64,000 nt of DNA. It comes from Lachnospiraceae bacterium. Its GTDB lineage: Bacteria; Bacillota; Clostridia; Lachnospirales; Lachnospiraceae. Within the stretch, counting starts at the first letter, position 1. The number at the start of each line of letters is the position of its first letter. Under the pieces are notes generated by a model. That model saw only the letters and a program-made list of their open reading frames with translations, was not told where the DNA came from and did no database searches. This document shows, in pieces, positions 1-64,000 of the stretch. Where the stretch lies: positions 62,001-126,000 of the forward strand of contig JAILLN010000044.1 of assembly GCA_024693135.1 (NCBI GenBank), read 5' to 3'. The position numbers were made by a program, and so were the translations under genes.

Positions 1-1
1 G

Positions 2-175
2 GCAGGCGGCCTGGCTTCCATCGGAGGCACCGTCATCGGGGTGCTGATCATCTCCCTGCTTCAGGAGGGCATCCTGGCGCTGGGCTTTGCAAAGGATATC
101 CAGCTGATCGTGACGGGCCTTATCGTTATCGTCGTGGTCTATGCCGACGTCATGGCCAGGCGCAGGAAGAATTAA
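2..175 (+). CDS. Sugar ABC transporter permease, C-terminal end (partial)
   Basis: Only the last 57 codons are inside the window; the gene begins upstream. The visible peptide opens with AGGLASIGGTVIGVLI and has two hydrophobic stretches before a basic tail ending RRRKN. The same pattern closes RbsC/MglC-type permeases, including the second permease of this cluster (GGYGSVLGTLAGVMVIVLLK). It lies 21 nt before the ATPase gene on the same strand. By family it would form half of the membrane channel of a pentose/hexose importer. Having two different permease genes around one ATPase suggests a heterodimeric channel (inference). Confidence 0.82.
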   Translation, partial: AGGLASIGGTVIGVLIISLLQEGILALGFAKDIQLIVTGLIVIVVVYADVMARRRKN

Positions 176-196
176 GGATACGGAAGGAGCAGATCA

Positions 197-1699
197 ATGG
201 CAGCGACAGAAGCGATTCTGACAATGGAAAATATCGACAAGACCTTTCCCGGGGTGCATGCCCTTGACCATGTGCATTTCGATGTGCGGAGCGGTGAGGT
301 TCATGCCCTGATGGGGGAAAACGGGGCGGGCAAGTCCACCCTGATGAAGGTCCTGACCGGCATTTACAGCAAGGACTCCGGCACCATCACCTATGAGGGG
401 AAGGAAGTCGAGTATCATAATACCAGGGAAGCGCAGGATGCCGGCATCGTCATCGTCCACCAGGAGCTGAACATGGTGGGAGATCTGACGGTGGCGCAGA
501 ATATCTTCATCGGCAGGGAGTTCATGAAGGGCTTCCGGATCGATGATAAGAAGATGATCGAGGAATCCAGAAAGCTCTTTGAGGAGCTGAAGATCGATAT
601 CAACCCCAGGGACAAGATGAGCGACCTTACCGTCGGAAAGCAGCAGATGTGCGAGATCGCAAAGGCCATCTCCCATCAGGCCAAGGTCATCATCTTTGAC
701 GAGCCCTCCGCGGCATTGACCGAGAAGGAGATCGAGGATCTTTTCTTGATCATCCGGGATCTCAGGGCGAAGGGGCTTGCCATCGTATATATTTCCCACA
801 GGATGGACGAGATCAAGGTCATTACGGACCGGGTGACGGTCATGCGGGACGGCGGCTATGTAGGCACGCTGATCACCAAGGACTGCACGAAGGATGACAT
901 CATCAACATGATGGTGGGGCGTGTGATCTATGAGGAGCCAAAGACCGAGAGCCATGTGCCGAAGGATGCTCCGGTGGTGCTCAAGGTGGAGCATTTGAAT
1001 GCCGGAAGGATGGTACAGGATGTGAGCTTCGAGCTGCGCAAGGGAGAGATCCTCGGCTTCTCGGGACTGATGGGAGCGGGACGTACGGAGACGGCGAGGG
1101 CTCTCTTCGGGGCAGATCCCAAGACCGGCGGAGACATCTATGTGAACGGGGAGAAGGTGACCATCAATTCGCCGCAGGATGCCGTGAAGCATGGGATCGG
1201 TTATCTTTCCGAAGACAGGAAGCGTTTCGGGATCGTGGTACAGAAGACCATTACGGAAAACTCCACCTTGGCTTCCATGGAAAATTACATGAACGGTCCC
1301 TTCATCGACAAGGCTGCCGAAAAGGAGGTCACGGAGAAATATATCAAGGAGCTTTCCACCAAGACGCCCGGCGCAGATCAGCTGGTGGTCAATCTCTCCG
1401 GAGGCAACCAGCAAAAGGTGGTCATCGCCAAGTGGCTGGTGCGTAATTGTGACATCCTGATCTTTGACGAGCCCACCAGAGGCATCGACGTGGGAGCCAA
1501 GAATGAGATCTACAAGCTGATGAACCGCTTGACGGCGGAGGGCAAGTCCATCATCATGATCTCCTCGGAAATGACGGAGATCCTGCGTATGAGCGACCGG
1601 ATCGTGATCATGTGCGAGGGAAAGAAGACCGGGGAGCTGGATATTTCCGAAGCAACCCAGGAGAAGATCATGACAAAGGCCACCAGGGACATCAGCTGA
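197..1699 (+). CDS. Sugar ABC transporter ATP-binding protein (RbsA/MglA class)
   Basis: A 500-residue double ATPase that powers import of a sugar. The first half has a canonical Walker A (GENGAGKSTL, about residues 40-49) and Walker B (IIFDEPSAAL). The second half has the usual degenerate P-loop (SGLMGAGRTETAR), the signature LSGGNQQKVV and Walker B IFDEPTRGIDVG. Length and tandem layout match the RbsA/MglA/AraG family (about 500 residues). GGAAGGAG lies upstream of ATG 197. It sits between two permease genes, so the cluster encodes one importer. The substrate cannot be read from the ATPase; the adjacent fucose-mutarotase-type gene hints at a deoxy sugar or related aldose. Confidence 0.95.
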   Translation: MAATEAILTMENIDKTFPGVHALDHVHFDVRSGEVHALMGENGAGKSTLMKVLTGIYSKDSGTITYEGKEVEYHNTREAQDAGIVIVHQELNMVGDLTVAQNIFIGREFMKGFRIDDKKMIEESRKLFEELKIDINPRDKMSDLTVGKQQMCEIAKAISHQAKVIIFDEPSAALTEKEIEDLFLIIRDLRAKGLAIVYISHRMDEIKVITDRVTVMRDGGYVGTLITKDCTKDDIINMMVGRVIYEEPKTESHVPKDAPVVLKVEHLNAGRMVQDVSFELRKGEILGFSGLMGAGRTETARALFGADPKTGGDIYVNGEKVTINSPQDAVKHGIGYLSEDRKRFGIVVQKTITENSTLASMENYMNGPFIDKAAEKEVTEKYIKELSTKTPGADQLVVNLSGGNQQKVVIAKWLVRNCDILIFDEPTRGIDVGAKNEIYKLMNRLTAEGKSIIMISSEMTEILRMSDRIVIMCEGKKTGELDISEATQEKIMTKATRDIS

Positions 1700-1762
1700 G
1701 GAAATGCCCGGAAGGAAACGGGAAATAGAACGTATTGGCAGAGTGAGAATAAGGAGTGAGCA

Positions 1763-2743
1763 ATGACGAAGAAAAAATCTATTTTAGCTGACCAGAGAGT
1801 GATCGTATGCCTGGTCATCGCGGCGCTGGTGATCATCTATTTCATCTTCAGCCCGGAATTCCGCCAATATTCGTCGATCTTGTCCATGCTGGATTTCTCC
1901 TATTATGACATCCTGATGGCGATCGGGGTCACCTTCCCGCTGATCACCGCAGGAGTGGATCTTTCCATCGGCACCGGTATGGTCTGCTATGCCCTGATCG
2001 CAGGCAGGCTGATCCGTGATTTCAACCTGCCGGTGGTACTGGCCATGCTGCTGTGTGTGCTTATGGGCTGCGTGGTGGGTTTTGCAAACGGATTCCTGAT
2101 CGGGGTCATGAACCTGCCGCCCTTCCTTGCCACCCTCTGTACCTGCATGATCACCCGGGGCATCGGCTCCATGATCATGGCGACTCCCTGGCCTACCAAT
2201 AAGCAGCCCGGCGGATGGTTCCATTCCATCTTCAAGCTGACCTTCGGCACAGGCCGGAGCGCGACCAAGATCCCCATCGGCTTTGTGCTCGTGGTGCTTT
2301 TGGTGATCCTTATGGAGTTTGTACTCAACCATACGAAGTTCGGGCGGTATACCATCGCCATCGGAAGCAATAAGGAAGCGGTGATCCTCTCCGGCATCAA
2401 TGTGAAATTCTACCATGTGATGGCTTATGTGATCTGCGGATGCTTCGCAGGGCTGGCGGCTGTGGCTTATGCGGCTGTGGTGCCCACCATCCAGCCGGGT
2501 ACCGGCGCAGGGCTGGAGCTGGATGCCATCGGCGGGGTATTTGTGGGAGGCGTATCGGCCAGAGGCGGCTACGGTTCCGTGCTGGGCACCCTGGCAGGGG
2601 TCATGGTCATCGTCCTCTTAAAGACCGGGCTTCCCTATGTGGGGCTTCAGGCCAATTGGCAGCAGATCATCACCGGCATGGTTCTGATCGGCGCCGTCAT
2701 GATCGATGTGGCAAAGCGCAGAAGGATGGCAAAAGAGCAGTAA
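1763..2743 (+). CDS. Sugar ABC transporter permease (RbsC/MglC class)
   Basis: A 326-residue integral membrane protein with about eight to ten hydrophobic segments. It has family hallmarks: GVTFPLITAGVDLSIGTGM near residue 55, GFANGFLIG, the cytoplasmic loop FGRYTIAIGSNKEAVILSGI that contacts the ATPase, and GLELDAIGGVFVGGVSARGG. Together with the permease ending at 175 it would form the translocation channel. RBS AAGGAG lies before ATG 1763. It starts 63 nt after the ATPase, with the binding-protein gene 90 nt downstream, consistent with one operon. Confidence 0.93.
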   Translation: MTKKKSILADQRVIVCLVIAALVIIYFIFSPEFRQYSSILSMLDFSYYDILMAIGVTFPLITAGVDLSIGTGMVCYALIAGRLIRDFNLPVVLAMLLCVLMGCVVGFANGFLIGVMNLPPFLATLCTCMITRGIGSMIMATPWPTNKQPGGWFHSIFKLTFGTGRSATKIPIGFVLVVLLVILMEFVLNHTKFGRYTIAIGSNKEAVILSGINVKFYHVMAYVICGCFAGLAAVAYAAVVPTIQPGTGAGLELDAIGGVFVGGVSARGGYGSVLGTLAGVMVIVLLKTGLPYVGLQANWQQIITGMVLIGAVMIDVAKRRRMAKEQ

Positions 2744-2833
2744 ATTACGCCCCTTTAAGCAGAGATAAGATAACATGGATATGTAGCGCAATAGGGCGCT
2801 TCATAATAAAAATCAAGCAAAGGAGACAAAAGT

Positions 2834-4099
2834 ATGAAGAAGAAAGTACTGGCAACATTACTGAGCGCGGCAATGGCGATGTCACTGCTGGCAGGCTGTG
2901 GCGAAGCAGCAGCACCCGCACCGGCAGCTGAGCCGGCGGCAGAGGAGCCCGCAGCGGAAGAGCCCGCAGCGGAAGAGCCCGCAGCAGAGGAAGCTCCGGC
3001 GGAAGAAGCTCCCGCAGAGGAAGCTCCCGCGGCGGCAGGCGGCTCCGGCGAGTATACCGGCGGAACGCAGTTTGACGGCGTAGTTGCAAAAGAAGCTTAC
3101 AAGTTCCCGGTTGACGTGAAGTCATTCCAGTCTACCTACTGGCAGGCAGCCCTGAAGGGCATGGATATGGCAAAGGCTGAGCTGGGTGTAGATTATGACG
3201 CACACGGCCCGAACTCTGAGTCTGACATTGCTGACCAGGTCAACATGCTGAATTCCGACATCAACAGCAACCCTCCTGGAATCGCTCTGGCAGCCTGCGA
3301 TACCAAGTCCGTTCTGGATTCCCTGAAGGACTGCGCAGACAAGGGCATCCCGGTCGTCGCATTTGATACCGGCGTAGCAGATGCTCCGGAAGGCTCCATC
3401 GTAGCTACGGTTGCTACCGACAATACCCAGGCTGGCGAAGTTGCAGCTGAGAATATGTATGCCGCACTGAAGGACGTGATCGCAGGCGCATCTGCTCCGG
3501 TCCGTATCGGCGAGATCAACCAGGATGCAACTGCTCTGAATATCCAGCAGAGAGGCATGGGCTTCGTGAATAAGATCACGGACCTGATCGTGGCAGACGG
3601 CAAGAAGGTCGCAGTCGTCGGCAACGAGTTCTATGCAAACGAAGCAAAGAAGGCACATGCAGATCTTGCCGATGAGGCTTCTGCAGACGTTATCATCGAA
3701 GTAGCCGTTCCGGCACAGACCACTGTGGAGCTCTGCTCCGCTCAGGCACAGGCTATCCTGTCCAAGAAAGACACCATCGGCGTATTCGGCTCCAACCAGA
3801 CAGCTGCAGAAGGACTGCTTGCTGCTGATGCAAACCTTTCCCTGCTTGGCACCGACGCAGCAGGCGGCGATGTGATCGGCATCGGCTTTGACGCCGGCTC
3901 CATCATTAAGGGTGCTATCCAGGACGGCACGATGTATGGTGCAGTTACCCAGTCTCCTCTGATGATGGGCTACTATGCAATCTATGCTCTGACCATGGCT
4001 GCTAACGGCGACAAGGTTGAGGACTTCCCGACAGCCGGCTACTGGTATGATGCAACCAACATCGATGATCCTACGATCGCTCCGAACCTTTATGACTAA
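2834..4099 (+). CDS. Sugar-binding lipoprotein of ABC importer
   Basis: A 421-residue secreted receptor. The lipoprotein signal is MKKKVLATLLSAAMAMSLLA followed by Gly and a lipid-acceptor Cys at residue 22. A low-complexity linker of Ala, Glu and Pro (about residues 25-70) follows, made of repeated AEEPA/AEEAP units that probably hold the domain away from the membrane. The rest is a periplasmic-binding-protein fold of the ribose/galactose type: an anomalous-sugar-binding start (VKSFQSTYWQAALKGMDMA), GIPVVAFDTGV, VATDNTQAGEVAAENM and GTMYGAVTQSPLMMGYYA. Codon choice looks more restricted than in its neighbours, as expected for a very abundant protein. It is last in the importer operon and followed by a strong terminator. 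Confidence 0.93.
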   Translation: MKKKVLATLLSAAMAMSLLAGCGEAAAPAPAAEPAAEEPAAEEPAAEEPAAEEAPAEEAPAEEAPAAAGGSGEYTGGTQFDGVVAKEAYKFPVDVKSFQSTYWQAALKGMDMAKAELGVDYDAHGPNSESDIADQVNMLNSDINSNPPGIALAACDTKSVLDSLKDCADKGIPVVAFDTGVADAPEGSIVATVATDNTQAGEVAAENMYAALKDVIAGASAPVRIGEINQDATALNIQQRGMGFVNKITDLIVADGKKVAVVGNEFYANEAKKAHADLADEASADVIIEVAVPAQTTVELCSAQAQAILSKKDTIGVFGSNQTAAEGLLAADANLSLLGTDAAGGDVIGIGFDAGSIIKGAIQDGTMYGAVTQSPLMMGYYAIYALTMAANGDKVEDFPTAGYWYDATNIDDPTIAPNLYD

Positions 4100-4143
4100 T
4101 CAAAGATAAGGGATCATAGCATTCATGATGAACTAAACCAGCG

Positions 4144-4180
4144 GTGGCTCTCTCCTAGGAGAGAGCCACTGTTCTTTCAA
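4144..4180 (+). terminator. Rho-independent terminator after the importer operon
   Basis: A perfect 26-bp palindrome at 4144-4169 (arms GTGGCTCTCTCCT / AGGAGAGAGCCAC) is followed by TGTTCTTTC. It lies 45 nt after the binding-protein stop codon. Confidence 0.85.
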
Positions 4181-4190
4181 ATCAGGAGCT

Positions 4191-4231
4191 GGATACCGCT
4201 GGCGGCAGTGTTTTTGCCGGTTAGGGTATCC
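4191..4231 (+). promoter_or_regulatory. Stem-loop in the leader of the fucU-like operon
   Basis: GGATACC (4191-4197) pairs with GGTATCC (4225-4231), and inside it CGGCA (4203-4207) pairs with TGCCG (4215-4219) around a T-rich loop. The structure sits about 55 nt before the fucU-like start codon and after the previous terminator, so it would be in the 5' leader. It does not match a riboswitch class I recognise. Confidence 0.35.
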
Positions 4232-4284
4232 GCATCCGACCGGTGTAAGTCAGAGATAAACATGCGTTTATAGAGGAGGTAAAT

Positions 4285-4722
4285 ATGCTGAAAGGAATAC
4301 CAAAGATCCTTCCGCCGGAGCTCTTAAAGATCCTTTGCGAAATGGGTCATACTGACGAGCTGACGATCGGGGACGGAAACTTCCCCGGCACCACCTATGG
4401 GAAAAAGGTGATCCGCATGGACGGCCATGGGGTACCGGAGATCCTGGATGCGATCCTGCAGGTCTTCCCGCTGGATACCTATGTGGAGCATCCCGTGACG
4501 CTGATGGCAGTGGTAAAGGGCGATACGGTGGAGACGCCCATCTGGGATACCTATAAGGAGATCGTCCGGAAATATGACGAGAGGGGCGATGCCTGCTTTG
4601 AGGAGATCGACAAGTGGGAATTCTATGACAAGACGAAAGAGCATTCCAGTGTCGTGATCCAGACCGGTGAATCCGCCCTCTATGCCAACATCATCCTGAA
4701 GAAGGGCGTGGTGGTGGATTAA
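4285..4722 (+). CDS. fucU: L-fucose mutarotase family protein (RbsD/FucU)
   Basis: A 145-residue protein that by family interconverts sugar anomers so that the isomerase or kinase receives the right form. It matches FucU along its whole length: the start MLKGIPKILPPELLKILCEMGH carries the conserved catalytic His in MGH (residue 22), then GDGNFP, VIRMDGHGVPEILDAIL and the C-terminal GESALYANIILKKGV. GAGGAGG precedes ATG 4285. It is followed after 5 nt by a small unknown gene and then an isomerase-like gene, which supports a catabolic operon. The close relative RbsD (ribose pyranase) is possible, but the C-terminal motif favours the FucU branch. Confidence 0.88.
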   Translation: MLKGIPKILPPELLKILCEMGHTDELTIGDGNFPGTTYGKKVIRMDGHGVPEILDAILQVFPLDTYVEHPVTLMAVVKGDTVETPIWDTYKEIVRKYDERGDACFEEIDKWEFYDKTKEHSSVVIQTGESALYANIILKKGVVVD

Positions 4723-4727
4723 GAGCC

Positions 4728-5045
4728 ATGGAGATCATAGGACGGAGGAAATCCCTGACGGCCTGTACGGAATCAGGCTGGGATGCCTATGACCTGCTGA
4801 CGGCAGAGCCCTTAAGCGACGAGGACATTGAGCTCTTCCGGGAGATTGGGGGTTCCTTCCTTTATCTGAAGCAGCTGAAGAGGCCCTTCTTTAAGGTGGA
4901 GAGCCACAGCTACGTGATCCGCGGATCAAAAGGGGAAAGCTTTTTCCGGTTTGCCGCCCATAGAGAGAGCCTTCATGAGATTGACCGGGCGGCCAGGCTT
5001 TTAAGTCCCGGATGGCAGGGCTCTTGGAATGATAAGTTTACATAA
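4728..5045 (+). CDS. Conserved-looking small protein of unknown function
   Basis: A 105-residue soluble protein with no signal peptide or membrane segment, starting 5 nt after the fucU-like stop. I do not recognise a family. Visible features are an acidic stretch (AEPLSDEDIELFREIGG), a basic-aromatic stretch (KQLKRPFFKVESHSYVIRG) and an N-terminal GRRKSLTACTESGWDAYDLL. Tight spacing between a mutarotase and an isomerase suggests a role with the same sugar. The stop codon lies inside GTTTACATAAT, an 11-mer that also forms the end of iorB and recurs in the 61-bp repeats at 9126-9261. The C terminus may therefore have been remodelled by that element (inference). Confidence 0.7.
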   Translation: MEIIGRRKSLTACTESGWDAYDLLTAEPLSDEDIELFREIGGSFLYLKQLKRPFFKVESHSYVIRGSKGESFFRFAAHRESLHEIDRAARLLSPGWQGSWNDKFT

Positions 5046-5081
5046 TTCAAGAAAACAGATCGATCACTACAGGAGAACAGA

Positions 5082-6449
5082 ATGAAAAAATTAGCAATGG
5101 ACGAAAAGCTTGTGGTACGCCCCATTGTGGGCTGCCTCACCCATTCCCATTTCTGGGAGGGTCCCTGCAGGGCCGGGCATAAGGAGGATATGACCAAGGA
5201 AGCGGAAAGTGCCGCGGCAGACCGGTACTTTCAGCAGATGCAGGAGGAATTAAAGGGGGTCATCAGCGAGGCAGAGCTTCTGCCCATGGTAGACGCCCGG
5301 TATGATGAGAAATTTGTGGTTCCGAAGGAGGTCTATGCCCAGATCGAAGAGGACATGGACAAGGCAGACATCTTCCTGTGCATGGGATGGAGGATCCCGA
5401 AGCTGGAGAGATACAGGAAGCCGGTAGTCATCATGCAGAATGGCAATGAGGGGATCGACTTTGCCGCTTACTGCAGGAGCATCGGTGTAGAGGCCTATGT
5501 GGCCATGGATCTGGCGGATCTGAATGAGATCCTGCATTACCTCTGGGTGCGGAAAGCCATATCCTGCACCAGGGTGCTCTGCCTTTCGGCGGCATCCCAG
5601 CCTACCTTCGGCATCCAGAGCCTTATCCGGGATCCGGAGATCCTGCGCCAGAAATATGGGCTGGAGGTCATCAAGCTGCCTTTCTATGAGATCGTAAAAT
5701 ACATGGATCAGGTTACGGATGAGGAGGCAAAGCCCATCGCAGACCGGATCATAGGAAAGGCGCAGGATGTCAAGGTCAATACGGACTGGTTCATCAATGA
5801 TATCAAGTATTACCTGGCGGCAAAGAAGATGATGGACGTGTACGACTGCAACGCCTTTACCACAGCCTGCCATGAGCTCTGCACATCCGAGATCCCGCAG
5901 AACCGGAAGTTTACTCCCTGTATGTGCCACTCCATCCTGAAGGATGAGGGGATTCCCAGCGGCTGCGAGGAGGATCTCAATGCGCTGATGGCCATGTGCA
6001 TCCTGCAGTATCTGGCCAAGCGGCCCTGCTTCATGGGCAATCCGAACCATGAAACGGATGAGCTGCTCCGGATCCACCATGCGGTGCCTGCACTGTATAT
6101 GAACGGCTATGGCACGGATGCCCTGCAGTATAAGCTCTGGGCCTTCACAGGGCAGGGCTTCGGGGGCAAGCTGCAGATCGACTTCACGGAAAATAAGGAG
6201 GACAAGGTGACCCTGGGACGCTTCAATCCGGCAGGGGATACCATGTGCATCAAGACCGGGGAGGTGCTCCGCACGGAGTACGATGAGGTTTATTGCAGCC
6301 CTTATTATTACATCCAGATGGATGATGCCAGGACCTATATGCATAACCTGGCCGGCTTCGGACACCACCAGGTGCTTGCCTTCGGGGATTATGAAAAGCA
6401 GGTGAAGGAGCTGTCGCGGTATATGGACTTCAAGGTTTTGGAAGGCTGA
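5082..6449 (+). CDS. L-fucose/L-arabinose isomerase-like protein
   Basis: A 455-residue cytoplasmic protein resembling the fucose/arabinose isomerase superfamily, shorter than E. coli FucI (591). An N-terminal Rossmann-like part carries ADIFLCMGWRIPKLERYRKPVV, a middle part SAASQPTFGIQSL, and the C-terminal lobe NPNHETDE, KVTLGRFNPAGDTMCIKTGEV and GFGHHQVLAFGDY, the last holding a His where the family binds its metal. GlyCysGluGluAsp near 5960 may give acidic metal ligands. It closes the fucU-like operon and has its own terminator. The family also contains non-isomerase members, so the exact reaction is not certain. Confidence 0.75.
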   Translation: MKKLAMDEKLVVRPIVGCLTHSHFWEGPCRAGHKEDMTKEAESAAADRYFQQMQEELKGVISEAELLPMVDARYDEKFVVPKEVYAQIEEDMDKADIFLCMGWRIPKLERYRKPVVIMQNGNEGIDFAAYCRSIGVEAYVAMDLADLNEILHYLWVRKAISCTRVLCLSAASQPTFGIQSLIRDPEILRQKYGLEVIKLPFYEIVKYMDQVTDEEAKPIADRIIGKAQDVKVNTDWFINDIKYYLAAKKMMDVYDCNAFTTACHELCTSEIPQNRKFTPCMCHSILKDEGIPSGCEEDLNALMAMCILQYLAKRPCFMGNPNHETDELLRIHHAVPALYMNGYGTDALQYKLWAFTGQGFGGKLQIDFTENKEDKVTLGRFNPAGDTMCIKTGEVLRTEYDEVYCSPYYYIQMDDARTYMHNLAGFGHHQVLAFGDYEKQVKELSRYMDFKVLEG

Positions 6450-6472
6450 GAAAGAATCTATGGCGCGTTGAC

Positions 6473-6512
6473 GGGCAGGGCGGGGGACAGCTTCCCTGCC
6501 CTGCTTTTTGTC
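6473..6512 (+). terminator. Rho-independent terminator
   Basis: GGGCAGGG (6473-6480) pairs with CCCTGCCC (6494-6501), followed by TGCTTTTTG. It lies 24 nt after the isomerase-like stop. The remaining 200 nt before iorA hold no gene I can support. Confidence 0.85.
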
Positions 6513-6694
6513 GAGGCAGGGGAAGACAAGGGGGCGGTTCTTTTGTCTGACAAAGATACGCCGCCGGCGGGCCAGGGCGAACACATAAAACCGATCCCAG
6601 ATCGATAGGGGGAAAAGACTGGACGGGAGAGAAGCACCTGGGGTATGATGGTTCGGCGGGAGCTTATTATCTTCTCTGCGAAAAATAAAGAAGG

Positions 6695-6711
6695 AGCCGG
6701 ATGATCCGGCT
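6695..6711 (+). promoter_or_regulatory. Inverted repeat just upstream of the iorA ribosome binding site
   Basis: AGCCGGAT and ATCCGGCT are exact inverted copies around a single G. They end 4 nt before the GGGAG ribosome binding site of iorA (6716-6720). This could be an operator or a short hairpin that tunes translation; there is no T-run, so it is not a terminator. Confidence 0.4.
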
Positions 6712-6725
6712 GTACGGGAGCTGTT

Positions 6726-8573
6726 ATGCATAAAGAATTTTTGATGGGAAATGAGGCGATCGCGCTGGGGGCACTTTCTGCGGGAGTGAACCTGGTGGCT
6801 GGCTATCCGGGCACCCCTTCCACAGAGGTGCTTCAGACCATAGCGAAGAGAAACCCGGGGAACGTATATGTGGAGTGGTCCGTGAATGAAAAGGCCGGGC
6901 TGGAGGTAGCCGCGGGAGCCGCTTATGCCGGGGCGAGATCCTTGGTGACCATGAAGCAGGTGGGACTCAACGTGGCCTCCGACCCTCTGATGAGCCTGGA
7001 ATATATCGGGGTGAAGGGCGGAATGGTGGTTTTGGTGGCAGATGATCCGGGCCCCATATCCTCCCAGACCGAGCAGGACACCCGCACTTTTGGGATGTTT
7101 TCCAAGGTGCCGGTCTTTGATCCGGTATCGGTAAGGGATGCCTATGAGATGATCCAGGAAGCCTTTGATTTTTCTGAAAAATACGGGACTCCCGTGATCC
7201 TCCGGGCGACGACCCGCATAGACCATGGATACGAGGCTTTGGAGGTGAAGGATCCGGAAGAATATAGAAAGCATGAGATCGAAGGCTTCGTGAAGGATTC
7301 CTCCCGGTGGGTGATCTTCCCCAGGCTTTCAGTCAAAAACCATGCCCTTATAGAGGAGCGTAATGAGAAGCTGAAGGAGATCTTGTCCGGCTATCCCCGC
7401 AACCGGGTAATAGAAGCCGATCAGAAGGACTGCCGGAAGGGCATAGCCTCCCATGGTGCGAATTTTCAATATGTAAGGGATGTGGCGGAAAGCCGGGAAG
7501 CAAGGCTCCTATGCATTGCGACTCCCTTCCCCTTTCCGGAAGGCCTGGCGCTGTCTTTCCTGGAAGGGCTGGACGAGGTGCTCTGCGTCGAGGAGCTGGA
7601 TCCCGTGATCGAAAGAGCCCTTACCTATGTCTGTGGGAAATATGGGCTTCATGTGAAAATAAGGGGGAAGAGGACCAGGGAACTGCCGCTTTCCGGGGAG
7701 AATACGCCGGATCTGGTTTCCCGTGCCATTAGAGACTTTCTGGGGCTTCAGCCGAAATCCCAGGAGGCCGGGGGAGCCTCCCGTCCGGAGCTTCTTGTAA
7801 GGCCGCCTGTCTTATGCGCAGGCTGTCCCCATAGGGCTTCCTTCTATGCGGTAAAGACGGCCATGAAGGGGGAAAAGACCATTTTCTGCGGGGACATCGG
7901 CTGCTATACTCTGGGGAACGCAAAGCCTTTGGATATGTGTGATACCTGCCTGTGCATGGGTGCCGGCATAGGCATCGCCCAGGGGGTATATCACATGGAA
8001 GGCGATACGAAATGCTTCGCTTTTGTGGGAGACTCTACTTTTTTTGCTTCCGCTCTTCCGGAGACGATCAATGCATTCTACAACCAGGCTGAGCTGGTGC
8101 TCGTGGTTTTGGATAATTCCACCACGGCAATGACAGGCCACCAGCCTCATCCCGGAACCGGCCGCACCGCCATGGGGCAGGAGGTGGAGAAGGTAAGCAT
8201 TGAAAAGCTGCTCCGGGCCATCGGCTTAAAGGTGGTGGAGACCGTGGATCCCCTGGACTTTTCCCGGGCAGTGGAGACGGTAAGGAGGGTGGCAGGAAGC
8301 CCCGGGGTGAAGGCGGTCATCTTCAAATCTCCCTGTATCGCCATAAGCAGGCCCTCCGGGTCTTCCCAGGTGGATCCTGAAAAATGCACCGGCTGTAAAA
8401 AATGCATCCGGGAGCTTGGCTGCCCCGCATTGATCCTGGATGGGGACGGGAAGAAGGCGAAGATCGATGCCGCGTCCTGTACAGGCTGTACCTTATGCGA
8501 GCAGCTCTGTCCCGCAGGCGCGATTTTTGGCGGAAGAAAAAATGACACGGTGCAGGAGGCGGACCATGAATAA
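6726..8573 (+). CDS. iorA: Indolepyruvate ferredoxin oxidoreductase, alpha subunit
   Basis: A 615-residue TPP-dependent 2-oxoacid:ferredoxin oxidoreductase subunit. With IorB it oxidatively decarboxylates aryl-pyruvates (from Trp, Phe, Tyr) to aryl-acetyl-CoA, reducing ferredoxin. The N-terminal pyrimidine-binding domain is visible (GNEAIALGALSAGVNLVAGYPGTPS and VEWSVNEKAGLEVAAGAA). The TPP-binding domain has CAGCPHRASFYAVK, GDIGCYTLG and FVGDSTFFASALPETINA, with LDNSTTAMTGHQPHPG. Two 4Fe-4S motifs end the protein: CTGCKKCIRELGCP (from residue 554) and CTGCTLCEQLCP. Length matches the family. Its stop overlaps the iorB start by 8 nt, implying coupled translation. Confidence 0.95.
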   Translation: MHKEFLMGNEAIALGALSAGVNLVAGYPGTPSTEVLQTIAKRNPGNVYVEWSVNEKAGLEVAAGAAYAGARSLVTMKQVGLNVASDPLMSLEYIGVKGGMVVLVADDPGPISSQTEQDTRTFGMFSKVPVFDPVSVRDAYEMIQEAFDFSEKYGTPVILRATTRIDHGYEALEVKDPEEYRKHEIEGFVKDSSRWVIFPRLSVKNHALIEERNEKLKEILSGYPRNRVIEADQKDCRKGIASHGANFQYVRDVAESREARLLCIATPFPFPEGLALSFLEGLDEVLCVEELDPVIERALTYVCGKYGLHVKIRGKRTRELPLSGENTPDLVSRAIRDFLGLQPKSQEAGGASRPELLVRPPVLCAGCPHRASFYAVKTAMKGEKTIFCGDIGCYTLGNAKPLDMCDTCLCMGAGIGIAQGVYHMEGDTKCFAFVGDSTFFASALPETINAFYNQAELVLVVLDNSTTAMTGHQPHPGTGRTAMGQEVEKVSIEKLLRAIGLKVVETVDPLDFSRAVETVRRVAGSPGVKAVIFKSPCIAISRPSGSSQVDPEKCTGCKKCIRELGCPALILDGDGKKAKIDAASCTGCTLCEQLCPAGAIFGGRKNDTVQEADHE

Positions 8574-9138
8574 GAACATTATCCTCTGCGGGGTGGGAGG
8601 ACAGGGCACAGTGCTGGCCTCCAGGCTTTTGGCGACGGCGGCCATCGGACTGGGCCTTCCTGTGCTTTCGGCAGAGACCATAGGAATGGCCCAGAGGGGA
8701 GGGAGCGTCATAAGCCATATCCGGATCGGGGATGAAGCGAGATCCCCGATGATCGCGCAAGGCACGGCGGACCTGATCATCGGCTTCGAGCCCGGGGAAG
8801 CAGTGCGGCAGCTGGATTTCCTTAAAACCTCCGGGGCGGTGGTGGTAAGCTCCCGTCCGGTGATGCCGGTCAGCGCTCTCACAGGAGGGGCGCCATACAA
8901 GCCGGATGCGATGCTCCGGTACCTGGAAGAGTATGGCTGCCGGCTTACCGTGGTAGACGCAGTGCTTGCCGCGAAGGAGCTGGGTTCCGATAAGACGCTG
9001 AATGTGGTGCTCCTTGGAGCCGCGGCGAAGAGCGGGGAGCTGGGCTTCGGGGAGGAGGATCTGGAAAGGGCAGTAAGGGAGAGGGTTCCGGAGAGATACC
9101 AGGAGCTGAACCTGAGGGCATTGAGTTGGTTTACATAA
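8566..9138 (+). CDS. iorB: Indolepyruvate ferredoxin oxidoreductase, beta subunit
   Basis: A 190-residue gamma/beta-type subunit that completes IorAB and carries the CoA-binding 2-oxoacid oxidoreductase domain. The start ILCGVGGQGTVLASRLLATAA, then SAETIGMAQRGGSVISHIRIG and ADLIIGFEPGEAVR are typical. An in-frame reading starts further upstream, but ATG 8566 is chosen because AGGAGG (8554-8559) sits 6 nt before it and the protein then begins at the conserved domain. The final codons (Trp-Phe-Thr-stop) lie inside the first copy of a 61-bp repeat, so the extreme C terminus is formed by repeat DNA. Confidence 0.94.
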   Translation: MNKNIILCGVGGQGTVLASRLLATAAIGLGLPVLSAETIGMAQRGGSVISHIRIGDEARSPMIAQGTADLIIGFEPGEAVRQLDFLKTSGAVVVSSRPVMPVSALTGGAPYKPDAMLRYLEEYGCRLTVVDAVLAAKELGSDKTLNVVLLGAAAKSGELGFGEEDLERAVRERVPERYQELNLRALSWFT

Positions 9139-9261
9139 TCATACAATGCATTTAATGTCGAAGTGATTTCGAGCCTAGATTCTATATTGGTTTACATAAT
9201 CTCACAATGTATTCAATGCCGGAGCAATTTCAAGCTTTGATCCGATATTGGTTTACATAAT
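9126..9261 (+). repeat. 61-bp imperfect tandem repeat, two full copies plus a 14-bp third start
   Basis: TTGGTTTACATAAT begins at 9126, 9187 and 9248, an exact spacing of 61 bp. The two full copies differ at about 13 of 61 positions, mostly transitions. The third copy stops after 14 bp. The array starts inside the last codons of iorB and fills the iorB-paaK gap. No dyad large enough for an obvious terminator is shared by both copies. The 11-mer GTTTACATAAT also occurs at 5036-5046. Confidence 0.85.
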
Positions 9262-9378
9262 GCAATTCTTTTCCAGGGAAGCGCGGATCCCTTGTTCTTG
9301 ATCGGAGCGATCGTTCCGCGTAAAATGACATCACATAGAGGGCCTGTATCAGGAATCATAAAAAACGGAGGGAGAATC

Positions 9379-10614
9379 ATGCAGATCAGTGAGGCACAGC
9401 TAAAACAGGTAAACAGGCAGGTCGGCAGGCTTATCAGCGCCGGGAATTTCTACGGAAAGAGGCTGAAGGAAGCCGGGATCGACCAGGTGGCTACGGCAGA
9501 GGATTTTCTGGCCCTGCCCTTTTCGGCGAAGGAGGATCTGAGGGAGGCTTATCCCCTGGGACTCATGACCTGCACGGAAGAGGAGGTGGTGAGGATCCAT
9601 TCTTCCTCAGGCACTACCGGCATGCCGGTCATCATTCCCTATACGGCAAAGGATGTAGACGACTGGGGGGAGATGTTTAAGCGCTGCTATGAATTTGCGG
9701 GCGTGACAAAGAAGGACCGGATCCACATTACCCCGGGCTACGGCCTCTGGACCGCGGGGATCGGCTTCCAGAACGGCTGCGAGAAGCTGGGAGCCATGGC
9801 CATACCCATGGGACCCGGCAATACCCAGAAGCAGCTGCAGATGATGATGGATTTAAAGAGCACCGTGCTCTGCGCCACCTCCTCCTATGCCCTTCTTCTG
9901 GCGGAGGAGATCGAGAAGCAGGGCATCCGGGATAAGATCTGCCTCAAAAAGGGCGTGATCGGCTCTGAGCGCTGGGGAGAGAAGATGAGAAAGCGCATCG
10001 CCGATGAGCTGGGGATCGAGCTCTATGATATCTACGGCCTGACGGAGATCTATGGGCCGGGCATCGGCATCAATTGCAGATACGAGACGGGAATGCATTA
10101 CTGGGACGACTATATCTACCTGGAGATCATCGATCCGGCCACCGGAGAGGTGCTGCCGGACGGAGAATGGGGGGAGATCGTGATCACCACTCTGGTGAAG
10201 GAAGGAGCGCCCCTGATCCGCTTCCGCACCCACGACATGTCCAGGATCATCCCGGGTGAGTGCCCCTGCGGCAGCCGCTTCCCCAGGCTGGATGTGATCT
10301 CCGGCCGGAGCGACGACATGATGAAGATCAAGGGCGTCAATGTGTTTCCAAAGCAGATCGAGGAGATACTTGGGCGCTTCGGCGAGCTTTCCAGCGAATA
10401 CCAGATTCGTATCTCGCACCTGGATGGAAGGGACAGCATGCGGATTTACGTGGAGGCCAGCGGAAGCAGCGATTTCAAGGAGCTGCAAAAGAAGATAGCC
10501 GCGGAGGTCAAGGCGAGGATCGGCTTCACGCCCATCGTATATGTGGTGGAACTGGGATTCCTGCCCCGGAGCGAGAAAAAGACAAAGCGCGTGATCGACG
10601 AGCGGTTCCAGTAA
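9379..10614 (+). CDS. paaK: Phenylacetate-CoA ligase family adenylate-forming enzyme
   Basis: A 411-residue AMP-forming acyl-CoA ligase. Motifs are SSSGTTGMPVIIPYT (phosphate-binding loop), YDIYGLTEIYGPG (adenylate motif), APLIRFRTHDMSRI, and the C-terminal hinge GRSDDMMKIKGVNVFPKQIE. Length fits the PaaK/indoleacetate-CoA ligase group (about 430). ATG 9379 is preferred to in-frame upstream starts because GGAGGGAG precedes it. It follows iorAB on the same strand; in many anaerobes this pairing links aryl-pyruvate oxidation with aryl-acetate/aryl-acetyl-CoA interconversion. Whether the acid is phenylacetate or indoleacetate cannot be told. Confidence 0.9.
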   Translation: MQISEAQLKQVNRQVGRLISAGNFYGKRLKEAGIDQVATAEDFLALPFSAKEDLREAYPLGLMTCTEEEVVRIHSSSGTTGMPVIIPYTAKDVDDWGEMFKRCYEFAGVTKKDRIHITPGYGLWTAGIGFQNGCEKLGAMAIPMGPGNTQKQLQMMMDLKSTVLCATSSYALLLAEEIEKQGIRDKICLKKGVIGSERWGEKMRKRIADELGIELYDIYGLTEIYGPGIGINCRYETGMHYWDDYIYLEIIDPATGEVLPDGEWGEIVITTLVKEGAPLIRFRTHDMSRIIPGECPCGSRFPRLDVISGRSDDMMKIKGVNVFPKQIEEILGRFGELSSEYQIRISHLDGRDSMRIYVEASGSSDFKELQKKIAAEVKARIGFTPIVYVVELGFLPRSEKKTKRVIDERFQ

Positions 10615-10675
10615 ATACCGGATCCGGGGGATTTTTTCAGCGCGGAAGAAAAGCGGCAAGACGTCAGACAATAGT

Positions 10676-10703
10676 TTGTTTTTTTTCCGTAGTGTGTTAT
10701 AAT
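10676..10703 (+). promoter_or_regulatory. Probable sigma-A promoter of cheV
   Basis: TTGTTT (10676-10681), a 16-nt spacer and a perfect TATAAT (10698-10703) lie 64 nt before the cheV start in an otherwise GC-rich region. Confidence 0.6.
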
Positions 10704-10767
10704 TCATGCATCGGCTGATTTAAGGAGCTGTTCTTATACCTTTTCATAAAACATATTGGAGGAGTGC

Positions 10768-11667
10768 ATGGAAACGAATATTTTGATGGAAAGCGGAACC
10801 AATGAATTAGAGATCCTTGAGTTTATGCTGGATGAAAACTGCTATGGGATCAACGTTGCAAAGATCAAGGAGATCATCCCGTTTCAGCCGGTAACCCCTG
10901 TGCCCAATGCGCATCCGAGCATCGAAGGGATCTTCATGCCGAGAGATACGATGATCACAGCCATCAACCTGAAGAACTGCCTTCAGAGGGGCGTATCCGA
11001 GGATAAGGGATTATTCATCATCACGAATTTCAATAAGCTGGACATCGCATTCCATGTGGATTCTGTGGTAGGCATCCACCGGATCTCCTGGAGGGACATC
11101 ATTAAGCCCAATGCCACCGTGAATAATGTCGATGTGGGCGTTTCCACCGGTATCGTGAAATATGAAGACCGGCTGGTCATCATCCTGGACTTCGAAAAGA
11201 TCGTGACGGACATCAGCCCGGAGACCGGATTGAAGGTGGAGGAGATCCAGGAGCTGGGAGAAAGGGAGAGGAATGACATCCCTATCCTGATGGCAGAGGA
11301 TTCGGCCCTGCTGAACAAGCTGATCTCAGATTCCTTAAAGGAAGCGGGATACATGAACCTGATCGATACGGTAAACGGCCAGGAGGCATGGGATTATATC
11401 GAGCAGTGCAGGCAGGAGGGGACGGTTCGTGAAAAGGTGAGGCTGGTCATCACGGATATCGAGATGCCCATCATGGACGGCCACAGGCTGACCAAGCTGA
11501 TCAAGTCCCATGACGACACAAAGGGCATCCCGGTGGTCATATTCTCCTCCCTGGTCAATGAGGAGATGAGGCGGAAGGGCGAGTCCCTGGGCGCCAATGC
11601 CCAGCTCTCCAAGCCGGAGATCGGAAACCTGGTGAGGGTCATTGATGAGCTGATCAAGAAGAGCTGA
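10768..11667 (+). CDS. cheV: Chemotaxis coupling/receiver protein CheV
   Basis: A 299-residue two-domain chemotaxis adaptor. Residues about 10-150 form a CheW-like domain (EILEFMLDENCYGINVAKIKEI, HPSIEGIFMPRDTMI, DIAFHVDSVVGIHRISW). Residues about 170-299 form a receiver domain with the phospho-acceptor Asp230 in LVITDIEMPIMDG and a downstream Lys in LSKPEIG. GGAGGAG (10758-10764) selects ATG 10768 over a TTG four codons upstream. It links chemoreceptors to CheA and adapts by phosphorylation. No CheA or receptor gene is in the window. Confidence 0.95.
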   Translation: METNILMESGTNELEILEFMLDENCYGINVAKIKEIIPFQPVTPVPNAHPSIEGIFMPRDTMITAINLKNCLQRGVSEDKGLFIITNFNKLDIAFHVDSVVGIHRISWRDIIKPNATVNNVDVGVSTGIVKYEDRLVIILDFEKIVTDISPETGLKVEEIQELGERERNDIPILMAEDSALLNKLISDSLKEAGYMNLIDTVNGQEAWDYIEQCRQEGTVREKVRLVITDIEMPIMDGHRLTKLIKSHDDTKGIPVVIFSSLVNEEMRRKGESLGANAQLSKPEIGNLVRVIDELIKKS

Positions 11668-11689
11668 GATAGATTAGGTTAAGGAAATA

Positions 11690-11724
11690 AAAAGGATAGG
11701 GCGCATGTCCCTATCCTTTTTTTG
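11690..11724 (+). terminator. Rho-independent terminator after cheV
   Basis: AAAAGGATAGGG (11690-11701) pairs perfectly with CCCTATCCTTTT (11709-11720), followed by TTTG. Because the stem is flanked by A- and T-runs it could work in both directions, also for the converging DUF6465-like gene. Confidence 0.9.
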
Positions 11725-11777
11725 CTTAAGGCTGCTTTCGCCGCATCCCGGCGCATGGGCCGGGAATCCTTTGGAGA

Positions 11778-11975
11778 TCAGATATCAAAATCGCTGCTGA
11801 ATTCATCGTTGATCACAATATAGGTCTTTGAATCCTCGGGCTTTACGTACAGCTCGATCTTCTTGATGTCAGAAACCTTCCTTCCGGCATCCTTCCAAAC
11901 CTGCTCGGCGCCTTTGACCAGCTCGCTTTCGGTTTTCTGCCGATCCTGATATTCCAGTACTACGTTTAGCTTCAT
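11778..11975 (-). CDS. Small DUF6465-like protein
   Basis: A 65-residue soluble protein of unknown function. The body DIKKIELYVKPEDSKTYIVI followed by an acidic end resembles the DUF6465 family common in Lachnospiraceae, where an Ile/Leu-Tyr-Val-Lys-Pro-Glu motif precedes a Val-Ile-Asn turn. The start at 11975 is supported by AAGGAGG just upstream on the minus strand; a longer in-frame reading exists but lacks a site. It lies alone between cheV and gdhA, convergent with cheV. No catalytic residues are evident. Confidence 0.72.
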   Translation of the reverse strand: MKLNVVLEYQDRQKTESELVKGAEQVWKDAGRKVSDIKKIELYVKPEDSKTYIVINDEFSSDFDI

Positions 11976-12136
11976 ACTTTCCTCCTTAAATCTTAAAAGC
12001 CGGGCTTTCAAGCCTGATCTCAAACCTGTGTCCGTAAGACACGCGTAACATCATATTACAACAGAAGGAAAAAGTCAAACACCGCGGCATTATGGGGTTA
12101 AGGGCAAAGGAATGCTGATTTGACAGAGCCAAACGC

Positions 12137-12165
12137 TTGCATTCTTTAACGCGTTAGTGTATCAT
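12137..12165 (+). promoter_or_regulatory. Probable promoter of gdhA
   Basis: TTGCAT (12137-12142), exactly 17 nt, then TATCAT (12160-12165). It lies 90 nt upstream of the gdhA start in the 280-nt gap after the DUF6465-like gene. Nothing else in the gap is recognised. Confidence 0.55.
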
Positions 12166-12167
12166 AA

Positions 12168-13601
<1,434 letters not shown>

Positions 13602-13602
13602 T

Positions 13603-15144
13603 ATGTTTGCTGATTCATTCTGGGCATTATTGCCACCCATCATTGCCATCGCTCTGGCGCTGATCACGAAGGAGGTATATTCCTCCCTCTTTATCGGCAT
13701 CCTGGTGGGAGGCCTTTTGTATTCGAATTTCAGCTTCACGGGAACCATGGAGCATGTATTTGTGGATGGCATGATCGGACAGCTGTCGGATGGCTGGAAT
13801 GTGGGCATCCTGATCTTCCTGGTGGTACTGGGAAGCATGGTCATGCTGATGAACCGCGCCGGGGGCTCTGCCGCCTTCGGCCGGTGGTCCGTGGAGCATG
13901 TAAAGACCAAGGTCGGCGCACAGCTTGCCACCATCGCACTGGGCGTATTGATCTTCATCGATGATTACTTCAACTGCCTGACGGTGGGATCGGTTATGAG
14001 GCCGCTGACAGACAAGCACAAGATCTCCAGGGAAAAGCTGGCATACCTGATCGACGCGACGGCGGCTCCGGTATGCATCATCGCCCCGATCTCATCCTGG
14101 GCGGCCGCGGTCACCGGCTTTGTGGACGGAGCCAACGGGCTGACGCTCTTCATCCGTGCCATCCCGTATAATTTCTATGCGATGCTGACCCTGGCCATGA
14201 TGCTGACCCTGGCCTTTGCCAATTATGATTTCGGCCCCATGAGCCTGGCCGAGATGAACCTGAAGCTGAATCCGGACTCTGATCCGCCCCACTCCAGCAT
14301 GACCGGGGCAGAAGACCAGCCCAATCCTCCGGTATCCTCCAAGGGAAAGGTGATCCATCTGGTGCTTCCCATCGTATCCCTCATTGTCTGCTGCGTGATC
14401 GGCATGATCTATACCGGCGGGTTCTTTGAGGGCGAGAGCTTCATCGATGCCTTTTCCAATTCGGACGCATCCGTGGGGCTGGTATACGGCTCCGTGGTGG
14501 CGCTTGTGCTCACGATCATCTTCTACCTGGCGACAAGAGTGCTGAATTTCAATGAATGCATGAATGCCATTCCGGAGGGCTTCAAGAGCATGGTGCCGGC
14601 TATCCTGATCCTGACCTTTGCCTGGACCTTAAAGTCCATGACGGATTCCCTGGGAGCCGCAGGATATGTGGCAGGACTGGTGGAATCCATCGCAGACAAC
14701 CATGCCCTGATGAGCATGCTGCCGGCCATTGTGTTCCTGATCGGTACCTTCCTGGCCTTTGCCACAGGCACCTCCTGGGGCACCTTCGGTATCCTGATCC
14801 CCATCGTGGTGAATGTGTTTAATGCAGATCTGGACAATGAGCTGATGATCATCGCCATCTCGGCCTGCATGGCCGGGGCGGTCTGCGGAGACCACTGCTC
14901 ACCGATCTCCGATACCACCATCATGGCCAGCGCCGGCGCACAGTGCGACCACATCCGCCATGTATCCACCCAGCTGCCCTATGCCATCACGGCGGCGGCG
15001 GTATCCCTTGTGACCTATATCTTCACCGGCTTCATCCGGAATGCATTTGTCTGCCTTCCTTTGGGCATAGTCCTGATGGTGGGTACGATCATTGTGATGA
15101 AGAAGGTCTGGAGCGGGCCGAAGGCGGCTGCGGAAGCGAAGTAA
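13603..15144 (+). CDS. NhaC-family Na+/H+ antiporter
   Basis: A 513-residue membrane protein with about eleven hydrophobic segments. It carries the NhaC/ion-transporter signatures FIDDYFNCLTVGSVMRPLTD, ISREKLAYLIDATAAPVCII, FATGTSWGTFGILIPI and GDHCSPISDTTIMASAGAQ. By family it exchanges cytoplasmic Na+ or an organic anion for protons. A hydrophilic loop around residues 210-250 (LNPDSDPPHSSMTGAEDQPN) separates the halves. It begins 1 nt after gdhA, so it may be a glutamate-, amino-acid- or pH-homeostasis partner of GDH; substrate is unproven. Confidence 0.88.
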   Translation: MFADSFWALLPPIIAIALALITKEVYSSLFIGILVGGLLYSNFSFTGTMEHVFVDGMIGQLSDGWNVGILIFLVVLGSMVMLMNRAGGSAAFGRWSVEHVKTKVGAQLATIALGVLIFIDDYFNCLTVGSVMRPLTDKHKISREKLAYLIDATAAPVCIIAPISSWAAAVTGFVDGANGLTLFIRAIPYNFYAMLTLAMMLTLAFANYDFGPMSLAEMNLKLNPDSDPPHSSMTGAEDQPNPPVSSKGKVIHLVLPIVSLIVCCVIGMIYTGGFFEGESFIDAFSNSDASVGLVYGSVVALVLTIIFYLATRVLNFNECMNAIPEGFKSMVPAILILTFAWTLKSMTDSLGAAGYVAGLVESIADNHALMSMLPAIVFLIGTFLAFATGTSWGTFGILIPIVVNVFNADLDNELMIIAISACMAGAVCGDHCSPISDTTIMASAGAQCDHIRHVSTQLPYAITAAAVSLVTYIFTGFIRNAFVCLPLGIVLMVGTIIVMKKVWSGPKAAAEAK

Positions 15145-15171
15145 GACGCTTTAGAAAAATATGAGACAGCG

Positions 15172-15237
15172 GTCCTCCATCCGGGGTTACGGAGCCGGGG
15201 AGATTTCTCCCGGTACCGGCGGATGGAGGATCTTTTT
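15172..15237 (+). terminator. Terminator between nhaC-type gene and convergent EAL gene
   Basis: TCCTCCATCCG (15173-15183) pairs with CGGATGGAGGA (15220-15230), enclosing a smaller CCGGGAGA-type hairpin, then TCTTTTT. The end touches the stop codon of the minus-strand gene. Confidence 0.8.
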
Positions 15238-16954
15238 ATGCCGGAGAAGGGGCGGAAAGGCCTCCGATGGCCTTGTCCGGGTATCCGCTTTGGAGGCGGA
15301 GTTCGAATTCCTCTGAAGGGAGGGGCCTGTCATAATAAAAGCCCTGGGCGATCATGCATTTATTGTTTTTCAAGGTATAGACCTGGTTCAGGGTCTCCAC
15401 ACCTTCCGTAACGCATTCGAGCCCGATGTCATGAGCCATGGAGGCCACATGCCGGTACATCAGGGAGGTTACGCTGTCTTCAGCCTCCCCGTCAGAAGGA
15501 AGGAAGCCCTTGTCCAGCTTCAGCACATCCCAGGGGATCTCCCGGATCAGGCTTAAGGAAGAGTATCCGGTGCCGAAATCATCCACGGCGGTGGCGATGC
15601 CTTCCTGATGCAGCCCCGCTACGAGACGCTTCAGATTGGACATGTCATTATCCGTGGTAGTCTCCGTAAGCTCAAATTCGATATATTCATGGGGGATCCG
15701 GTATTCGTCAAGGATGGCGACCAGATGCTGTACCAGGTCGAAGTCCATGAGATGCTTTCGGGAAAGGTTGACGGAGATCCTCACCACAGGCTTATCTTCA
15801 TCCAGCCATCTGCGGATGTCCCGGCATACCAGGCGGAGGATATGGAAGTCCAGAAGGCAGATGCTGGCGGTTTTTTCCAAAACGGGGATGAAGTCCATGG
15901 GCGGGATCATCCTTCCGTCCCGGAACCACCGGCAGAGAGCTTCAGCCCCGGTGATCTCCCCGGTGAGGATATTGACCTTGGGCTGATAATAAGCCCGGAA
16001 TTCATCCTTTTCCAGAGCCTCCGGGAAGCTGCTCCGGATGCGCTGGGTTTTTTCTTTTTCATCGGAAATCGTCCCGTCGGTAAAAAGGATGGTTCCCTGC
16101 TTTTCAAGCTTTGCTTCCTGGGTGATGGGATAAACCTGCCCGATGACCTCGGCGGGCACATCGAAGGAGTAATTTTCGGGAATCCGGAATATCCCGGCGC
16201 AGGCAGAGATCTGGATCCGCTTTTCCTGCCCGCTGTCATAGGAGACCGGATATCCGTTCAGGATGGAGACGATCCCATCCAGCAGGTCGTTTTTGAAAAC
16301 GCAGACGAAATTATCACCGCCCAGCCGGCAGATGATGCCGTTTTCGCCGATGACATCACGGATCGCTTCATAATACCTGCGGATGATGAGGTCGCCCGCT
16401 TTTTTTCCAAAATCCCGGTTTATGATGGAGAAATTCCTCAGATTGTACATGAGGGCGGTATGGCCGTAAAGCCCCTTGTTTTCTTTCAGATATTCCAGAT
16501 AGCGGTAGTAGCTGTTCTGGTTGGGATAGCCCTCGAAATCCTCGAAGGTGAGCTTTTCGACGGCGGACTGGAGACGGTTGCGGCAGATGAAGTTTTGAAG
16601 CGATCTCAAGATGAGATCCATGCGTTTGTATTCTTCTTCCGTCAGAGCCCATGCATCATCCGGACGGTAGAGGGTGCTTTTGATCACGGCGCCATTGGGG
16701 GTGACGATGCGCCTCGTAAGTGCCGCCTTCCCTCCACGCTTGTCGTCATAATCGATCAGCGTCTCGCCCTTTCCGCTGCGCTCTGCCCAGACTCCCACAT
16801 AATATTCCGTGATCCCCTTTGAGAGGTCAAAAAGCTTGCAGATATCCACCAGGATCTTGATGAATTCCTTCCGGCTGAATTCCTCCGGACTGTTCATCGA
16901 GTCGGTCAGTTTCTCGAGAAGGCTATAGTATTCATTTAGATTTACATGCTCCAT
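15236..16954 (-). CDS. EAL-domain protein with degenerate GGDEF (c-di-GMP phosphodiesterase)
   Basis: A 572-residue soluble signalling protein. Residues about 1-130 form an unassigned sensory N-terminus. About 150-300 is a GGDEF fold whose signature reads GGDNF (residues 212-216), so diguanylate cyclase activity is unlikely. About 310-560 is an EAL domain with EAL (338-340), SVNLSRKHL, FELTETTTDND, DDFGTGYSSLSL, LKLDKGF and CVTEGVET, so the metal and catalytic residues look intact. Expected role is hydrolysis of c-di-GMP, possibly with GTP sensing by the inactive GGDEF. GGGAGG selects the start at 16954. It is divergent from the large surface-protein gene. Confidence 0.92.
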   Translation of the reverse strand: MEHVNLNEYYSLLEKLTDSMNSPEEFSRKEFIKILVDICKLFDLSKGITEYYVGVWAERSGKGETLIDYDDKRGGKAALTRRIVTPNGAVIKSTLYRPDDAWALTEEEYKRMDLILRSLQNFICRNRLQSAVEKLTFEDFEGYPNQNSYYRYLEYLKENKGLYGHTALMYNLRNFSIINRDFGKKAGDLIIRRYYEAIRDVIGENGIICRLGGDNFVCVFKNDLLDGIVSILNGYPVSYDSGQEKRIQISACAGIFRIPENYSFDVPAEVIGQVYPITQEAKLEKQGTILFTDGTISDEKEKTQRIRSSFPEALEKDEFRAYYQPKVNILTGEITGAEALCRWFRDGRMIPPMDFIPVLEKTASICLLDFHILRLVCRDIRRWLDEDKPVVRISVNLSRKHLMDFDLVQHLVAILDEYRIPHEYIEFELTETTTDNDMSNLKRLVAGLHQEGIATAVDDFGTGYSSLSLIREIPWDVLKLDKGFLPSDGEAEDSVTSLMYRHVASMAHDIGLECVTEGVETLNQVYTLKNNKCMIAQGFYYDRPLPSEEFELRLQSGYPDKAIGGLSAPSPA

Positions 16955-16987
16955 GGCAACCTCCCGGGAAGCTTGGATGATACCATT

Positions 16988-17016
16988 AATATACCGCTTT
17001 TCGGGAATCCTTTCAA
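16988..17016 (-). promoter_or_regulatory. Probable promoter of the EAL gene
   Basis: On the minus strand, TTGAAA (17016-17011), a 17-nt spacer and TATATT (16993-16988) precede the start codon by 33 nt. The 138-nt divergent region must also hold the promoter of the surface-protein gene, which I cannot place. Confidence 0.6.
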
Positions 17017-17092
17017 ACAGGATTTTTGTAACCGGATATATTGTGATATGTTGTTGAATCATGGTTTGATGTTGAATCAGGAGGATTTTAAG

Positions 17093-20000
17093 ATGATGAG
17101 ACAAAAAAGCAGACTGGCGTTGATATTGGCATTTGTGCTTTTGTTCGGGTCGGTGCCGGCATATGGAGCGGAGAACCCGTTTGATGAAAACCAGCCGTCC
17201 GGGACGGAAGATGTGGCTGAGGCCGTATTGGAGGATGCGTCCGGTGCGGATGCTGTGATCCGGGATGAGGTGACCGGCGTCGACGGGGCAGTGTCAGAAG
17301 ATGCAGCCGGCATTGTTTCCGAAGTCCATGAGGGAGAAGAACTCGAAGAGGTGGGAGGAGCAGTCTACAACCTCTGGATCGGCGGAACACAGATCACGAA
17401 CGCAAATAAAAATAATGTACCAAATCTGGTGGGAGGCAGCGGAACCTTCGATTATGATTCGGGCGAAAATAAAGGAACCCTGACCCTGCATGGGAATATT
17501 ACCGCTATCAACAGGGCCGACGGATCATACGTGATCTCCTCAAATGGTATCGACCTTGAGGTTGACGCAAGTGATGCGACGCTGTGCCTTGATTATGCAG
17601 ACGGAAAAAACTATGAAACAGGGATCTGGTGCCGGAAGGACGGCGAAAACGGCGGAAATCTCACGGTTAAGGGAAGTATCAGAACGTTTATGGGACGTAA
17701 TTCCGACGAAGGGCTGTATTCGGATAAGGATATGACGATCAAAGAAGGGTCATGTCTGGAGTTTACAGGGGATGGCTCTGACTGTATGTCCACCAGAAAT
17801 GGCAGCATTACGATAGAGAGTGGGGCATATATTTATTCCAGTGCTGATGCAACGGAAATGTTCGATATAAGAGAAAACCTGTATCTCAACGGTGTTGTTG
17901 ATATGATCGGGTCAGACTTGTACATAATGGGTAATATGGAAATGAACGGGGGATATCTGAGGATCAGAAGGTTTTCGACGTACCGGGAGATCGGACGGAT
18001 CAATGTCTGGCGTGATGTTCAGCTGAAGGACAGCATCGTGGATATGGAAGGTCCCAGGTCTGGAGCATTGCTTGACTGTAATAATCTGACTGTAAATGGC
18101 GGAAAAATCCATCTGAAAAATACATATAATACGAAGGTGCTGAGGCTGGACACAAATAACGGTAAGTTGAATCTATCCGGAGGAGCTGTGGTAAAGAAAC
18201 CGGATTCCTATAGTGTACAAACGAAGGGAACCTTCCCTTTCAATGAGCGGACCATTATAGATAATAGTACCGGAAATCCCGCAACCGAGGTGCTGATCGA
18301 GGGAAGCGGCCCTTTGCCGCAATATCGTACTGTGGCCTTTGACGGAAACGGGAAAGCAACAAATGAGAGTATTCCCGCCACACAGACGGTCCAGAATGGA
18401 GGAAAGGCGGCAAAGCCCGTCGTACCGGTAAGCGATGAGGAATTTGCCTTTGACGGCTGGTATGAAAACAAGGAATGTACGGGAGCGGAATTTGACTTCA
18501 ATACTGCGATCACGGCGGACAAAACACTTTACGCAAAGTGGAAGAGTACCAAAAAGTATACGGTAAGCTTTAATTATAACGACGGCTCAGGCAGGGTATT
18601 TAAGACAAGCATGGTGATATCCGGTGATGCCGTGACAAGCCCCAAGTCATATCCGGAACGTGAGGGGTGGCTGCTCTTTGACGACTGGTATGTGGATGAG
18701 CATTGTACTGCCCCGTATGACTTTTCAAAGCCGGTGAACGGGAATCTGAATATCTACGCCGGATGGACAAACCAGGCTAAGCTCTGGGTCGCAGGCGTGC
18801 AGGTATCCAGTGAAAATCATAACAATGAAAACTGGACCTTTGATCTGGAAAAAAAGGAGCTGACCCTGAAAAAGAATACCTATTACACCGAGGGTTCTCA
18901 GCTTCATTTCGGAGATGGCAGGACTGTATACATCTATGCGGAGGATATGGATCTTACCGTCAAGGGTAATGCCCGTTTCAAATATGCGTCCAGTGCTTCG
19001 GGGATAGGTGGTATTTATGTCAAAGGCGGAAGCCTGACCGTGGACGGCTCCTTTACCTCTGAAAAGATGGGATATCTCATCGGGGCGGAAAAGAACGTGA
19101 CGGTACAGGGTGGAAAGCTTGAGGCAAAGGGCGATGTTTATGAGGCACGCGGGATTGAAAGCGGCAGGGATATCGTCATAAACGGCAGCACGATCGATAT
19201 TGACATGAGCGGGGCCAAAACCCGGGGTATCTATACCGGACGCGGAAATATTACCGTAAACGGCGGATCGGTCAGCATGAATCTGACGGGAGATGATGCT
19301 TATGGGATCAATACCGATAGTGGCGCCATAGACTTAAATGACGGGCATGTATATGTCAAGGTCAGTGAGACAGGAGAATCGGATGCTAATCGTGCCATAC
19401 GTGCCTACGGCGGTGGACCCAATGTCATAACAAACTGTCTGGATATTGTGAAGCCTGAGGGAGCGGTCCTGGCTTCGGGAAAGCAGTATTTCAAGACCTC
19501 TGCAGACAGCCCGGTCTATGAGATCGAGCTTGGAGAGGAGCCTGCTCCGGAAACCGTTACCGTAAGCTTTGATATGTGCGGCCACGGGACACAGGTGCCC
19601 TCCCAGACAGTAGTTAGGGGCGGCTCTGCTGCGTGGCCTGAAAACCCGTCAGAGTTTTGTTTTACCTTCATGGGCTGGTACGATAATCCGGATTATTACG
19701 GCAACGTATACATTTTCGGGTTTCAGGTATGGAATGACCAGATCCTCTATGCAAAATGGGAGGCAGATCCGGAAAAGACCCGCACCGTCTCCTTCAATAT
19801 GAATGGAAAAGGACTTGGCAGTAAGCCGGCAGACCAGACAGTTGCCATAGGAAAGAAGATCAGCCGTCCTGAGCCGGATCCTGTGGAGGAGGGCTGGATC
19901 TTCAAAGGGTGGTACGCCGATGAGGCACTGACGGTACTCTATGACTTTGATGCTCCCGTAACCTCGGATTTCGCCCTGTATGCAAAGTGGGCTGAAAAGA

Positions 20001-21841
20001 CCGATGCTTCCTCCAAGGTCGTCCGCTTCGTCATGAATGGACACGGGAAGCAGATCGAGCCGGTGGAGGTAAAGGAGGGGGCGTCCGTTGCAGAGCCTCC
20101 CGAACCGGTGGCCGAGGATTGTGTCTTTACCGGCTGGTATACGGACAAGGAATGCACGAAGAGATATGATTTTGCGGCACCTGTGACAGAGGACCTTACG
20201 CTCTATGCCGGGTGGATCACCACAGATCCTTCAAAGCCCTTCACCATATCCTTTACGGACAGATCTTCGGATCCTTATACAGGCATTTATTATAATGCAG
20301 AGAATAAACACTATGAGACGGTCTATACCGCAAAGGCCATAAAGCCGGGGATCCTTGTGACGAATGCAAAGGGTGAGATCATGAAGGCCGGGCGTGATTA
20401 TACCGTCAAATACAGCAATAATACAAAATGCGATCCCAAGGGCAATCCTGCAAAGGTGACCGTTACCGGAAAGGGTAACTATTCCGGAAAGAGGTCAGCC
20501 GAATTCTTTATTCTCAAGGCTGATCTGGAAAAGCTTCAGGGCAGCGGGCTTCTCGTGGTGCCGGCCCAGTATGTAAAGAAGGGAGGCAAACCTGCGCCTG
20601 TCCTCTATTATGGAGCATACCGGCTTGGAAAGAAGGATTTTGACCTGAGCGATGCCGGGAAGCTTACGGAGAAGAAAAAGCTTGACATCACCGGAAAGGG
20701 GAACTTTGAAGGAACCTTAAAGGGTGTTGAATTCAAAGCCCTGGAGAAATCCGAGATCGCAAAGCTTACCGTGAAGGCAAGGCTTACGGCAAAGGAGCAT
20801 GTATATGACGGAAAGCCCCAGACCTTGATCTCTGGAAACGGAGAGCTTGCCGTCACGGATGGGGAAGGAAAGGCCCTCACGGAGGGGAAGGACTATACCC
20901 TGACCTACATAGACAACGTGAACGCCGGCAGGGCACAGGTGATCGTAAGGGGGATCGGAACCTATCTCGGATCCTCAGCCAAAGCCTTCAAGATCAAGCC
21001 GGATACGAGGTCGGAGATCAAAGCGGCGACCGTCTCTCAGGGAGATATCCCCTTCCTGCCGGGCGGCGTAGAACCGAGGCTTTCCGTCACCGTAAGCCGG
21101 GACGGGGCGGCGGTGAAGCTCAGGGAAAGCATTGATTATACGATAAAGTATGCAAAGAATAAGGGGGCCGGGACCGGGAAGTATGCCGTAAGCCTGCTTG
21201 GAAACTACAAGGGACATGCCGTGGTGAAAGGAAGCTTTACGATAATCAATACAACGCTTGATGCTGACCGCACCACAGTGTCATCACCCGACATCATCTT
21301 CAAAAAACCGGGGAAATGCTTCTCAAAGCCCTATGTGACCTATGACAGCGTGCTCTTAAAGGAAAAGAAGGATTATACGGTAAAATACTATACGGATGAG
21401 GCACTGAGCCAGGAGCTCAAAGAGCTTAGCCCTTCCGCGGACTCGGTGCCGGTCTATGTGAAGATCACCGGGACAGGGAATTTTGAAGGGGAAGCAAAGG
21501 CGTCCTACATGGTCTCAAAGCTTACGGATAAGGTGAAATACGATCTGAGCAAGGCAAGGATCGTGGACAAAGAGACGGGGAAGGCCGTGCCGAAGCAGGA
21601 ATATACCGGAAATCCCGTACAGCCGCCGGTAAAGGTTCAGGTAAAGAGCGGCAGGGAATGGGTGGATGTGCCCGAATCAGTCCTTGAGATCACCTATCTG
21701 AGCAATGTGCAGAAAGGAAAGGCGGTGGTCATGGCCCGGGCAAAGACAGCCGAGGCCGCGGGCTCCGTGACAGGAAAGTTTTCCATTGCCACCAAAGGAT
21801 TGAACCAGTTTAAGATCATGACGAAAAAGCGGTCAGAGTGA
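17093..21841 (+). CDS. Very large secreted repeat protein (InlB B-type and Ig-like repeats)
   Basis: A 1582-residue exported protein. AGGAGG (17079-17084) sets ATG 17093, giving a signal peptide (RLALILAFVLLFGSVPAYGA, cleavage near residue 26) and an acidic linker. Residues about 80-400 look like a right-handed beta-helix (short Gly/Asn-rich strands, e.g. VNGGKIHLKN). Five InlB B-type (Flg_new) repeats follow, each ending in LYAKW/IYAGW/LYAGW, encoded at about 18326-18545, 18552-18770, 19555-19770, 19780-20000 and 20020-20220. A second beta-helix block lies between repeats 2 and 3. Residues about 1045-1582 carry Ig-like/MBG-type repeats (DYTVKYSNN, KGNYSGK, DYTLTYIDNVNAGRAQV). No LPXTG or membrane anchor is visible, so attachment is unknown. 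Likely adhesin or surface-layer protein. Confidence 0.88.
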   Translation: MMRQKSRLALILAFVLLFGSVPAYGAENPFDENQPSGTEDVAEAVLEDASGADAVIRDEVTGVDGAVSEDAAGIVSEVHEGEELEEVGGAVYNLWIGGTQITNANKNNVPNLVGGSGTFDYDSGENKGTLTLHGNITAINRADGSYVISSNGIDLEVDASDATLCLDYADGKNYETGIWCRKDGENGGNLTVKGSIRTFMGRNSDEGLYSDKDMTIKEGSCLEFTGDGSDCMSTRNGSITIESGAYIYSSADATEMFDIRENLYLNGVVDMIGSDLYIMGNMEMNGGYLRIRRFSTYREIGRINVWRDVQLKDSIVDMEGPRSGALLDCNNLTVNGGKIHLKNTYNTKVLRLDTNNGKLNLSGGAVVKKPDSYSVQTKGTFPFNERTIIDNSTGNPATEVLIEGSGPLPQYRTVAFDGNGKATNESIPATQTVQNGGKAAKPVVPVSDEEFAFDGWYENKECTGAEFDFNTAITADKTLYAKWKSTKKYTVSFNYNDGSGRVFKTSMVISGDAVTSPKSYPEREGWLLFDDWYVDEHCTAPYDFSKPVNGNLNIYAGWTNQAKLWVAGVQVSSENHNNENWTFDLEKKELTLKKNTYYTEGSQLHFGDGRTVYIYAEDMDLTVKGNARFKYASSASGIGGIYVKGGSLTVDGSFTSEKMGYLIGAEKNVTVQGGKLEAKGDVYEARGIESGRDIVINGSTIDIDMSGAKTRGIYTGRGNITVNGGSVSMNLTGDDAYGINTDSGAIDLNDGHVYVKVSETGESDANRAIRAYGGGPNVITNCLDIVKPEGAVLASGKQYFKTSADSPVYEIELGEEPAPETVTVSFDMCGHGTQVPSQTVVRGGSAAWPENPSEFCFTFMGWYDNPDYYGNVYIFGFQVWNDQILYAKWEADPEKTRTVSFNMNGKGLGSKPADQTVAIGKKISRPEPDPVEEGWIFKGWYADEALTVLYDFDAPVTSDFALYAKWAEKTDASSKVVRFVMNGHGKQIEPVEVKEGASVAEPPEPVAEDCVFTGWYTDKECTKRYDFAAPVTEDLTLYAGWITTDPSKPFTISFTDRSSDPYTGIYYNAENKHYETVYTAKAIKPGILVTNAKGEIMKAGRDYTVKYSNNTKCDPKGNPAKVTVTGKGNYSGKRSAEFFILKADLEKLQGSGLLVVPAQYVKKGGKPAPVLYYGAYRLGKKDFDLSDAGKLTEKKKLDITGKGNFEGTLKGVEFKALEKSEIAKLTVKARLTAKEHVYDGKPQTLISGNGELAVTDGEGKALTEGKDYTLTYIDNVNAGRAQVIVRGIGTYLGSSAKAFKIKPDTRSEIKAATVSQGDIPFLPGGVEPRLSVTVSRDGAAVKLRESIDYTIKYAKNKGAGTGKYAVSLLGNYKGHAVVKGSFTIINTTLDADRTTVSSPDIIFKKPGKCFSKPYVTYDSVLLKEKKDYTVKYYTDEALSQELKELSPSADSVPVYVKITGTGNFEGEAKASYMVSKLTDKVKYDLSKARIVDKETGKAVPKQEYTGNPVQPPVKVQVKSGREWVDVPESVLEITYLSNVQKGKAVVMARAKTAEAAGSVTGKFSIATKGLNQFKIMTKKRSE

Positions 21842-21886
21842 CGATCCTAGGACAGCCTGCCCTTTTCCTGAAATGGGATGACAGGG

Positions 21887-21943
21887 AAAGCCCCAGCCCT
21901 TCCGCAGCCGGCAGCACTACACGGCCGCGGAGGGGCTTTGTGA
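21887..21943 (+). terminator. Probable terminator of the large surface-protein gene
   Basis: AAAGCCCC (21887-21894) pairs with GGGGCTTT (21932-21939), with further CTTCCGC/GCGGAGG pairing inside. The T-run is short. It lies 46 nt after the stop codon. Confidence 0.65.
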
Positions 21944-22054
21944 CCGCATGAAGCACCGGAAGGCAGAAGGAGGGGATTGTCTTTGCGTGATAAAGAGTTT
22001 TCGCATAAGAGAAGCGGCCCGGCAGCTTACGGCTGCCCGGAGGGAAAAAAATGC

Positions 22055-22083
22055 TTGCAAATATCTGACCTCTGTCGTATATT
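22055..22083 (+). promoter_or_regulatory. Probable promoter of the tRNA cluster
   Basis: TTGCAA (22055-22060), 17 nt, then TATATT (22078-22083), 50 nt before tRNA-Gly. A clear AT-rich element in GC-rich surroundings. Confidence 0.65.
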
Positions 22084-22133
22084 ATATTAGTGGCTTGCAA
22101 AACCATGGGATTATTTATATCGCGGTTATTCAT

Positions 22134-22204
22134 GCAGGTGTAGTTCAATGGTAGAACACCAGCCTTCCAAGCTGGATACGTGGGTTCGATTCCCATCACC
22201 TGCT
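22134..22204 (+). tRNA. tRNA-Gly (TCC)
   Basis: Acceptor GCAGGTG/CACCTGC pairs perfectly, anticodon stem CCAGC/GCTGG encloses CTTCCAA with anticodon TCC, and the T-loop reads GGTTCGATTCC. Length is 71 nt and 3' CCA is not encoded. It is first of five tRNA genes in one row. Confidence 0.95.
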
Positions 22205-22249
22205 CTTTCTTTTGCCATTGCCCGATCATTCATGGGAAGACAAGGCTGC

Positions 22250-22323
22250 GTGTCCGTAGCTCAGCTGGATAGAGCATCGGCCTTCTAAGCCGAGGGTCTG
22301 GGGTTCGAATCCCCACGGGCATA
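22250..22323 (+). tRNA. tRNA-Arg (TCT)
   Basis: Anticodon stem TCGGC/GCCGA encloses CTTCTAA with anticodon TCT; the T-arm is TGGGG-TTCGAAT-CCCCA. The acceptor GTGTCCG/CGGGCAT contains a terminal G-T and an internal T-G wobble, so the first base pair is slightly uncertain. Confidence 0.93.
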
Positions 22324-22355
22324 TTCCGGACACAGCGGTTGCCACGGTCCGTCAT

Positions 22356-22430
22356 GGTGGGTATAGCGTAGTTGGTTAACGCGCCAGATTGTGGTTCTGG
22401 AGATCGAGGGTTCGAGTCCCTCTACCCACC
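22356..22430 (+). tRNA. tRNA-His (GTG)
   Basis: Acceptor GTGGGTA/TACCCAC pairs perfectly. The extra 5' G at 22356 faces C at 22430, the G-1:C73 identity pair of tRNA-His. Anticodon loop TTGTGGT gives GTG. Confidence 0.95.
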
Positions 22431-22538
22431 CTCAAGCCTTTAGGATAAGCCTCAGCGTGGTCTCGATCTCAAGCAGGGTGCTTCACGGCAGACGGTTTTT
22501 TGCCCAGGCCGTTGAAAGGGCTTGATGCAAGATGTCTT

Positions 22539-22610
22539 AGGGCTATCGCCAAGCGGTAAGGCACAGCACTTTGACTGCTGCACGCGCTGGTTCGAATCCA
22601 GCTAGCCCTG
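22539..22610 (+). tRNA. tRNA-Gln (TTG)
   Basis: Acceptor AGGGCTA/TAGCCCT is perfect, anticodon stem CAGCA/TGCTG encloses CTTTGAC with anticodon TTG, and the T-arm is GCTGG-TTCGAAT-CCAGC. Discriminator is G. Confidence 0.94.
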
Positions 22611-22627
22611 TTTTGGGCCTTCCCTAT

Positions 22628-22700
22628 GCGACACTAGCTCAGTCGGTAGAGCACCTGACTTTTAATCAGGTTGTCTGGGGTTCGATTCCCCAGTGTCGCA
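22628..22700 (+). tRNA. tRNA-Lys (TTT)
   Basis: Acceptor GCGACAC/GTGTCGC is perfect, anticodon stem CCTGA/TCAGG encloses CTTTTAA with anticodon TTT, and the discriminator is A. It is the last of the array, 121 nt before the broken surface-protein gene. Confidence 0.95.
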
Positions 22701-22821
22701 CTCTTGGATAATGGCTACGATCCGTATTTTGGCCGGATTGTGGCTTTTTTTGTTTTCCAGGATTATGGACAGGGAAGCCTGGACAAGAGAACTGTTCCTA
22801 TTGTGTCAAGGAGGAATGAAA

Positions 22822-24803
22822 ATGAGAAAAAGAAACGAACTTATGAAGCAGTTCATGGCGCTGGTCATGACAGCGGCGTTGGCCGCGGTACAGGTTCCGA
22901 TGCCGGTCTATGCGGGGGAAATACCGCAGGAGGCTTCAACACAGGCTGTCGGGGCAGGAGAGATCTCGGTGCCGGAATCGGTGGAGGAGCCGGCAGGAGA
23001 GATCTCAATACCGGAATCGGTGGAGGAGCCGGCAGGAGACGGCGAAGCTATCGAGGCAGTCAGCTGGAACGGGCTGCAGGAGGCGTTTAACAATGCAAGC
23101 GTGAATGAAGAAAGCCCTACGGATGATCACGCTGTCGGCGGATTTAAAAGAGTCTGTGCAACCTGATGATTTGAAGAAAGGAAGTGACGGAGACCATAAC
23201 CCTGGGCGGCGAAGAGATCTCAAAGATCGTAACGGATCCGGCAAGCGGAAAGGAGACCGTGATAACCAAGGTCTGGATCGGCGGGCTCTCCGGCTCCTAT
23301 ACCTATACAGGGTCTGCCATCAAGCCGGAGTTCCATGTTTATGACGGGACGGTCAAGCTTACGGAAAAAGCGGATTACACGCTAAGCTGGAAAAAGAACA
23401 GGGATGTGGGAACTGCGGCGGTCACCGTGAAATTCAAGGGAAATTATAAGGATTCGAAGTCGGAGACAGTATCTTTTGAGATCAAGCCGGCAGTTTTGGG
23501 AAAGGACATCATTGCCCATGAGATCGGGGCCACGGCAAAGAAAACGGGCTCCATAAAGGTGTCTCCGGTGCTGACCTGGGCTGAGACCGGGAAGGCAGTA
23601 AGCAGTAAGTATTTCGATATCGACCCGTCCTCGGTGGCAAGCGAGGGAACGGTCACGGCCACAATTACGCCGAAGAGCGGCCAGACGAACTACACCGGCT
23701 CCGTAGGGGTCACCATTAGGGTGGTGGGAGATAAGAATAAGCTGCTTGGGAATGCGAAGGTGAGCTTTGATCAGAAGTCCTACTCCTATACCGGTAGTGC
23801 CATTGAGCCGAAATATACCCTCACGCTGGATGGGAAGACCCTTACCGAGGGCACGGATTATCAGCGGGTGAGCCTTATAGGCAACACCGATCCGGGAACG
23901 GCAAAGGTCATTTTTGAAGCAGTCGAAGGAAATGCCTCCGGATATGTAGGCAGCAAGGCCGCCAGCTTCAAGATCAGCGGAAAGAAGCAGCTGAAGGAGG
24001 CCGGAAGCGATTCGCCCTTTACCTACACGGTGGAGGGCGGAGAGAATGGGGTTCCCTTCGCAAAGGGAGGAGCGAGGCCTTCGGTCACCGTAAAGGACAG
24101 CGACAGCGGCCAGGTGCTTAAGGAAGGCAGGGATTATACCCTGTCCTACGCGAAGAACAAAGCAGTGACGGAGGGCTCGGCAGAAGTCAGGGTGAAGGGC
24201 AAGGGAAGCTATAAGGGAAGCGTTATCCTGAAATATGCCATAAAGCAGCAGGATATCCGTGCCCTAAGCGCAAATATCCTCGTATCGGATCAGTTCACGA
24301 CAAGACAAAAGCGCAGATCGCCCTCGGTCACCATTACTGACCTGGATGGAAAGAAGCTGAAAGCGGGGAAGGATTATACTCTCGGGGAAGAGGATGACAC
24401 GGCAGAGGACAATACAGATGCCTCAGGCGTAGTTTACATAACAATAAAAGGCGCGGCAGGCTATGCCGAGGAGGTCAAGGCGTCCTACCGCTACATACAG
24501 ACGGTCTCCGCCAATATCGCAAAGGCAAAGGCCTTGAAAAAGGTCATGGACCAGGAGTATACCGGAAATGCCGTAAAGCTTTCGAAGGAAGAACTTGCCG
24601 GAGTGCTGAGCCTCAACGGAAAGACCCTGGTACCGGGCGCAGACTTTAAGGTGGCGGGTTACAGCGGCAGCGTAAAGAAGGGCAGGGCGAAGGTGACCCT
24701 CCAGGGCATGGGCGGCTGCGCCGGCACAAAGACCCTGACCTTCAAGATCGTCCAGAGGAACGTAGCCTACCAGGGCGCATTGAAGGACGGCGCCTGGAAG
24801 TAG
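22822..24803 (+). pseudogene. Secreted Ig-like-repeat surface protein, broken by two single-base frameshifts
   Basis: AAGGAGG (22808-22814) precedes ATG 22822, giving a signal peptide (MRKRNELMKQFMALVMTAAL, continuing to VPMPVYAG). A 39-bp tandem duplication (22957-23034) encodes two copies of GEIS(V/I)PESVEEPA. The frame then breaks near 23121-23122 and again near 23180-23181. Removing one G from each GG pair restores a continuous protein of about 660 residues running through ITLSADLKESVQPDDLKK into VTETITLGGEEISKIV. The long downstream part has repeated Ig-like units (DYTLSWKKN, FKGNYKDSKS, YSYTGSAIEPKY, DYTLSYAKNK) like those of the 1582-residue protein. If real, the 3' part could only be made from GTG 23184 without a signal peptide. 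Confidence 0.78.
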
Positions 24804-24817
24804 CAGACAAGGAACAA

Positions 24818-24875
24818 CACAGAGGGGGACACAGAGGGGACGGTTCGAGCCGTCCCCTTGTGTCTCTGTTTTTTC
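24818..24875 (+). terminator. Rho-independent terminator
   Basis: GGGGACGG (24836-24843) pairs with CCGTCCCC (24850-24857), and outer GACACAG pairs with TTGTGTC with a small bulge. TTTTTT follows at about 24869. It ends the surface-protein gene region. Confidence 0.85.
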
Positions 24876-24965
24876 TGTTGCCGCATCCTTTTAATTAGTG
24901 TATATTATCCTTAATGCATAGCAAGCAAGTAGGTTAGTAGGCGATACGCATTATGGAGCTGAGAC

Positions 24966-26351
24966 ATGAACCGTGAAGAATTAAAGAAGCTGTTGTATGA
25001 GAAGTATTTTGTTCCGATCGAAAGGGATGAGGGAAACTATATCGGCGTGGAGATCGAAATGCCGGTGGTCCGCCTCTCGGGAGATGCGACGGATTATGAG
25101 GTTTGCAAAAGGGCGGCGGGGAAATTCAGGCAGGAGTTTGGGTTTGAGCCTGTGGGATATGACCGGTTCGGGGAATGTTATTCTGCCACGGAACCCGATA
25201 CGGGGGACAATCTGTCTTTTGACTGTTCCTACAACAACATGGAGTTTTCCTTTGGAAGAGAGAAGACGATCTTTCCCTTAAAGGAAAGGTTTGAACGTTA
25301 CATTCTCTTCCTGAATCGTGTGCTTGAAGAAGAAAACCACATCGTTACGGGCATTGGGATCAATCCGGGGCACCATGTGAACCGCAAGGATTTCCTCCCG
25401 GTTCCCAGATACCAGATGCTTGAGGGATTTCTGCTCCGGGGGCGTGACTGGAAATATCCGATGTATATGCACCCATTTTATGATTTTGCCACATATGCCA
25501 GCGCTTCCCAGGTGCAGCTTGATGTAAAAAGTGACAGGCTGATCGAGACGGTAAGGGCATTCTCCATGGTGGAGCCGGTGAAGGCCGTGCTTTTTGCCAA
25601 TTCATGGATGGAGGAGGAGCCGGACCTCTTATGCTCCAGGGATCTTTTCTGGGAGAACTCCACACATGGGATCAATCCCCATAACATAGGGGCTTATGAA
25701 CAGATCCCCGAAACCCGGGAGGAGTTTTTGGATTATATTTTGAGGACCAGTATTTTCTGTACGGAACGTGACGGGCATTACCTGCATTTCAAGCCGGTCC
25801 CCATCGTGGAATATTTTGAGCGCGATACCATTGAAGCAGAGTACTATGACAGGGGGGTTTATCATCCGTACAGATTCAAGCCGGAGGAAAGCGACCTTAA
25901 GTATCTGAGGACCTATAAATTTGAGGATCTGACTTATCGCGGCACCATTGAATTCAGGAGCTGCTGCAATCAGCCCTTCTATGATGCGTTTTGTGTGGTG
26001 GCATTCCATCTCGGGCTGATGGATAAGACCGGTCCGCTTTTGGAGCTGCTCCAAAATGACTACAGCATTTATCATCACGGTTACTCAACGGCTGAACTAA
26101 GGAGGATACTGAACCGCAGGGAATGGCCGGAGTTTATCGACCGGAAGGGGCTCCGCATGCTTTGCCACGATACGGTTGAGCTTGCCGAGGAGGGGCTGAA
26201 GGAAAGGGGCTTCGGAGAGGAAGTGTTTCTTTCAGGCCTTAAAGAAAGAGCCCTTACCCTTGTGTCGCCGGCAAGAGAAATGGTAGAGGCTCTTTCCGCC
26301 GGCAAAACAGTCAATGACTTCGTATATCGCTATTCATCGCTTACCCCTTAA
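24966..26351 (+). CDS. Glutamate-cysteine ligase (GCS2) family protein
   Basis: A 461-residue cytoplasmic protein of the GCS2 carboxylate-amine ligase superfamily. Visible motifs are IGVEIEMPVVRL near residue 26 (metal/ATP-binding acidic pair), GDNLSFDCSYNNMEFSF, GIGINPGHHVN, ASASQVQLDVKSDRL and YRGTIEFRSCCNQPFYDAF. These fit an enzyme joining the gamma-carboxylate of glutamate to an amine such as cysteine. Length fits the single-domain GshA-like group, and no glutathione synthetase is adjacent. It stands alone after a terminator, and the DNA behind it is decayed. Whether the product is gamma-glutamylcysteine or another gamma-glutamyl amide is unknown. Confidence 0.78.
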   Translation: MNREELKKLLYEKYFVPIERDEGNYIGVEIEMPVVRLSGDATDYEVCKRAAGKFRQEFGFEPVGYDRFGECYSATEPDTGDNLSFDCSYNNMEFSFGREKTIFPLKERFERYILFLNRVLEEENHIVTGIGINPGHHVNRKDFLPVPRYQMLEGFLLRGRDWKYPMYMHPFYDFATYASASQVQLDVKSDRLIETVRAFSMVEPVKAVLFANSWMEEEPDLLCSRDLFWENSTHGINPHNIGAYEQIPETREEFLDYILRTSIFCTERDGHYLHFKPVPIVEYFERDTIEAEYYDRGVYHPYRFKPEESDLKYLRTYKFEDLTYRGTIEFRSCCNQPFYDAFCVVAFHLGLMDKTGPLLELLQNDYSIYHHGYSTAELRRILNRREWPEFIDRKGLRMLCHDTVELAEEGLKERGFGEEVFLSGLKERALTLVSPAREMVEALSAGKTVNDFVYRYSSLTP

Positions 26352-26402
26352 GACAGGAGTGAGTAAGACAGTCCCGGACCGTCTCCTGACCGGGATCATT
26401 CT

Positions 26403-26697
26403 ATAGAAGTTTTACTTGACAAAAAATATTGTACAAAAGAAAACATCCTCTCAAGTGTGGATGACAGCTTAAGAAGGCTGAATAACAGCTTATCGGTCAG
26501 GCGTTGTACATGAATAATAAGACGACCGATTTTTCCGTCAACAGAGACGGTAATGCACTTGATTACTGCAGACTTAATGATATTACCATACAGGCATGGT
26601 CGCCTCTTCAGGCTTTGGTCCTTTCGGAAAAGCATACTTCGGTATGGGTGAGAAGGCTGGTAATGCATTTAAGGACGGAATGGCGTTGAAAGCATAA
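26403..26697 (+). pseudogene. Remnant of an aldo/keto reductase (YdhF-like)
   Basis: Two pieces of one family are visible in different frames. At 26406-26510 the peptide YCTKENILSSVDDSLRRLN matches the middle of aldo/keto reductases. At 26504-26605 the peptide SVNRDGNALDYCRLNDITIQ, continuing with AWSP, matches a segment normally about 90 residues further on. The part between (with the LLHRPD motif) is missing. From 26608 a third frame reads GFGPFGKAYFGMGEKAGNAF and ends at 26697; its origin is not clear. No start codon or RBS is retained. This is decayed DNA, not a small gene. Confidence 0.75.
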
Positions 26698-26744
26698 TAT
26701 AAGATGCTTTCCGCATAAAAATTTTTTCATGGTTTATTCCTTAT

Positions 26745-26790
26745 AAAAGGCACTCTGGGGTGTGTCATTTTTGCCCGGAGTGTCTTTTAT
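26745..26790 (+). terminator. Terminator-like hairpin
   Basis: CACTCTGGG (26751-26759) pairs with CCCGGAGTG (26774-26782) with one G-T pair, flanked by AAAAGG and TCTTTT. It probably ended a transcript of the decayed region. Confidence 0.65.
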
Positions 26791-26793
26791 ATA

Positions 26794-26880
26794 GATCATT
26801 GGTTTTCACCGGAAAATCAATGATCATATCCGGGCGGCTCCTGCTGAAGGCAGGAGAAGTCCCGCACAACGGGGGATTTT
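26794..26880 (+). other. Intergenic stretch with three consecutive hairpins
   Basis: GATCATTG (26794-26801) pairs with CAATGATC (26818-26825) and TTTTC/GAAAA pairs inside it. CTCCTGC (26838-26844) pairs with GCAGGAG (26850-26856). TCCCG/CGGGG around CACAA is followed by ATTTTT. The order suggests a folded RNA leader ending in a terminator, but it fits no riboswitch consensus I can recall. From 26880 to 27042 I see no intact gene. Confidence 0.35.
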
Positions 26881-27042
26881 TGAGGGAATCCTTCAATCTC
26901 TGTTCTTAGGGGGGAGTGTTATTATACGGGATAAAGTGATATCATATAATGCAAATTTATTCTTTGAACCGGGTTTTGATATGGATTATGGTCGTGCTTT
27001 GCGGTTAGAGATGCTTTAATCATAGGAGGGATAGTCGGCATT

Positions 27043-27174
27043 ATGAAACGAGAACTTGGAATCGCACGATGTGGGCTGGCATGCTGTCTGTGTTCGGAGA
27101 ACGTTACATGTAAGGGGTCATCCCTTTCTCTGATATTCCAGGTCAGGGAAAGTCCCTCAAAGGACTCTCGCTAA
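27043..27174 (+). pseudogene. Truncated DUF3795-type cysteine-rich protein
   Basis: Forty-three codons with a good ribosome binding site (AGGAGGGA upstream of ATG 27043). The start GIARCGLACCLCSENVTCKG is the conserved N-terminal cysteine pattern of DUF3795 proteins, which normally run about 100-130 residues with more Cys pairs. After it the reading turns into an unrelated tail and stops. I read it as a 5' remnant of a deleted or frameshifted gene. Confidence 0.65.
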
Positions 27175-27205
27175 TGCGGCCGGCTGGTATGATGTTCTGT
27201 AAAGG

Positions 27206-27913
27206 ATGGGCAGATTCAGGATGACGTTTTCGGATGATTTTACGATAGGCTCAATGGAAGAGCTTATGGATGTGATAGATGAACTGGGCTTTGTTCCGTT
27301 CTTTGCAAATGAGATCGAAGGCTTTTCGATAGAGGAGCATATCGGCGAGGGCTGCTGGTATCATGATGTTGATAATGGCTTCTGGCCGGCGTGGGAATGG
27401 AAAGGTCCGGTCATTCAGACACTGAAATGTGCCTATGGCAAGTTTCTGCGGAACAAGGCGATGTACATCAGCCCTAAGTGGTTCCCTGATTTTGCAAATT
27501 ACCGCAGGGATGGCTACGACTTTGATGCCGGATATGAAGACGGGCTGGCTTCGTTCTATGATAAGGAACTATATGAACTGCTGGATGCCCATGCTCCGGT
27601 CATGTCCAAGGAGCTGAAGCAGATAGGCGGATATGGCAAGAACGGGCGTAAGGGCTTTGATACCATGATAACAAGGCTCCAGAAGCAGTGTTATGTGATT
27701 ATCAGCGACTTCCGCTATGCCACCGATAAGTCCGGGAATGTGTATGGCTGGGGAATTGCCGAGTATTCCACCCCGGAGAGATTCCTGGGCAGGAAGTTTT
27801 CTGATGCGGTATATAAGAGAACGCCGAAAGAGTCATATGCGAGGATCCTGAAGCATTTTAAGAAGATCCTGCCGGATGCAAAGCAGGTAGAAATAGAAAG
27901 GATACTGAAATAG
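27206..27913 (+). CDS. AlkZ-related winged-helix protein
   Basis: A 235-residue soluble protein resembling the AlkZ-related family (distant to the AlkZ/YcaQ interstrand-crosslink glycosylases). Visible are SMEELMDVIDELGFVPFFAN, WPAWEWKGPVIQTLKCAYGK, WFPDFANYRRDGYDFDAGYE, LKQIGGYGKNGRKGFDTMIT and YVIISDFRYATDKSGNVYGWG. The start is uncertain: ATG 27206 has only TAAAGG directly before it and ATG 27221 has TTCAGG. DNA on both sides consists of gene remnants, so this may be the one survivor of an acquired or shrinking block. DNA-repair function is inferred from the family name only. Confidence 0.72.
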   Translation: MGRFRMTFSDDFTIGSMEELMDVIDELGFVPFFANEIEGFSIEEHIGEGCWYHDVDNGFWPAWEWKGPVIQTLKCAYGKFLRNKAMYISPKWFPDFANYRRDGYDFDAGYEDGLASFYDKELYELLDAHAPVMSKELKQIGGYGKNGRKGFDTMITRLQKQCYVIISDFRYATDKSGNVYGWGIAEYSTPERFLGRKFSDAVYKRTPKESYARILKHFKKILPDAKQVEIERILK

Positions 27914-27936
27914 AAATTGGAAGAGTGGATGAAGTC

Positions 27937-28092
27937 ATGTGTGGAGGATTTACTACGTTTTCGACTTTCTCCCTGGAAGCATTTACGCTATTTGAGAACA
28001 AGGCTTATGTTAGCGGTGGAATATATATTGTTTTGAGCATTTTAGGATGTATTTCCGGTGTATTTATAGGGAAAAAACTGGCAATGCCGTAA
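27937..28092 (+). pseudogene. crcB: 3' remnant of a CrcB/Fluc fluoride channel gene
   Basis: Fifty-one codons reading MCGGFTTFSTFSLEAFTLFE and ending GGIYIVLSILGCISGVFIGK plus a few residues. GGFTTFSTFS is the hallmark of the second half of CrcB fluoride channels, which are about 120-130 residues long. The first two transmembrane helices are missing, so no dual-topology channel could form. It starts 23 nt after the AlkZ-related stop without a convincing RBS. Confidence 0.8.
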
Positions 28093-28165
28093 TGGGTGAT
28101 TGTCTGGTGATGACGAAAGATGCACGAGTTTACAGGCAGTGGGAACATCGTCTTCCCGGAAATGT

Positions 28166-28194
28166 TTGTACATAAAGGATATTTGCTTTATAAT
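28166..28194 (+). promoter_or_regulatory. Probable promoter of the SIMPL-domain gene
   Basis: TTGTAC (28166-28171), 17 nt, TATAAT (28189-28194), about 100 nt upstream of the start codon. Confidence 0.6.
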
Positions 28195-28258
28195 CTTCTT
28201 GAGGTTTTTTCCGCATTTTTCCAAGCATGTAAGGCGTAGTAAAATATTGGGATTGAAG

Positions 28259-28277
28259 CCGCATTTTAAAAATGCGG
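28259..28277 (+). promoter_or_regulatory. Inverted repeat in the leader of the SIMPL-domain gene
   Basis: CCGCATTTT (28259-28267) and AAAATGCGG (28269-28277) are perfect inverted copies around one A, ending 5 nt before the GGAGG ribosome binding site. A third half-site, CCGCATTTTT, occurs at 28211-28220. This arrangement suits an operator or an RNA switch between alternative hairpins. Confidence 0.45.
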
Positions 28278-28294
28278 ATCGGAAGGAGGAAAAG

Positions 28295-29125
28295 ATGGGA
28301 GAAGAGTTGAGAGAAGGAAAGGCGGAGGCTGTGGAGGATAGGACGGCGGCTCCTTCCGAAAGGGGCGCAGGCAGAAGAAGCGGAGACGGCGCCAGGATAT
28401 GGACGGCCCTCATCATCGGGGTCAGCATCATGGTCAGCTGCCTGTTTCTTTCCCTGGGATTTGTGCGGTTCAGCAAGGTGTCCAGCAATACCATCGGAGC
28501 CACCGGCTCAGCCCATATGGACTTTGAGGCAGACCAGATCATCTGGAGGGGATCCTATTCTGCAGACGGTGCTTCTTCGGAGACGGCTTACCGCAAGATC
28601 AGTAATGACGCGGCTGCCGTAAAGAAATACCTGATCGAGCAGGGAGTCTCAGAGTCGGAGGTGGTTTTCAGCTCCGTGGATATACAAAAAAAGTACCGCA
28701 GCATCTATGACCAGAGCGGCAATTATTCCGGAGAGGTGGAGGACGGCTACCAGCTTACCCAGCGGGTGACCATCACAAGCGGTGATCTAGACAAGGTAGA
28801 ACAGATCTCGAGGGATGTATCCTCGCTGCTTCGGACCGGGGTGGAGTTTACCTCCGAATCGCCGGAATACTACTGCTCCACCCTGGATGAGCTGAAGCTT
28901 CAGCTGATCAGCGAGGCCACGGACAATGCCAGGCAGAGGATCGACATCATAGCCCGGGAATCCGGCGCGGCGGTGGGCAAGCTGGTGAATTCAAGCCTCG
29001 GGGTCTTTCAGATCACGGCCGCCAATACCGGCACGGGGGATTATTCCTATGATGGGTACTTTGATACCTCCTCCCGGTGGAAGACCGCTTCCATCACGGT
29101 GCGGCTGGATTATCAGCTGAAATAA
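28295..29125 (+). CDS. SIMPL (DUF541) domain protein, membrane-anchored
   Basis: A 276-residue protein with one N-terminal membrane segment (ALIIGVSIMVSCLFLSLGFV, about residues 35-55) and an exported SIMPL domain of about 210 residues. Domain signs are DFEADQIIWRGSYSADGASSE, GVSESEVVFSSVDIQKKY, YQLTQRVTITSGDLDKVEQI and LKLQLISEATDNARQRIDII. GGAAGGAGG fixes ATG 28295. SIMPL proteins form oligomeric envelope assemblies of unclear function (stress and signalling links in some bacteria). It lies 38 nt before rbgA and may be cotranscribed with it. Confidence 0.88.
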   Translation: MGEELREGKAEAVEDRTAAPSERGAGRRSGDGARIWTALIIGVSIMVSCLFLSLGFVRFSKVSSNTIGATGSAHMDFEADQIIWRGSYSADGASSETAYRKISNDAAAVKKYLIEQGVSESEVVFSSVDIQKKYRSIYDQSGNYSGEVEDGYQLTQRVTITSGDLDKVEQISRDVSSLLRTGVEFTSESPEYYCSTLDELKLQLISEATDNARQRIDIIARESGAAVGKLVNSSLGVFQITAANTGTGDYSYDGYFDTSSRWKTASITVRLDYQLK

Positions 29126-29163
29126 GGACAAGACAGGCACAGCTTATAAGGGAGATATTTCCG

Positions 29164-30009
29164 ATGAACGCATATCACTGGTATCCCGGCCATATGGCTA
29201 AGGCGATCCGGGCCATGGAGGAGGATATCAAACTGGTTGACATAATCATAGAGCTCCTGGATGCCAGGGCTCCCCTTGCTACCCGGAACCCGGACATCGA
29301 CCGCCTGGGCCAGGGAAAGGGGAGGATCGTGCTTCTGAATAAGGCGGACCTGGCTTCGGAGGATGCAAATACGCAGTGGGTCCGGTATTTCGAGGACAAA
29401 GGCGTACAGGCACTGCGCTTCGTGTCCAAGGGCGGCGAGGGCATGAGGAAGGTAAAGGACCTGCTGGGAGAAGCCGCCCGGGCGAAGGCGGAAAAGGATA
29501 AAAAGAAGGGAATAAGAATGCCGAGGCCGGTAAGGGCTCTGGTGGCAGGGATCCCGAATGTGGGGAAGTCCACATTTATCAACGCCGTAGCAAGGAAGAA
29601 CGTGGCTCAGACCGGCAACCGGCCCGGGGTGACAAAGGGGAAGCAGTGGATCACCGTATCAAAGGGCATCGAGCTCATGGATACCCCGGGGGTGCTTTGG
29701 CCGAAGATCGACGACAGACAGGCCCAGCTTTACCTGGCGCTCATCGGATCCATGAAGGATGAGGCCATCAATACGGACGCCCTGGCCCAGGAACTGGTGG
29801 CCCTGCTCAAGGAGCGCTATCCCTGGGTGGTGAAGGAGCGGTATGGGATCGAGCCGGAAGACGGGATGGAAGAAGCCCTGATCAAGGCCGCAAGAACGCT
29901 GAATGCCCTGAAGAAGGGCGGGGAGCCGGATACGGACCGGGCTGAGGCCCAGATCCTGGATTCCTTCCGCGCAGGCAGGCTGGGGAGGATCACTCTTGAG
30001 TTCCCGTAA
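29164..30009 (+). CDS. rbgA: Ribosome biogenesis GTPase RbgA (YlqF)
   Basis: A 281-residue circularly permuted GTPase that acts late in 50S subunit assembly. The permuted order is visible: G4 NKADL comes first (about residue 58), then G1 GIPNVGKSTFIN and G3 DTPGVLWPK, with the YlqF start NAYHWYPGHMAKAIRAM. ATG 29164 follows GGGAGAT and removes a non-homologous upstream extension. It begins the conserved rbgA-lepB-rnhB-ylqG-ylqH-like block; its end overlaps lepB by 14 nt. Confidence 0.95.
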   Translation: MNAYHWYPGHMAKAIRAMEEDIKLVDIIIELLDARAPLATRNPDIDRLGQGKGRIVLLNKADLASEDANTQWVRYFEDKGVQALRFVSKGGEGMRKVKDLLGEAARAKAEKDKKKGIRMPRPVRALVAGIPNVGKSTFINAVARKNVAQTGNRPGVTKGKQWITVSKGIELMDTPGVLWPKIDDRQAQLYLALIGSMKDEAINTDALAQELVALLKERYPWVVKERYGIEPEDGMEEALIKAARTLNALKKGGEPDTDRAEAQILDSFRAGRLGRITLEFP

Positions 30010-30550
30010 GAAGAAAAAGAAGGGAGAATCTGCCGCATCCGGCGTGCTCAGCTTCAGCATATATCTCCTTCTCATCGTCACGGCGATCTGGCTTTTGAAT
30101 TCCTTTGTGATCACGAAGGATGTGGTTTCCGGCGAATCCATGGAGGATACCTTAAGTGACGGAGACGTCCTCATCATTGACCGGATCTCCTACCGGGTTA
30201 AGAATCCGAGGCGGTTTGACATCGTGGTATTTCCCTGCGGCAGGGACTGGTATATCAAGCGGATCATCGGGATGCCCGGAGAAACCATACAGATCGATGA
30301 ATCCGGGGCGGTCTATGCCAATGAAAGGCTCCTTCCGGACCGCTTCGGCAGGGAAGCCATCCTGGAGAGCGGGATCGCAGGAGGAAAGGGGATCACCCTG
30401 GGCAAAGGGGAATACTTTGTGATGGGAGATAACCGGAACCACTCCACGGACAGCAGGGCGGCAGAGATCGGCCCGGTCAAAAAGCAGGAATTCATCGGCA
30501 GGGCCATGATCCGGATCTGGCCGCCAAGCCGCCTCGGATCCATAAAGTAA
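29996..30550 (+). CDS. lepB: Signal peptidase I
   Basis: A 184-residue type I signal peptidase with one N-terminal membrane segment (FSIYLLLIVTAIWLLNSFVI). The catalytic Ser48 lies in SGESMEDTL and the general-base Lys88 in WYIKRIIGMPGE; GDNRNHSTDSR is the conserved box E. It cleaves signal peptides such as those of the surface proteins and amidase in this window. The start is TTG 29996, inside the end of rbgA, with GGGGAGG (29982-29988) correctly spaced; overlap implies translational coupling. Confidence 0.93.
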   Translation: MSSRKKKKKGESAASGVLSFSIYLLLIVTAIWLLNSFVITKDVVSGESMEDTLSDGDVLIIDRISYRVKNPRRFDIVVFPCGRDWYIKRIIGMPGETIQIDESGAVYANERLLPDRFGREAILESGIAGGKGITLGKGEYFVMGDNRNHSTDSRAAEIGPVKKQEFIGRAMIRIWPPSRLGSIK

Positions 30551-30586
30551 GGCTGCGTATATAAAAAGATCATAGCGGAGAGAAGG

Positions 30587-31234
30587 ATGACAAAGGAAGA
30601 AAGGCTTGAGGCAGAAAAGAAAAGGATCTATGAGATGCAGTCCTATGAGAGGGAATATGCGGACTGCGGCCTCATCTGCGGGATCGATGAAGCGGGACGG
30701 GGGCCTTTTGCGGGACCCGTGGTGGCCGGCGCCGTGATCCTGCCCAGGGACTGCGATATCCTTTATATCAATGATTCCAAGAAGCTTTCCGAAAAGAAGC
30801 GGGAGGAGGTCTATGCCCAGATCCGCGAAAAAGCCGTGGCCTGGGCTGTGGGAATGGCATCGCCGGAAAGGATCGATGAGATCAACATCCTGCAGGCCAC
30901 CTATGAGGCCATGAGGGAGGCTATCAAGAATCTGGGCGTAGTGCCCGATATATTATTAAATGATGCCGTGACCATTCCTGGGGTTGACATAAAGCAGGTA
31001 CCCATCATCAAAGGGGATGCCAAGTGCCTCTCCATCGCGGCGGCCAGCATCATGGCCAAGGTGACCAGGGATGCCATCATGGTGGAGTATGACAAGACCT
31101 ATCCGGGCTACGGCTTTGCTTCCCACAAGGGCTATGGCACGAAGCAGCATATCATGGCCATAAAGGAGCTTGGACCGCTGCCCATCCACCGGAGGAGTTT
31201 TATCCATAAGTATGATCCGAGTCAATCAAAATAG
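30587..31234 (+). CDS. rnhB: Ribonuclease HII
   Basis: A 215-residue RNase HII removing ribonucleotides and RNA primers from DNA. The active-site start GIDEAGRGPFAGPVVAGAVI holds Asp34 and Glu35; later VPDILLNDAVTIPG and GDAKCLSIAAASIMAKVTRD and YPGYGFASHKGYGTKQH are typical. ATG 30587 follows GAGAAGG. It overlaps the following fliK-like gene by 23 nt, as in the compact Bacillus ylqF-rnhB-ylqG region. Confidence 0.95.
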   Translation: MTKEERLEAEKKRIYEMQSYEREYADCGLICGIDEAGRGPFAGPVVAGAVILPRDCDILYINDSKKLSEKKREEVYAQIREKAVAWAVGMASPERIDEINILQATYEAMREAIKNLGVVPDILLNDAVTIPGVDIKQVPIIKGDAKCLSIAAASIMAKVTRDAIMVEYDKTYPGYGFASHKGYGTKQHIMAIKELGPLPIHRRSFIHKYDPSQSK

Positions 31235-32993
31235 CCAGCTTATCCAGCAGGGCGGAGTAGGAAGCACGGCCCAGACCGGGGCGGTCGGTTCTGATCCGGC
31301 CCTGGCATACCGCATATCCAACGCTCTGCGCTACATGAACGTGGGGGATACCTTCACCGGCAAGATCGCAGGCATGAACGGCCAGCAGATCGAACTCCTG
31401 CTTGCGGATAAAAGCACGGTGGGGGCGAAGCTTTCCCAGCAGATGGCGCTGAAGGTGGGACAGACCATGTCCTTTGAGGTTACGGGCAATGCCGCGGGCA
31501 AGGTCCAGCTGACCCCGCTGTATGCGAACCTGGACGGGAGCAGTGCCATCGAAAAGGCCCTGGATGCGGCGGAGCTTCCCCTGGATGCCAGGACCTCCGA
31601 GATGGTGCAGTCCATGATGGAAGAGGGGATGAGCATCGATTCGAAATCCCTCCAGGACATGATGCGGCTGGTAAACGCCAATCCGGATGCGGCTCCTTCC
31701 ACCATCGTACAGATGAAGCATTTCGATATCCCCATCAATGAAAGCAACACGGAGCAGTATGAGCTCTACCGCAGCAACAGCCATCAGATCGCATCGGAGG
31801 CTGGGCATCTGGCGGAGGGCTTTGCCGAGCTGGCAAAGGAAAGCCCTTCCATGAACCGGGAGATCCTGAATATCTTTACCGGGGATGTGCCGGAGGAGGT
31901 GCGTGCCCAGCTGAAGAATGCCCTGGACGGAGGAGAGTATGCTCCTGTCCGGTCTGTGGAACAATCTGTTATACAAAATACAGAACAAAATCCGGAGGCC
32001 GTGCAGACGGCGGACGATCCGGAAGCGGCCAAGACCCTTCCGGGACAGCCTGCCTTAGGGGAAGGGGGAAACGTCCCGGCGGAGGCACCCGAGGCCGGGG
32101 AAGCTTCCCGGAGCCGGGGAAGCGAAGCGCTCTACGGGGAGCACACGGTCACGGAGGATCTGGGGAAGCTTCTGGATGAAAATGGGAGGCAGAACCTTTC
32201 CGGCAGGATGGAGGATCTGGGGATCCCATCCTCCGTCACTGAGCAGGTCCGGAGCGGGAAGCTTACTACGGCAGAAACCCTGGACATCCTCAAGGCTTCC
32301 TTCGAGGAGCTTTCCAAGACGGCTCCGGATAAGGAAAAGTATGCCTCCAGCCTGAAGGGATTGATGGGAAGCGATGAGTATGGGAAACTTCTGAAAAACG
32401 AGATCGCAGGAAAGCTTCTCATGAAGCCTCAGGATGTGGTGAGCAGGGAGAAGGTGCAGGAGTATTTCGAGCGGGTGCTCAGGGATACGGCCAAGGCCGG
32501 AGAGCTTTTGAATGCCACGGGCCATGGAGATACTACCCTGGCCAAGGGCGTGCAGAACCTGAACCGGAATGTGGACTTCATGAACCAGATCAACCAGGCC
32601 TTTACCTATATCCAGCTGCCGCTGAAGATGAACGACATGGCCCAGCATGGGGATCTGTATGTCTATACCAATAAGAAAAAGCTGGCGGAGAAGGACGGGA
32701 ATGTGTCGGCCCTGCTCCACCTGGAGATGAAGACCTTAGGCACCATGGACATCCATGTGCGGATGAATCCGGAGGGGAACGTCAAGACGAACTTCATCCT
32801 GCAAAAGGAGGAAATGCTGGATTTTATCGCAGACCACCTGCCGGAGCTGGATGAGAGGCTGAAAAAGAGGGGCTACAGCATGTCCTCCAACGTATCCTTA
32901 AACCGTGAGGCCAAGACCGTGCCCGAGATCATGTTTGACCAGGGCAGAAATATGCGGATGATCCAGCATACTTCCTTTGAAGCCAAGGCATGA
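31212..32993 (+). CDS. Flagellar hook-length-control (FliK/YlqG)-like protein
   Basis: A 593-residue soluble protein. The first 100 residues contain a small beta-rich unit (DTFTGKIAGMNGQQIELLLAD). The centre is low-complexity (Glu/Ala/Pro-rich around residues 250-300). The last 140 residues resemble the FliK C-terminal domain (DLYVYTNKKKLAEKDGNVSA, LEMKTLGTMDIHVRMNPEGN, EEMLDFIADHLPELDERLKK). In flagellated cells FliK measures hook length and switches FlhB. Here the gene sits between rnhB and an FlhB C-terminal-like gene, not in a flagellar operon; B. subtilis ylqG occupies the same place. The start overlaps rnhB by 23 nt and has no strong RBS. Confidence 0.75.
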   Translation: MIRVNQNSQLIQQGGVGSTAQTGAVGSDPALAYRISNALRYMNVGDTFTGKIAGMNGQQIELLLADKSTVGAKLSQQMALKVGQTMSFEVTGNAAGKVQLTPLYANLDGSSAIEKALDAAELPLDARTSEMVQSMMEEGMSIDSKSLQDMMRLVNANPDAAPSTIVQMKHFDIPINESNTEQYELYRSNSHQIASEAGHLAEGFAELAKESPSMNREILNIFTGDVPEEVRAQLKNALDGGEYAPVRSVEQSVIQNTEQNPEAVQTADDPEAAKTLPGQPALGEGGNVPAEAPEAGEASRSRGSEALYGEHTVTEDLGKLLDENGRQNLSGRMEDLGIPSSVTEQVRSGKLTTAETLDILKASFEELSKTAPDKEKYASSLKGLMGSDEYGKLLKNEIAGKLLMKPQDVVSREKVQEYFERVLRDTAKAGELLNATGHGDTTLAKGVQNLNRNVDFMNQINQAFTYIQLPLKMNDMAQHGDLYVYTNKKKLAEKDGNVSALLHLEMKTLGTMDIHVRMNPEGNVKTNFILQKEEMLDFIADHLPELDERLKKRGYSMSSNVSLNREAKTVPEIMFDQGRNMRMIQHTSFEAKA

Positions 32994-33008
32994 GGCGCTG
33001 ATACATAA

Positions 33009-33296
33009 ATGGCAGAACAGAAAAAGAAGGTAAAGACAGCGGTCGCCTTAAGCTATGAGCTGGGAGACCAGGCACCCAAGGTGGTGGCCAGCGGCCGCGG
33101 GAAGATCGCCGAAAAGATCATAGAAAAGGCGAAGGAGAGCAACGTCGCCGTCCATGAGGACAGCAAGCTGGCGGAGACCCTTTCCGGACTGGAGATCGGG
33201 GAGATGATCCCCCCTGAGCTCTATGAGGTGGTGGCGGAGATCCTGGTCTTTGTGGACGACATGGAGCGGATCAAGTCGAAGCTGGAACCGCGATAG
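33009..33296 (+). CDS. FlhB C-terminal-like protein (YlqH type)
   Basis: A 95-residue protein matching only the cytoplasmic substrate-switch domain of FlhB/EscU: VKTAVALSYELGDQAPKVVA, GRGKIAEKIIEKAKESNVAV and LAETLSGLEIGEMIPPELYE. The NPTH autocleavage motif of FlhB is absent (the corresponding place is before AVALSYE), and there are no membrane helices. B. subtilis ylqH has the same shortened form beside ylqG. It likely works with the FliK-like protein encoded 15 nt upstream, but the role of this pair is not established. Confidence 0.85.
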   Translation: MAEQKKKVKTAVALSYELGDQAPKVVASGRGKIAEKIIEKAKESNVAVHEDSKLAETLSGLEIGEMIPPELYEVVAEILVFVDDMERIKSKLEPR

Positions 33297-33299
33297 GGG

Positions 33300-33656
33300 A
33301 TGAATACAAGGAAGATCGGGACGGAATATGAGGAAAGGGCGGCAGAATTCCTGGAAGGGCAGGGGGTAAGTATCCTGGAGCGGAATTTCCGCAGCCGGAT
33401 GGGAGAGGTCGACATCATCTCTAAGGATGGGGACGTCATCTGCTTCGTGGAGGTGAAATACCGGAAGGGGAATAACGCCGGCTACCCGGAGGAGGCCGTG
33501 AGCCGGGCAAAGCAGCGGGTCATTTCGAGGACTGCGGATTTTTACCGCATGAAAAAAGGCCTGCCCGAGGACAGGCCCTACCGGTTCGATGTGATCTCCA
33601 TCATGGGGAAGGAGACCGTCTGGCACAAAAACGCCTTTGAATACGTGCCCTATTGA
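33300..33656 (+). CDS. yraN: YraN/UPF0102 family nuclease-like protein
   Basis: A 118-residue protein with the restriction-endonuclease-like UPF0102 fold: GTEYEERAAEFLEGQGVSIL, RNFRSRMGEVDIISKDGDVI, CFVEVKYRKG (the Glu-Val-Lys of a PD-(D/E)XK site) and AVSRAKQRVISRTADFYR. It starts 3 nt after the FlhB-like stop. The family is widespread and probably acts on branched or recombination DNA; the precise role is unknown. Confidence 0.92.
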   Translation: MNTRKIGTEYEERAAEFLEGQGVSILERNFRSRMGEVDIISKDGDVICFVEVKYRKGNNAGYPEEAVSRAKQRVISRTADFYRMKKGLPEDRPYRFDVISIMGKETVWHKNAFEYVPY

Positions 33657-33670
33657 GGTACTGCTAGGCT

Positions 33671-34885
33671 TTACTCATCGGAATACCGTGCCACGGGGGT
33701 ATCGGTCCTGGCATTGTAGCGCTCCACGATCTTATGGATCCGGCTGGTGGGTACCAGGATCTTGCCCATGGATACATCGTGGTTGGCATAGTCAATGATC
33801 TGTGCCACATACTTGCTCATGTCGGCCTCCACATAATAAGGCCGTTCCAAAAGCTCCGGCCTGCGGTAGTGCAGGTTCGTGGTGATGATCCGGTCAAAAT
33901 AGCATTTCTCATAGGCCTCGTCAAAGGCCTTCAGCCCGTCCGTAAAGAGCCCGAAGGTACAGCAGATAAAGACCCTCTTGGCATTCATGGCCTTCAGCTG
34001 CCTTGCGGTATCCAGCATGGAGCCTCCGGAGCTGATCATGTCATCGATGATGATCACGTCCTTCCCGTCGATATTGTCCCCCAGGAATTCGTGGGCTACG
34101 ATGGGATTCTTGCCGTTGACGATGGTGGAATAATCCCGGCGCTTGTAAAACATGCCGGTATCCACCCCCAGCACCGTGGCGAAATAGATGGCCCGGTTCA
34201 GGGCGCCTTCATCGGGGCTGATCACCACCACATGCTCTTTGTCGATGATCATGTCCTCTTCCGTATCCAGGAGGGCGCGGATGAATTGATAGAAGGCGGA
34301 GAAATTGTCGAAGCCGCATAAGGGCGATGCCGCCTCCACAGAGGGGTCATGGGCATCGAAGGTCATGAGGTTTGAAACGCCCATGGAGGCCAGCTCCTCG
34401 ATCATCATGGCGCAGTCCAGGGACTCCCGGGAATTGCGCTTATGCTGTCTGGATTCATACAGGAAGGGCATGACCACGCTGATGCGGTGGGCCCTGCCGC
34501 CTACGGCCCCGATCACCCGTTTCAGGTCCGTATAGTGGTCGTCGGGCGATTTGTGGTTGGTGCGTCCGTAGAGGGTATAGGTCTGGGAGAAGTTCATGAC
34601 ATCCGTCAGGATATAGAGATCCTTTCCGCGGACGGTCTCGTTCAGCACGCATTTGCCTTCCCCCGTGCCCATGCGGATGACATCAAAGGAAATCTCATAA
34701 TTATCGGAAACATAACCCTGGAACTCCGGAAGATGGCGGCTATCAAGGCTTCTGTTTCTGCGGTACTCCACCAGGTAATGGTTCACCATGTCGCCCACCT
34801 GGCGGATATTATCCATGACTGCGATCTTCAGCGGCGCCACCGCAAGGCGCCCTTCCAGGAAGTCGTCTTTTCTATCTTCGGCCAT
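33671..34885 (-). CDS. prs: Ribose-phosphate pyrophosphokinase
   Basis: A 404-residue PRPP synthetase making 5-phosphoribosyl 1-diphosphate from ribose 5-phosphate and ATP. Visible are VVMPFLYESRQHKRNSRESL, MTFDAHDPSVEAASPLCGFD and the PRPP-binding loop DVIIIDDMISSGGSM. It is longer than the 315-residue classical enzyme, with an N-terminal extension and variable inserts, as in many Clostridia. AAAGGAG on the minus strand supports the start at 34885. It faces the yraN end (convergent, 14 nt gap) and is divergent from the YbjN gene. Confidence 0.9.
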   Translation of the reverse strand: MAEDRKDDFLEGRLAVAPLKIAVMDNIRQVGDMVNHYLVEYRRNRSLDSRHLPEFQGYVSDNYEISFDVIRMGTGEGKCVLNETVRGKDLYILTDVMNFSQTYTLYGRTNHKSPDDHYTDLKRVIGAVGGRAHRISVVMPFLYESRQHKRNSRESLDCAMMIEELASMGVSNLMTFDAHDPSVEAASPLCGFDNFSAFYQFIRALLDTEEDMIIDKEHVVVISPDEGALNRAIYFATVLGVDTGMFYKRRDYSTIVNGKNPIVAHEFLGDNIDGKDVIIIDDMISSGGSMLDTARQLKAMNAKRVFICCTFGLFTDGLKAFDEAYEKCYFDRIITTNLHYRRPELLERPYYVEADMSKYVAQIIDYANHDVSMGKILVPTSRIHKIVERYNARTDTPVARYSDE

Positions 34886-34953
34886 AAAGCTCCTTTCTGA
34901 TCTGACGGCAATAAGGATACCATTTTTGAGGCAGGTTTTCAATCGCAAAGCAA

Positions 34954-34982
34954 TTGATAATTATTGACCGTACGGTTATAAT
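34954..34982 (+). promoter_or_regulatory. Near-consensus promoter for the YbjN-DUF512-der-plsY-gpsA operon
   Basis: TTGATA (34954-34959), exactly 17 nt, then TATAAT (34977-34982), 33 nt before ATG 35016. The following five genes are tightly packed on the same strand. Confidence 0.75.
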
Positions 34983-35015
34983 GTCAATGTATATGCGTTT
35001 TAGAGGAGAAAGCAC

Positions 35016-35831
35016 ATGAAAGCAAGGGAAATCTTGGAGACGATCTGCGACTGGATGGATCGGAACAGCTGGAATTATGAAGGAGAGATGGCAGAGGACG
35101 GCAGTGGCGGGATTTTGGAGTCCGGGGTCGGGATCGAAAGTAAGCTGCAGCGCTGTGATGTCCGGATCCTGGCTGAGGACGGGTATTACCGCGTGATGGT
35201 CTATGTGCCCCTGGCCGCCAGGGAAGACGACAAGGCCAGGATCATGAAGTTCATCACCCTTGTGAATTATGACATGAAATACGGTGATTTTGAGATGAAC
35301 TGGGATAAGGGACAGATCCTCTTTAAGCACAGCATCTGCCTGGAGGGGGATGCCGCGGTGCTGACGGATGAGATGATCGCCGACAGCATCTTCCGGTCCG
35401 TGGCCATGCTGGAAACCCATGGGGATGCCCTGGCTGCCCTGTTGATGGGCTTTTCCACTCCAGAGGAGGAATATGACATCCTGAATGGGAAGCCGAGAAG
35501 CGAAAAGTTTGTGGTGACCTTAAAGGATGGAGGAAAGACCGGAGGTGCCGTAGAGGGGAGCATAGAGGCTGCCGTGAAGGAAACCCCGAAGAGAACCCGC
35601 AGGAAAAAGGCCGCCGGGGATACGCCAGGGACCAGGGCGAAGGATGCCGCAAAGGATAAGGCAAAGCCCGCATCGAAGAGTCCGGCAAAGGGCCGGGTGA
35701 AGGGCACAGGCCGGGATACCGCCAAGGACGCCGAAGAAGGCGGAAGGAAGGGCAGGGGAAGAGCCACCGAAAAGGCGGAGAAGACACCCAGGAGAAGAAG
35801 CCGCAAGACGGAGGACTCTGCCGGATCCTGA
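35016..35831 (+). CDS. YbjN-domain protein with a histone-H1-like basic tail
   Basis: A 271-residue protein. Residues 1 to about 150 look like a YbjN/type III secretion-chaperone fold (ICDWMDRNSWNYEGEM, YYRVMVYVPLAAREDDKARI, FITLVNYDMKYGDFEMNWD). Residues about 180-271 are almost only Lys, Arg, Ala, Gly, Thr, Pro, Ser with scattered Asp/Glu (e.g. AKDKAKPASKSPAKGRVKGT), resembling histone-H1-like bacterial proteins that bind nucleic acids. The combination is unusual. It opens the operon that includes der (ribosome assembly), so RNA or ribosome binding of the tail is possible, but only by inference. Confidence 0.75.
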   Translation: MKAREILETICDWMDRNSWNYEGEMAEDGSGGILESGVGIESKLQRCDVRILAEDGYYRVMVYVPLAAREDDKARIMKFITLVNYDMKYGDFEMNWDKGQILFKHSICLEGDAAVLTDEMIADSIFRSVAMLETHGDALAALLMGFSTPEEEYDILNGKPRSEKFVVTLKDGGKTGGAVEGSIEAAVKETPKRTRRKKAAGDTPGTRAKDAAKDKAKPASKSPAKGRVKGTGRDTAKDAEEGGRKGRGRATEKAEKTPRRRSRKTEDSAGS

Positions 35832-35842
35832 GTAAAGGAAGC

Positions 35843-37153
35843 ATGAAAAAGAATCAAAGCCATATCGTACAATCAATCCGCCCGGGCAGTGCCGCAGAAG
35901 GCACATCTGTAAGCCCGGGCGATGAACTCATACGGGTCAACGGCGAGGAGGTCGCCGATATCTTTGATTACCAATACCTGACCACGGATACCGAGCTGGA
36001 GCTTGTCCTTCGGGATGAGTCGGGCAGGCTGAAGACGGTATGCATGGAAAAGGAGGAGGATGAGGATCCGGGGCTCGTCTTTGCTGAAGGGCTCATGGAT
36101 GAATACCGGTCCTGCCGGAACCGCTGTATCTTCTGCTTTATCGACCAGATGCCGAAGGGGATGAGGCCGACCCTTTATTTTAAGGATGACGATTCCAGGC
36201 TTTCCTTCCTGCAGGGAAATTACGTGACCTTGACGAACCTGTCGGAGGAGGATGTGGACCGGATCATCCGCTACCGCCTGGATCCGGTGAATATCTCCTT
36301 TCATGCCACGGATCCGGAGCTCAGGTGCCGGATGATGGGAAACCGCTTTGCCGGCGAGGCCCTGGAGAAAGCCCGCCGCCTGAAGGAAGCCGGGATCCAT
36401 ATGAACGGCCAGATCGTGCTCTGCAAGGGGATCAATGATGGAGCCCAGCTGGAAAAAAGCATCCTTGACCTGTCCGGATATCTGCCTGAGCTCATGAGCC
36501 TTTCCGTGGTGCCTGCGGGGCTTACCCGGTTCAGGGATGGGCTGTATCCGCTGGAAGCCTTTACGGCGGAGGATGCGGGGGATGTGGTCCGCACCGTGGA
36601 GAAATGGCAGGAAAGGCTTTACCGGGGAAAAGGCTCCCATTTTGTCCACGCCTCGGACGAATGGTATATGCTCCTTGGGCGGCCCGTGCCGGAGGAGGAA
36701 AGCTATGACGGGTATCTCCAGCTGGAAAACGGGGTGGGGATGATCCGGCTGATGCTTGAGGAATTTGAGGACGGGATCAAAAGCCTCCGCAGGTCAAAGA
36801 AAAAGAGAGAGTTTTCCCTGGCGACGGGGGAGCTGGCCTATCCGGTCATTTGGGGGATGACCCAGAGAATGAGGGAGGTTTATCCCAATATGACGGTCCA
36901 CTGCCACAAGATCCGGAATGACTTCTTTGGGGCCAGGATCACGGTGTCGGGGCTCATCACCGGGCAGGACCTTTTGAAGCAGCTTAAAGGTCAGCCGCTG
37001 GGGGAGGCCCTTTACCTGCCGGAAAACATGCTCCGGGCGGGAGAAGAGGTCTTTCTTGACGACATGACGGTATCGGGGCTTGCCGAGTCTTTACAAGTCA
37101 AAATCCATATTGTAAAATCAGACGGAATATCATTTATCAGGATGTACAGATGA
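35843..37153 (+). CDS. DUF512 radical-SAM-like protein with PDZ domain
   Basis: A 436-residue protein. Residues 1-65 form a PDZ-like domain (SIRPGSAAEGTSVSPGDELI). A Cys cluster CRNRCIFCFIDQMPKG has Cys at 91, 95 and 98 in the CX3CX2C order of radical SAM enzymes, followed by TLYFKDDDSRLSFLQGNY and PVNISFHATDPELRCRMMGN. The C-terminal DUF512 part has SLSVVPAGLTRFRDGLYPLE and a hydrophobic end. Substrate unknown; it occurs next to der in many Firmicutes, as here (ATGA overlap with der). Confidence 0.9.
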   Translation: MKKNQSHIVQSIRPGSAAEGTSVSPGDELIRVNGEEVADIFDYQYLTTDTELELVLRDESGRLKTVCMEKEEDEDPGLVFAEGLMDEYRSCRNRCIFCFIDQMPKGMRPTLYFKDDDSRLSFLQGNYVTLTNLSEEDVDRIIRYRLDPVNISFHATDPELRCRMMGNRFAGEALEKARRLKEAGIHMNGQIVLCKGINDGAQLEKSILDLSGYLPELMSLSVVPAGLTRFRDGLYPLEAFTAEDAGDVVRTVEKWQERLYRGKGSHFVHASDEWYMLLGRPVPEEESYDGYLQLENGVGMIRLMLEEFEDGIKSLRRSKKKREFSLATGELAYPVIWGMTQRMREVYPNMTVHCHKIRNDFFGARITVSGLITGQDLLKQLKGQPLGEALYLPENMLRAGEEVFLDDMTVSGLAESLQVKIHIVKSDGISFIRMYR

Positions 37154-38469
37154 GTAAACCAATCGTAGCGATCGTAGGCCGGCCGAATGTGGGAAAGTCC
37201 TCCCTCTTCAACATGCTGGCCGGCAGGAGGATCGCAATCGTAAAAGATGAACCCGGGATCACCCGGGACAGGATCTATGCCGACGTGGACTGGGAAGGCA
37301 GGACGTTTACGGTGATCGATACCGGCGGCATCGAGCCGGAAAGCGCTGATCCCATGCTGAGCAAGATGAGGGAGCAGGCCCTGATCGCCGTTAATACGGC
37401 GGATGTGGTCATCTTCATGACGGACGTCCAGATGGGGCTTTCCGATGATGACGTGGGCGTATCGAATATCTTAAGGCGCTCGGGGAAGCCGGTGATCCTT
37501 GCCGTCAATAAGGTGGACAGCTTCCGGAAATACGAGTCGGACGTCTATGAATTCTACAACCTGGGCCTGGGGGATCCCTTTCCCATCTCGGCCACGGAAA
37601 AGCAGGGAGTGGGAGACCTTCTGTCGGAGGTGGTGAAGCACCTGCCCGGGGAGTCTTCCGGACAGGAGGAGGACGAGAGGCCGAAGATCGCCATCGTGGG
37701 CCGGCCGAATGTGGGAAAATCCTCCATGATCAACCGGTACCTGGGAAAGGACCGCCTGATCGTCTCCGAGGTGGCGGGCACCACCAGGGATGCCATCGAT
37801 ACCGTGGTGAAGCATCACGGCAAGGAATATATCTTTGTGGATACCGCAGGGCTTAGGCGCAAGAATAAGATCAAGGAAGAGCTGGAGGCCTACATGATCG
37901 CCAGGACCGTAAGCGCCGTGGACCGTTCGGATGTGGTGGTGGTGGTGATCGATGCTTTGGAGGGCGTGGCTGAGCAGGATGCAAAGATCGCAGGCATTGC
38001 CCATGACAGGGGTAAGGGGGTCATTATTGCCGTCAATAAATGGGATGCCCTGGAAAAGAACGACAAGACCATCTATGAGATGTCGAGGAAGATCCAGCAG
38101 ACCCTGTCCTTCATGCCTTATGCGGAGATCCTCTTTATTTCCGCAAAGACCGGGCAGAGGATGGACAAGCTGTTTGCTTCCATCGATGCCGTGATCGAGA
38201 ATCAGAACATGCGGGTGCAGACAGGGGTGCTCAATGAGATCCTGGCCGAAGCCCTTGCCATGCAGCAGCCGCCTACGGATAAAGGCAGGAGGCTGAAGGT
38301 ATTCTACATGACCCAGACCGGCGTCAAGCCGCCCACCTTCGTGCTTTTCGTCAACAGCATGAAGCTGATGCACTACTCCTATACCAGATATATCGAAAAT
38401 AAGGTGCGGGAAGCCTTCGGCTTTGCGGGGACGCCCCTGCGGTTCATCGTGAAAGAAAGGAAGCAGTGA
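37150..38469 (+). CDS. der: Ribosome-associated GTPase Der (EngA)
   Basis: A 439-residue tandem GTPase for 50S ribosome assembly. Two P-loops, GRPNVGKSSLFNML at residue 9 and GRPNVGKSSMINRY near residue 183, each have DTGG/DTAG and NKVD/NKWD motifs. The C-terminal KH-like domain ends ENKVREAFGFAGTPLRFIVK. ATG 37150 overlaps the DUF512 stop by 4 nt; the end overlaps plsY by 1 nt. Confidence 0.97.
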   Translation: MSKPIVAIVGRPNVGKSSLFNMLAGRRIAIVKDEPGITRDRIYADVDWEGRTFTVIDTGGIEPESADPMLSKMREQALIAVNTADVVIFMTDVQMGLSDDDVGVSNILRRSGKPVILAVNKVDSFRKYESDVYEFYNLGLGDPFPISATEKQGVGDLLSEVVKHLPGESSGQEEDERPKIAIVGRPNVGKSSMINRYLGKDRLIVSEVAGTTRDAIDTVVKHHGKEYIFVDTAGLRRKNKIKEELEAYMIARTVSAVDRSDVVVVVIDALEGVAEQDAKIAGIAHDRGKGVIIAVNKWDALEKNDKTIYEMSRKIQQTLSFMPYAEILFISAKTGQRMDKLFASIDAVIENQNMRVQTGVLNEILAEALAMQQPPTDKGRRLKVFYMTQTGVKPPTFVLFVNSMKLMHYSYTRYIENKVREAFGFAGTPLRFIVKERKQ

Positions 38470-39128
38470 TGTTTCGGATTTATTGCCTGCTGATCGGATA
38501 TGCCTTCGGGCTTTTCCAGACCAGCTATATTCTGGGGAAAATGCATGGCATCGACATCAGGGATTACGGTTCCGGCAATGCGGGGACCACAAACATGATG
38601 CGCACCATGGGAACAAAGGCCGGCCTCATCACCTTTGCCGGGGATGTGGCTAAGACCATGATCGCGGTATGGCTTTGTTATTTTATCTTCCGGGACAGGC
38701 TCCCGGACATGGTGCCGGTGATCAAGATCTATGCGGGGGCAGGGGCGATATTGGGCCATAATTTTCCCTTCTACCTGAATTTCAAGGGCGGGAAGGGAAT
38801 CGCCTGTACGGCGGGACTGGTGCTTTCCTATGACCCGGTGATCTCCATCCTCGGCATCATCACGTTTTTCTCCATATTCTTTGCCACCCATTATGTGTCC
38901 CTGGGCTCCATCCTGGTATATGTGGGGCTTGTGACCGAATTCATCGTCATGGGCATGAATCACTGGGGCTGCTTCAGGGCCGCCTCGGATGCGGCGGTAT
39001 GGGAGTCCTGCGTGGTCATGGGGCTTTTGGCCATCATGGCGTTTTACAAGCACCGGGAAAATATCAAGAGGCTGCTGTCGGGCACGGAAAAGAAAACCTA
39101 CCTGAAAAGCAAAAAGTCTGAGGGATAA
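38469..39128 (+). CDS. plsY: Acyl-phosphate:glycerol-3-phosphate acyltransferase PlsY
   Basis: A 219-residue membrane enzyme with about five segments, making lysophosphatidic acid for phospholipids. The conserved loops are DYGSGNAGTTNMMRTMG and GHNFPFYLNFKGGKGIACTA. The start is ATG 38469 in TGATG with the der stop; a GTG directly before is possible. It pairs with gpsA just downstream, which supplies glycerol 3-phosphate. Confidence 0.95.
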   Translation: MFRIYCLLIGYAFGLFQTSYILGKMHGIDIRDYGSGNAGTTNMMRTMGTKAGLITFAGDVAKTMIAVWLCYFIFRDRLPDMVPVIKIYAGAGAILGHNFPFYLNFKGGKGIACTAGLVLSYDPVISILGIITFFSIFFATHYVSLGSILVYVGLVTEFIVMGMNHWGCFRAASDAAVWESCVVMGLLAIMAFYKHRENIKRLLSGTEKKTYLKSKKSEG

Positions 39129-39133
39129 GGGGG

Positions 39134-40144
39134 ATGATGGGATTGGAAAGCAGGAAGGTCTCTGTGATCGGAGCCGGGAGCTGGGGCACAGCCTTAGCCT
39201 GGCTTCTTTGCGGCAACGGGCATCAGGTGACGGTCTGGTCGGCTCTTGCCGACGAGATCGATATGATGTCAAGGGAACACGAGCATAAGCTGAAGCTGCC
39301 GGGGGTCATGCTTCCGGAGAGCATGTCCTTTACCACGGATCTGAAGGAAGCCGTGGCAGGGGCGGATCTCCTGGTGCTGGCGGTGCCTTCCCCCTTTGTG
39401 AGAGGCACGGCAAGAAAAATGGCGGCATATGCGTCTGCAGGCCAGCTCATCACCAGCGTGGCCAAGGGGATCGAGGAGAAGACCCTGGATACCATGACCA
39501 TGATCCTTGAAGAGGAGATCCCCCAGGCCAGGACGGTGGCTCTTTCGGGGCCGAGCCATGCTGAGGAAGTGGGGCGGGGCATGCCCACCGCCATCGTAGC
39601 AGGAGCCGGAGAGCCCTCGGATGCGGAAGTCGTACAGGACATTTTCATGAATGACTTCTTCCGGGTATATACCTCGGATGATCCTTATGGGATGCAGCTG
39701 GGCGGGGCGCTGAAAAATGTGATCGCCCTGGCCGCAGGGATCGCAGACGGGCTGGGATATGGAGACAATACCAAGGCGGCCCTGATCACCCGGGGAATCC
39801 ATGAGATCGCCAGGCTCGGGGAAGCCGCCGGGGGAAAGAAGGAAACCTTCCAGGGGCTCACCGGCATCGGGGATCTGATCGTGACCTGTGCTTCCATGCA
39901 TTCCAGGAACCGGAGGGCCGGGATCCTTATCGGGCAGGGAAAGAGCTATGAGGAAGCCATGGAGGAGGTAAAGCAGGTGGTAGAGGGGGTCTACAGCGCA
40001 AAGGCCGCCATGGGCCTCGCCGAACGGTACGACGTCCCACTTCCCATCATCACCGAGGTGAACCGGGTGCTTTTTGAAAAGAAAAAGCCCGGGGATGCGC
40101 TGAAGGAGCTCATGTGCCGGGCAAGGAAAGACGAAATGCTCTGA
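39134..40144 (+). CDS. gpsA: Glycerol-3-phosphate dehydrogenase (NAD(P)+)
   Basis: A 336-residue enzyme reducing dihydroxyacetone phosphate to glycerol 3-phosphate. N-terminal GAGSWGTALAWLLCGNGHQV is the dinucleotide fold; VALSGPSHAEEVGRGMPTA, GALKNVIALAAGIADGLGYG (catalytic Lys) and GLTGIGDLIVTC are conserved. The start is ATG 39134 or ATG 39137. It ends the operon begun at 34954. The 85-nt gap to convergent metF has only a weak CCGCCTTCGGC hairpin. Confidence 0.96.
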   Translation: MMGLESRKVSVIGAGSWGTALAWLLCGNGHQVTVWSALADEIDMMSREHEHKLKLPGVMLPESMSFTTDLKEAVAGADLLVLAVPSPFVRGTARKMAAYASAGQLITSVAKGIEEKTLDTMTMILEEEIPQARTVALSGPSHAEEVGRGMPTAIVAGAGEPSDAEVVQDIFMNDFFRVYTSDDPYGMQLGGALKNVIALAAGIADGLGYGDNTKAALITRGIHEIARLGEAAGGKKETFQGLTGIGDLIVTCASMHSRNRRAGILIGQGKSYEEAMEEVKQVVEGVYSAKAAMGLAERYDVPLPIITEVNRVLFEKKKPGDALKELMCRARKDEML

Positions 40145-40229
40145 TCTTTGTATTCGCAGCGAAACCAGCTGCCGGATTCCATTTGGCTTTGCGGTATATG
40201 CTGTTCAGGTAATCGACCGCCTTCGGCAA

Positions 40230-41120
40230 TCAATAACGTGAACCAGTATAACGGGGCCTGATCTGGGAGAAGATCTCCTCGGCAAGGGCGGGCTTATTCA
40301 TGATATAGAGGTGGATGCCGTCTGCCCCGTGCTCAAGCAGGTACTGACACTGCCGGATCGCATAGTCGATGCCGGCTTTTTTCATGTCCTCCGGCCGGTC
40401 TGCATATCTGGCGGCCAGATCCGAAAACTCCTTGGGCACGGAGGTGCCGGACAGGGAGATGGTGGTGCCCAGCATCTTTACGCTGGTGATGGGCATGATG
40501 CCGGCGGATACGGGCACATGGATGCCCCGCTTGTCCATCCTTTCCAGAAGGGAATAGAAAAGGGAATTGTCCAGGAAGAGCTGGGAGATCAGCATGCTGC
40601 AGCCACTTTCCACCTTGAGCTTCAGATGGTCGGCATCCTCGTCGAGGCTTTTGGCTTCGAAATGCTTATCCGGATAGCAGGCTCCGGCGATGGTAAATTC
40701 CGGGAAGTTCTTCTGCACGTACTCCGCCATGTCGCTTGCATGCAGGAAGTCCCTGGCATTAAACTCCTCGTCCGTCATGAGCTTCGGCCGGTCGCCCCGG
40801 AGCACCAGCACATTCTCGATGCCGTGCTCCCGGAAGGTCAGAAGCCCCTCATGCAGCCTCTCCCGGCTGAAGCCGACGCTGGTGATATGGGAGAGGACCT
40901 CCAGACCGCATTTATTTTTGGCAAAGGATGCGATCTCCACGGCCTTTCCCGCATTGGAGCCGCCTGCCCCGTAGGTCACACTCAAAAAATCCGGATGGAT
41001 CTTCCCAATGGCGGTAAGGGTCTCATCGATCCTTAAAAGCTCTTCTTCTTTTTTCGGCGGATAGATCTCACAGGAAAAAACCGGCTTGGAATCACGGTAA
41101 AGATCACGGATGCTGCTCAT
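40230..41120 (-). CDS. metF: Methylenetetrahydrofolate reductase
   Basis: A 296-residue flavoprotein reducing methylene- to methyl-tetrahydrofolate for methionine synthesis or acetogenesis. Motifs are VFSCEIYPPKKEEE, DFLSVTYGAGGSNAGKAVEI, VLVLRGDRP, IAGACYPDKHFEAKSLDEDA and KLKVESGCSMLISQLFLDN. The start at 41120 is supported by homology and GAGAGG upstream on the minus strand. A longer reading frame continues through the upstream promoter and is not credible. The gene stands alone. Confidence 0.94.
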   Translation of the reverse strand: MSSIRDLYRDSKPVFSCEIYPPKKEEELLRIDETLTAIGKIHPDFLSVTYGAGGSNAGKAVEIASFAKNKCGLEVLSHITSVGFSRERLHEGLLTFREHGIENVLVLRGDRPKLMTDEEFNARDFLHASDMAEYVQKNFPEFTIAGACYPDKHFEAKSLDEDADHLKLKVESGCSMLISQLFLDNSLFYSLLERMDKRGIHVPVSAGIMPITSVKMLGTTISLSGTSVPKEFSDLAARYADRPEDMKKAGIDYAIRQCQYLLEHGADGIHLYIMNKPALAEEIFSQIRPRYTGSRY

Positions 41121-41158
41121 AACAAACCTCTCTATTGTCTTGAAAAATAGGCAGATAT

Positions 41159-41188
41159 ATCTTATCATAGGAAAAGAGAACGTGTCAA
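41159..41188 (-). promoter_or_regulatory. Probable promoter of metF
   Basis: On the minus strand, TTGACA (41188-41183), 18 nt, TAAGAT (41164-41159), 38 nt before the metF start. The divergent receiver gene must share this 95-nt gap. Confidence 0.55.
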
Positions 41189-41215
41189 AACAAGGAAGGG
41201 GAGGCAGGGGTACAG

Positions 41216-41605
41216 ATGAAAAAGGTTTTTGTGATCGACGACATGCCCATGGTATGCGATCAGGCGGAAAGCATGATGAAGGACAGATACGAGGTCTTTG
41301 TCTGGGATCCGGATCAGGATGCTGTAGCCCAGATCCGTGAAGCAAAGCCGGATGTGGTTCTTCTCGACCTGTACCTGGAGGATGATGTCTCGGGCAGGAT
41401 CCTTGAGAGCCTTGCGGGTGACCCGGAGCTTTCCTCCATCCCGGTGATCGTGACGGCGGCGGATGCCTCCGTGCTCCTGATCGCAAAGTTCTATTCCATG
41501 GGAGCCTCGGATTTCATCAGGAAGCCCTTTGTGGAGCATGTGCTCTTTCGGAAGCTCGATTCCCAGATCAAGCTGAAAGAGATCGGCTATCGGTTCGAAT
41601 TATAA
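41216..41605 (+). CDS. Stand-alone receiver-domain response regulator
   Basis: A 129-residue CheY-like protein with no output domain: VFVIDDMPMVCDQAE, phospho-acceptor Asp in DVVLLDLYLEDDVSG (about residue 48), conserved Thr/Ser in IVTAADAS and Lys in FIRKPF. GGGAGG lies before ATG 41216. Six nucleotides separate it from the first hybrid kinase, so it is a likely phosphate acceptor in the same relay. Confidence 0.9.
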   Translation: MKKVFVIDDMPMVCDQAESMMKDRYEVFVWDPDQDAVAQIREAKPDVVLLDLYLEDDVSGRILESLAGDPELSSIPVIVTAADASVLLIAKFYSMGASDFIRKPFVEHVLFRKLDSQIKLKEIGYRFEL

Positions 41606-41611
41606 TCTGTA

Positions 41612-43708
41612 ATGGAAAATAATCTTATTTCAAAGCTTTTCGGGAAACAGGTGCCCTTAGAGATCCGGAGCTTCCATGTGGCGATGGGGTTCTTTTTTGC
41701 CACCATCGTGGCTGTATTGGTGGAAGCCGTCACGGTCATGCTTCCTGTCCCCTTTTATGTGGTGACCGGCTTTACGGTTCTGTCTGTGGTGGCGGCCTAC
41801 GGCTTTGCCGTGCGGACGGGGCGCTATAATCTGTGTGCCTTTGGCATCTCCCTGCTGCTCAATCTGCTGGAGCTTCCCCTGGCCTATTTCATAGACGGGA
41901 GGATGATATCCTCTGCCCTGATCTATTATTCCCTGGCCTTTTATTTCATCATGTTTAACATCTCCGGGATCTACCGGATCATTTCCCTGTTCTGTTTCTT
42001 TCTTTCCTACATCCTTTCGGTCACGGGGATGTACCTGCTGCACAGGGACTATACAGGCTTTCGGAAAGAACCCTTCAGCATCGTGTCGGATGTGCTGGTG
42101 CCGCTCCTGATCTGCGTGGCCTACGCCTGCGTCTCCGTCCTCTTCCGGATGAGGATGTATGAAGAGGAGATCCGCACGGCAGAGGATGAACGGATCCGTG
42201 CGGAAAAGGCGGACCAGTCCAAGGACGTCTTTATGATGAACATGTCCCATGAGATGCGTACGCCGATGAATGCGGTCATGAGCGCGGCAGGCCTGATCTA
42301 TGACAAGGATGTGGCCCCCGAAGTCAAGCGTCATGTGGGATATGTGCGCAATGCCTGCGAGAATCTGATCTCCACCGTGGATGACCTCCTGGTCTTTTCC
42401 GAGATGGAGGGCGACAAGATGGAATTCGTCAGAGAGGAGTATGACCTGGAAGCCCTTCTGGAGGAGATCGTCAATATGATCTCCGTAAGGCTCATGGAGA
42501 CAGAGGTCGCCTTCTATGTCCATATCGATCCCATGCTTCCAAAGACCCTCTTTGGGGACGGGCAGAAATTAAGGCAGCTTTTCATCAACATCCTGAATAA
42601 TGCAGTGAAATATACCGTGGCAGGCTATGTGGAGCTGAATGTATCCGTGAAAAAGATCCTGGGGGATGAGCTGACCCTCATGGCACAGGTGTCGGATACC
42701 GGGATCGGGATCCGGGAGGAGGAGATCCCGAGGCTTTTCCAGGCCTTTGAAAGGGTGGACGACAAGCTGCATGATACCATCCGGATCGAGGGTTCGGGCC
42801 TGGGGCTTTCCATCAGCAGAACCATCGCCGAGGGCATGGGCGGAGGGATCACGGTAGAGAGCGAATACAACCGGGGATCCACCTTCTCCTTTGAAGTCAG
42901 GCAGCAGATCATCGATGCCCAGCCACTTTCTGCCATACGCGATACGGCGTCCTTAAGCGTCCTGCTCTTTGAGGAGGAGGGGAAACGGGCGGATTCCCTG
43001 GAGCGTGCCTTCCGGGAATGCGGGGTGGACTGCCTGACCGCCAGGAATGACGTGGCATTTCGCAATCACTGCCGTAATGAGCGGTTTACCCATATCTTTA
43101 TTTCCCTGGACCACTATATTGAGTTTAGGGGCATCCTGGCAGAGCTTAAGGGCAGGATCGTGGTCCTCCAGGACATAGACCAGACCATGGTGCTGGAACC
43201 GCATATGGAGCGGATGCTGCGTCCCGTCAGCTGCCTGACCCTGGCCCGGTATTTCAATCATAAGGATTCCAAGGCGGGGGCGGGAAATGGAAGCAAGCTC
43301 CGCTTCCGGTGCCCGGATGCCAGGGTGCTGGTCATTGACGATAATAAGACCAATCTTTTCGTGGCCCAGGGTCTTCTCGGACGCTACGGGATGAGCGTGG
43401 TGACGGCCGTCAGCGGGAGCGAGGCGCTGAATCTCCTGGATGAGAGGGGCTTCGATATGGTATTTATCGATTATATGATGCCGGAGATGGACGGGATCGA
43501 TACCCTGAAGGCCATCCGGAGCTGCAGTTATTCCTGGGTGGCTGAGGTGCCCTGCGTCGTCCTGACCGCGGATGCGGCAGAGGGGGCGAAGCAGATGCTG
43601 ATGACAGCCGGATTTGATGATTATATCTCAAAGCCGATCCAGGTAGACCAGCTGACGTCCACGATCCGGAGGCTGATCGATCCGGATCTGATCAAGAGAC
43701 TGGACTGA
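41612..43708 (+). CDS. Hybrid sensor histidine kinase (membrane, HisKA-HATPase-REC)
   Basis: A 698-residue kinase. Six hydrophobic segments fill about residues 20-180 with no large external sensor. HisKA has the phospho-His213 in MSHEMRTPMNAVM. The ATPase has NILNNAVKYT (N box), VSDTGIGIREEEI and GSGLGLSISRTIAEGMGG. Residues about 445-550 resemble a degenerate receiver lacking the acceptor Asp (SVLLFEEEGKRADSLERAFR). A full C-terminal receiver has Asp620 in FIDYMMPEMDGI. It shares this design with the next gene, suggesting tandem duplication. Confidence 0.93.
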   Translation: MENNLISKLFGKQVPLEIRSFHVAMGFFFATIVAVLVEAVTVMLPVPFYVVTGFTVLSVVAAYGFAVRTGRYNLCAFGISLLLNLLELPLAYFIDGRMISSALIYYSLAFYFIMFNISGIYRIISLFCFFLSYILSVTGMYLLHRDYTGFRKEPFSIVSDVLVPLLICVAYACVSVLFRMRMYEEEIRTAEDERIRAEKADQSKDVFMMNMSHEMRTPMNAVMSAAGLIYDKDVAPEVKRHVGYVRNACENLISTVDDLLVFSEMEGDKMEFVREEYDLEALLEEIVNMISVRLMETEVAFYVHIDPMLPKTLFGDGQKLRQLFINILNNAVKYTVAGYVELNVSVKKILGDELTLMAQVSDTGIGIREEEIPRLFQAFERVDDKLHDTIRIEGSGLGLSISRTIAEGMGGGITVESEYNRGSTFSFEVRQQIIDAQPLSAIRDTASLSVLLFEEEGKRADSLERAFRECGVDCLTARNDVAFRNHCRNERFTHIFISLDHYIEFRGILAELKGRIVVLQDIDQTMVLEPHMERMLRPVSCLTLARYFNHKDSKAGAGNGSKLRFRCPDARVLVIDDNKTNLFVAQGLLGRYGMSVVTAVSGSEALNLLDERGFDMVFIDYMMPEMDGIDTLKAIRSCSYSWVAEVPCVVLTADAAEGAKQMLMTAGFDDYISKPIQVDQLTSTIRRLIDPDLIKRLD

Positions 43709-43724
43709 AGGGCATGGGGATACG

Positions 43725-46469
43725 ATGATAAAGAAGATACAGAACTATTTTTTGAATGATGAGATCCCGGAGCGCGGCAGGACCCTGATGATGGTTCTGG
43801 GCTATTCGGCTTTTGTACAGCTTATGGCAATTCCGGCATATCTCTATGTGGGAGCACAAAGGGATATCTTTGTGGTCATCACCATCTCTGTCCTGGTTAT
43901 GCTGGGCTTTAGCCTTTTTGCGGCAAAGACCGGGAAGCATGATGAGGCCTCTATCGGGGTCTGCTATTTCATCAACATGATCTGCATCCCGCTTTTCTAT
44001 GTCTACGGGGGAGGAGCCAGGGGAGGGATTGAATTCCTGGTGGTCCCCGGGATCATCGATGCCGTCCTGCTCATGGACGGGCTCCTTCGCAAGGCTTCCA
44101 TCATCATTTTTTCTGCCTGGTATGCCTTCCTCTTTCTTTTCACGGAACTGAGGGGTGATTCGTCCATGCGCAATGTGCCAGAGGGCAGGAATATCGCCTT
44201 CAGCATGGCCTTTGCCATGATCTCCAGCGCCATGATCACGGTGATCATCGTCATGTACCAGACCTCTCTCTTAAAGCAGCAAAAGAAGCGGGTGGAGGCG
44301 GCGCTTCAGGTATCCAGGGCAGGAGCCCAGACCAAGAGCCGGTTCCTCGCCAATATGTCCCACGAACTGAGGACGCCCATGAATGCCATCCTGGGAATGG
44401 CGGAGCTGATGGACAGGGAGGATGAGAAGGGAGCCGCCTCCGAAGAGATCGGGGTCATACGGGATACGGCCGCAAGCCTCTTAAATACCATCAACGACAT
44501 CCTGACCTATTCCAGCCTGGAATCAGAAAAGCATGAGCTGATCAGCCAGCAGTTCAGTGCAGACAGGCTGATCGGAAACCTGATCCGCGAAACCGAAAAA
44601 AGCGCGGAGGAAAAAGGGATCATCTTCCAGGCGGACGTTTCCCCGGATATCCCCAACGTGCTGTATGGGGACGACGTAAAGATCAGCCGGGTGCTGAAGA
44701 ATCTCCTGGATATCGCCATAGGCGCCACCGAAAGCGGCAGGGTGACCTTCCTGATTGACGCTAAGCGGAACCGGGAGGGGACAAAGGCCGAGGTCCATGC
44801 CAGGATCACGGATACCGGCACGGGCATCGGAGGGGAGGACCTGGATAATATCTATACCAGCTATGAGACCTATGACTCCAGGAAGGACAGCCGGCTGAAG
44901 CAGCTGGGGCTGGAGCTTACCATCTGCAGGGGGATCCTGCGCATGATGAACGGAAACCTGGATTATAAGAGCCTGCCGGATGTGGGGAGCGTGGCGGAGC
45001 TTTGGTTTGAATGCTTCATCGTAGAGAGGGATCCCATCGTGGATCTTTTATCCCTCAGCATTTCCCGGGTATTGGTGGAGTGCGGGTCTGAATACCGCAG
45101 GCAGATCTGGCGGAAGAGGCTCAGCCCGTTCAAGACCATCGTGGATTTTGCAGAGACGGACCGGGAGTTTGCCGCCTGCGTGGAAAACAACCGTTATGCC
45201 TATATCTTCCTTCACGACAGCCGGTATGAGGCTTTGAAGGGATATCTGACGGGAGACCTTTTTTCCAGGGTATATGTGGTGACGGACTTCAGCCATTCCT
45301 ACGGGGATTTCGGGAAATGCAGGATCATACGCCTGCCCATCACCACACTGAACCTGGCGGAGATCCTGTGCGACCGCTGGAATGTCCAGGAATATGAGGA
45401 AGAAGAACATCAGGAGGAATTTGAGGCTCCGGAGGCGAGGGTCATCGTGGTGGACGACAACCAGGTGAACCGGCTTGTGGCAGAGGGGCTTCTTAAGCGG
45501 TACCGGATCAAGGTGGATACCGCGGTCAATGGAATGGAAGCAATGGGGAAGATCATGGGACTGGAGTACGATCTGGTGCTTTTAGACCAGATCATGCCCG
45601 GGCTGGACGGATTCTATGTCCTGCAGAGCATCCGCCAGAATGCGAATAAGAGAAACCTGCCGGTGGTCTGCATGACGGCAGACAGTGATGAGAAGGCCGG
45701 GGAAAGGATCATGTCGGCAGGATTTTCCGATTATCTGCCGAAGCCCATTAAAGAAAGGCAGCTGGAGGAGATCCTTCTGACCTTCCTGCCGAAGGAGAAG
45801 ATCGTAAGGCTCGGCCGGAAGAAGGAAACGGCGGCGCCGGAAAAGATGCCGGAGAGCCGGATGCCGGAGAGGACGGCGGCGCCGGAAAAGATGCCGGAGA
45901 GCCGGATGCCGGAGAGGACGGCGGCGCCGGAAAAGATGCCGGAAAGCCGGATGCCGGAAAGGACGGAGGAGAGCCGGATGCCGGAAAGGTCGGCGGAGAG
46001 CCGGATACCGGAAAAGACGCCGGAAGAAGCCGGGAGAGAGGCTTTGGAAAAAACGCCGGGCCCGGAGGCAGGGGATGGGAGCCAAGCCAAGGATATCCCG
46101 GGCAATGCGGTGGAGCTTGACATGAAGGCCGGCCTTGCCATCGTAGGCGGGGATGAGAGCGTCTACCACCTGATCCTGAATGTATATTATACGGAAGGCC
46201 TGGAGAAGCTGGACCTGATCCCTAAGACCTATGCTTCCGGCGACCTGAAGCGGTTTGCGGTGGAGACCCATGCGGTAAAGGGCAGCAGCGCCAATATCGG
46301 AGCCAAGGGGATGTCGGAGATGTTCCGGCAGCTGGAGATGGCAGGGAAGGCAGAAGACCGTACCGTGATCGACGGGAAGCTGGAGCCGGCCCTTCAGGCC
46401 TTCCGGGAGCTTCTGGAAAAGATCAAGCAGTATCTGGTGGAAAAAAATGCCTTTGGTGAGACTGAATAA
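43725..46469 (+). CDS. Hybrid histidine kinase with receiver and Hpt domain
   Basis: A 914-residue kinase with six N-terminal membrane segments, HisKA with His213 in MSHELRTPMNAIL, and an ATPase whose N box reads LKNLLDIAIGA, weaker than usual (Asp instead of Asn-Ala). G boxes are ITDTGTGIGGEDL and LKQLGLELTICRGIL, the second lacking a clear GxGL, so kinase activity may be reduced. A receiver has Asp621 in LLDQIMPGLDGF. A repetitive Glu/Arg/Pro linker (residues about 700-770) leads to an Hpt domain with His849 in ETHAVKGSSANIGAK. This layout suits a relay in which the Hpt passes phosphate to the stand-alone receiver at 41216. Confidence 0.92.
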   Translation: MIKKIQNYFLNDEIPERGRTLMMVLGYSAFVQLMAIPAYLYVGAQRDIFVVITISVLVMLGFSLFAAKTGKHDEASIGVCYFINMICIPLFYVYGGGARGGIEFLVVPGIIDAVLLMDGLLRKASIIIFSAWYAFLFLFTELRGDSSMRNVPEGRNIAFSMAFAMISSAMITVIIVMYQTSLLKQQKKRVEAALQVSRAGAQTKSRFLANMSHELRTPMNAILGMAELMDREDEKGAASEEIGVIRDTAASLLNTINDILTYSSLESEKHELISQQFSADRLIGNLIRETEKSAEEKGIIFQADVSPDIPNVLYGDDVKISRVLKNLLDIAIGATESGRVTFLIDAKRNREGTKAEVHARITDTGTGIGGEDLDNIYTSYETYDSRKDSRLKQLGLELTICRGILRMMNGNLDYKSLPDVGSVAELWFECFIVERDPIVDLLSLSISRVLVECGSEYRRQIWRKRLSPFKTIVDFAETDREFAACVENNRYAYIFLHDSRYEALKGYLTGDLFSRVYVVTDFSHSYGDFGKCRIIRLPITTLNLAEILCDRWNVQEYEEEEHQEEFEAPEARVIVVDDNQVNRLVAEGLLKRYRIKVDTAVNGMEAMGKIMGLEYDLVLLDQIMPGLDGFYVLQSIRQNANKRNLPVVCMTADSDEKAGERIMSAGFSDYLPKPIKERQLEEILLTFLPKEKIVRLGRKKETAAPEKMPESRMPERTAAPEKMPESRMPERTAAPEKMPESRMPERTEESRMPERSAESRIPEKTPEEAGREALEKTPGPEAGDGSQAKDIPGNAVELDMKAGLAIVGGDESVYHLILNVYYTEGLEKLDLIPKTYASGDLKRFAVETHAVKGSSANIGAKGMSEMFRQLEMAGKAEDRTVIDGKLEPALQAFRELLEKIKQYLVEKNAFGETE
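45828..46020 (+). repeat. 45-bp in-frame tandem repeat in the kinase linker
   Basis: Units start at 45828, 45873 and 45918, encoding TAAPEKMPESRMPER three times, followed by shorter variants TEESRMPER and SAESRIPEK. The first two units are nearly identical at DNA level, indicating recent expansion of a flexible charged linker. Confidence 0.92.
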
Positions 46470-47172
46470 ATACCTGTCCCAGGCGGGAGCATGCTCCAGG
46501 CGGGAGGCAGACCGGTTTGCGGGGGAAGGAAGGATCCTCGTGAACGGGAAGGCAGGCCTTCCGGGACAGATGGTAGAGCCCGGGAAGGATGAGGTGCTGC
46601 TGGACGGCAGGCGGATCCTTCCCAATCATCATAAAGTGGTGCTTGCCTACCATAAGCCTGCCGGGATCGTATGCAGCACGAAGGATCAGGGCGGGGAGCA
46701 TAACAATATCATCGATGCGGTCCATTTCCCGGAGAGGGTTTTTCCCGTGGGGAGGCTAGACAAGGACTCCACGGGCCTTATTTTGCTGACCAATGACGGG
46801 GAGCTTTCCCAGTGGCTGCTGAAGGGCGAAAACCATCATGAAAAGGAATATGAGGTAGAGCTTGACCGGATGCTTAAGGAAGAGGAGATCCGGCAGATGA
46901 GAAAGGGCGGCATCCCCATTGAGGAGGGACGGCCTACCCGCCCCATCCGCACAGACCATCTGGGCAGGAGATGCTACCGGCTTGTCCTGACGGAGGGGAT
47001 GAACCGGGAGATCCGGAAAGTGGCAGAATACTTCGGATGCCGGGTGAGACGGCTGAAGAGAGTACGCTTTGCCCGGATCCGGCTGGGAGAGCTGAAGGAA
47101 GGAGAATACCGGATCCTTACGGAAAAAGAGATGGAGGCACTCAAAAGGCCATGGAAGAATACGAAGAATTGA
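46447..47172 (+). CDS. 23S rRNA pseudouridine synthase (RluF/RluB type)
   Basis: A 241-residue RsuA-family enzyme. An N-terminal S4 RNA-binding domain (LNKYLSQAGACSRREADRF) is followed by the catalytic GRLDKDSTGLILLTNDGEL with Asp105, then KEYEVELDR and LTEGMNREIRKVAEYFGCRV. It isomerises a uridine in large-subunit rRNA; RluF fits somewhat better than RluB. It starts inside the last 23 nt of the kinase gene and its end overlaps ligA by 22 nt. Confidence 0.9.
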   Translation: MPLVRLNKYLSQAGACSRREADRFAGEGRILVNGKAGLPGQMVEPGKDEVLLDGRRILPNHHKVVLAYHKPAGIVCSTKDQGGEHNNIIDAVHFPERVFPVGRLDKDSTGLILLTNDGELSQWLLKGENHHEKEYEVELDRMLKEEEIRQMRKGGIPIEEGRPTRPIRTDHLGRRCYRLVLTEGMNREIRKVAEYFGCRVRRLKRVRFARIRLGELKEGEYRILTEKEMEALKRPWKNTKN

Positions 47173-49142
47173 AACGCATCATCCGGCATCACATGGAGCT
47201 CTACTACAATGAGGACGCTCCGGAGATTTCGGATCAGGAATATGACCGGCTGATGCAGTCCCTGAAGGCCATGGAAAGGGAGCATCCCGAATGGATCACG
47301 GCCGATTCCCCCACCCAGATCGTGGGAGGATCGGCAAAGAGAACGGCCGGCGTCACCGTGGAGCACGACGTGCCCATGCTTTCCATCGAGGATGTCTTTG
47401 AGAAGGAAGACGTGCTTGCCTGGGTGAAAGAGGTGCAGGACCTGCATAAAGATGCCCGCTTTTCGGTAGAGCAGAAGATCGACGGCCTTTCCATGAGCCT
47501 GCGGTATGAGGGCGGCCGCCTGATCCTGGCAGAGACCAGGGGCAATGGGTTTACCGGGGAGGATGTGACCGAAAATGCCAGGTTCATCCCGGACGTAGCC
47601 TTAAAGATCCCGGAGCAGGAATACCTGGAGATCCGGGGAGAGGTCTATATGTCCCATGAGGACTTTGACCGGACCAATGAAAAGCAGGAGATGAATGACC
47701 GGAAGCCCTTTGCCAATCCGAGGAACTGTGCGGCAGGTACCTTAAGGCAGCTGAGTCCTGCCCTGGTAAAGGAGAGGGGGCTTTCCATGCTTGTCTTTAA
47801 TGTGCAGAGAGGGGGAGCGGCATATACGTCTTCCCAGCAGGAGGGGATGGAAAGGCTTCGGGCCATGGGCATCGCCACGGTGCCGTCCATCCTCTGCCAT
47901 ACGGGGGAGGAGGTGCTTTCTGCCATCGACCGGATCGGGGAGGAAAGGGGAAGCCTGCCCTATGACATAGACGGGGCGGTCATCAAGATCGACCAGCTCT
48001 CCTACCGGGACGACTTTCCCGCCGGCACAAAGTACAGCGCCGGGCACATCGCCTACAAATATCCTCCGGAGGAAAAGGAGAGCATCGTAAGGGATATCGA
48101 GCTTTCCGTGGGGATGACGGGGAGGATCAATCCCACGGCGGTATTTGATCCGGTGAGGCTTTGCGGCACCTCCGTAAGCAGGGCGACCCTCCACAACCAG
48201 GATTTCATCAACGAGCTGGGGATCGGCATCGGGCGTACGGTCATCGTATACAAGTCCGGGGAGATCATTCCCAAGATCAAGGGCATCAATCCGGCAAAGA
48301 ACCCTCCGGGAAGCCGGGTATATGCGCTGCCTCTTACCTGTCCGGTCTGCGGCGCCCCCGCAAAGAGGGAGGAGGAGACGGCCGACCTGAAGTGCACGAA
48401 CCCGGAATGTCCCGCCAGGCTCCTGAAGCGCCTCGTGAATTTCGTGGGCCGGGATGCCATGGACATCAAGGGCTTCGGGACGGAATACATCCGGGCGCTG
48501 ATGGCAGAAGGATACCTGAAGGACATCGGAGACATCTACAGCCTGAAGGATTTCCGGGACGAGCTGGTGGAAAAAGGCATGATCGGCAAGGAGAAGAATA
48601 CGGACAAGCTGCTTTCCGTCATCGAGGAATCCAAAAAGAATCCTCCGGACAGGCTCCTTGCGGGATTGGGGATCGAAAACGTGGGCCGGGCTTCGGCGAA
48701 GACCATCATCCGGCATTTCGGGAGCTTCCGGAAGCTTATGGATGCCGGCATGGAGGAGCTGACGGCGGTGGAAGACGTGGGAGAGGTCACGGCGGGATCC
48801 ATCCGGTCCTTCTTCCAAAGTGAGGGCATCCGGCAGCTGATGGGAAGGCTTGCGGAAGCGGGGCTTACTATGGAGGCGGAAGGAGGAGCCGGAGCGGACG
48901 GCGTCTTCCAGGGCAGGACTTATGTGGTGACGGGGGATCTGTCCCATTTCAAAAACCGGAACGAGCTTGTCTCCTTCATTGAGGATAGGGGAGGCAAGGT
49001 GTCGGGCAGCGTTTCCAAAAAGACCTATGCCCTCATTAATAATGATGCCGCTTCCAATTCAGGCAAAAATAAGAAGGCAAAGGAGCTCGGCATTCCGGTG
49101 ATCACGGAGGAAGAGCTTTTGGGGGAAGCAGATGAAGGCTAA
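47151..49142 (+). CDS. ligA: NAD-dependent DNA ligase
   Basis: A 663-residue LigA. The N-terminal Ia domain ends SPTQIVGG, the adenylated Lys109 lies in EQKIDGLSMSL, the four-Cys zinc finger is CPVCGAPAKREEE plus CTNPECPARLL, HhH repeats include LGIENVGRASAKTI, and a BRCT domain ends the protein (GRTYVVTGDLSHFKNRNELV). ATG 47151 is chosen because the protein then starts at the conserved domain; GGAGG lies a little far upstream (47133-47137). It overlaps the next gene by 11 nt. Confidence 0.96.
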   Translation: MEEYEELKRIIRHHMELYYNEDAPEISDQEYDRLMQSLKAMEREHPEWITADSPTQIVGGSAKRTAGVTVEHDVPMLSIEDVFEKEDVLAWVKEVQDLHKDARFSVEQKIDGLSMSLRYEGGRLILAETRGNGFTGEDVTENARFIPDVALKIPEQEYLEIRGEVYMSHEDFDRTNEKQEMNDRKPFANPRNCAAGTLRQLSPALVKERGLSMLVFNVQRGGAAYTSSQQEGMERLRAMGIATVPSILCHTGEEVLSAIDRIGEERGSLPYDIDGAVIKIDQLSYRDDFPAGTKYSAGHIAYKYPPEEKESIVRDIELSVGMTGRINPTAVFDPVRLCGTSVSRATLHNQDFINELGIGIGRTVIVYKSGEIIPKIKGINPAKNPPGSRVYALPLTCPVCGAPAKREEETADLKCTNPECPARLLKRLVNFVGRDAMDIKGFGTEYIRALMAEGYLKDIGDIYSLKDFRDELVEKGMIGKEKNTDKLLSVIEESKKNPPDRLLAGLGIENVGRASAKTIIRHFGSFRKLMDAGMEELTAVEDVGEVTAGSIRSFFQSEGIRQLMGRLAEAGLTMEAEGGAGADGVFQGRTYVVTGDLSHFKNRNELVSFIEDRGGKVSGSVSKKTYALINNDAASNSGKNKKAKELGIPVITEEELLGEADEG

Positions 49143-49734
49143 TATGTTTCTGATCGACTGGATCGTGGCCGCGGTATGGGTGAGTCTTTTCGGGCTGGGG
49201 CTTTCTACCTCGGTGATCATCCTCTTTCCGGTGACCCTGATCTTTGGGATCCTGAATTATACCCATTCCAAAAAAATACTGCGCATCGTTCTTTTAGACA
49301 TGAACCTGATGATGGCAAGCGTCATTGGGATCATGCTGAATGCATTTCTTTTCATCAACTTCGTTTATGCAGATCCCGAGACCGTGAGCATGATGATCGT
49401 CCTGATCTTCTTCAGCCTGATCTATATCACCCTGATCATGGTGTTTTCCATGATCGCGCTGGAATCCGGGAGAAAGAAGAGGAGACGGATCGTAAACAGC
49501 CTGGCCGAGGGAGAGGAGAGCCGGGCAGAGAGGCGTCTTGCAAGGCTTGAGGAGAAAGCGGAGGAGGAAGAAGCATCCTATGCCTTCAGCGGAAGGGACA
49601 GCTTTTTAAGGCCGCTTTCCGGCATGCGGGATGCAGAGGAGCTTCCGGAGGAGGAGCCGGAGGAGGATGGGGGAGAAGAGGAGCCGGAGGAAGCCGGACC
49701 GAAGTTCCGGGTGATCGTAAAGGATAAAAAATAG
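49132..49734 (+). CDS. Membrane protein of unknown function with acidic tail
   Basis: A 200-residue protein with four hydrophobic segments (e.g. WIVAAVWVSLFGLGLSTSVI and MMIVLIFFSLIYITLIMVFS), then a basic patch SGRKKRRRIVNS, a charged helix and an acidic Glu/Pro-rich tail. I recognise no family. The start overlaps ligA by 11 nt and addB begins 3 nt after its stop, so it is made together with DNA-repair genes. The tail suggests a cytoplasmic binding partner. Confidence 0.72.
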   Translation: MKANMFLIDWIVAAVWVSLFGLGLSTSVIILFPVTLIFGILNYTHSKKILRIVLLDMNLMMASVIGIMLNAFLFINFVYADPETVSMMIVLIFFSLIYITLIMVFSMIALESGRKKRRRIVNSLAEGEESRAERRLARLEEKAEEEEASYAFSGRDSFLRPLSGMRDAEELPEEEPEEDGGEEEPEEAGPKFRVIVKDKK

Positions 49735-49737
49735 CCT

Positions 49738-52700
49738 ATGCTGGAGATCATAGCCGGGCCTGCCGGGTCCGGGAAGAGCAGGATGCTGTATGAGCGGGTG
49801 CTTGCCCGGGCCATGGAGCATCCGAAGAAAAATATCATCGTCTGCACGCCGGAGCAGTATTCCCTTACCGTCATGCGCCGCATCGCTTCCATGAGCCGGG
49901 AAAAGGGGATCCTGAATATCGACGTGCTGAGCTTCAACCGCCTTGCCCACCGGATCTTTGAGGGAGCCGGCGGGGATGCCTCAGAGGTGCTGGATGATAC
50001 TGGAAAGAACCTGATCCTCAGGCGGATCGCCTCGGAAAAGGAGCAGGAGCTTTTGCTGCTTTCCGCAAATTTGAAGAAGATGGGCTATATCAACAGCGTG
50101 AAGTCCGTGATCTCTGAATTCATGCAGTACGGCATCGCTCCGGAAGACCAGGATAGGATGATCCTTAACGCGAAGGAGGAAAACCCCTACCTTGCGCTGA
50201 AGCTAGAAGATCTCCGGCTGATCTTCGGGGAATTTGAACGAAGGCTGGGGGAAGAATATATCACCAGGGAGGAGCTTCTGTCCAAGGCAGCCAAGGCGGC
50301 GCATGGGGCAAAGTTTCTTCAGGATGCGGAGATCTGCTTTGACGGCTTCACCGGCTTTACCCCGGTGCAGTATTATCTCATGGAGGTACTCTACCGCATC
50401 ACGGGACAGGTCGCGGTCACGGTCACGGACGACGGCTCCGGAAGGCGGTTTTTTGAGATTGCCCGCAAGGAAGAGGAGCGCCTGAGAAAGATCGGCGGGG
50501 CAGATACAAAGCTTACCTTCCTGCCTTCCGGAAAGGAAGTGAAGAGGGAGGCGGGGATCTACCGCTGCCATGATGCCGTGATGGAGACGGAGCATGCCAT
50601 AGAGCAGATCGAGGAGCTTGTCAGGCAGGGATACCGCTACCGGGATATCGGGATCATCCTGGGGGATCCGGGCTATGGGGAGCTTCTTTCGGATGCCGCA
50701 AAAAAGAGGGGCATCCCGGTTTTTTCCGACCGTACCCAGGGCATCGCCATGAACCCGCTCTCCGAGCTGATCCGCGTCCTGCTTCAGGCCGTAAGGGATG
50801 ACTTTCCCTACGAGAGCATGGTCCACTTGATGAAGACAGGCCTTACGGGGATCGACCGGGAGAAGGCAGATGAGGCCGAAAACTATATCCGCGCCCTGAA
50901 GATCCGGGGAAGAAGCCGCTACCAGAGGCAGTGGAAACGGAAATATAAAGGGATCGAGCCGGAAACGGCCGAGGCCGCGGAGGAGGTCCGGAAGGAGATC
51001 TATGCCCTGCTTTCCCCCCTGCTGAAGCTTGGGGAGAAGGCAGGCGCGGCCCGGATCACGAAGGCCCTGTATGAGGTGCTTCTTAAGGCCGGGGCGGAGG
51101 AAGGCATAAATGCCATGGCGGAAGGCCTTGAGGCGGAGGGGCTTCGCTCGGAGGCCATGCAGTATGCCCAGATCTATGCCAGGGTCATGCAGCTTTTCGA
51201 TCAGATCGCAGAGCTTTTGGGGGAGGAAGAAATGAGCATCGGCGAATATGCCGAGCTCATGGATGCAGGCTTGAGCGAGATCCGCTTAGGCACACTGCCT
51301 CCGGGCACGGACTGCATCATCGCCGGTGACCTGCTGAGGAGCCGGTTTTCCGGGATCCGGGCTCTTTTCATCCTGGGAATGAATGAGGGATTCGTCCCCC
51401 AGGCCCCGGAAAGGGGAGGGCTGATCTCCGACCGGGACCGGGATTTTCTGAAGGAAGCCGGCTTTGAGCTTGCGCCCACGGCGGCGGAGCAGGCCGATAC
51501 GGAGCAGTACTACCTTTATATGAATCTTTTTAAGCCCACGGATAAGCTCATGGTCTCCTACGCAGACCTGGGGCCGGACATGTCCGAGAGGAAGCCCTCC
51601 TACTTCCTGGGATTTGTGCGCCAGGAGGTGCCGGAGGCGAAGACATATCATGTGCAGGAGCTGGATTGCTTTGACCGGGTCCGGGCCATGGAGCGTCTGT
51701 CGGAGGTGATGGGCACTTATTCCCGGGAGGCGGCCCTGCTCTACCGGTTCTTCCTCGAGGAGGGCGGGGATCCGGAGAGGCTGCTTTCGGCTTCGCAGGG
51801 GGAGAGCTGGGGGAGGCAGCTGGGAAAGCTTGCGGCCAGGCTGGTATACGGAGGCCGGAAGCTGGAATCCGCCACGGAGCTCGAACGGTATGCGGCCTGC
51901 GCCTACCAGCATTTTCTGCGATACGGCCTAAGGCTCAGGGAAAGAGCGGATTTTGAATTTGCGATGCGGGACTTCGGCAATGTGCTCCATGGCATCCTGC
52001 AGGACTATGCAGAGGGGCTTCGGAGCATCGGGCGGAGCTTCCGGGATCCCTATGACGAGAAGTCAGAGGAGATATTGTCTGCCGTGCTGGAGAATGCGGG
52101 GGATGAAAGACAGGCCCTCATGTTTGCGGAAAGCAGCCGGAACGCCTACATGAAAAAAAGGATGGAGAGGGTGGCAAGGCGCACCATCGATACCATCCAA
52201 AGCCAGGTCTTAAGCGGTTCCTTTGAGCCAGAAGCCTTTGAGAAGTATTTCGAACATGAGGGGCTTAAGGGCTATATCGACCGGGTGGACTGCTCGGCCG
52301 ACGGGGAGGAGGCCTGGGTCAGCATCATTGATTATAAATCCGGAAACAAGCCCTTCGACCTGGACCGGATCTATTATGGACTGGATCTGCAGCTTATCCT
52401 ATATCTGTCCGCAGCCCTCGCCCAGATGGAGGGGAAGTACGGGAAGGGGAAGGTACATCCCGCGGGAGTCTTTTATTATCATGTGGACGATCCCCTGGTG
52501 GAGGATGAGGGGGAGGACGATGAGGAGCTTAAGCATAAGATCGAAAGGCAGCTGCGGCTGAGGGGCATGGTGAATTCCGATCCGGAAGCCATAAGGAGGC
52601 TGGATGGCAATGTCTCTGAAAAGGGGAAGTCGGATGTGATCCCCGTAGGCTTTAAGTCAGACGGGGGATTTGATGCCTATTCCAAGGTAGCCTCGGAAGA

Positions 52701-52911
52701 GGAGCTTAAGGAGATGATGAGCCATGCCATAAAACTGGCAAGGCAGCTTCAAGAGGGGATCCTTTCCGGGAATGTGAGCCGGGAGCCCTTTGAGCTGGAC
52801 GGCAGCACGGCCTGTGACTATTGCGGCTACAGGGAGATCTGCGACGGGGGCAAAAAAAGGCACCTGTCCAGCGTGGAATTTCCGGATTCATGGAAGGAAG
52901 AGGGATCATAG
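49738..52911 (+). CDS. addB: ATP-dependent helicase/nuclease subunit B (AddB)
   Basis: A 1057-residue AddB. The N-terminal P-loop is AGPAGSGKSRMLYE (residue 5 on). The C-terminal RecB-type nuclease has IIDYKSGNKPFDL with the catalytic Asp and Lys. Four Cys that hold a 4Fe-4S cluster are seen at about residue 720 (ACAYQHFLRYG) and in STACDYCGYREICDGG near the C terminus. With AddA it processes double-strand breaks and loads RecA. It begins 3 nt after the membrane-protein stop and addA follows 5 nt after its own stop. Confidence 0.93.
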   Translation: MLEIIAGPAGSGKSRMLYERVLARAMEHPKKNIIVCTPEQYSLTVMRRIASMSREKGILNIDVLSFNRLAHRIFEGAGGDASEVLDDTGKNLILRRIASEKEQELLLLSANLKKMGYINSVKSVISEFMQYGIAPEDQDRMILNAKEENPYLALKLEDLRLIFGEFERRLGEEYITREELLSKAAKAAHGAKFLQDAEICFDGFTGFTPVQYYLMEVLYRITGQVAVTVTDDGSGRRFFEIARKEEERLRKIGGADTKLTFLPSGKEVKREAGIYRCHDAVMETEHAIEQIEELVRQGYRYRDIGIILGDPGYGELLSDAAKKRGIPVFSDRTQGIAMNPLSELIRVLLQAVRDDFPYESMVHLMKTGLTGIDREKADEAENYIRALKIRGRSRYQRQWKRKYKGIEPETAEAAEEVRKEIYALLSPLLKLGEKAGAARITKALYEVLLKAGAEEGINAMAEGLEAEGLRSEAMQYAQIYARVMQLFDQIAELLGEEEMSIGEYAELMDAGLSEIRLGTLPPGTDCIIAGDLLRSRFSGIRALFILGMNEGFVPQAPERGGLISDRDRDFLKEAGFELAPTAAEQADTEQYYLYMNLFKPTDKLMVSYADLGPDMSERKPSYFLGFVRQEVPEAKTYHVQELDCFDRVRAMERLSEVMGTYSREAALLYRFFLEEGGDPERLLSASQGESWGRQLGKLAARLVYGGRKLESATELERYAACAYQHFLRYGLRLRERADFEFAMRDFGNVLHGILQDYAEGLRSIGRSFRDPYDEKSEEILSAVLENAGDERQALMFAESSRNAYMKKRMERVARRTIDTIQSQVLSGSFEPEAFEKYFEHEGLKGYIDRVDCSADGEEAWVSIIDYKSGNKPFDLDRIYYGLDLQLILYLSAALAQMEGKYGKGKVHPAGVFYYHVDDPLVEDEGEDDEELKHKIERQLRLRGMVNSDPEAIRRLDGNVSEKGKSDVIPVGFKSDGGFDAYSKVASEEELKEMMSHAIKLARQLQEGILSGNVSREPFELDGSTACDYCGYREICDGGKKRHLSSVEFPDSWKEEGS

Positions 52912-52916
52912 GCAGG

Positions 52917-55900
52917 ATGGATTTTACGGAAGAGCAGAAAAAAGTCATCGCCATAGAGGGGGCAGACGTACTGGTATCTGCGGCAGCGGGCTCGGGGAAG
53001 ACCGCCGTGATCGTAGAGAGGGTGATCCGAAAGACGGTCCGGGACGGGGGAGACCTGATGAGGCTTTTGATCGTGACCTTTACCCGTGCGGCGGCATCCG
53101 AGATGCGGGAAAGGATCCGGGATACCCTGGAGGAGGAATACCGGCGTGCCGAAACGGAGGAGATGCGGGAGCGGATATCCCGCCAGCTCTCCATGATCTT
53201 CACCGCCCCCATCACCACCATAGACGGCTTCTGCCTGGATCTGATCCGCAGCAATTTCAACCTCTGCGGCATCGATCCGGCCTTCCGTGTGGCCGATGAG
53301 GGGGAGCTTTCCATGCTTAAGGGGGATGTGATGGAAAGCCTTATGGAAAGGCATTATGAGGAGGACGGGGAGGACTCCCCCTTCTATGCTTTTCTGGAGC
53401 GTTTTTCCTTAAGAAGGAATGATGAGGATGTGGTCTGGGCCATCATGAAGCTCCATGAATTTGCCGGCAGCCGTCCGGATCCGGAGGCATACCTTAAGGG
53501 GATCGCCGGGCAGTATGGGGCAGAGGATGAGGAGGAGCTCCTGGCCTCGGACTTTATGCGGGAAGGCGTAAGTCTTGCCGAAGCAAGGCTTTGCTCTGCA
53601 AGGCAGGCCTATGAGACAGCCGAAGCCATCTGCCTGAAGCCGGAGGGTCCGGAGGTCTACCTGGATCTCATCCGCAGAGAAAAGGAGTCTGTGGAGTGGC
53701 TGCTGGCGCTGGATAGCTGGCAGGACCTGAAGAGCGCTCTTTGCGGGATATCCTTCGACAGGCTTCCGGTAAAGCGGAACGATCCTGCGGACAAGGCCTT
53801 AAAGGAGCAGGCGAAGGATCTGAGAAACAGCGCGAAGAAGATCATCAATGAGGTGGCGAAGCAATACTTTGGGATGGAGCCGGAGGATATCCTGAAGGAG
53901 CTTTCCGCCTGCAGGCCCATGGCAGAGGAGCTTTCCGCCCTTGCGCTGGAATTTGCCGCAGAATATGCCCAGGCCAAAAGGAAAAGGGGGATCGTGGATT
54001 TCATGGACCTGGAGCATTATGCCCTGGAAATCCTGAAGGATGAGGGAGCCAGGGAGCGGACGGAGCGTTCCTTCGATGAGATCATCGTGGATGAGTACCA
54101 GGACAGCAACCGGATCCAGGAGGAGATCTTCTCCCGGATCTCCAATGGCCGGAACTATTTCTGCGTGGGGGATATCAAGCAGAGCATATACAGCTTCCGG
54201 GATGCCTGCCCGAAGCTTTTTGCCGGGAAATACGACCGCTTCCGCCCTTATGGGGAGGAGGGGACAGAGGGAGGAGTAAGGATCACCCTGGCTAAAAATT
54301 TCCGCAGCCGGAAGGAAGTGATCGGATCCGTAAACGGACTTTTCCAGGAGATCATGCACCGGGATACCGGGGGCGTGGAATACGATCAAGATGCAAGGCT
54401 GTACTACGGGGAGCTTTTCCGGAATGAGAATGAGGACGCCGTAACGGAATGCCTGACGGTGCTTATGGATCCCCAAAACACCCTGGATCCCAGGGAAGCG
54501 GAAGCCCAGGCGGTATGCCAAAGGATCCAGAGCCTTGTGGGAAGCTTCCCGGTGGAGGACAAAAAGACCGGGATCCGGCATCCCTGCCGCTACGGGGATA
54601 TCGTGATCCTGCTCCGCACCCGTGCCGGCTGGGATGATGTGTTCATGGAAACCCTGACGGAAAACGGGATCCCCGCCAGGATGGAGTCGAGGGACGGATA
54701 CCTTCTTTCCTTCGAGATCCGGACCATGCTGAACTTCTTAAGCGTCATCGACAATCCCAGGCAGGATATCCCCCTGGCCGGGACCCTGCTCAGCATCTTC
54801 GGGGATTTCACCGAGGAAGAGACGGCCGTCATCCGCTCCCGGCTTCAGACAGGGGGGCTCTATGATGCCCTTGTCTTTGCGGCAGGGGAGGGGGAAGATC
54901 CCCTGGCGGTGAAGGCAGGGGAGTTTCTTAAAAAGCTCAGCCATTACCGGAACCGGTCAGCCTATCTTTCTGTACGGGAGCTCATAGACCAGATCATCAG
55001 GGATTTCCGCTTTGATCTTTATGTGCGGTCCATACCGGGCGGCGCCATGAGGCTTTCCAACCTGAGGATGCTCCTAACCAGGGCAGACCAGTTTGAAAAG
55101 ACAAGCTTCCGGGGGCTTTTCCGGTTTATCCGCTATATCGAAGCCATGCGGAAATATGAGGTGGATTTTGGCGGGGCGAATCCGGATAACGATGAGGATG
55201 CGGTGGTGATCATGAGCATCCACCATTCCAAGGGGATGGAGTTTCCGGTGGTATTCTTAAGCGGGATGGGCAAGAAGTTTAATCTGGCGGATACCCGGGA
55301 AAGGCTCCTTTTGGATGATGAGCTGGGAGCCGGGATGGACCGGACGGATCCCAAGAGGCGGACGAGAAAGAGGACCCTGATCAAGATGGTGATCGCAGGG
55401 CGGAGAAAGAGAGAAGTCGTCGCCGAGGAGATGCGGATCCTGTATGTGGCGATGACCAGGGCCAGGGAGAAGCTGATCCTCACCACAAGCCGGGATGCAT
55501 CCAAAGCCCCGCAGATCCCTGCGTCGGCATCGGAGGCTTCCTGCTTTGCCGACTGGCTGTCCTTTGGCTTTGCCACCGGGGAAGGCATATCCGGCAGCAT
55601 CCTTAAGGAGGAATGGCCGGAGGAGGAGCTTGCCGTAAGCCGGGTGCTGGAGGAGGATGAAAGAAAGCATCAGAAGGAGGACTTCCTGGAAGAAGCCGGG
55701 AAGGTGCCTGAGGAGGAGATCCATAAGCTGAAGGAGCGGACCGCCTATGCCTATCCCCATGAGGATAGCCTGACTGTACCGGATAAGGTATCCGTGTCGG
55801 TGCTGAAGCATGAAGCCATGGAGGAAGCAGGGATCCCCTTAAACCGGTACGTGGAAGAAAGGAAGAGCACGGTGCCCCGCTTCATCTCCGGGCTGAAGAG

Positions 55901-56432
55901 GAAGCCCGGAGGCCCGGTGAAGGGAGCCTTAAGGGGGACGGCTTATCATACGGCCTTTGAGCATTTTCCTTTTGGGGAGATCCGGACGAAAAAGGATGTG
56001 AAGGACTTTACGGCAAGGCTGGTAAGGGAGCATAAGCTGACCGGGGAGGAAGCAGGGATGATCCGGGCGGAGGATCTCCTGACGTTTGCCGGAGGAGAGC
56101 TGGCAAACAGGATGGAGTGGGCAGAAAGGCAGGGGAAGCTGTACCGGGAGCAGCCCTTTGTGATCCTTGTGCCGGCAAAGGAGGTGAACCCGGCGTATCC
56201 TGAAGGAGAGACCGTCATGGTACAGGGGATCATCGATGCCTTTTTTGAAGAGGACGGAAGGCTTGTGGTAGTGGATTATAAGACAGACCGGGTAGCAGAG
56301 GCTTCTGAGCTTGCAGAGCGCTACAGGGCGCAGCTTATGTATTACGGAAGGGCATTAAAGCAGCTTACGGGGAAGGAGGCATCAGAGCTTCTTCTCTATG
56401 CCGTACCCTTTGGAACGGAAGTACCGGTCTGA
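52917..56432 (+). CDS. addA: ATP-dependent helicase/nuclease subunit A (AddA)
   Basis: A 1171-residue UvrD-like helicase with a RecB-type nuclease. Walker A is SAAAGSGKTAVIVERVI, other helicase motifs are IIVDEYQDSNRIQEEIF, FCVGDIKQSIYSFRDA, VVIMSIHHSKGMEFPVVF and EEMRILYVAMTRAREKL. The C-terminal nuclease has VVDYKTDRV. ATG 52917 follows GGCAGG and gives the standard DFTEEQKKVI start. It is the motor partner of AddB. Confidence 0.95.
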   Translation: MDFTEEQKKVIAIEGADVLVSAAAGSGKTAVIVERVIRKTVRDGGDLMRLLIVTFTRAAASEMRERIRDTLEEEYRRAETEEMRERISRQLSMIFTAPITTIDGFCLDLIRSNFNLCGIDPAFRVADEGELSMLKGDVMESLMERHYEEDGEDSPFYAFLERFSLRRNDEDVVWAIMKLHEFAGSRPDPEAYLKGIAGQYGAEDEEELLASDFMREGVSLAEARLCSARQAYETAEAICLKPEGPEVYLDLIRREKESVEWLLALDSWQDLKSALCGISFDRLPVKRNDPADKALKEQAKDLRNSAKKIINEVAKQYFGMEPEDILKELSACRPMAEELSALALEFAAEYAQAKRKRGIVDFMDLEHYALEILKDEGARERTERSFDEIIVDEYQDSNRIQEEIFSRISNGRNYFCVGDIKQSIYSFRDACPKLFAGKYDRFRPYGEEGTEGGVRITLAKNFRSRKEVIGSVNGLFQEIMHRDTGGVEYDQDARLYYGELFRNENEDAVTECLTVLMDPQNTLDPREAEAQAVCQRIQSLVGSFPVEDKKTGIRHPCRYGDIVILLRTRAGWDDVFMETLTENGIPARMESRDGYLLSFEIRTMLNFLSVIDNPRQDIPLAGTLLSIFGDFTEEETAVIRSRLQTGGLYDALVFAAGEGEDPLAVKAGEFLKKLSHYRNRSAYLSVRELIDQIIRDFRFDLYVRSIPGGAMRLSNLRMLLTRADQFEKTSFRGLFRFIRYIEAMRKYEVDFGGANPDNDEDAVVIMSIHHSKGMEFPVVFLSGMGKKFNLADTRERLLLDDELGAGMDRTDPKRRTRKRTLIKMVIAGRRKREVVAEEMRILYVAMTRAREKLILTTSRDASKAPQIPASASEASCFADWLSFGFATGEGISGSILKEEWPEEELAVSRVLEEDERKHQKEDFLEEAGKVPEEEIHKLKERTAYAYPHEDSLTVPDKVSVSVLKHEAMEEAGIPLNRYVEERKSTVPRFISGLKRKPGGPVKGALRGTAYHTAFEHFPFGEIRTKKDVKDFTARLVREHKLTGEEAGMIRAEDLLTFAGGELANRMEWAERQGKLYREQPFVILVPAKEVNPAYPEGETVMVQGIIDAFFEEDGRLVVVDYKTDRVAEASELAERYRAQLMYYGRALKQLTGKEASELLLYAVPFGTEVPV

Positions 56433-56447
56433 GCATGGGAGAGGAAA

Positions 56448-57449
56448 ATGAAGAAAAAGAAATCGATCACAGGGATCATCCTGGTTTTGCTGCTGTGTCT
56501 TATGGGCTTTCGGGGTTCTGCCCTGGCCGCGCCGCTTTCGGAGCTTTTGCCGGGAGCGGGAGCTGCGGGGGCAGTATTTGGGGAGCGGGACCTGAGCCGG
56601 CTTATCGCTGAGGCCAGGCAGAAGCAGGAGCATAAGCCGGCCGTACAGGAAAGTGCCGTACAGGAGGAGGCGGCTTCCGGGGAGGAAGTCCCGGCCGTGG
56701 AAGAGCCGCCTCAGGAAGAGACCGCCGCCCCTTCGGCTGAAGCCACCAAGACGGAAGAGACGGCGCAGGAAGCGGCTCCAGTACAGGAAAGCGCACCTCA
56801 GCCGGCAAAGGCATCCGGCGGAGGACGGATCGTCTGTATCGATGCCGGGCATCAGCTGAGGCAGAATTCCGCAAAGGAACCCAACGGGCCGGGCTCATCG
56901 GAAATGAAAATGAAGGTCACCAGCGGAACCCGGGGCGTATCCTCCGGAGTGCCGGAATACCAGCTGACCCTGGATGTGGCCTTGAGGCTTCAGAGCGTTC
57001 TTTCCGGAAGAGGCTATACCGTGGTGATGTGCCGTACCACCAATGAGGTGGATATCAGCAATGCAGAGCGTGCAACTGTGGCAAACAATGCCGGAGCCGG
57101 GGCGTTCATCCGGATCCATGCCGACGGGGCATCCAGTGCCAGCGCATCCGGGGCATCCACTCTTGCGCCTTCGGATTCGAATCCGTATTGTGCCGGGATC
57201 GCTCCCCAGAGCCAGGCCCTTGCCCGCTGTGTCATCAACGGCCTCTGCGCCAGGACCGGGGCAAAGAACAGGGGGGTCACCATCACCGATACCATGACGG
57301 GGCTTAATTGGTCCCAGGTGCCGGTGACCATCGTGGAGATGGGCTTCATGACCAATCCCGCAGAGGACATGGCCATGCAGGATCCGGCCTACCAGCAGAA
57401 GCTGGCGGAGGGGATGGCCGACGGCATCGATGCCTTTTTTGGATCATAA
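56448..57449 (+). CDS. Secreted N-acetylmuramoyl-L-alanine amidase (Amidase_3)
   Basis: A 333-residue cell-wall hydrolase. A signal peptide (ITGIILVLLLCLMGFRGSAL, then AA) leads into a Glu/Ala/Pro-rich linker (residues about 60-125). The zinc amidase domain has its ligands in IDAGHQ (His), PEYQLTLDVALRLQ (Glu) and IRIHADGA (His), with the catalytic Glu in VEMGFMTNPAED. It cleaves peptide stems from glycan strands. It follows addA by 15 nt. Confidence 0.93.
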   Translation: MKKKKSITGIILVLLLCLMGFRGSALAAPLSELLPGAGAAGAVFGERDLSRLIAEARQKQEHKPAVQESAVQEEAASGEEVPAVEEPPQEETAAPSAEATKTEETAQEAAPVQESAPQPAKASGGGRIVCIDAGHQLRQNSAKEPNGPGSSEMKMKVTSGTRGVSSGVPEYQLTLDVALRLQSVLSGRGYTVVMCRTTNEVDISNAERATVANNAGAGAFIRIHADGASSASASGASTLAPSDSNPYCAGIAPQSQALARCVINGLCARTGAKNRGVTITDTMTGLNWSQVPVTIVEMGFMTNPAEDMAMQDPAYQQKLAEGMADGIDAFFGS

Positions 57450-57508
57450 GAAGGGCAGGGCCTGAACGCGGCCTGCCGGGATCATGAAAGGAAAAAGGGA
57501 AAAAGCGT

Positions 57509-59128
57509 ATGAAGACAATATCCGGAAAAAGCATTTTGAAGGGGATCGCAAAGGGAATCCTCAAGCGGTATCGGGAGCCGGAGCGGGACCTGCCGGGAGA
57601 GGAAATGACCGATCCCCAGGCAGAGCTTAAGAAATTTGAGGCCGCAAGGCAGAGGCTGAAGACCGCCCAGAGGAAGCTCTATGAGAAAACCAGGGTGGAA
57701 GCCGGGGAGGAAAGTGCAGAGATCTTCCTGGCCCATATGCAGATGCTGGATGACGAGATGCTGAAGGAATCCGTGACCGAGATCATCCGGCGGCAGAACC
57801 GCAGCGCGGCCTACGCCGTCCAGGTGGGCTTAAGCTCCATAGTCGGCCGGTTCCGGGCCATGGATGATCTTTATGTCAGTGCCAGGAGCGAAGACATCGC
57901 CGATCTCGCCAACGGGCTTCTGGATGAGCTCACCGGCATGGCCGCCTTTGGCGAAGAGGAAGAGGAACCCTGGATCCTGATGGCCGATACCCTGACGCCT
58001 ACGGAGCTGATGAAGCTGGACCGCAGGAAGCTTTCCGGGCTGGTGCTTTCCGGAGGGAGCGACATCTCCCATACCGCCATCCTGGCCAAGGGGATGGAAA
58101 TGCCCATGCTGGTCAAATGCGGGCCGCTGGACGAGGGATGGGAAGGGATGGAGGCAGTGCTGGACGGCTACGAGGGCGTCCTGTACCTTGAGCCCTCCAA
58201 GGAGCAGCTGGCCTTATTTGAAGGAAAACAGAAAAATGCCCAGCAGGACAAGGAAAGGCTGGAGTCCCTGAAGGGAAAGGAGTCGGTAACAAAGGACGGC
58301 AAGAGGATCCGCCTTCTTGCCAATATCAGCGATCCTTCGGAGGTGGGCGCCGTGATCGCAAACGACGCTGAGGGCGTGGGCTTATTCCGGTCGGAATTCC
58401 TGTATCTCAATGGAAGCAACTATCCGAAGGAGGAGGAGCTCCTCTTTGTGTACCGCCAGGTGCTGAAGACCCTTTTTCCCCGGCCGGTGATCATCCGTAC
58501 CTGCGATATCGGGGCGGATAAGGCTTCGGACTATATGCAGCTGAAGCCGGAGGAAAATCCTGCCCTGGGCTTAAGGGCGGTACGGTTCGCCCTTACCCAC
58601 AGGGAGGTGTTCAAGACCCAGCTCAGGGCTCTGCTCAAGGCCTCGGATTCCGGAAACCTGAGCATCATGATCCCCATGATCTCGGACATCCGGGAGGTGA
58701 GGGAGACAAAGGAGCTGTTGAAGGAATGCGAGGAGGAGCTTAAGGCAGAGGGCTTTGAGATCGGAGCCTATGAATTCGGGATCATGGTGGAGACCCCGGC
58801 GGCAGTGCTTACCGCCAGAGAGCTGGCGCGTGAGGTGGACTTCTTTTCCATCGGGACCAACGACCTGGCCCAGTATACCCTGGCCGTGGACCGGCAGGAT
58901 GCGGCCCTGGCCTCCTTCTTTCATCCGGCCCACCCCTCCGTGATGAAGGAGATCGAGATGACCGTGGAAGCAGGACATGCGGAGGGGATCCGGGTGGGCA
59001 TCTGCGGAGAGCTGGCCAGCAATCCGGAGTATACGGAAGCCTTTCTCGGCATGGGAGTGGACGAGCTCTCCGTCAGCCCCAAGAGCGTCCTGCCCCTGAG
59101 GGAGATCATCCTGTCCTGCTGTTCATGA
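57509..59128 (+). CDS. ptsI: Phosphoenolpyruvate-protein phosphotransferase (PTS enzyme I)
   Basis: A 539-residue enzyme I. The swivelling domain has the phospho-His188 in GGSDISHTAILAKGMEMP. The PEP-binding barrel has FRSEFLYL, RTCDIGADKASDYM, PALGLRAVRFAL, IMVETPAAVLTARELAREVD, FFSIGTNDLAQYTLAVDR and the catalytic-Cys site GICGELASNPEYTEAFLGMG. Its start (ISGKSILKGIAKG) is the standard one, and the chain is slightly shorter than the 570-residue average. It passes phosphate from PEP to HPr; no ptsH or EII gene is nearby. Confidence 0.93.
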   Translation: MKTISGKSILKGIAKGILKRYREPERDLPGEEMTDPQAELKKFEAARQRLKTAQRKLYEKTRVEAGEESAEIFLAHMQMLDDEMLKESVTEIIRRQNRSAAYAVQVGLSSIVGRFRAMDDLYVSARSEDIADLANGLLDELTGMAAFGEEEEEPWILMADTLTPTELMKLDRRKLSGLVLSGGSDISHTAILAKGMEMPMLVKCGPLDEGWEGMEAVLDGYEGVLYLEPSKEQLALFEGKQKNAQQDKERLESLKGKESVTKDGKRIRLLANISDPSEVGAVIANDAEGVGLFRSEFLYLNGSNYPKEEELLFVYRQVLKTLFPRPVIIRTCDIGADKASDYMQLKPEENPALGLRAVRFALTHREVFKTQLRALLKASDSGNLSIMIPMISDIREVRETKELLKECEEELKAEGFEIGAYEFGIMVETPAAVLTARELAREVDFFSIGTNDLAQYTLAVDRQDAALASFFHPAHPSVMKEIEMTVEAGHAEGIRVGICGELASNPEYTEAFLGMGVDELSVSPKSVLPLREIILSCCS

Positions 59129-59142
59129 GTCGACAATTATAC

Positions 59143-59171
59143 TTGATATTTTTTCCCTAAAACGGTATATT
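59143..59171 (+). promoter_or_regulatory. Promoter of the STAS gene
   Basis: TTGATA (59143-59148), 17 nt, TATATT (59166-59171) in a strikingly AT-rich 78-nt gap, 36 nt before the STAS start codon, which has GAAAGGAG. Confidence 0.75.
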
Positions 59172-59206
59172 AAAAATTGGTATTTTTTTGAAAGGAGACA
59201 TTAGTC

Positions 59207-59506
59207 ATGACAATTACGAAAGATCAACAGGGAAGCACGCTTACGATCAAGCTGGACGGCCGGCTGGATACCACCACAGCGCCTCAGCTGGAGGGGGAGC
59301 TGAAGTCTTCTCTGGATGGGATCACAGAGCTGATCTTTGACCTGTCCAGCCTTGCATACATCTCTTCCGCTGGCCTTAGGGTGCTGCTTTCTGCCCAGAA
59401 GGTCATGAATAAGCAGGGCAGCATGGTTGTCCGCGGTGCGAACGAGGATCTGATGGAGATATTTGATGTAACTGGTTTTGTGGATATCCTGAATATTGAG
59501 TCATAA
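59207..59506 (+). CDS. STAS-domain anti-sigma-factor antagonist
   Basis: A 99-residue SpoIIAA/RsbV-like protein: TIKLDGRLDTTTAPQLEGEL, LIFDLSSLAYISSAGLRVLL and MEIFDVTGFVDILN. The phosphorylatable Ser is one of Ser53/Ser54 in YISSAGLRVL. Such proteins bind an RsbW-like kinase when unphosphorylated and are released after phosphorylation; a SpoIIE/RsbU phosphatase resets them. Both partner types are encoded just downstream. It has its own promoter and terminator, as if made in excess over them. Confidence 0.93.
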   Translation: MTITKDQQGSTLTIKLDGRLDTTTAPQLEGELKSSLDGITELIFDLSSLAYISSAGLRVLLSAQKVMNKQGSMVVRGANEDLMEIFDVTGFVDILNIES

Positions 59507-59538
59507 GATTTCCATGGGATCGGTCATGATGGACATGA

Positions 59539-59569
59539 ACGGATGTTTGTAACAGGACATCCGTTTTTG
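59539..59569 (+). terminator. Rho-independent terminator after the STAS gene
   Basis: ACGGATGT (59539-59546) pairs perfectly with ACATCCGT (59557-59564), then TTTTGT. It lies between STAS and the MATE fusion, so read-through or a separate weak promoter must serve the next genes. Confidence 0.85.
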
Positions 59570-59594
59570 TGCTGTTTAAAAGGAGATATGCTTC

Positions 59595-61325
59595 GTGGGA
59601 TCAGACGGCATCCTGATGAAAAAGTACCGGCAGTATCTCCTGCCGTCCATATTGACCTCTCTTGCCTTTGCCCTAAATGAATTTGTAGACTGCATGGTGA
59701 TCTCCAACCTTCTCGGGAAGGACGCCCTGGCGGTCGCAAATCTCTCTTGTCCGGTCATGCTTTTCTTTGCGGCCTGCTATGTGCTTCTGGGAAGCGGCGG
59801 TTCTACCCGTTATGCCCTGCTTTTGGGGCGCTGGGATCAGGCGGGGGCAGGAAAGGTATTTCGGATATCCATGATCTTAGGGGTCATGAGCGGGATAATG
59901 CTGCTGCTTGCGGGGCTTTTATTCCGGAAACCCATGACCATGCTGCTCTGCGCAGAAGAAAGCCTCCGGCCCATGTTTTCCGACTACTTTACGGCTCTCC
60001 TTTTTACGGCTCCGGTGCTTACCACCATGCTCACCTTTGTCTGCTTCCTGCCCCCCAGCGGGGCTCCGGTGGTGGCTACCGTGGTAAACATCACGGCAAA
60101 CGGGCTGAACCTGATCATGGATTATGTCTATATCCGGATATTCGGCATGGGGATGAGGGGAGCCGCCCTGGCCACGGTCACCGGCTATCTGGCGGGAGCC
60201 CTGATCGTGGCGGTCCTTTGGAAGCAAAAAAAGCTGAAGATCACGGATTCGCCGGTGAGCCTCCGGGATATGAAGATGACCGGCATGATCCTTGCCCTGG
60301 GCGCGCCCCCGGCCATGCTCCAGATCTGCTATGCCGTCAAATACGCCTATAGCAATCATCTTTCCATGGTCTATGGGGGGCGGACGGGAGTCGTGGCATT
60401 TACCCTCTGCCTGCAGACCTTCTCCCTGGCCTCGGTCTTCCTTCTGGGAGTGGCGGATACGGCACAGCCCCTGCTTGCCATGCTCAGCGGGCAGAAGGAT
60501 TATAAAGGGGAAAAGGCGGTACTGAAACGGTCCTACCTGCTGCAGATCCTGTTTTCCCTGGTGCTGGTCTTTTTCTTTGAGGTATTTCCCACAGGGATCG
60601 CCCTGCTTTACAGCGTAAGGGATGAGGAGACCCTCGCCATTGCGGTGCGGGGCATAAGGATCTTTGCCATGACCTATCTGTTCCGCAGCGTCTGCATCCA
60701 GTGCATGCGCTTTCTCCAGGTGGAGCAGAAAAACGGGTACGCCATGGCCATCAGCCTGTTTGACGGGCTCTCCATCCTGCCCATCGGCTTTATTCTTTGC
60801 CGGAACGTGGGGCTGGACGGGCTTTTTATGGCTTATCCCCTGTCGGCCCTGATCCTGCTCCTTTCCATCACGGCCGCAAGCTTCGTGGCATGGAAGAAAA
60901 ATCCCGGAATGTATTCCTCACTTTTTTTAGTCCGGACGGATATGGGAATCCAGGGGGTATTGCAGCTTACCATCACAGACCGGCCGGAAGATATCTCGGA
61001 AGCCAGCGAGCAGATGATCGATTTCTGCCGGGAGAACGGGGTGTCGGGAAAGCAGGCTTTCCGGGTGGGTCTTGCCTGTGAGGAGATGGCGGTTTATACA
61101 CAGAATCATCGAAAAGATACGGGAGACATCGATCTTTTGCTCCGGATCAGGGAACACGAGATGACCTTGAATTTCCGGAGCATCGGGGAGCCTTTCGATC
61201 TCATGCACCGGACGGATGAAGATATGCCGGAAAATATCCTGCTTCTCCAGAAGGCGGCTACATCGATCTCCTACGACTATATCATGGGAATGAACAGCAC
61301 ACAGCTTGTGGTAGAGAGGAATTAA
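59595..61325 (+). CDS. MATE-family transporter fused to an RsbW-like GHKL domain
   Basis: A 576-residue protein. Residues about 1-445 are a MATE efflux transporter with twelve hydrophobic segments (YLLPSILTSLAFALNEFVDC, LLGSGGSTRYALLLGRWDQA, TFVCFLPPSGAPVVATVVNI). Residues about 455-576 match the anti-sigma kinase (HATPase_c_2) pattern: DRPEDISEASEQMIDFCREN, FRVGLACEEMAVY, IDLLLRIREHEMTLNFRSIG. The usual N-box Asn is Tyr501 (after Glu497), and the Asp of the first G box is Ser529, so ATP binding may be lost. GTG 59595 is chosen because AAAGGAG lies 10 nt before it; ATG 59616 is an alternative. It is followed after 2 nt by the ATP-grasp gene. Confidence 0.85.
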   Translation: MGSDGILMKKYRQYLLPSILTSLAFALNEFVDCMVISNLLGKDALAVANLSCPVMLFFAACYVLLGSGGSTRYALLLGRWDQAGAGKVFRISMILGVMSGIMLLLAGLLFRKPMTMLLCAEESLRPMFSDYFTALLFTAPVLTTMLTFVCFLPPSGAPVVATVVNITANGLNLIMDYVYIRIFGMGMRGAALATVTGYLAGALIVAVLWKQKKLKITDSPVSLRDMKMTGMILALGAPPAMLQICYAVKYAYSNHLSMVYGGRTGVVAFTLCLQTFSLASVFLLGVADTAQPLLAMLSGQKDYKGEKAVLKRSYLLQILFSLVLVFFFEVFPTGIALLYSVRDEETLAIAVRGIRIFAMTYLFRSVCIQCMRFLQVEQKNGYAMAISLFDGLSILPIGFILCRNVGLDGLFMAYPLSALILLLSITAASFVAWKKNPGMYSSLFLVRTDMGIQGVLQLTITDRPEDISEASEQMIDFCRENGVSGKQAFRVGLACEEMAVYTQNHRKDTGDIDLLLRIREHEMTLNFRSIGEPFDLMHRTDEDMPENILLLQKAATSISYDYIMGMNSTQLVVERN

Positions 61326-61327
61326 AC

Positions 61328-62680
61328 ATGAAGATCACGATTTACAGCACGGGAGGGAACGATCCGGATTCACTTCATTCTGCCGTGCACAGCTTTTATC
61401 CCACCAGGGCGGAGGACTGGGATCGGGTGGCGCTTATGTATCCGGAGCATTCCTTTACCGTATGCTGTTGTGTGTCGGAAGGGCATCTGGTGGATGTGGA
61501 GGGTTCCAAAGTCCTCTCCCGCCCGGAAAAGGTAAAGACCATCATCCTGCCGCTGGACGCGGATCTCGGGGAGCTGGCCCGCATCATTGCCTCGACCAAG
61601 CCCGATGTGGCCTATGCCGCGCCTCTTCCCAACGTCGCCTACGACTGGAATCCGCTCCGGGATGCCATGGTGGGGGAAGAATTAAGGAAGAGGGGGATCT
61701 GTGTGATCTGCCCGGAGGTTTCCCTTGCGGAGGCCGCCTTTGAGAAAAACAAGACCGCTGAGCTTTTGCGGAAGCATGGCTTCTCCACGGCCAAGGGAGT
61801 CTATGTACAGATGTCCCTTTACAGGGCAGAGGAAAAAAACAGCATCATCCTGAATAATGTCTACCGGGAATATATCCTGAGGCAGATCGATGACCTGCGT
61901 TTTCCCGTGATCGTAAAAGCCGCATCCGGGGCAGGCTCTGTGGGGCTTTCCGTGGCAGAGACGAAGGAGCGCTTAGAGGAGATCCTCTTATCGGGGGACC
62001 CGAATGCGGATGTCATGGTGGAAGAAAAGCTTGAGGGGGAAAACTTCGGCATCGAGATCTATGGCGTGCCCGGCGCCTACCGGGTATATGAACCGATCCT
62101 TTTCACCACGGCAAAGGAAGGCATCACGGATCCCTTTGCCAGCATCAAGTACGGACCGGTAAGGAGCAGGAAATACAAGCTGGAGGAGCTCCGTGCCCAG
62201 ATGCTCTCCATGGCGGAGGCGCTTTGCTTCAGGGGAGGGGTGGAGCTGGATCTCATTTTCCATGGAGGGGAATGGACGGTAGTGGACTTAAATCCCAGGT
62301 TTTCGCTGCTTTCCCAGATGGTGGGAGCCACAGCGGACAAGTCTGTGCCCCAGCTCATAGCCGAGGCCGCCATAGGAGGGCTGTCTCCGGCAGACCCGGG
62401 TGAGCTGAAGCTTGCCGTGGATTTCAAGACAAGGCCTGCCTCCCGGGAAGAGCTTAAAAGGCTCAGGACGGATTTTCCCAGCGTGAGGTCTGTGTTGAGT
62501 TTCCGGCTGGGGATCACGGAGACAGAAACCGTATCCTACAGTGAGATCGACGTGGGGGGATTTGAGGATAATGCACAATTGCTCCGGGAGCTTGAAAGGA
62601 TCAGCGAAAAGTACGGCGATCTGGTGACTTCCGGGATTGTGGAACGAATACGGGAAATGATCAAAGGATTGGAGGCGTGA
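61328..62680 (+). CDS. ATP-grasp ligase (D-Ala-D-Ala-ligase-like)
   Basis: A 450-residue cytoplasmic enzyme. The N-terminal part (YSTGGNDPDSLHSAVHSFYP) is not familiar. The ATP-grasp core shows FPVIVKAASGAGSVGLSVAE near residue 192, VMVEEKLEGENFGIEIYGVP, and GVELDLIFHGGEWTVVDLNP with the Asp/Asn metal ligands. Such enzymes join a carboxylate to an amine using ATP. Its acceptor is unknown. It lies 2 nt after the MATE-GHKL gene and 9 nt before the sensor phosphatase, so it belongs to the same operon. It could make or modify the transported compound, or could act on a signalling partner. Confidence 0.8.
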   Translation: MKITIYSTGGNDPDSLHSAVHSFYPTRAEDWDRVALMYPEHSFTVCCCVSEGHLVDVEGSKVLSRPEKVKTIILPLDADLGELARIIASTKPDVAYAAPLPNVAYDWNPLRDAMVGEELRKRGICVICPEVSLAEAAFEKNKTAELLRKHGFSTAKGVYVQMSLYRAEEKNSIILNNVYREYILRQIDDLRFPVIVKAASGAGSVGLSVAETKERLEEILLSGDPNADVMVEEKLEGENFGIEIYGVPGAYRVYEPILFTTAKEGITDPFASIKYGPVRSRKYKLEELRAQMLSMAEALCFRGGVELDLIFHGGEWTVVDLNPRFSLLSQMVGATADKSVPQLIAEAAIGGLSPADPGELKLAVDFKTRPASREELKRLRTDFPSVRSVLSFRLGITETETVSYSEIDVGGFEDNAQLLRELERISEKYGDLVTSGIVERIREMIKGLEA

Positions 62681-62689
62681 GGACAGCAT

Positions 62690-64000
62690 ATGGAAAAGAA
62701 CAGTTTTAGGAGGAAACCCATCCGGGAGAGGGTGCTTTTGATCGTGCTGGTGATCGCCATGGGGTCATTGATCACCACCAGCGGGGTGGGCATCGTCAGC
62801 ATGCTGAGGATCCAGGACAAAAGCGAAGCTGCCCTGACGGAACGGATGCAGAACAATCTTTACAACATTGCAGTGGACAGGGCGGAATATGCGGAATCCG
62901 AGCTCGGTGCCTATGCGGATTACGTGCAGGGCTTTGCCACCTACATCCATGGGCTTTATACCGAACCGGATGCTTATGTGAAAAAGCCGCTGCTTTCGCA
63001 TGACCCCAAAAATGCGGGGAAATATGTGCTGCAGAGGGCTTTTGCAAACGAACAGGTATCGGAAGAGGCGGTCAGCGAGGAAGCATCCCTGATCAGCAAT
63101 ACGGCACAGGAGTTTTATCCGGTGATCTCGGCCCACTCGGATGTGATCATGGGCATCTACGGAGGTACGGAGTCCGGGTTTTCCTTTGCCTACGACATCT
63201 ATTCGGATAAGAAGCTGGACGGGTACTACGACCACTACTCCCGGGTATGGTATCAGCAGGCGAAGGAGGAGGGGAAGGTCTGCTTCACGGATGTATACCT
63301 GGATTCCTTCGGACGGGGCCTGACCATCTCCTGTGCGGCACCGTTTTATGATGAAAAGGATCAATTTGCCGGGGTCGTGGCCATGGATATCCTGATCTCG
63401 GATCTGTATGCGGCCATACTGAACCTGGATCTCGGGGATGAGGAGGCGTATGCGTTTCTGGTGGATAATTCCGGAAATGTCATTTCCCCGGATGAGGAGG
63501 TGAGAACGATCCATGATGATCCGGATCTGGATCAGGCTACGGAGGATAAGATCCTGAATGGGCAGACCGGGGTATCCCTTACGGAAAAGGGAGTTTATTA
63601 CGCCTATACGCCGGTGGAATCCGTATCCTGGAAGCTCTGCATCCATGTGCCGCAGTCCTATGTGCTGGCGCCGGCCAGGGAGATGGATGAGCAGATCATG
63701 GAATCCATATTGCTCTTTACCTTGATCCTGGTATTGATCATCCTGATCGTGACGCTTTTCGTCCAGCGTTTTGCCAACAGCCTTACGAAGCCGCTGATCG
63801 CCCTGAGCGAGGATGCGAGGATCATCAGCGGAGGCGACCTCGAGCACAGGGCGCAGGTATTCCATAACGACGAGATCGGGGATGTGGCCACGAACTTCAA
63901 CGACATGGCGATCGCCCTGAAGCAGTATATCGAGGATCTGACCGCGGTGACGGCGGAGAAGGAACGGATCGGGGCGGAGCTCAATGTGGCTACCCAGATC
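62690..64000 (+). CDS. Membrane sensor, probable SpoIIE/RsbU-type phosphatase (N-terminal part)
   Basis: The first 437 codons; the gene runs beyond the window. A membrane segment at about residues 13-35 is followed by an external double-Cache domain (YYDHYSRVWYQQAKEEGKVC, GRGLTISCAAPFYDEKDQFA), a second membrane segment near 340-360 (ILLFTLILVLIILIVTLFVQ) and a HAMP domain (TKPLIALSEDARIISGGDLE). The last visible residues, TAEKERIGAELNVATQI, are the standard linker into a PP2C/SpoIIE phosphatase that would dephosphorylate the STAS protein. The phosphatase itself is not in the window, so this is inferred. Confidence 0.85.
   Translation, partial: MEKNSFRRKPIRERVLLIVLVIAMGSLITTSGVGIVSMLRIQDKSEAALTERMQNNLYNIAVDRAEYAESELGAYADYVQGFATYIHGLYTEPDAYVKKPLLSHDPKNAGKYVLQRAFANEQVSEEAVSEEASLISNTAQEFYPVISAHSDVIMGIYGGTESGFSFAYDIYSDKKLDGYYDHYSRVWYQQAKEEGKVCFTDVYLDSFGRGLTISCAAPFYDEKDQFAGVVAMDILISDLYAAILNLDLGDEEAYAFLVDNSGNVISPDEEVRTIHDDPDLDQATEDKILNGQTGVSLTEKGVYYAYTPVESVSWKLCIHVPQSYVLAPAREMDEQIMESILLFTLILVLIILIVTLFVQRFANSLTKPLIALSEDARIISGGDLEHRAQVFHNDEIGDVATNFNDMAIALKQYIEDLTAVTAEKERIGAELNVATQI

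Follow-up and report, generated by a model that had tools for sequence, protein, structure and literature searches.

The closest described systems to the locus studied here are the partner switches RsbU-RsbV-RsbW and SpoIIE-SpoIIAA-SpoIIAB of Bacillus, in which a STAS antagonist phosphorylated on serine is served by a SpoIIE-type PP2C phosphatase and an RsbW-type kinase of the RsbW/SpoIIAB fold. An output other than a sigma factor is described for SiaA-SiaB-SiaC-SiaD of Pseudomonas aeruginosa, where SiaC is reported to bind and activate directly the diguanylate cyclase SiaD, an enzyme that it recognises by the stalk (PMC8457831). Elements of such switches also meet transporters: the single-domain STAS protein MlaB binds the transporter component MlaF and is needed for assembly and function (PMC7367683), and SLC26/SulP secondary transporters carry a partner-switch-type domain of their own (PMC8256260). 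Some partner switches lack a known sigma factor, and what they act on is still debated, as for RbaV/W of Rhodobacter (PMC3999984).

The locus at the end of our window, by which we mean the whole 64,000-nucleotide stretch analysed, has the three Bacillus-type partners and the same fold, but differs in that no SigB/F/G sigma factor scores over cut-off and in that a second RsbW-like domain, without an ATP site, is carried by a membrane pump. This transporter stands where the Sia system has a diguanylate cyclase; SiaA is nevertheless the top NCBIfam model for the sensor-phosphatase (87 bits, far below the cut-off of 700), and a SiaB-SiaC structure is among the Foldseek matches of the pump's C-terminal domain (E=8.5e-4). 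MlaF, by contrast, is an ABC ATPase without a GHKL domain, and phosphorylation of MlaB is presented only as a proposal in PMC7367683, while SLC26/SulP proteins have the STAS side fused to the transporter (PMC8256260) where the present pump has the RsbW side. Among openly licensed PMC papers, we found no published description of a transporter with an RsbW-like domain.

Gene order and components of the locus

The original prediction described four adjacent genes, for a STAS protein, a MATE transporter, an ATP-grasp ligase and a Cache-HAMP sensor, with no sigma factor gene beside them, and expected a PP2C domain after position 64000. Pfam matches recover all four on the plus strand, the genes read include no adjacent sigma factor, and the PP2C domain is present on the extended contig (SpoIIE E=1e-43). 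A fifth gene, for a soluble RsbW-type kinase, had been missed because the window ends before 64728; its presence rules out the idea that a kinase gene is absent since the MATE carries the kinase. The five genes run head to tail with intergenic gaps of 88, 2, 9 and 16 bp (Table 1). By consensus scan we found two promoter-like sites against a shuffled mean of 3.9, and the one preceding the STAS gene may be a chance match.

Table 1. Features of the locus, numbered by position in the window and its extension
Feature	Position	Strand	Details
STAS-only protein, anti-sigma-antagonist type	59207..59506	+	99 aa; Pfam STAS E=2.1e-16
MATE transporter + RsbW/SpoIIAB-like GHKL domain	59595..61325	+	576 aa, GTG start; MatE E=3e-25
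ATP-grasp ligase	61328..62680	+	450 aa; Dala_Dala_lig_C E=2.4e-7, over cut-off
dCache-HAMP-SpoIIE/PP2C sensor phosphatase	62690..64000 in window, ORF end 64711	+	673 aa
Soluble RsbW-type serine kinase (likely)	64728-65153 (contig C54:126728-127153)		fifth operon gene; 141 aa; HATPase_c_2 E=3.1e-19
Promoter-like site TTGATA-17-TATATT	59143..59171	+	35 bp 5' of STAS start; consensus scan only, 10/12 positions

The STAS protein scores 70.4 bits against TIGR00377 (ant_ant_sig; cut-off 53.45), and its phospho-site motif SSAG spans residues 53-56, with Ser54 the likely phospho-acceptor; this serine is kept in 38/38 STAS-only proteins of the fetched loci. In the sensor, dCache_1 (E=3e-17) and HAMP (E=3e-10) domains lead into a SpoIIE/PP2C domain with intact catalytic motifs (GGDFYD, DVSGKG, YTDGV and DDITM). 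The soluble protein has an intact N-box (EEIYVN), G1 box (DAGIPYDP) and G2 box (GGLGIY), scores over the HATPase_c_2 cut-off and is the sole HATPase_c_2 match at E<=1e-8 in the source genome; it resembles RsbW yet stays below the RsbW cut-offs. Catalytic residues were assigned from the roles of motif residues in GHKL and PP2C domains. The locus holds what marks a partner switch of the RsbU/RsbV/RsbW type, namely a phospho-Ser STAS protein, a sensor-linked PP2C/SpoIIE phosphatase and a GHKL kinase in which none of the N, G1 and G2 boxes is degraded. The ligase has an ATP-grasp domain (Dala_Dala_lig_C 30.9 bits against a cut-off of 24); no specific NCBIfam family scores over cut-off, and its best PDB sequence match has E=0.006.

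The C-terminal domain of the MATE pump

Residues 1-440 of the pump form the MATE part and residues from about 454 to 574 the GHKL domain. The MATE part shows both repeats and the fold of the family: MatE matches in two stretches (89 bits), the AlphaFold model of the whole fusion (pLDDT 90.6, pTM 0.91) matches the MATE structure 6hfb in Foldseek (TM 0.87 by target), and the TIGR00797 score reaches 132 of 147 bits, below the cut-off. The similarity of the C-terminal domain to HATPase_c_2, on which the original prediction depended, falls short for the single sequence (E=0.011, 16.1 bits; Pfam gathering score 27.4) but holds at the level of profile and fold. A profile built from 43 MATE C-terminal domains gave RsbW as its first PDB match (E=8e-5), and the domain's AlphaFold model (pLDDT 88) matches RsbW 6m37 in Foldseek, the first 18/18 matches being RsbW, SpoIIAB and mycobacterial anti-SigF (best E=3.6e-7).

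The ATP- and Mg-binding residues are missing from this domain, as they are from those of close orthologs. The N-box keeps its Glu pair (E496, E497) and has Tyr501 in place of Asn, Ser529 replaces the G1 Asp, and the G2 glycines (GxG) are gone; the Asn is lost in all 17 rows of the fusion's clade. Conservation is as high as in the pump part: among eight orthologs, mean pairwise identity is 60.9% for the domain and 61.8% for the pump (28 pairs), 46 domain residues are invariant, and dN is lower in the domain than in the pump in 7/7 pairs with the source MATE (dS saturated). The MATE was originally taken to be the kinase-bearing component; this assignment is not supported, given the loss of the ATP-site residues, and by its motifs the domain is probably a receiver rather than a kinase, the likely kinase of the operon being the separate soluble protein past the window.

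The N-box Glu is nearly invariant in MATE-fused domains, and N-box Asn and G1 Asp are both kept in 52/97 fused MATEs, which may retain ATP binding as judged from these residues; canonical GHKL proteins in the loci read that are not fused to a MATE retain all four residues (E, N, D, G) in 17/17 cases. We had expected loss of the Asn to track an adjacent kinase, and this failed, with 9/45 among those that lost it against 12/52 among those that kept it (p=0.81). The Asn state changes at least seven times on a quick tree of the transporter part, which covers 94 fused rows and 10 plain ones, has some long branches and gives no direction of change; one row entered as a plain MATE (L108) is a fusion cut by a contig end.

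Fused transporters and their gene neighbourhoods

MATE proteins fused to RsbW-like domains recur in Clostridia, and we read 97 of them. A family search gave matches in 37 genomes, and the 40 places fetched comprised 39 MATE fusions and one SDF fusion (L073); in a wider scan that scored three candidates per genome, at least 26/391 genomes had a fusion match, and 20/20 places read carried the domain. Against a plasmid collection, the MATE protein matched 144 records, none covering 80% of the query. The source bacterium is related to bacteria that live in the rumen and gut.

Among close orthologs, an ATP-grasp gene lies 3' of the MATE gene in 7/7 and a sensor-PP2C gene 3' of the ATP-grasp gene in 7/7. 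The soluble kinase, however, is adjacent in none of the seven and STAS in only 1/7, so that conservation covers a core of MATE, ATP-grasp and PP2C and not all five genes. Short-frame HATPase_c_2 proteins are encoded elsewhere in 15/15 named relatives' genomes (E<=1.2e-18 in 14, 5.9e-9 in one). The genome of one relative, G116 (99% complete), encodes a single SpoIIE, a single HATPase_c_2 kinase at E<=1e-8 and a single STAS-only protein, and these three genes cluster with that of its fused MATE; no sigma factor of the SigB/F/G type exceeds the cut-off there.

The association that the original prediction proposed to look for, of fused MATEs with STAS and SpoIIE genes, is far commoner than near plain MATEs: among the matches listed, PP2C lies within 10 kb of 10/14 fused and 2/76 plain MATEs, and STAS of 9/14 and 3/76, two of these three plain MATEs being in the source genome. 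For this comparison all 14 fused proteins were read and the 76 plain ones judged by frame length (<560 aa), with fragments of 204, 206 and 336 aa kept as plain and the two MatE rows of one protein merged; two MATEs without an RsbW-like domain, of 569 aa and, in G116, 718 aa, were left out. Over 45 fused loci in 20 genomes (36 plus 9 added, some at positions estimated from locus coordinates, with rounded genome sizes), SpoIIE lies within 10 kb in 17 (1.17 expected) and STAS likewise in 17 (1.38 expected); these genomes may hold further fused MATEs, and independence is overstated in the neighbourhood statistics because several fused loci share one contig. STAS-only, PP2C and kinase components, some as fused chains, all occur within 8 kb of 16/97 fused MATEs, including one locus (L129) from another bacterial family within the same taxonomic order; for 45/97, no STAS or PP2C gene lies within 8 kb, in part because of contig ends.

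The ligases adjoining fused MATEs are of ATP-grasp, GH3 or NRPS-like types. A same-strand gene for a carboxylate-activating ligase lies no more than 3 kb from 30/78 dereplicated fused MATEs (18 hand-chosen locus ids with near copies left out), compared with 14/208 control genes from the same loci at least 4 kb away and 1/11 plain MATEs in the loci.

Degenerate RsbW-related domains also occur on SDF dicarboxylate symporters, in 23/299 genomes including the source genome, and on an amino-acid ABC ATPase. Thirty-one SDF fusions have a match that starts within the first 15 model positions and reaches 514 or more; in the 19 distinct ones read, the N-box Asn is lost in 17/19 and the G1 Asp in 19/19. 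One locus (L157) has the order STAS, SDF symporter with RsbW-like domain, PP2C, PP2C. The symporter domain of another (L062) reached 15% in hhalign alone and 98.6% with the profile of fetched symporter domains. We tentatively propose, at a little under even chances, that RsbW-type domains, in many cases without an ATP site, serve Clostridia and other Bacillota as STAS receivers on three or more kinds of unrelated transporter (MATE, SDF and amino-acid ABC ATPase), so that partner switching would control transport directly; the MATE branch would export products of ATP-grasp, GH3 or NRPS ligase clusters and may act as an on/off valve.

Output of the switch

A SigB/F/G-type sigma factor was sought as the target in the source genome (87.8% complete), and none scored over the curated cut-off; 15/21 other genomes tested likewise had none. 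The nearest non-RpoD sigma factor in the source genome is a 258-aa protein of FliA/WhiG type, and the genome has further, ECF-size sigma factors. With no SigB/F/G-type match over cut-off, it is sensible to model the switch as acting directly on the pump; the original prediction is also supported by the presence of PP2C, the RsbW/SpoIIAB-type fold and the co-location of STAS and PP2C genes with fused MATEs.

We consider it slightly better than an even bet that the five genes form a signal-gated export operon in which the RsbW-like domain of the pump is a docking site for unphosphorylated STAS, which in this way gates the export of the ligase product. The dCache domain would sense an extracellular small molecule and control the PP2C domain, which would dephosphorylate STAS, with the soluble kinase re-phosphorylating it. 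Unphosphorylated STAS would then bind the RsbW-like domain at the cytoplasmic end of the MATE, a placement that we take from MATE topology. There the domain would act as a dead-kinase receiver in the position that the anti-sigma factor holds in the classical circuit, and binding would change pump activity, with either sign. The ATP-grasp product, which may be an amide or resemble a peptide, would be exported only under the right signal, making the output transport and not transcription. In favour of this model count the operon layout and motifs, the fold and conservation of the domain, the intact residues of unfused GHKL proteins, the nearby STAS, PP2C and ligase genes, the G116 cluster and the parallel arrangement on the SDF symporter of L157. 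Against it count the close orthologs without an adjacent kinase and mostly without an adjacent STAS gene, the fused MATEs with neither STAS nor PP2C nearby, Asn loss that does not follow kinase adjacency, the many fusions that keep the Asn, and the two plain MATEs near STAS genes in the source genome.

Several other readings compete with this one. That the soluble kinase is a classical anti-sigma factor for a distant sigma gene, with the MATE domain a sink for STAS or a by-product of operon fusion, is improbable on present evidence: it would fit the kinase's resemblance to RsbW, albeit below the cut-offs, and the location of the kinase and mostly also the STAS gene away from the fused MATE in close orthologs, but no SigB/F/G-family sigma factor exceeds the cut-off here or in most other genomes tested, as far as a genome of this completeness and containing ECF-size sigma factors can tell. 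We give about as little weight to the RsbW-like domain being a structural or dimerisation module, or a sensor of the ligase product, that works without STAS while the switch controls another part of the operon such as the ligase. RsbW and SpoIIAB are dimers, and the ortholog core mostly lacks a neighbouring STAS gene; against this, MATE fusions are co-located with STAS and PP2C genes, SDF fusions more weakly with STAS, and the best structural matches of the domain are STAS-binding kinases.

The part of the original prediction in which the MATE's own GHKL domain phosphorylates STAS now appears distinctly unlikely. The RsbW fold and the nearly invariant N-box Glu would suit it, and the fused MATEs that keep both Asn and Asp suggest that other members may be active kinases; in the source and its clade, however, the Asn is gone, with the G1 Asp turned to Ser and the G2 glycines missing, and a canonical kinase gene follows the phosphatase gene. 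Loss of the same catalytic residues could instead mark the domain as a decaying relic of gene fusion, a reading that we hold to be very improbable and that is contradicted by conservation equal to the pump's, with its invariant residues and lower dN.

On the favoured reading, a pump with an RsbW-type receiver is a concrete and testable non-transcriptional target for a partner switch, in a setting where the source genome and G116 each have one strong kinase and no detected SigB/F/G-type sigma factor. If true, it would mean that natural-product export is gated post-translationally by a switch so far known chiefly for its part in transcription; the gene for the fused MATE would then be a marker for gut and rumen biosynthetic clusters with signal-dependent export.

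A five-gene operon with a soluble kinase

Extending the reading past position 64000 on the same contig of this draft genome (C54, of which the window is 62001–126000; 3.19 Mb, 87.8% complete; overlap with the window identical), we computed a gene order of five genes head to tail on the + strand, at 59207–65153, with intergenic gaps of 88, 2, 9 and 16 bp. The sensor gene continues into a SpoIIE domain that scores E=1e-43 and carries the typical metal-site motifs, confirming the PP2C phosphatase that the original prediction expected past 64000. Upstream lies ptsI, the downstream neighbor encodes a protein with a CW_7 repeat, and 35 bp ahead of STAS is a promoter-like site of a kind that chance alone is expected to yield.

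The fifth gene encodes a 141-aa complete RsbW-type kinase (N-box EEIYVN, G1 DAGIPYDP, G2 GGLGIY), the sole HATPase_c_2 match in this genome at E≤1e-8; among five weaker matches one is above cut-off and, an 840-aa protein aside, most resemble sensor histidine kinases by eye. No SigB/F/G sigma factor scored above cut-off in the genome at its 87.8% completeness, and its 258-aa sigma candidate is FliA/WhiG. SpoIIE matches in the genome number three and STAS matches four; other systems besides this operon may therefore depend on its single kinase. Elsewhere in it, a plain MATE is convergent with a second PP2C gene (L132 6075-9250), a 407-aa protein with a C-terminal STAS domain is encoded immediately ahead of another plain MATE (L131 5946-8852), and a 101-aa STAS protein lies between an ABC ATPase gene and contractile-injection baseplate-like genes, both labeled by eye (L134 6724-10940).

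Coordinates of the operon genes and related proteins (own locus in window positions; L-numbers are fetched loci)
Feature	Position	Strand	Remark
ptsI (PTS enzyme I)	57509-59128	+	78 bp upstream of STAS gene
STAS	59207-59506	+	gene 1 of five
MATE fusion	59595-61325	+	gene 2 of five
ATP-grasp	61328-62680	+	gene 3 of five
dCache-HAMP-SpoIIE	62690-64711	+	gene 4 of five; reaches past window end
Soluble kinase	64728-65153	+	gene 5 of five; wholly past window end
SDF symporter with degenerate RsbW-like N-terminal domain	own genome C15:62552-64135 (L156 5550-7187, - strand)		from SDF fusion search
STAS-GHKL single-chain protein	L075 16226-17803		
STAS-GHKL single-chain protein	L113 7142-8701		
STAS-GHKL single-chain protein	L115 10852-12438		
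STAS-GHKL single-chain protein	L122 12705-14309		

The RsbW-like domain on MATE and other transporters

The claimed HATPase_c_2 similarity of the MATE C-terminus falls under the Pfam cut-off for the single sequence (E=0.011) but holds for the domain family, which profile search places clearly with the RsbW kind. Searched against PDB sequences, a profile of 43 MATE C-terminal domains put B. subtilis RsbW at the top (E=7.9e-5); next came a histidine kinase, and SpoIIAB filled ranks three to six. The computed fold agrees: AlphaFold modeled the full-length fusion well (pLDDT 90.6, pTM 0.91), with a transporter part resembling MATE structures, and the domain alone at pLDDT 88, for which a Foldseek search of the PDB placed RsbW, SpoIIAB or mycobacterial anti-SigF chains in the top 18 ranks, with histidine kinases behind.

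The computed motifs are degenerate. Tyr501 replaces Asn in the N-box (EEMAVY), Ser529 replaces Asp in G1 (RSIGEPF), and the glycine-rich G2 is absent. The original prediction made the MATE the kinase-bearing component; these losses, together with the complete kinase encoded separately past the window, speak against that assignment and make the MATE of this operon unlikely to be the kinase. Among eight orthologs (ours plus seven at 55–64% identity to it, two of them near copies) the domain is conserved as well as the pump (mean pairwise identity 60.9% versus 61.8%; 46 invariant residues), which means that its function is something other than ATP chemistry.

Searching the family with our MATE C-terminal domain as a single sequence gave matches in 37 of its 299 genomes, and the fusion was present at 39 of 40 fetched places there. 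Across the class, 26 or more of 391 genomes carry it, and, at E≤1e-100, so do 8 of 398 genomes sampled from the phylum, five of them outside the class. Named relatives are mostly rumen or gut metagenome genomes of Lachnospiraceae, Selenomonadaceae and Oscillospiraceae, and include Butyrivibrio sp. MC2021 and Lachnospiraceae bacterium AC2029. Both N-box Asn and G1 Asp are kept in 52 of 97 fused MATEs and Asn is lost in 45; all four checked residues are kept in 17/17 canonical GHKL proteins unfused to MATE. When the fusions are placed on a tree by their transporter portion, our protein falls within a 17-row clade that has lost the Asn throughout, and the Asn state changes at least seven times overall.

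Near fused-MATE operons, the same kind of domain occurs at the C terminus of an amino-acid ABC ATPase (L044 3156-4247; hhalign 96%) and in a shorter, 180-aa frame (L091 8892-9431). SDF dicarboxylate symporters carry an RsbW-like domain N-terminally as well: 23 of the 299 family genomes, ours among them, hold 31 such fusions, and the SDF-domain profile aligns to our MATE domain (98.6% probability, E=6.6e-16). Among 19 distinct SDF fusions the first Glu is kept in all, the G1 Asp is missing from all and the N-box Asn from 17. At one (L157) a STAS gene ends 8 bp before the fusion gene (ORF end without stop codon), followed by two PP2C genes. STAS lies within 5 kb of 3 of 17 SDF fusions (0.31 expected, p=0.003), a weaker association than for MATE fusions; SpoIIE within 5 kb (1/17) was not significant.

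Association with switch genes

In 20 genomes with fused MATEs, 70 SpoIIE and 77 STAS matches were listed at E≤1e-5. Both co-occur with the fusions, each within 10 kb of 17 of the 45 fused loci; computed expectations were 1.17 for SpoIIE and 1.38 for STAS, and maxima over 300,000 simulations 8 and 9. In seven of these genomes, SpoIIE was within that distance of 10 of 14 fused versus 2 of 76 plain MATEs, and STAS of 9 versus 3; plain MATEs thus lack the association. The full set of STAS-only protein, PP2C and kinase domain is encoded no more than 8 kb away from 16 of the 97 fused MATEs (loci with all three include L041, L062, L091 and L129, the last from another family of the same order), and the phospho-Ser is kept in 38/38 STAS-only proteins. 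The cleanest case is a relative genome (G116, 99% complete) in which one fused MATE was found; a further MATE, the only one of unusual length, bears a different domain. The genome has a single SpoIIE, a single HATPase_c_2 kinase (E≤1e-8) and a single STAS-only protein, which form one cluster with the fused MATE; the other STAS match sits in a 554-aa frame, and no SigB/F/G sigma factor scored above cut-off. Separately, four loci encode an N-terminal STAS and C-terminal GHKL kinase in one chain of ~520–535 aa near fused MATEs.

Against a switch reading, what stays constant across the seven close orthologs is a unit of MATE, ATP-grasp and Cache-PP2C; a STAS gene adjoins it in one (L086) and a kinase gene in none. 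Neither STAS nor PP2C lies within 8 kb of 45 of 97 fused MATEs, a count that includes contig ends, and N-box Asn loss showed no association with an adjacent kinase among fused MATEs. Short-frame HATPase_c_2 proteins occur elsewhere in 15/15 genomes of named relatives. If STAS is the partner, it would often have to act in trans.

Proposed mechanism and cargo

We hold it very probable that the operon is a partner switch containing a MATE whose conserved RsbW-like domain is unlikely to bind ATP, with the kinase a separate protein. By the established roles of these families, the sensor-phosphatase and kinase would set the phosphorylation state of STAS; we infer that STAS would then bind the pump's RsbW-like receiver and so gate transport. 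This mechanism as a whole is scarcely better than an even prospect. SiaC-SiaD shows such a switch driving an enzyme directly (PMC8457831), MlaB-MlaF provides a case of a STAS protein acting on a transporter (PMC7367683), and in SLC26/SulP the STAS domain is itself part of the transporter chain (PMC8256260). Among openly licensed papers we found no publication on an RsbW-like domain fused to a transporter.

A same-strand carboxylate-activating ligase lies within 3 kb of 47 of 97 fused MATEs and, with near copies dropped, of 30/78, versus 14/208 control genes and 1/11 plain MATEs at the same loci. The ligases comprise two kinds of ATP-grasp (one resembling DdaF dapdiamide A synthase, with a score under the model cut-off), ATPgrasp_ST, GH3 and large AMP-binding-domain proteins. 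For the ATP-grasp of our own operon, searches of NCBIfam models and PDB sequences yielded no substrate assignment. Genes for the last directly adjoin fused MATEs or lie within ~1.5 kb at L040, L048, L050, L057, L103, L118, L119, L121, L125 and L136, and probably encode NRPSs; the two scanned against Pfam (L063, L136) are NRPSs with a terminal reductase-type domain. These ligases therefore point to a small amide or peptide-like product as the likely cargo, and the fused MATEs beside AMP-binding-domain genes are possible exporters for gut and rumen NRPS clusters.
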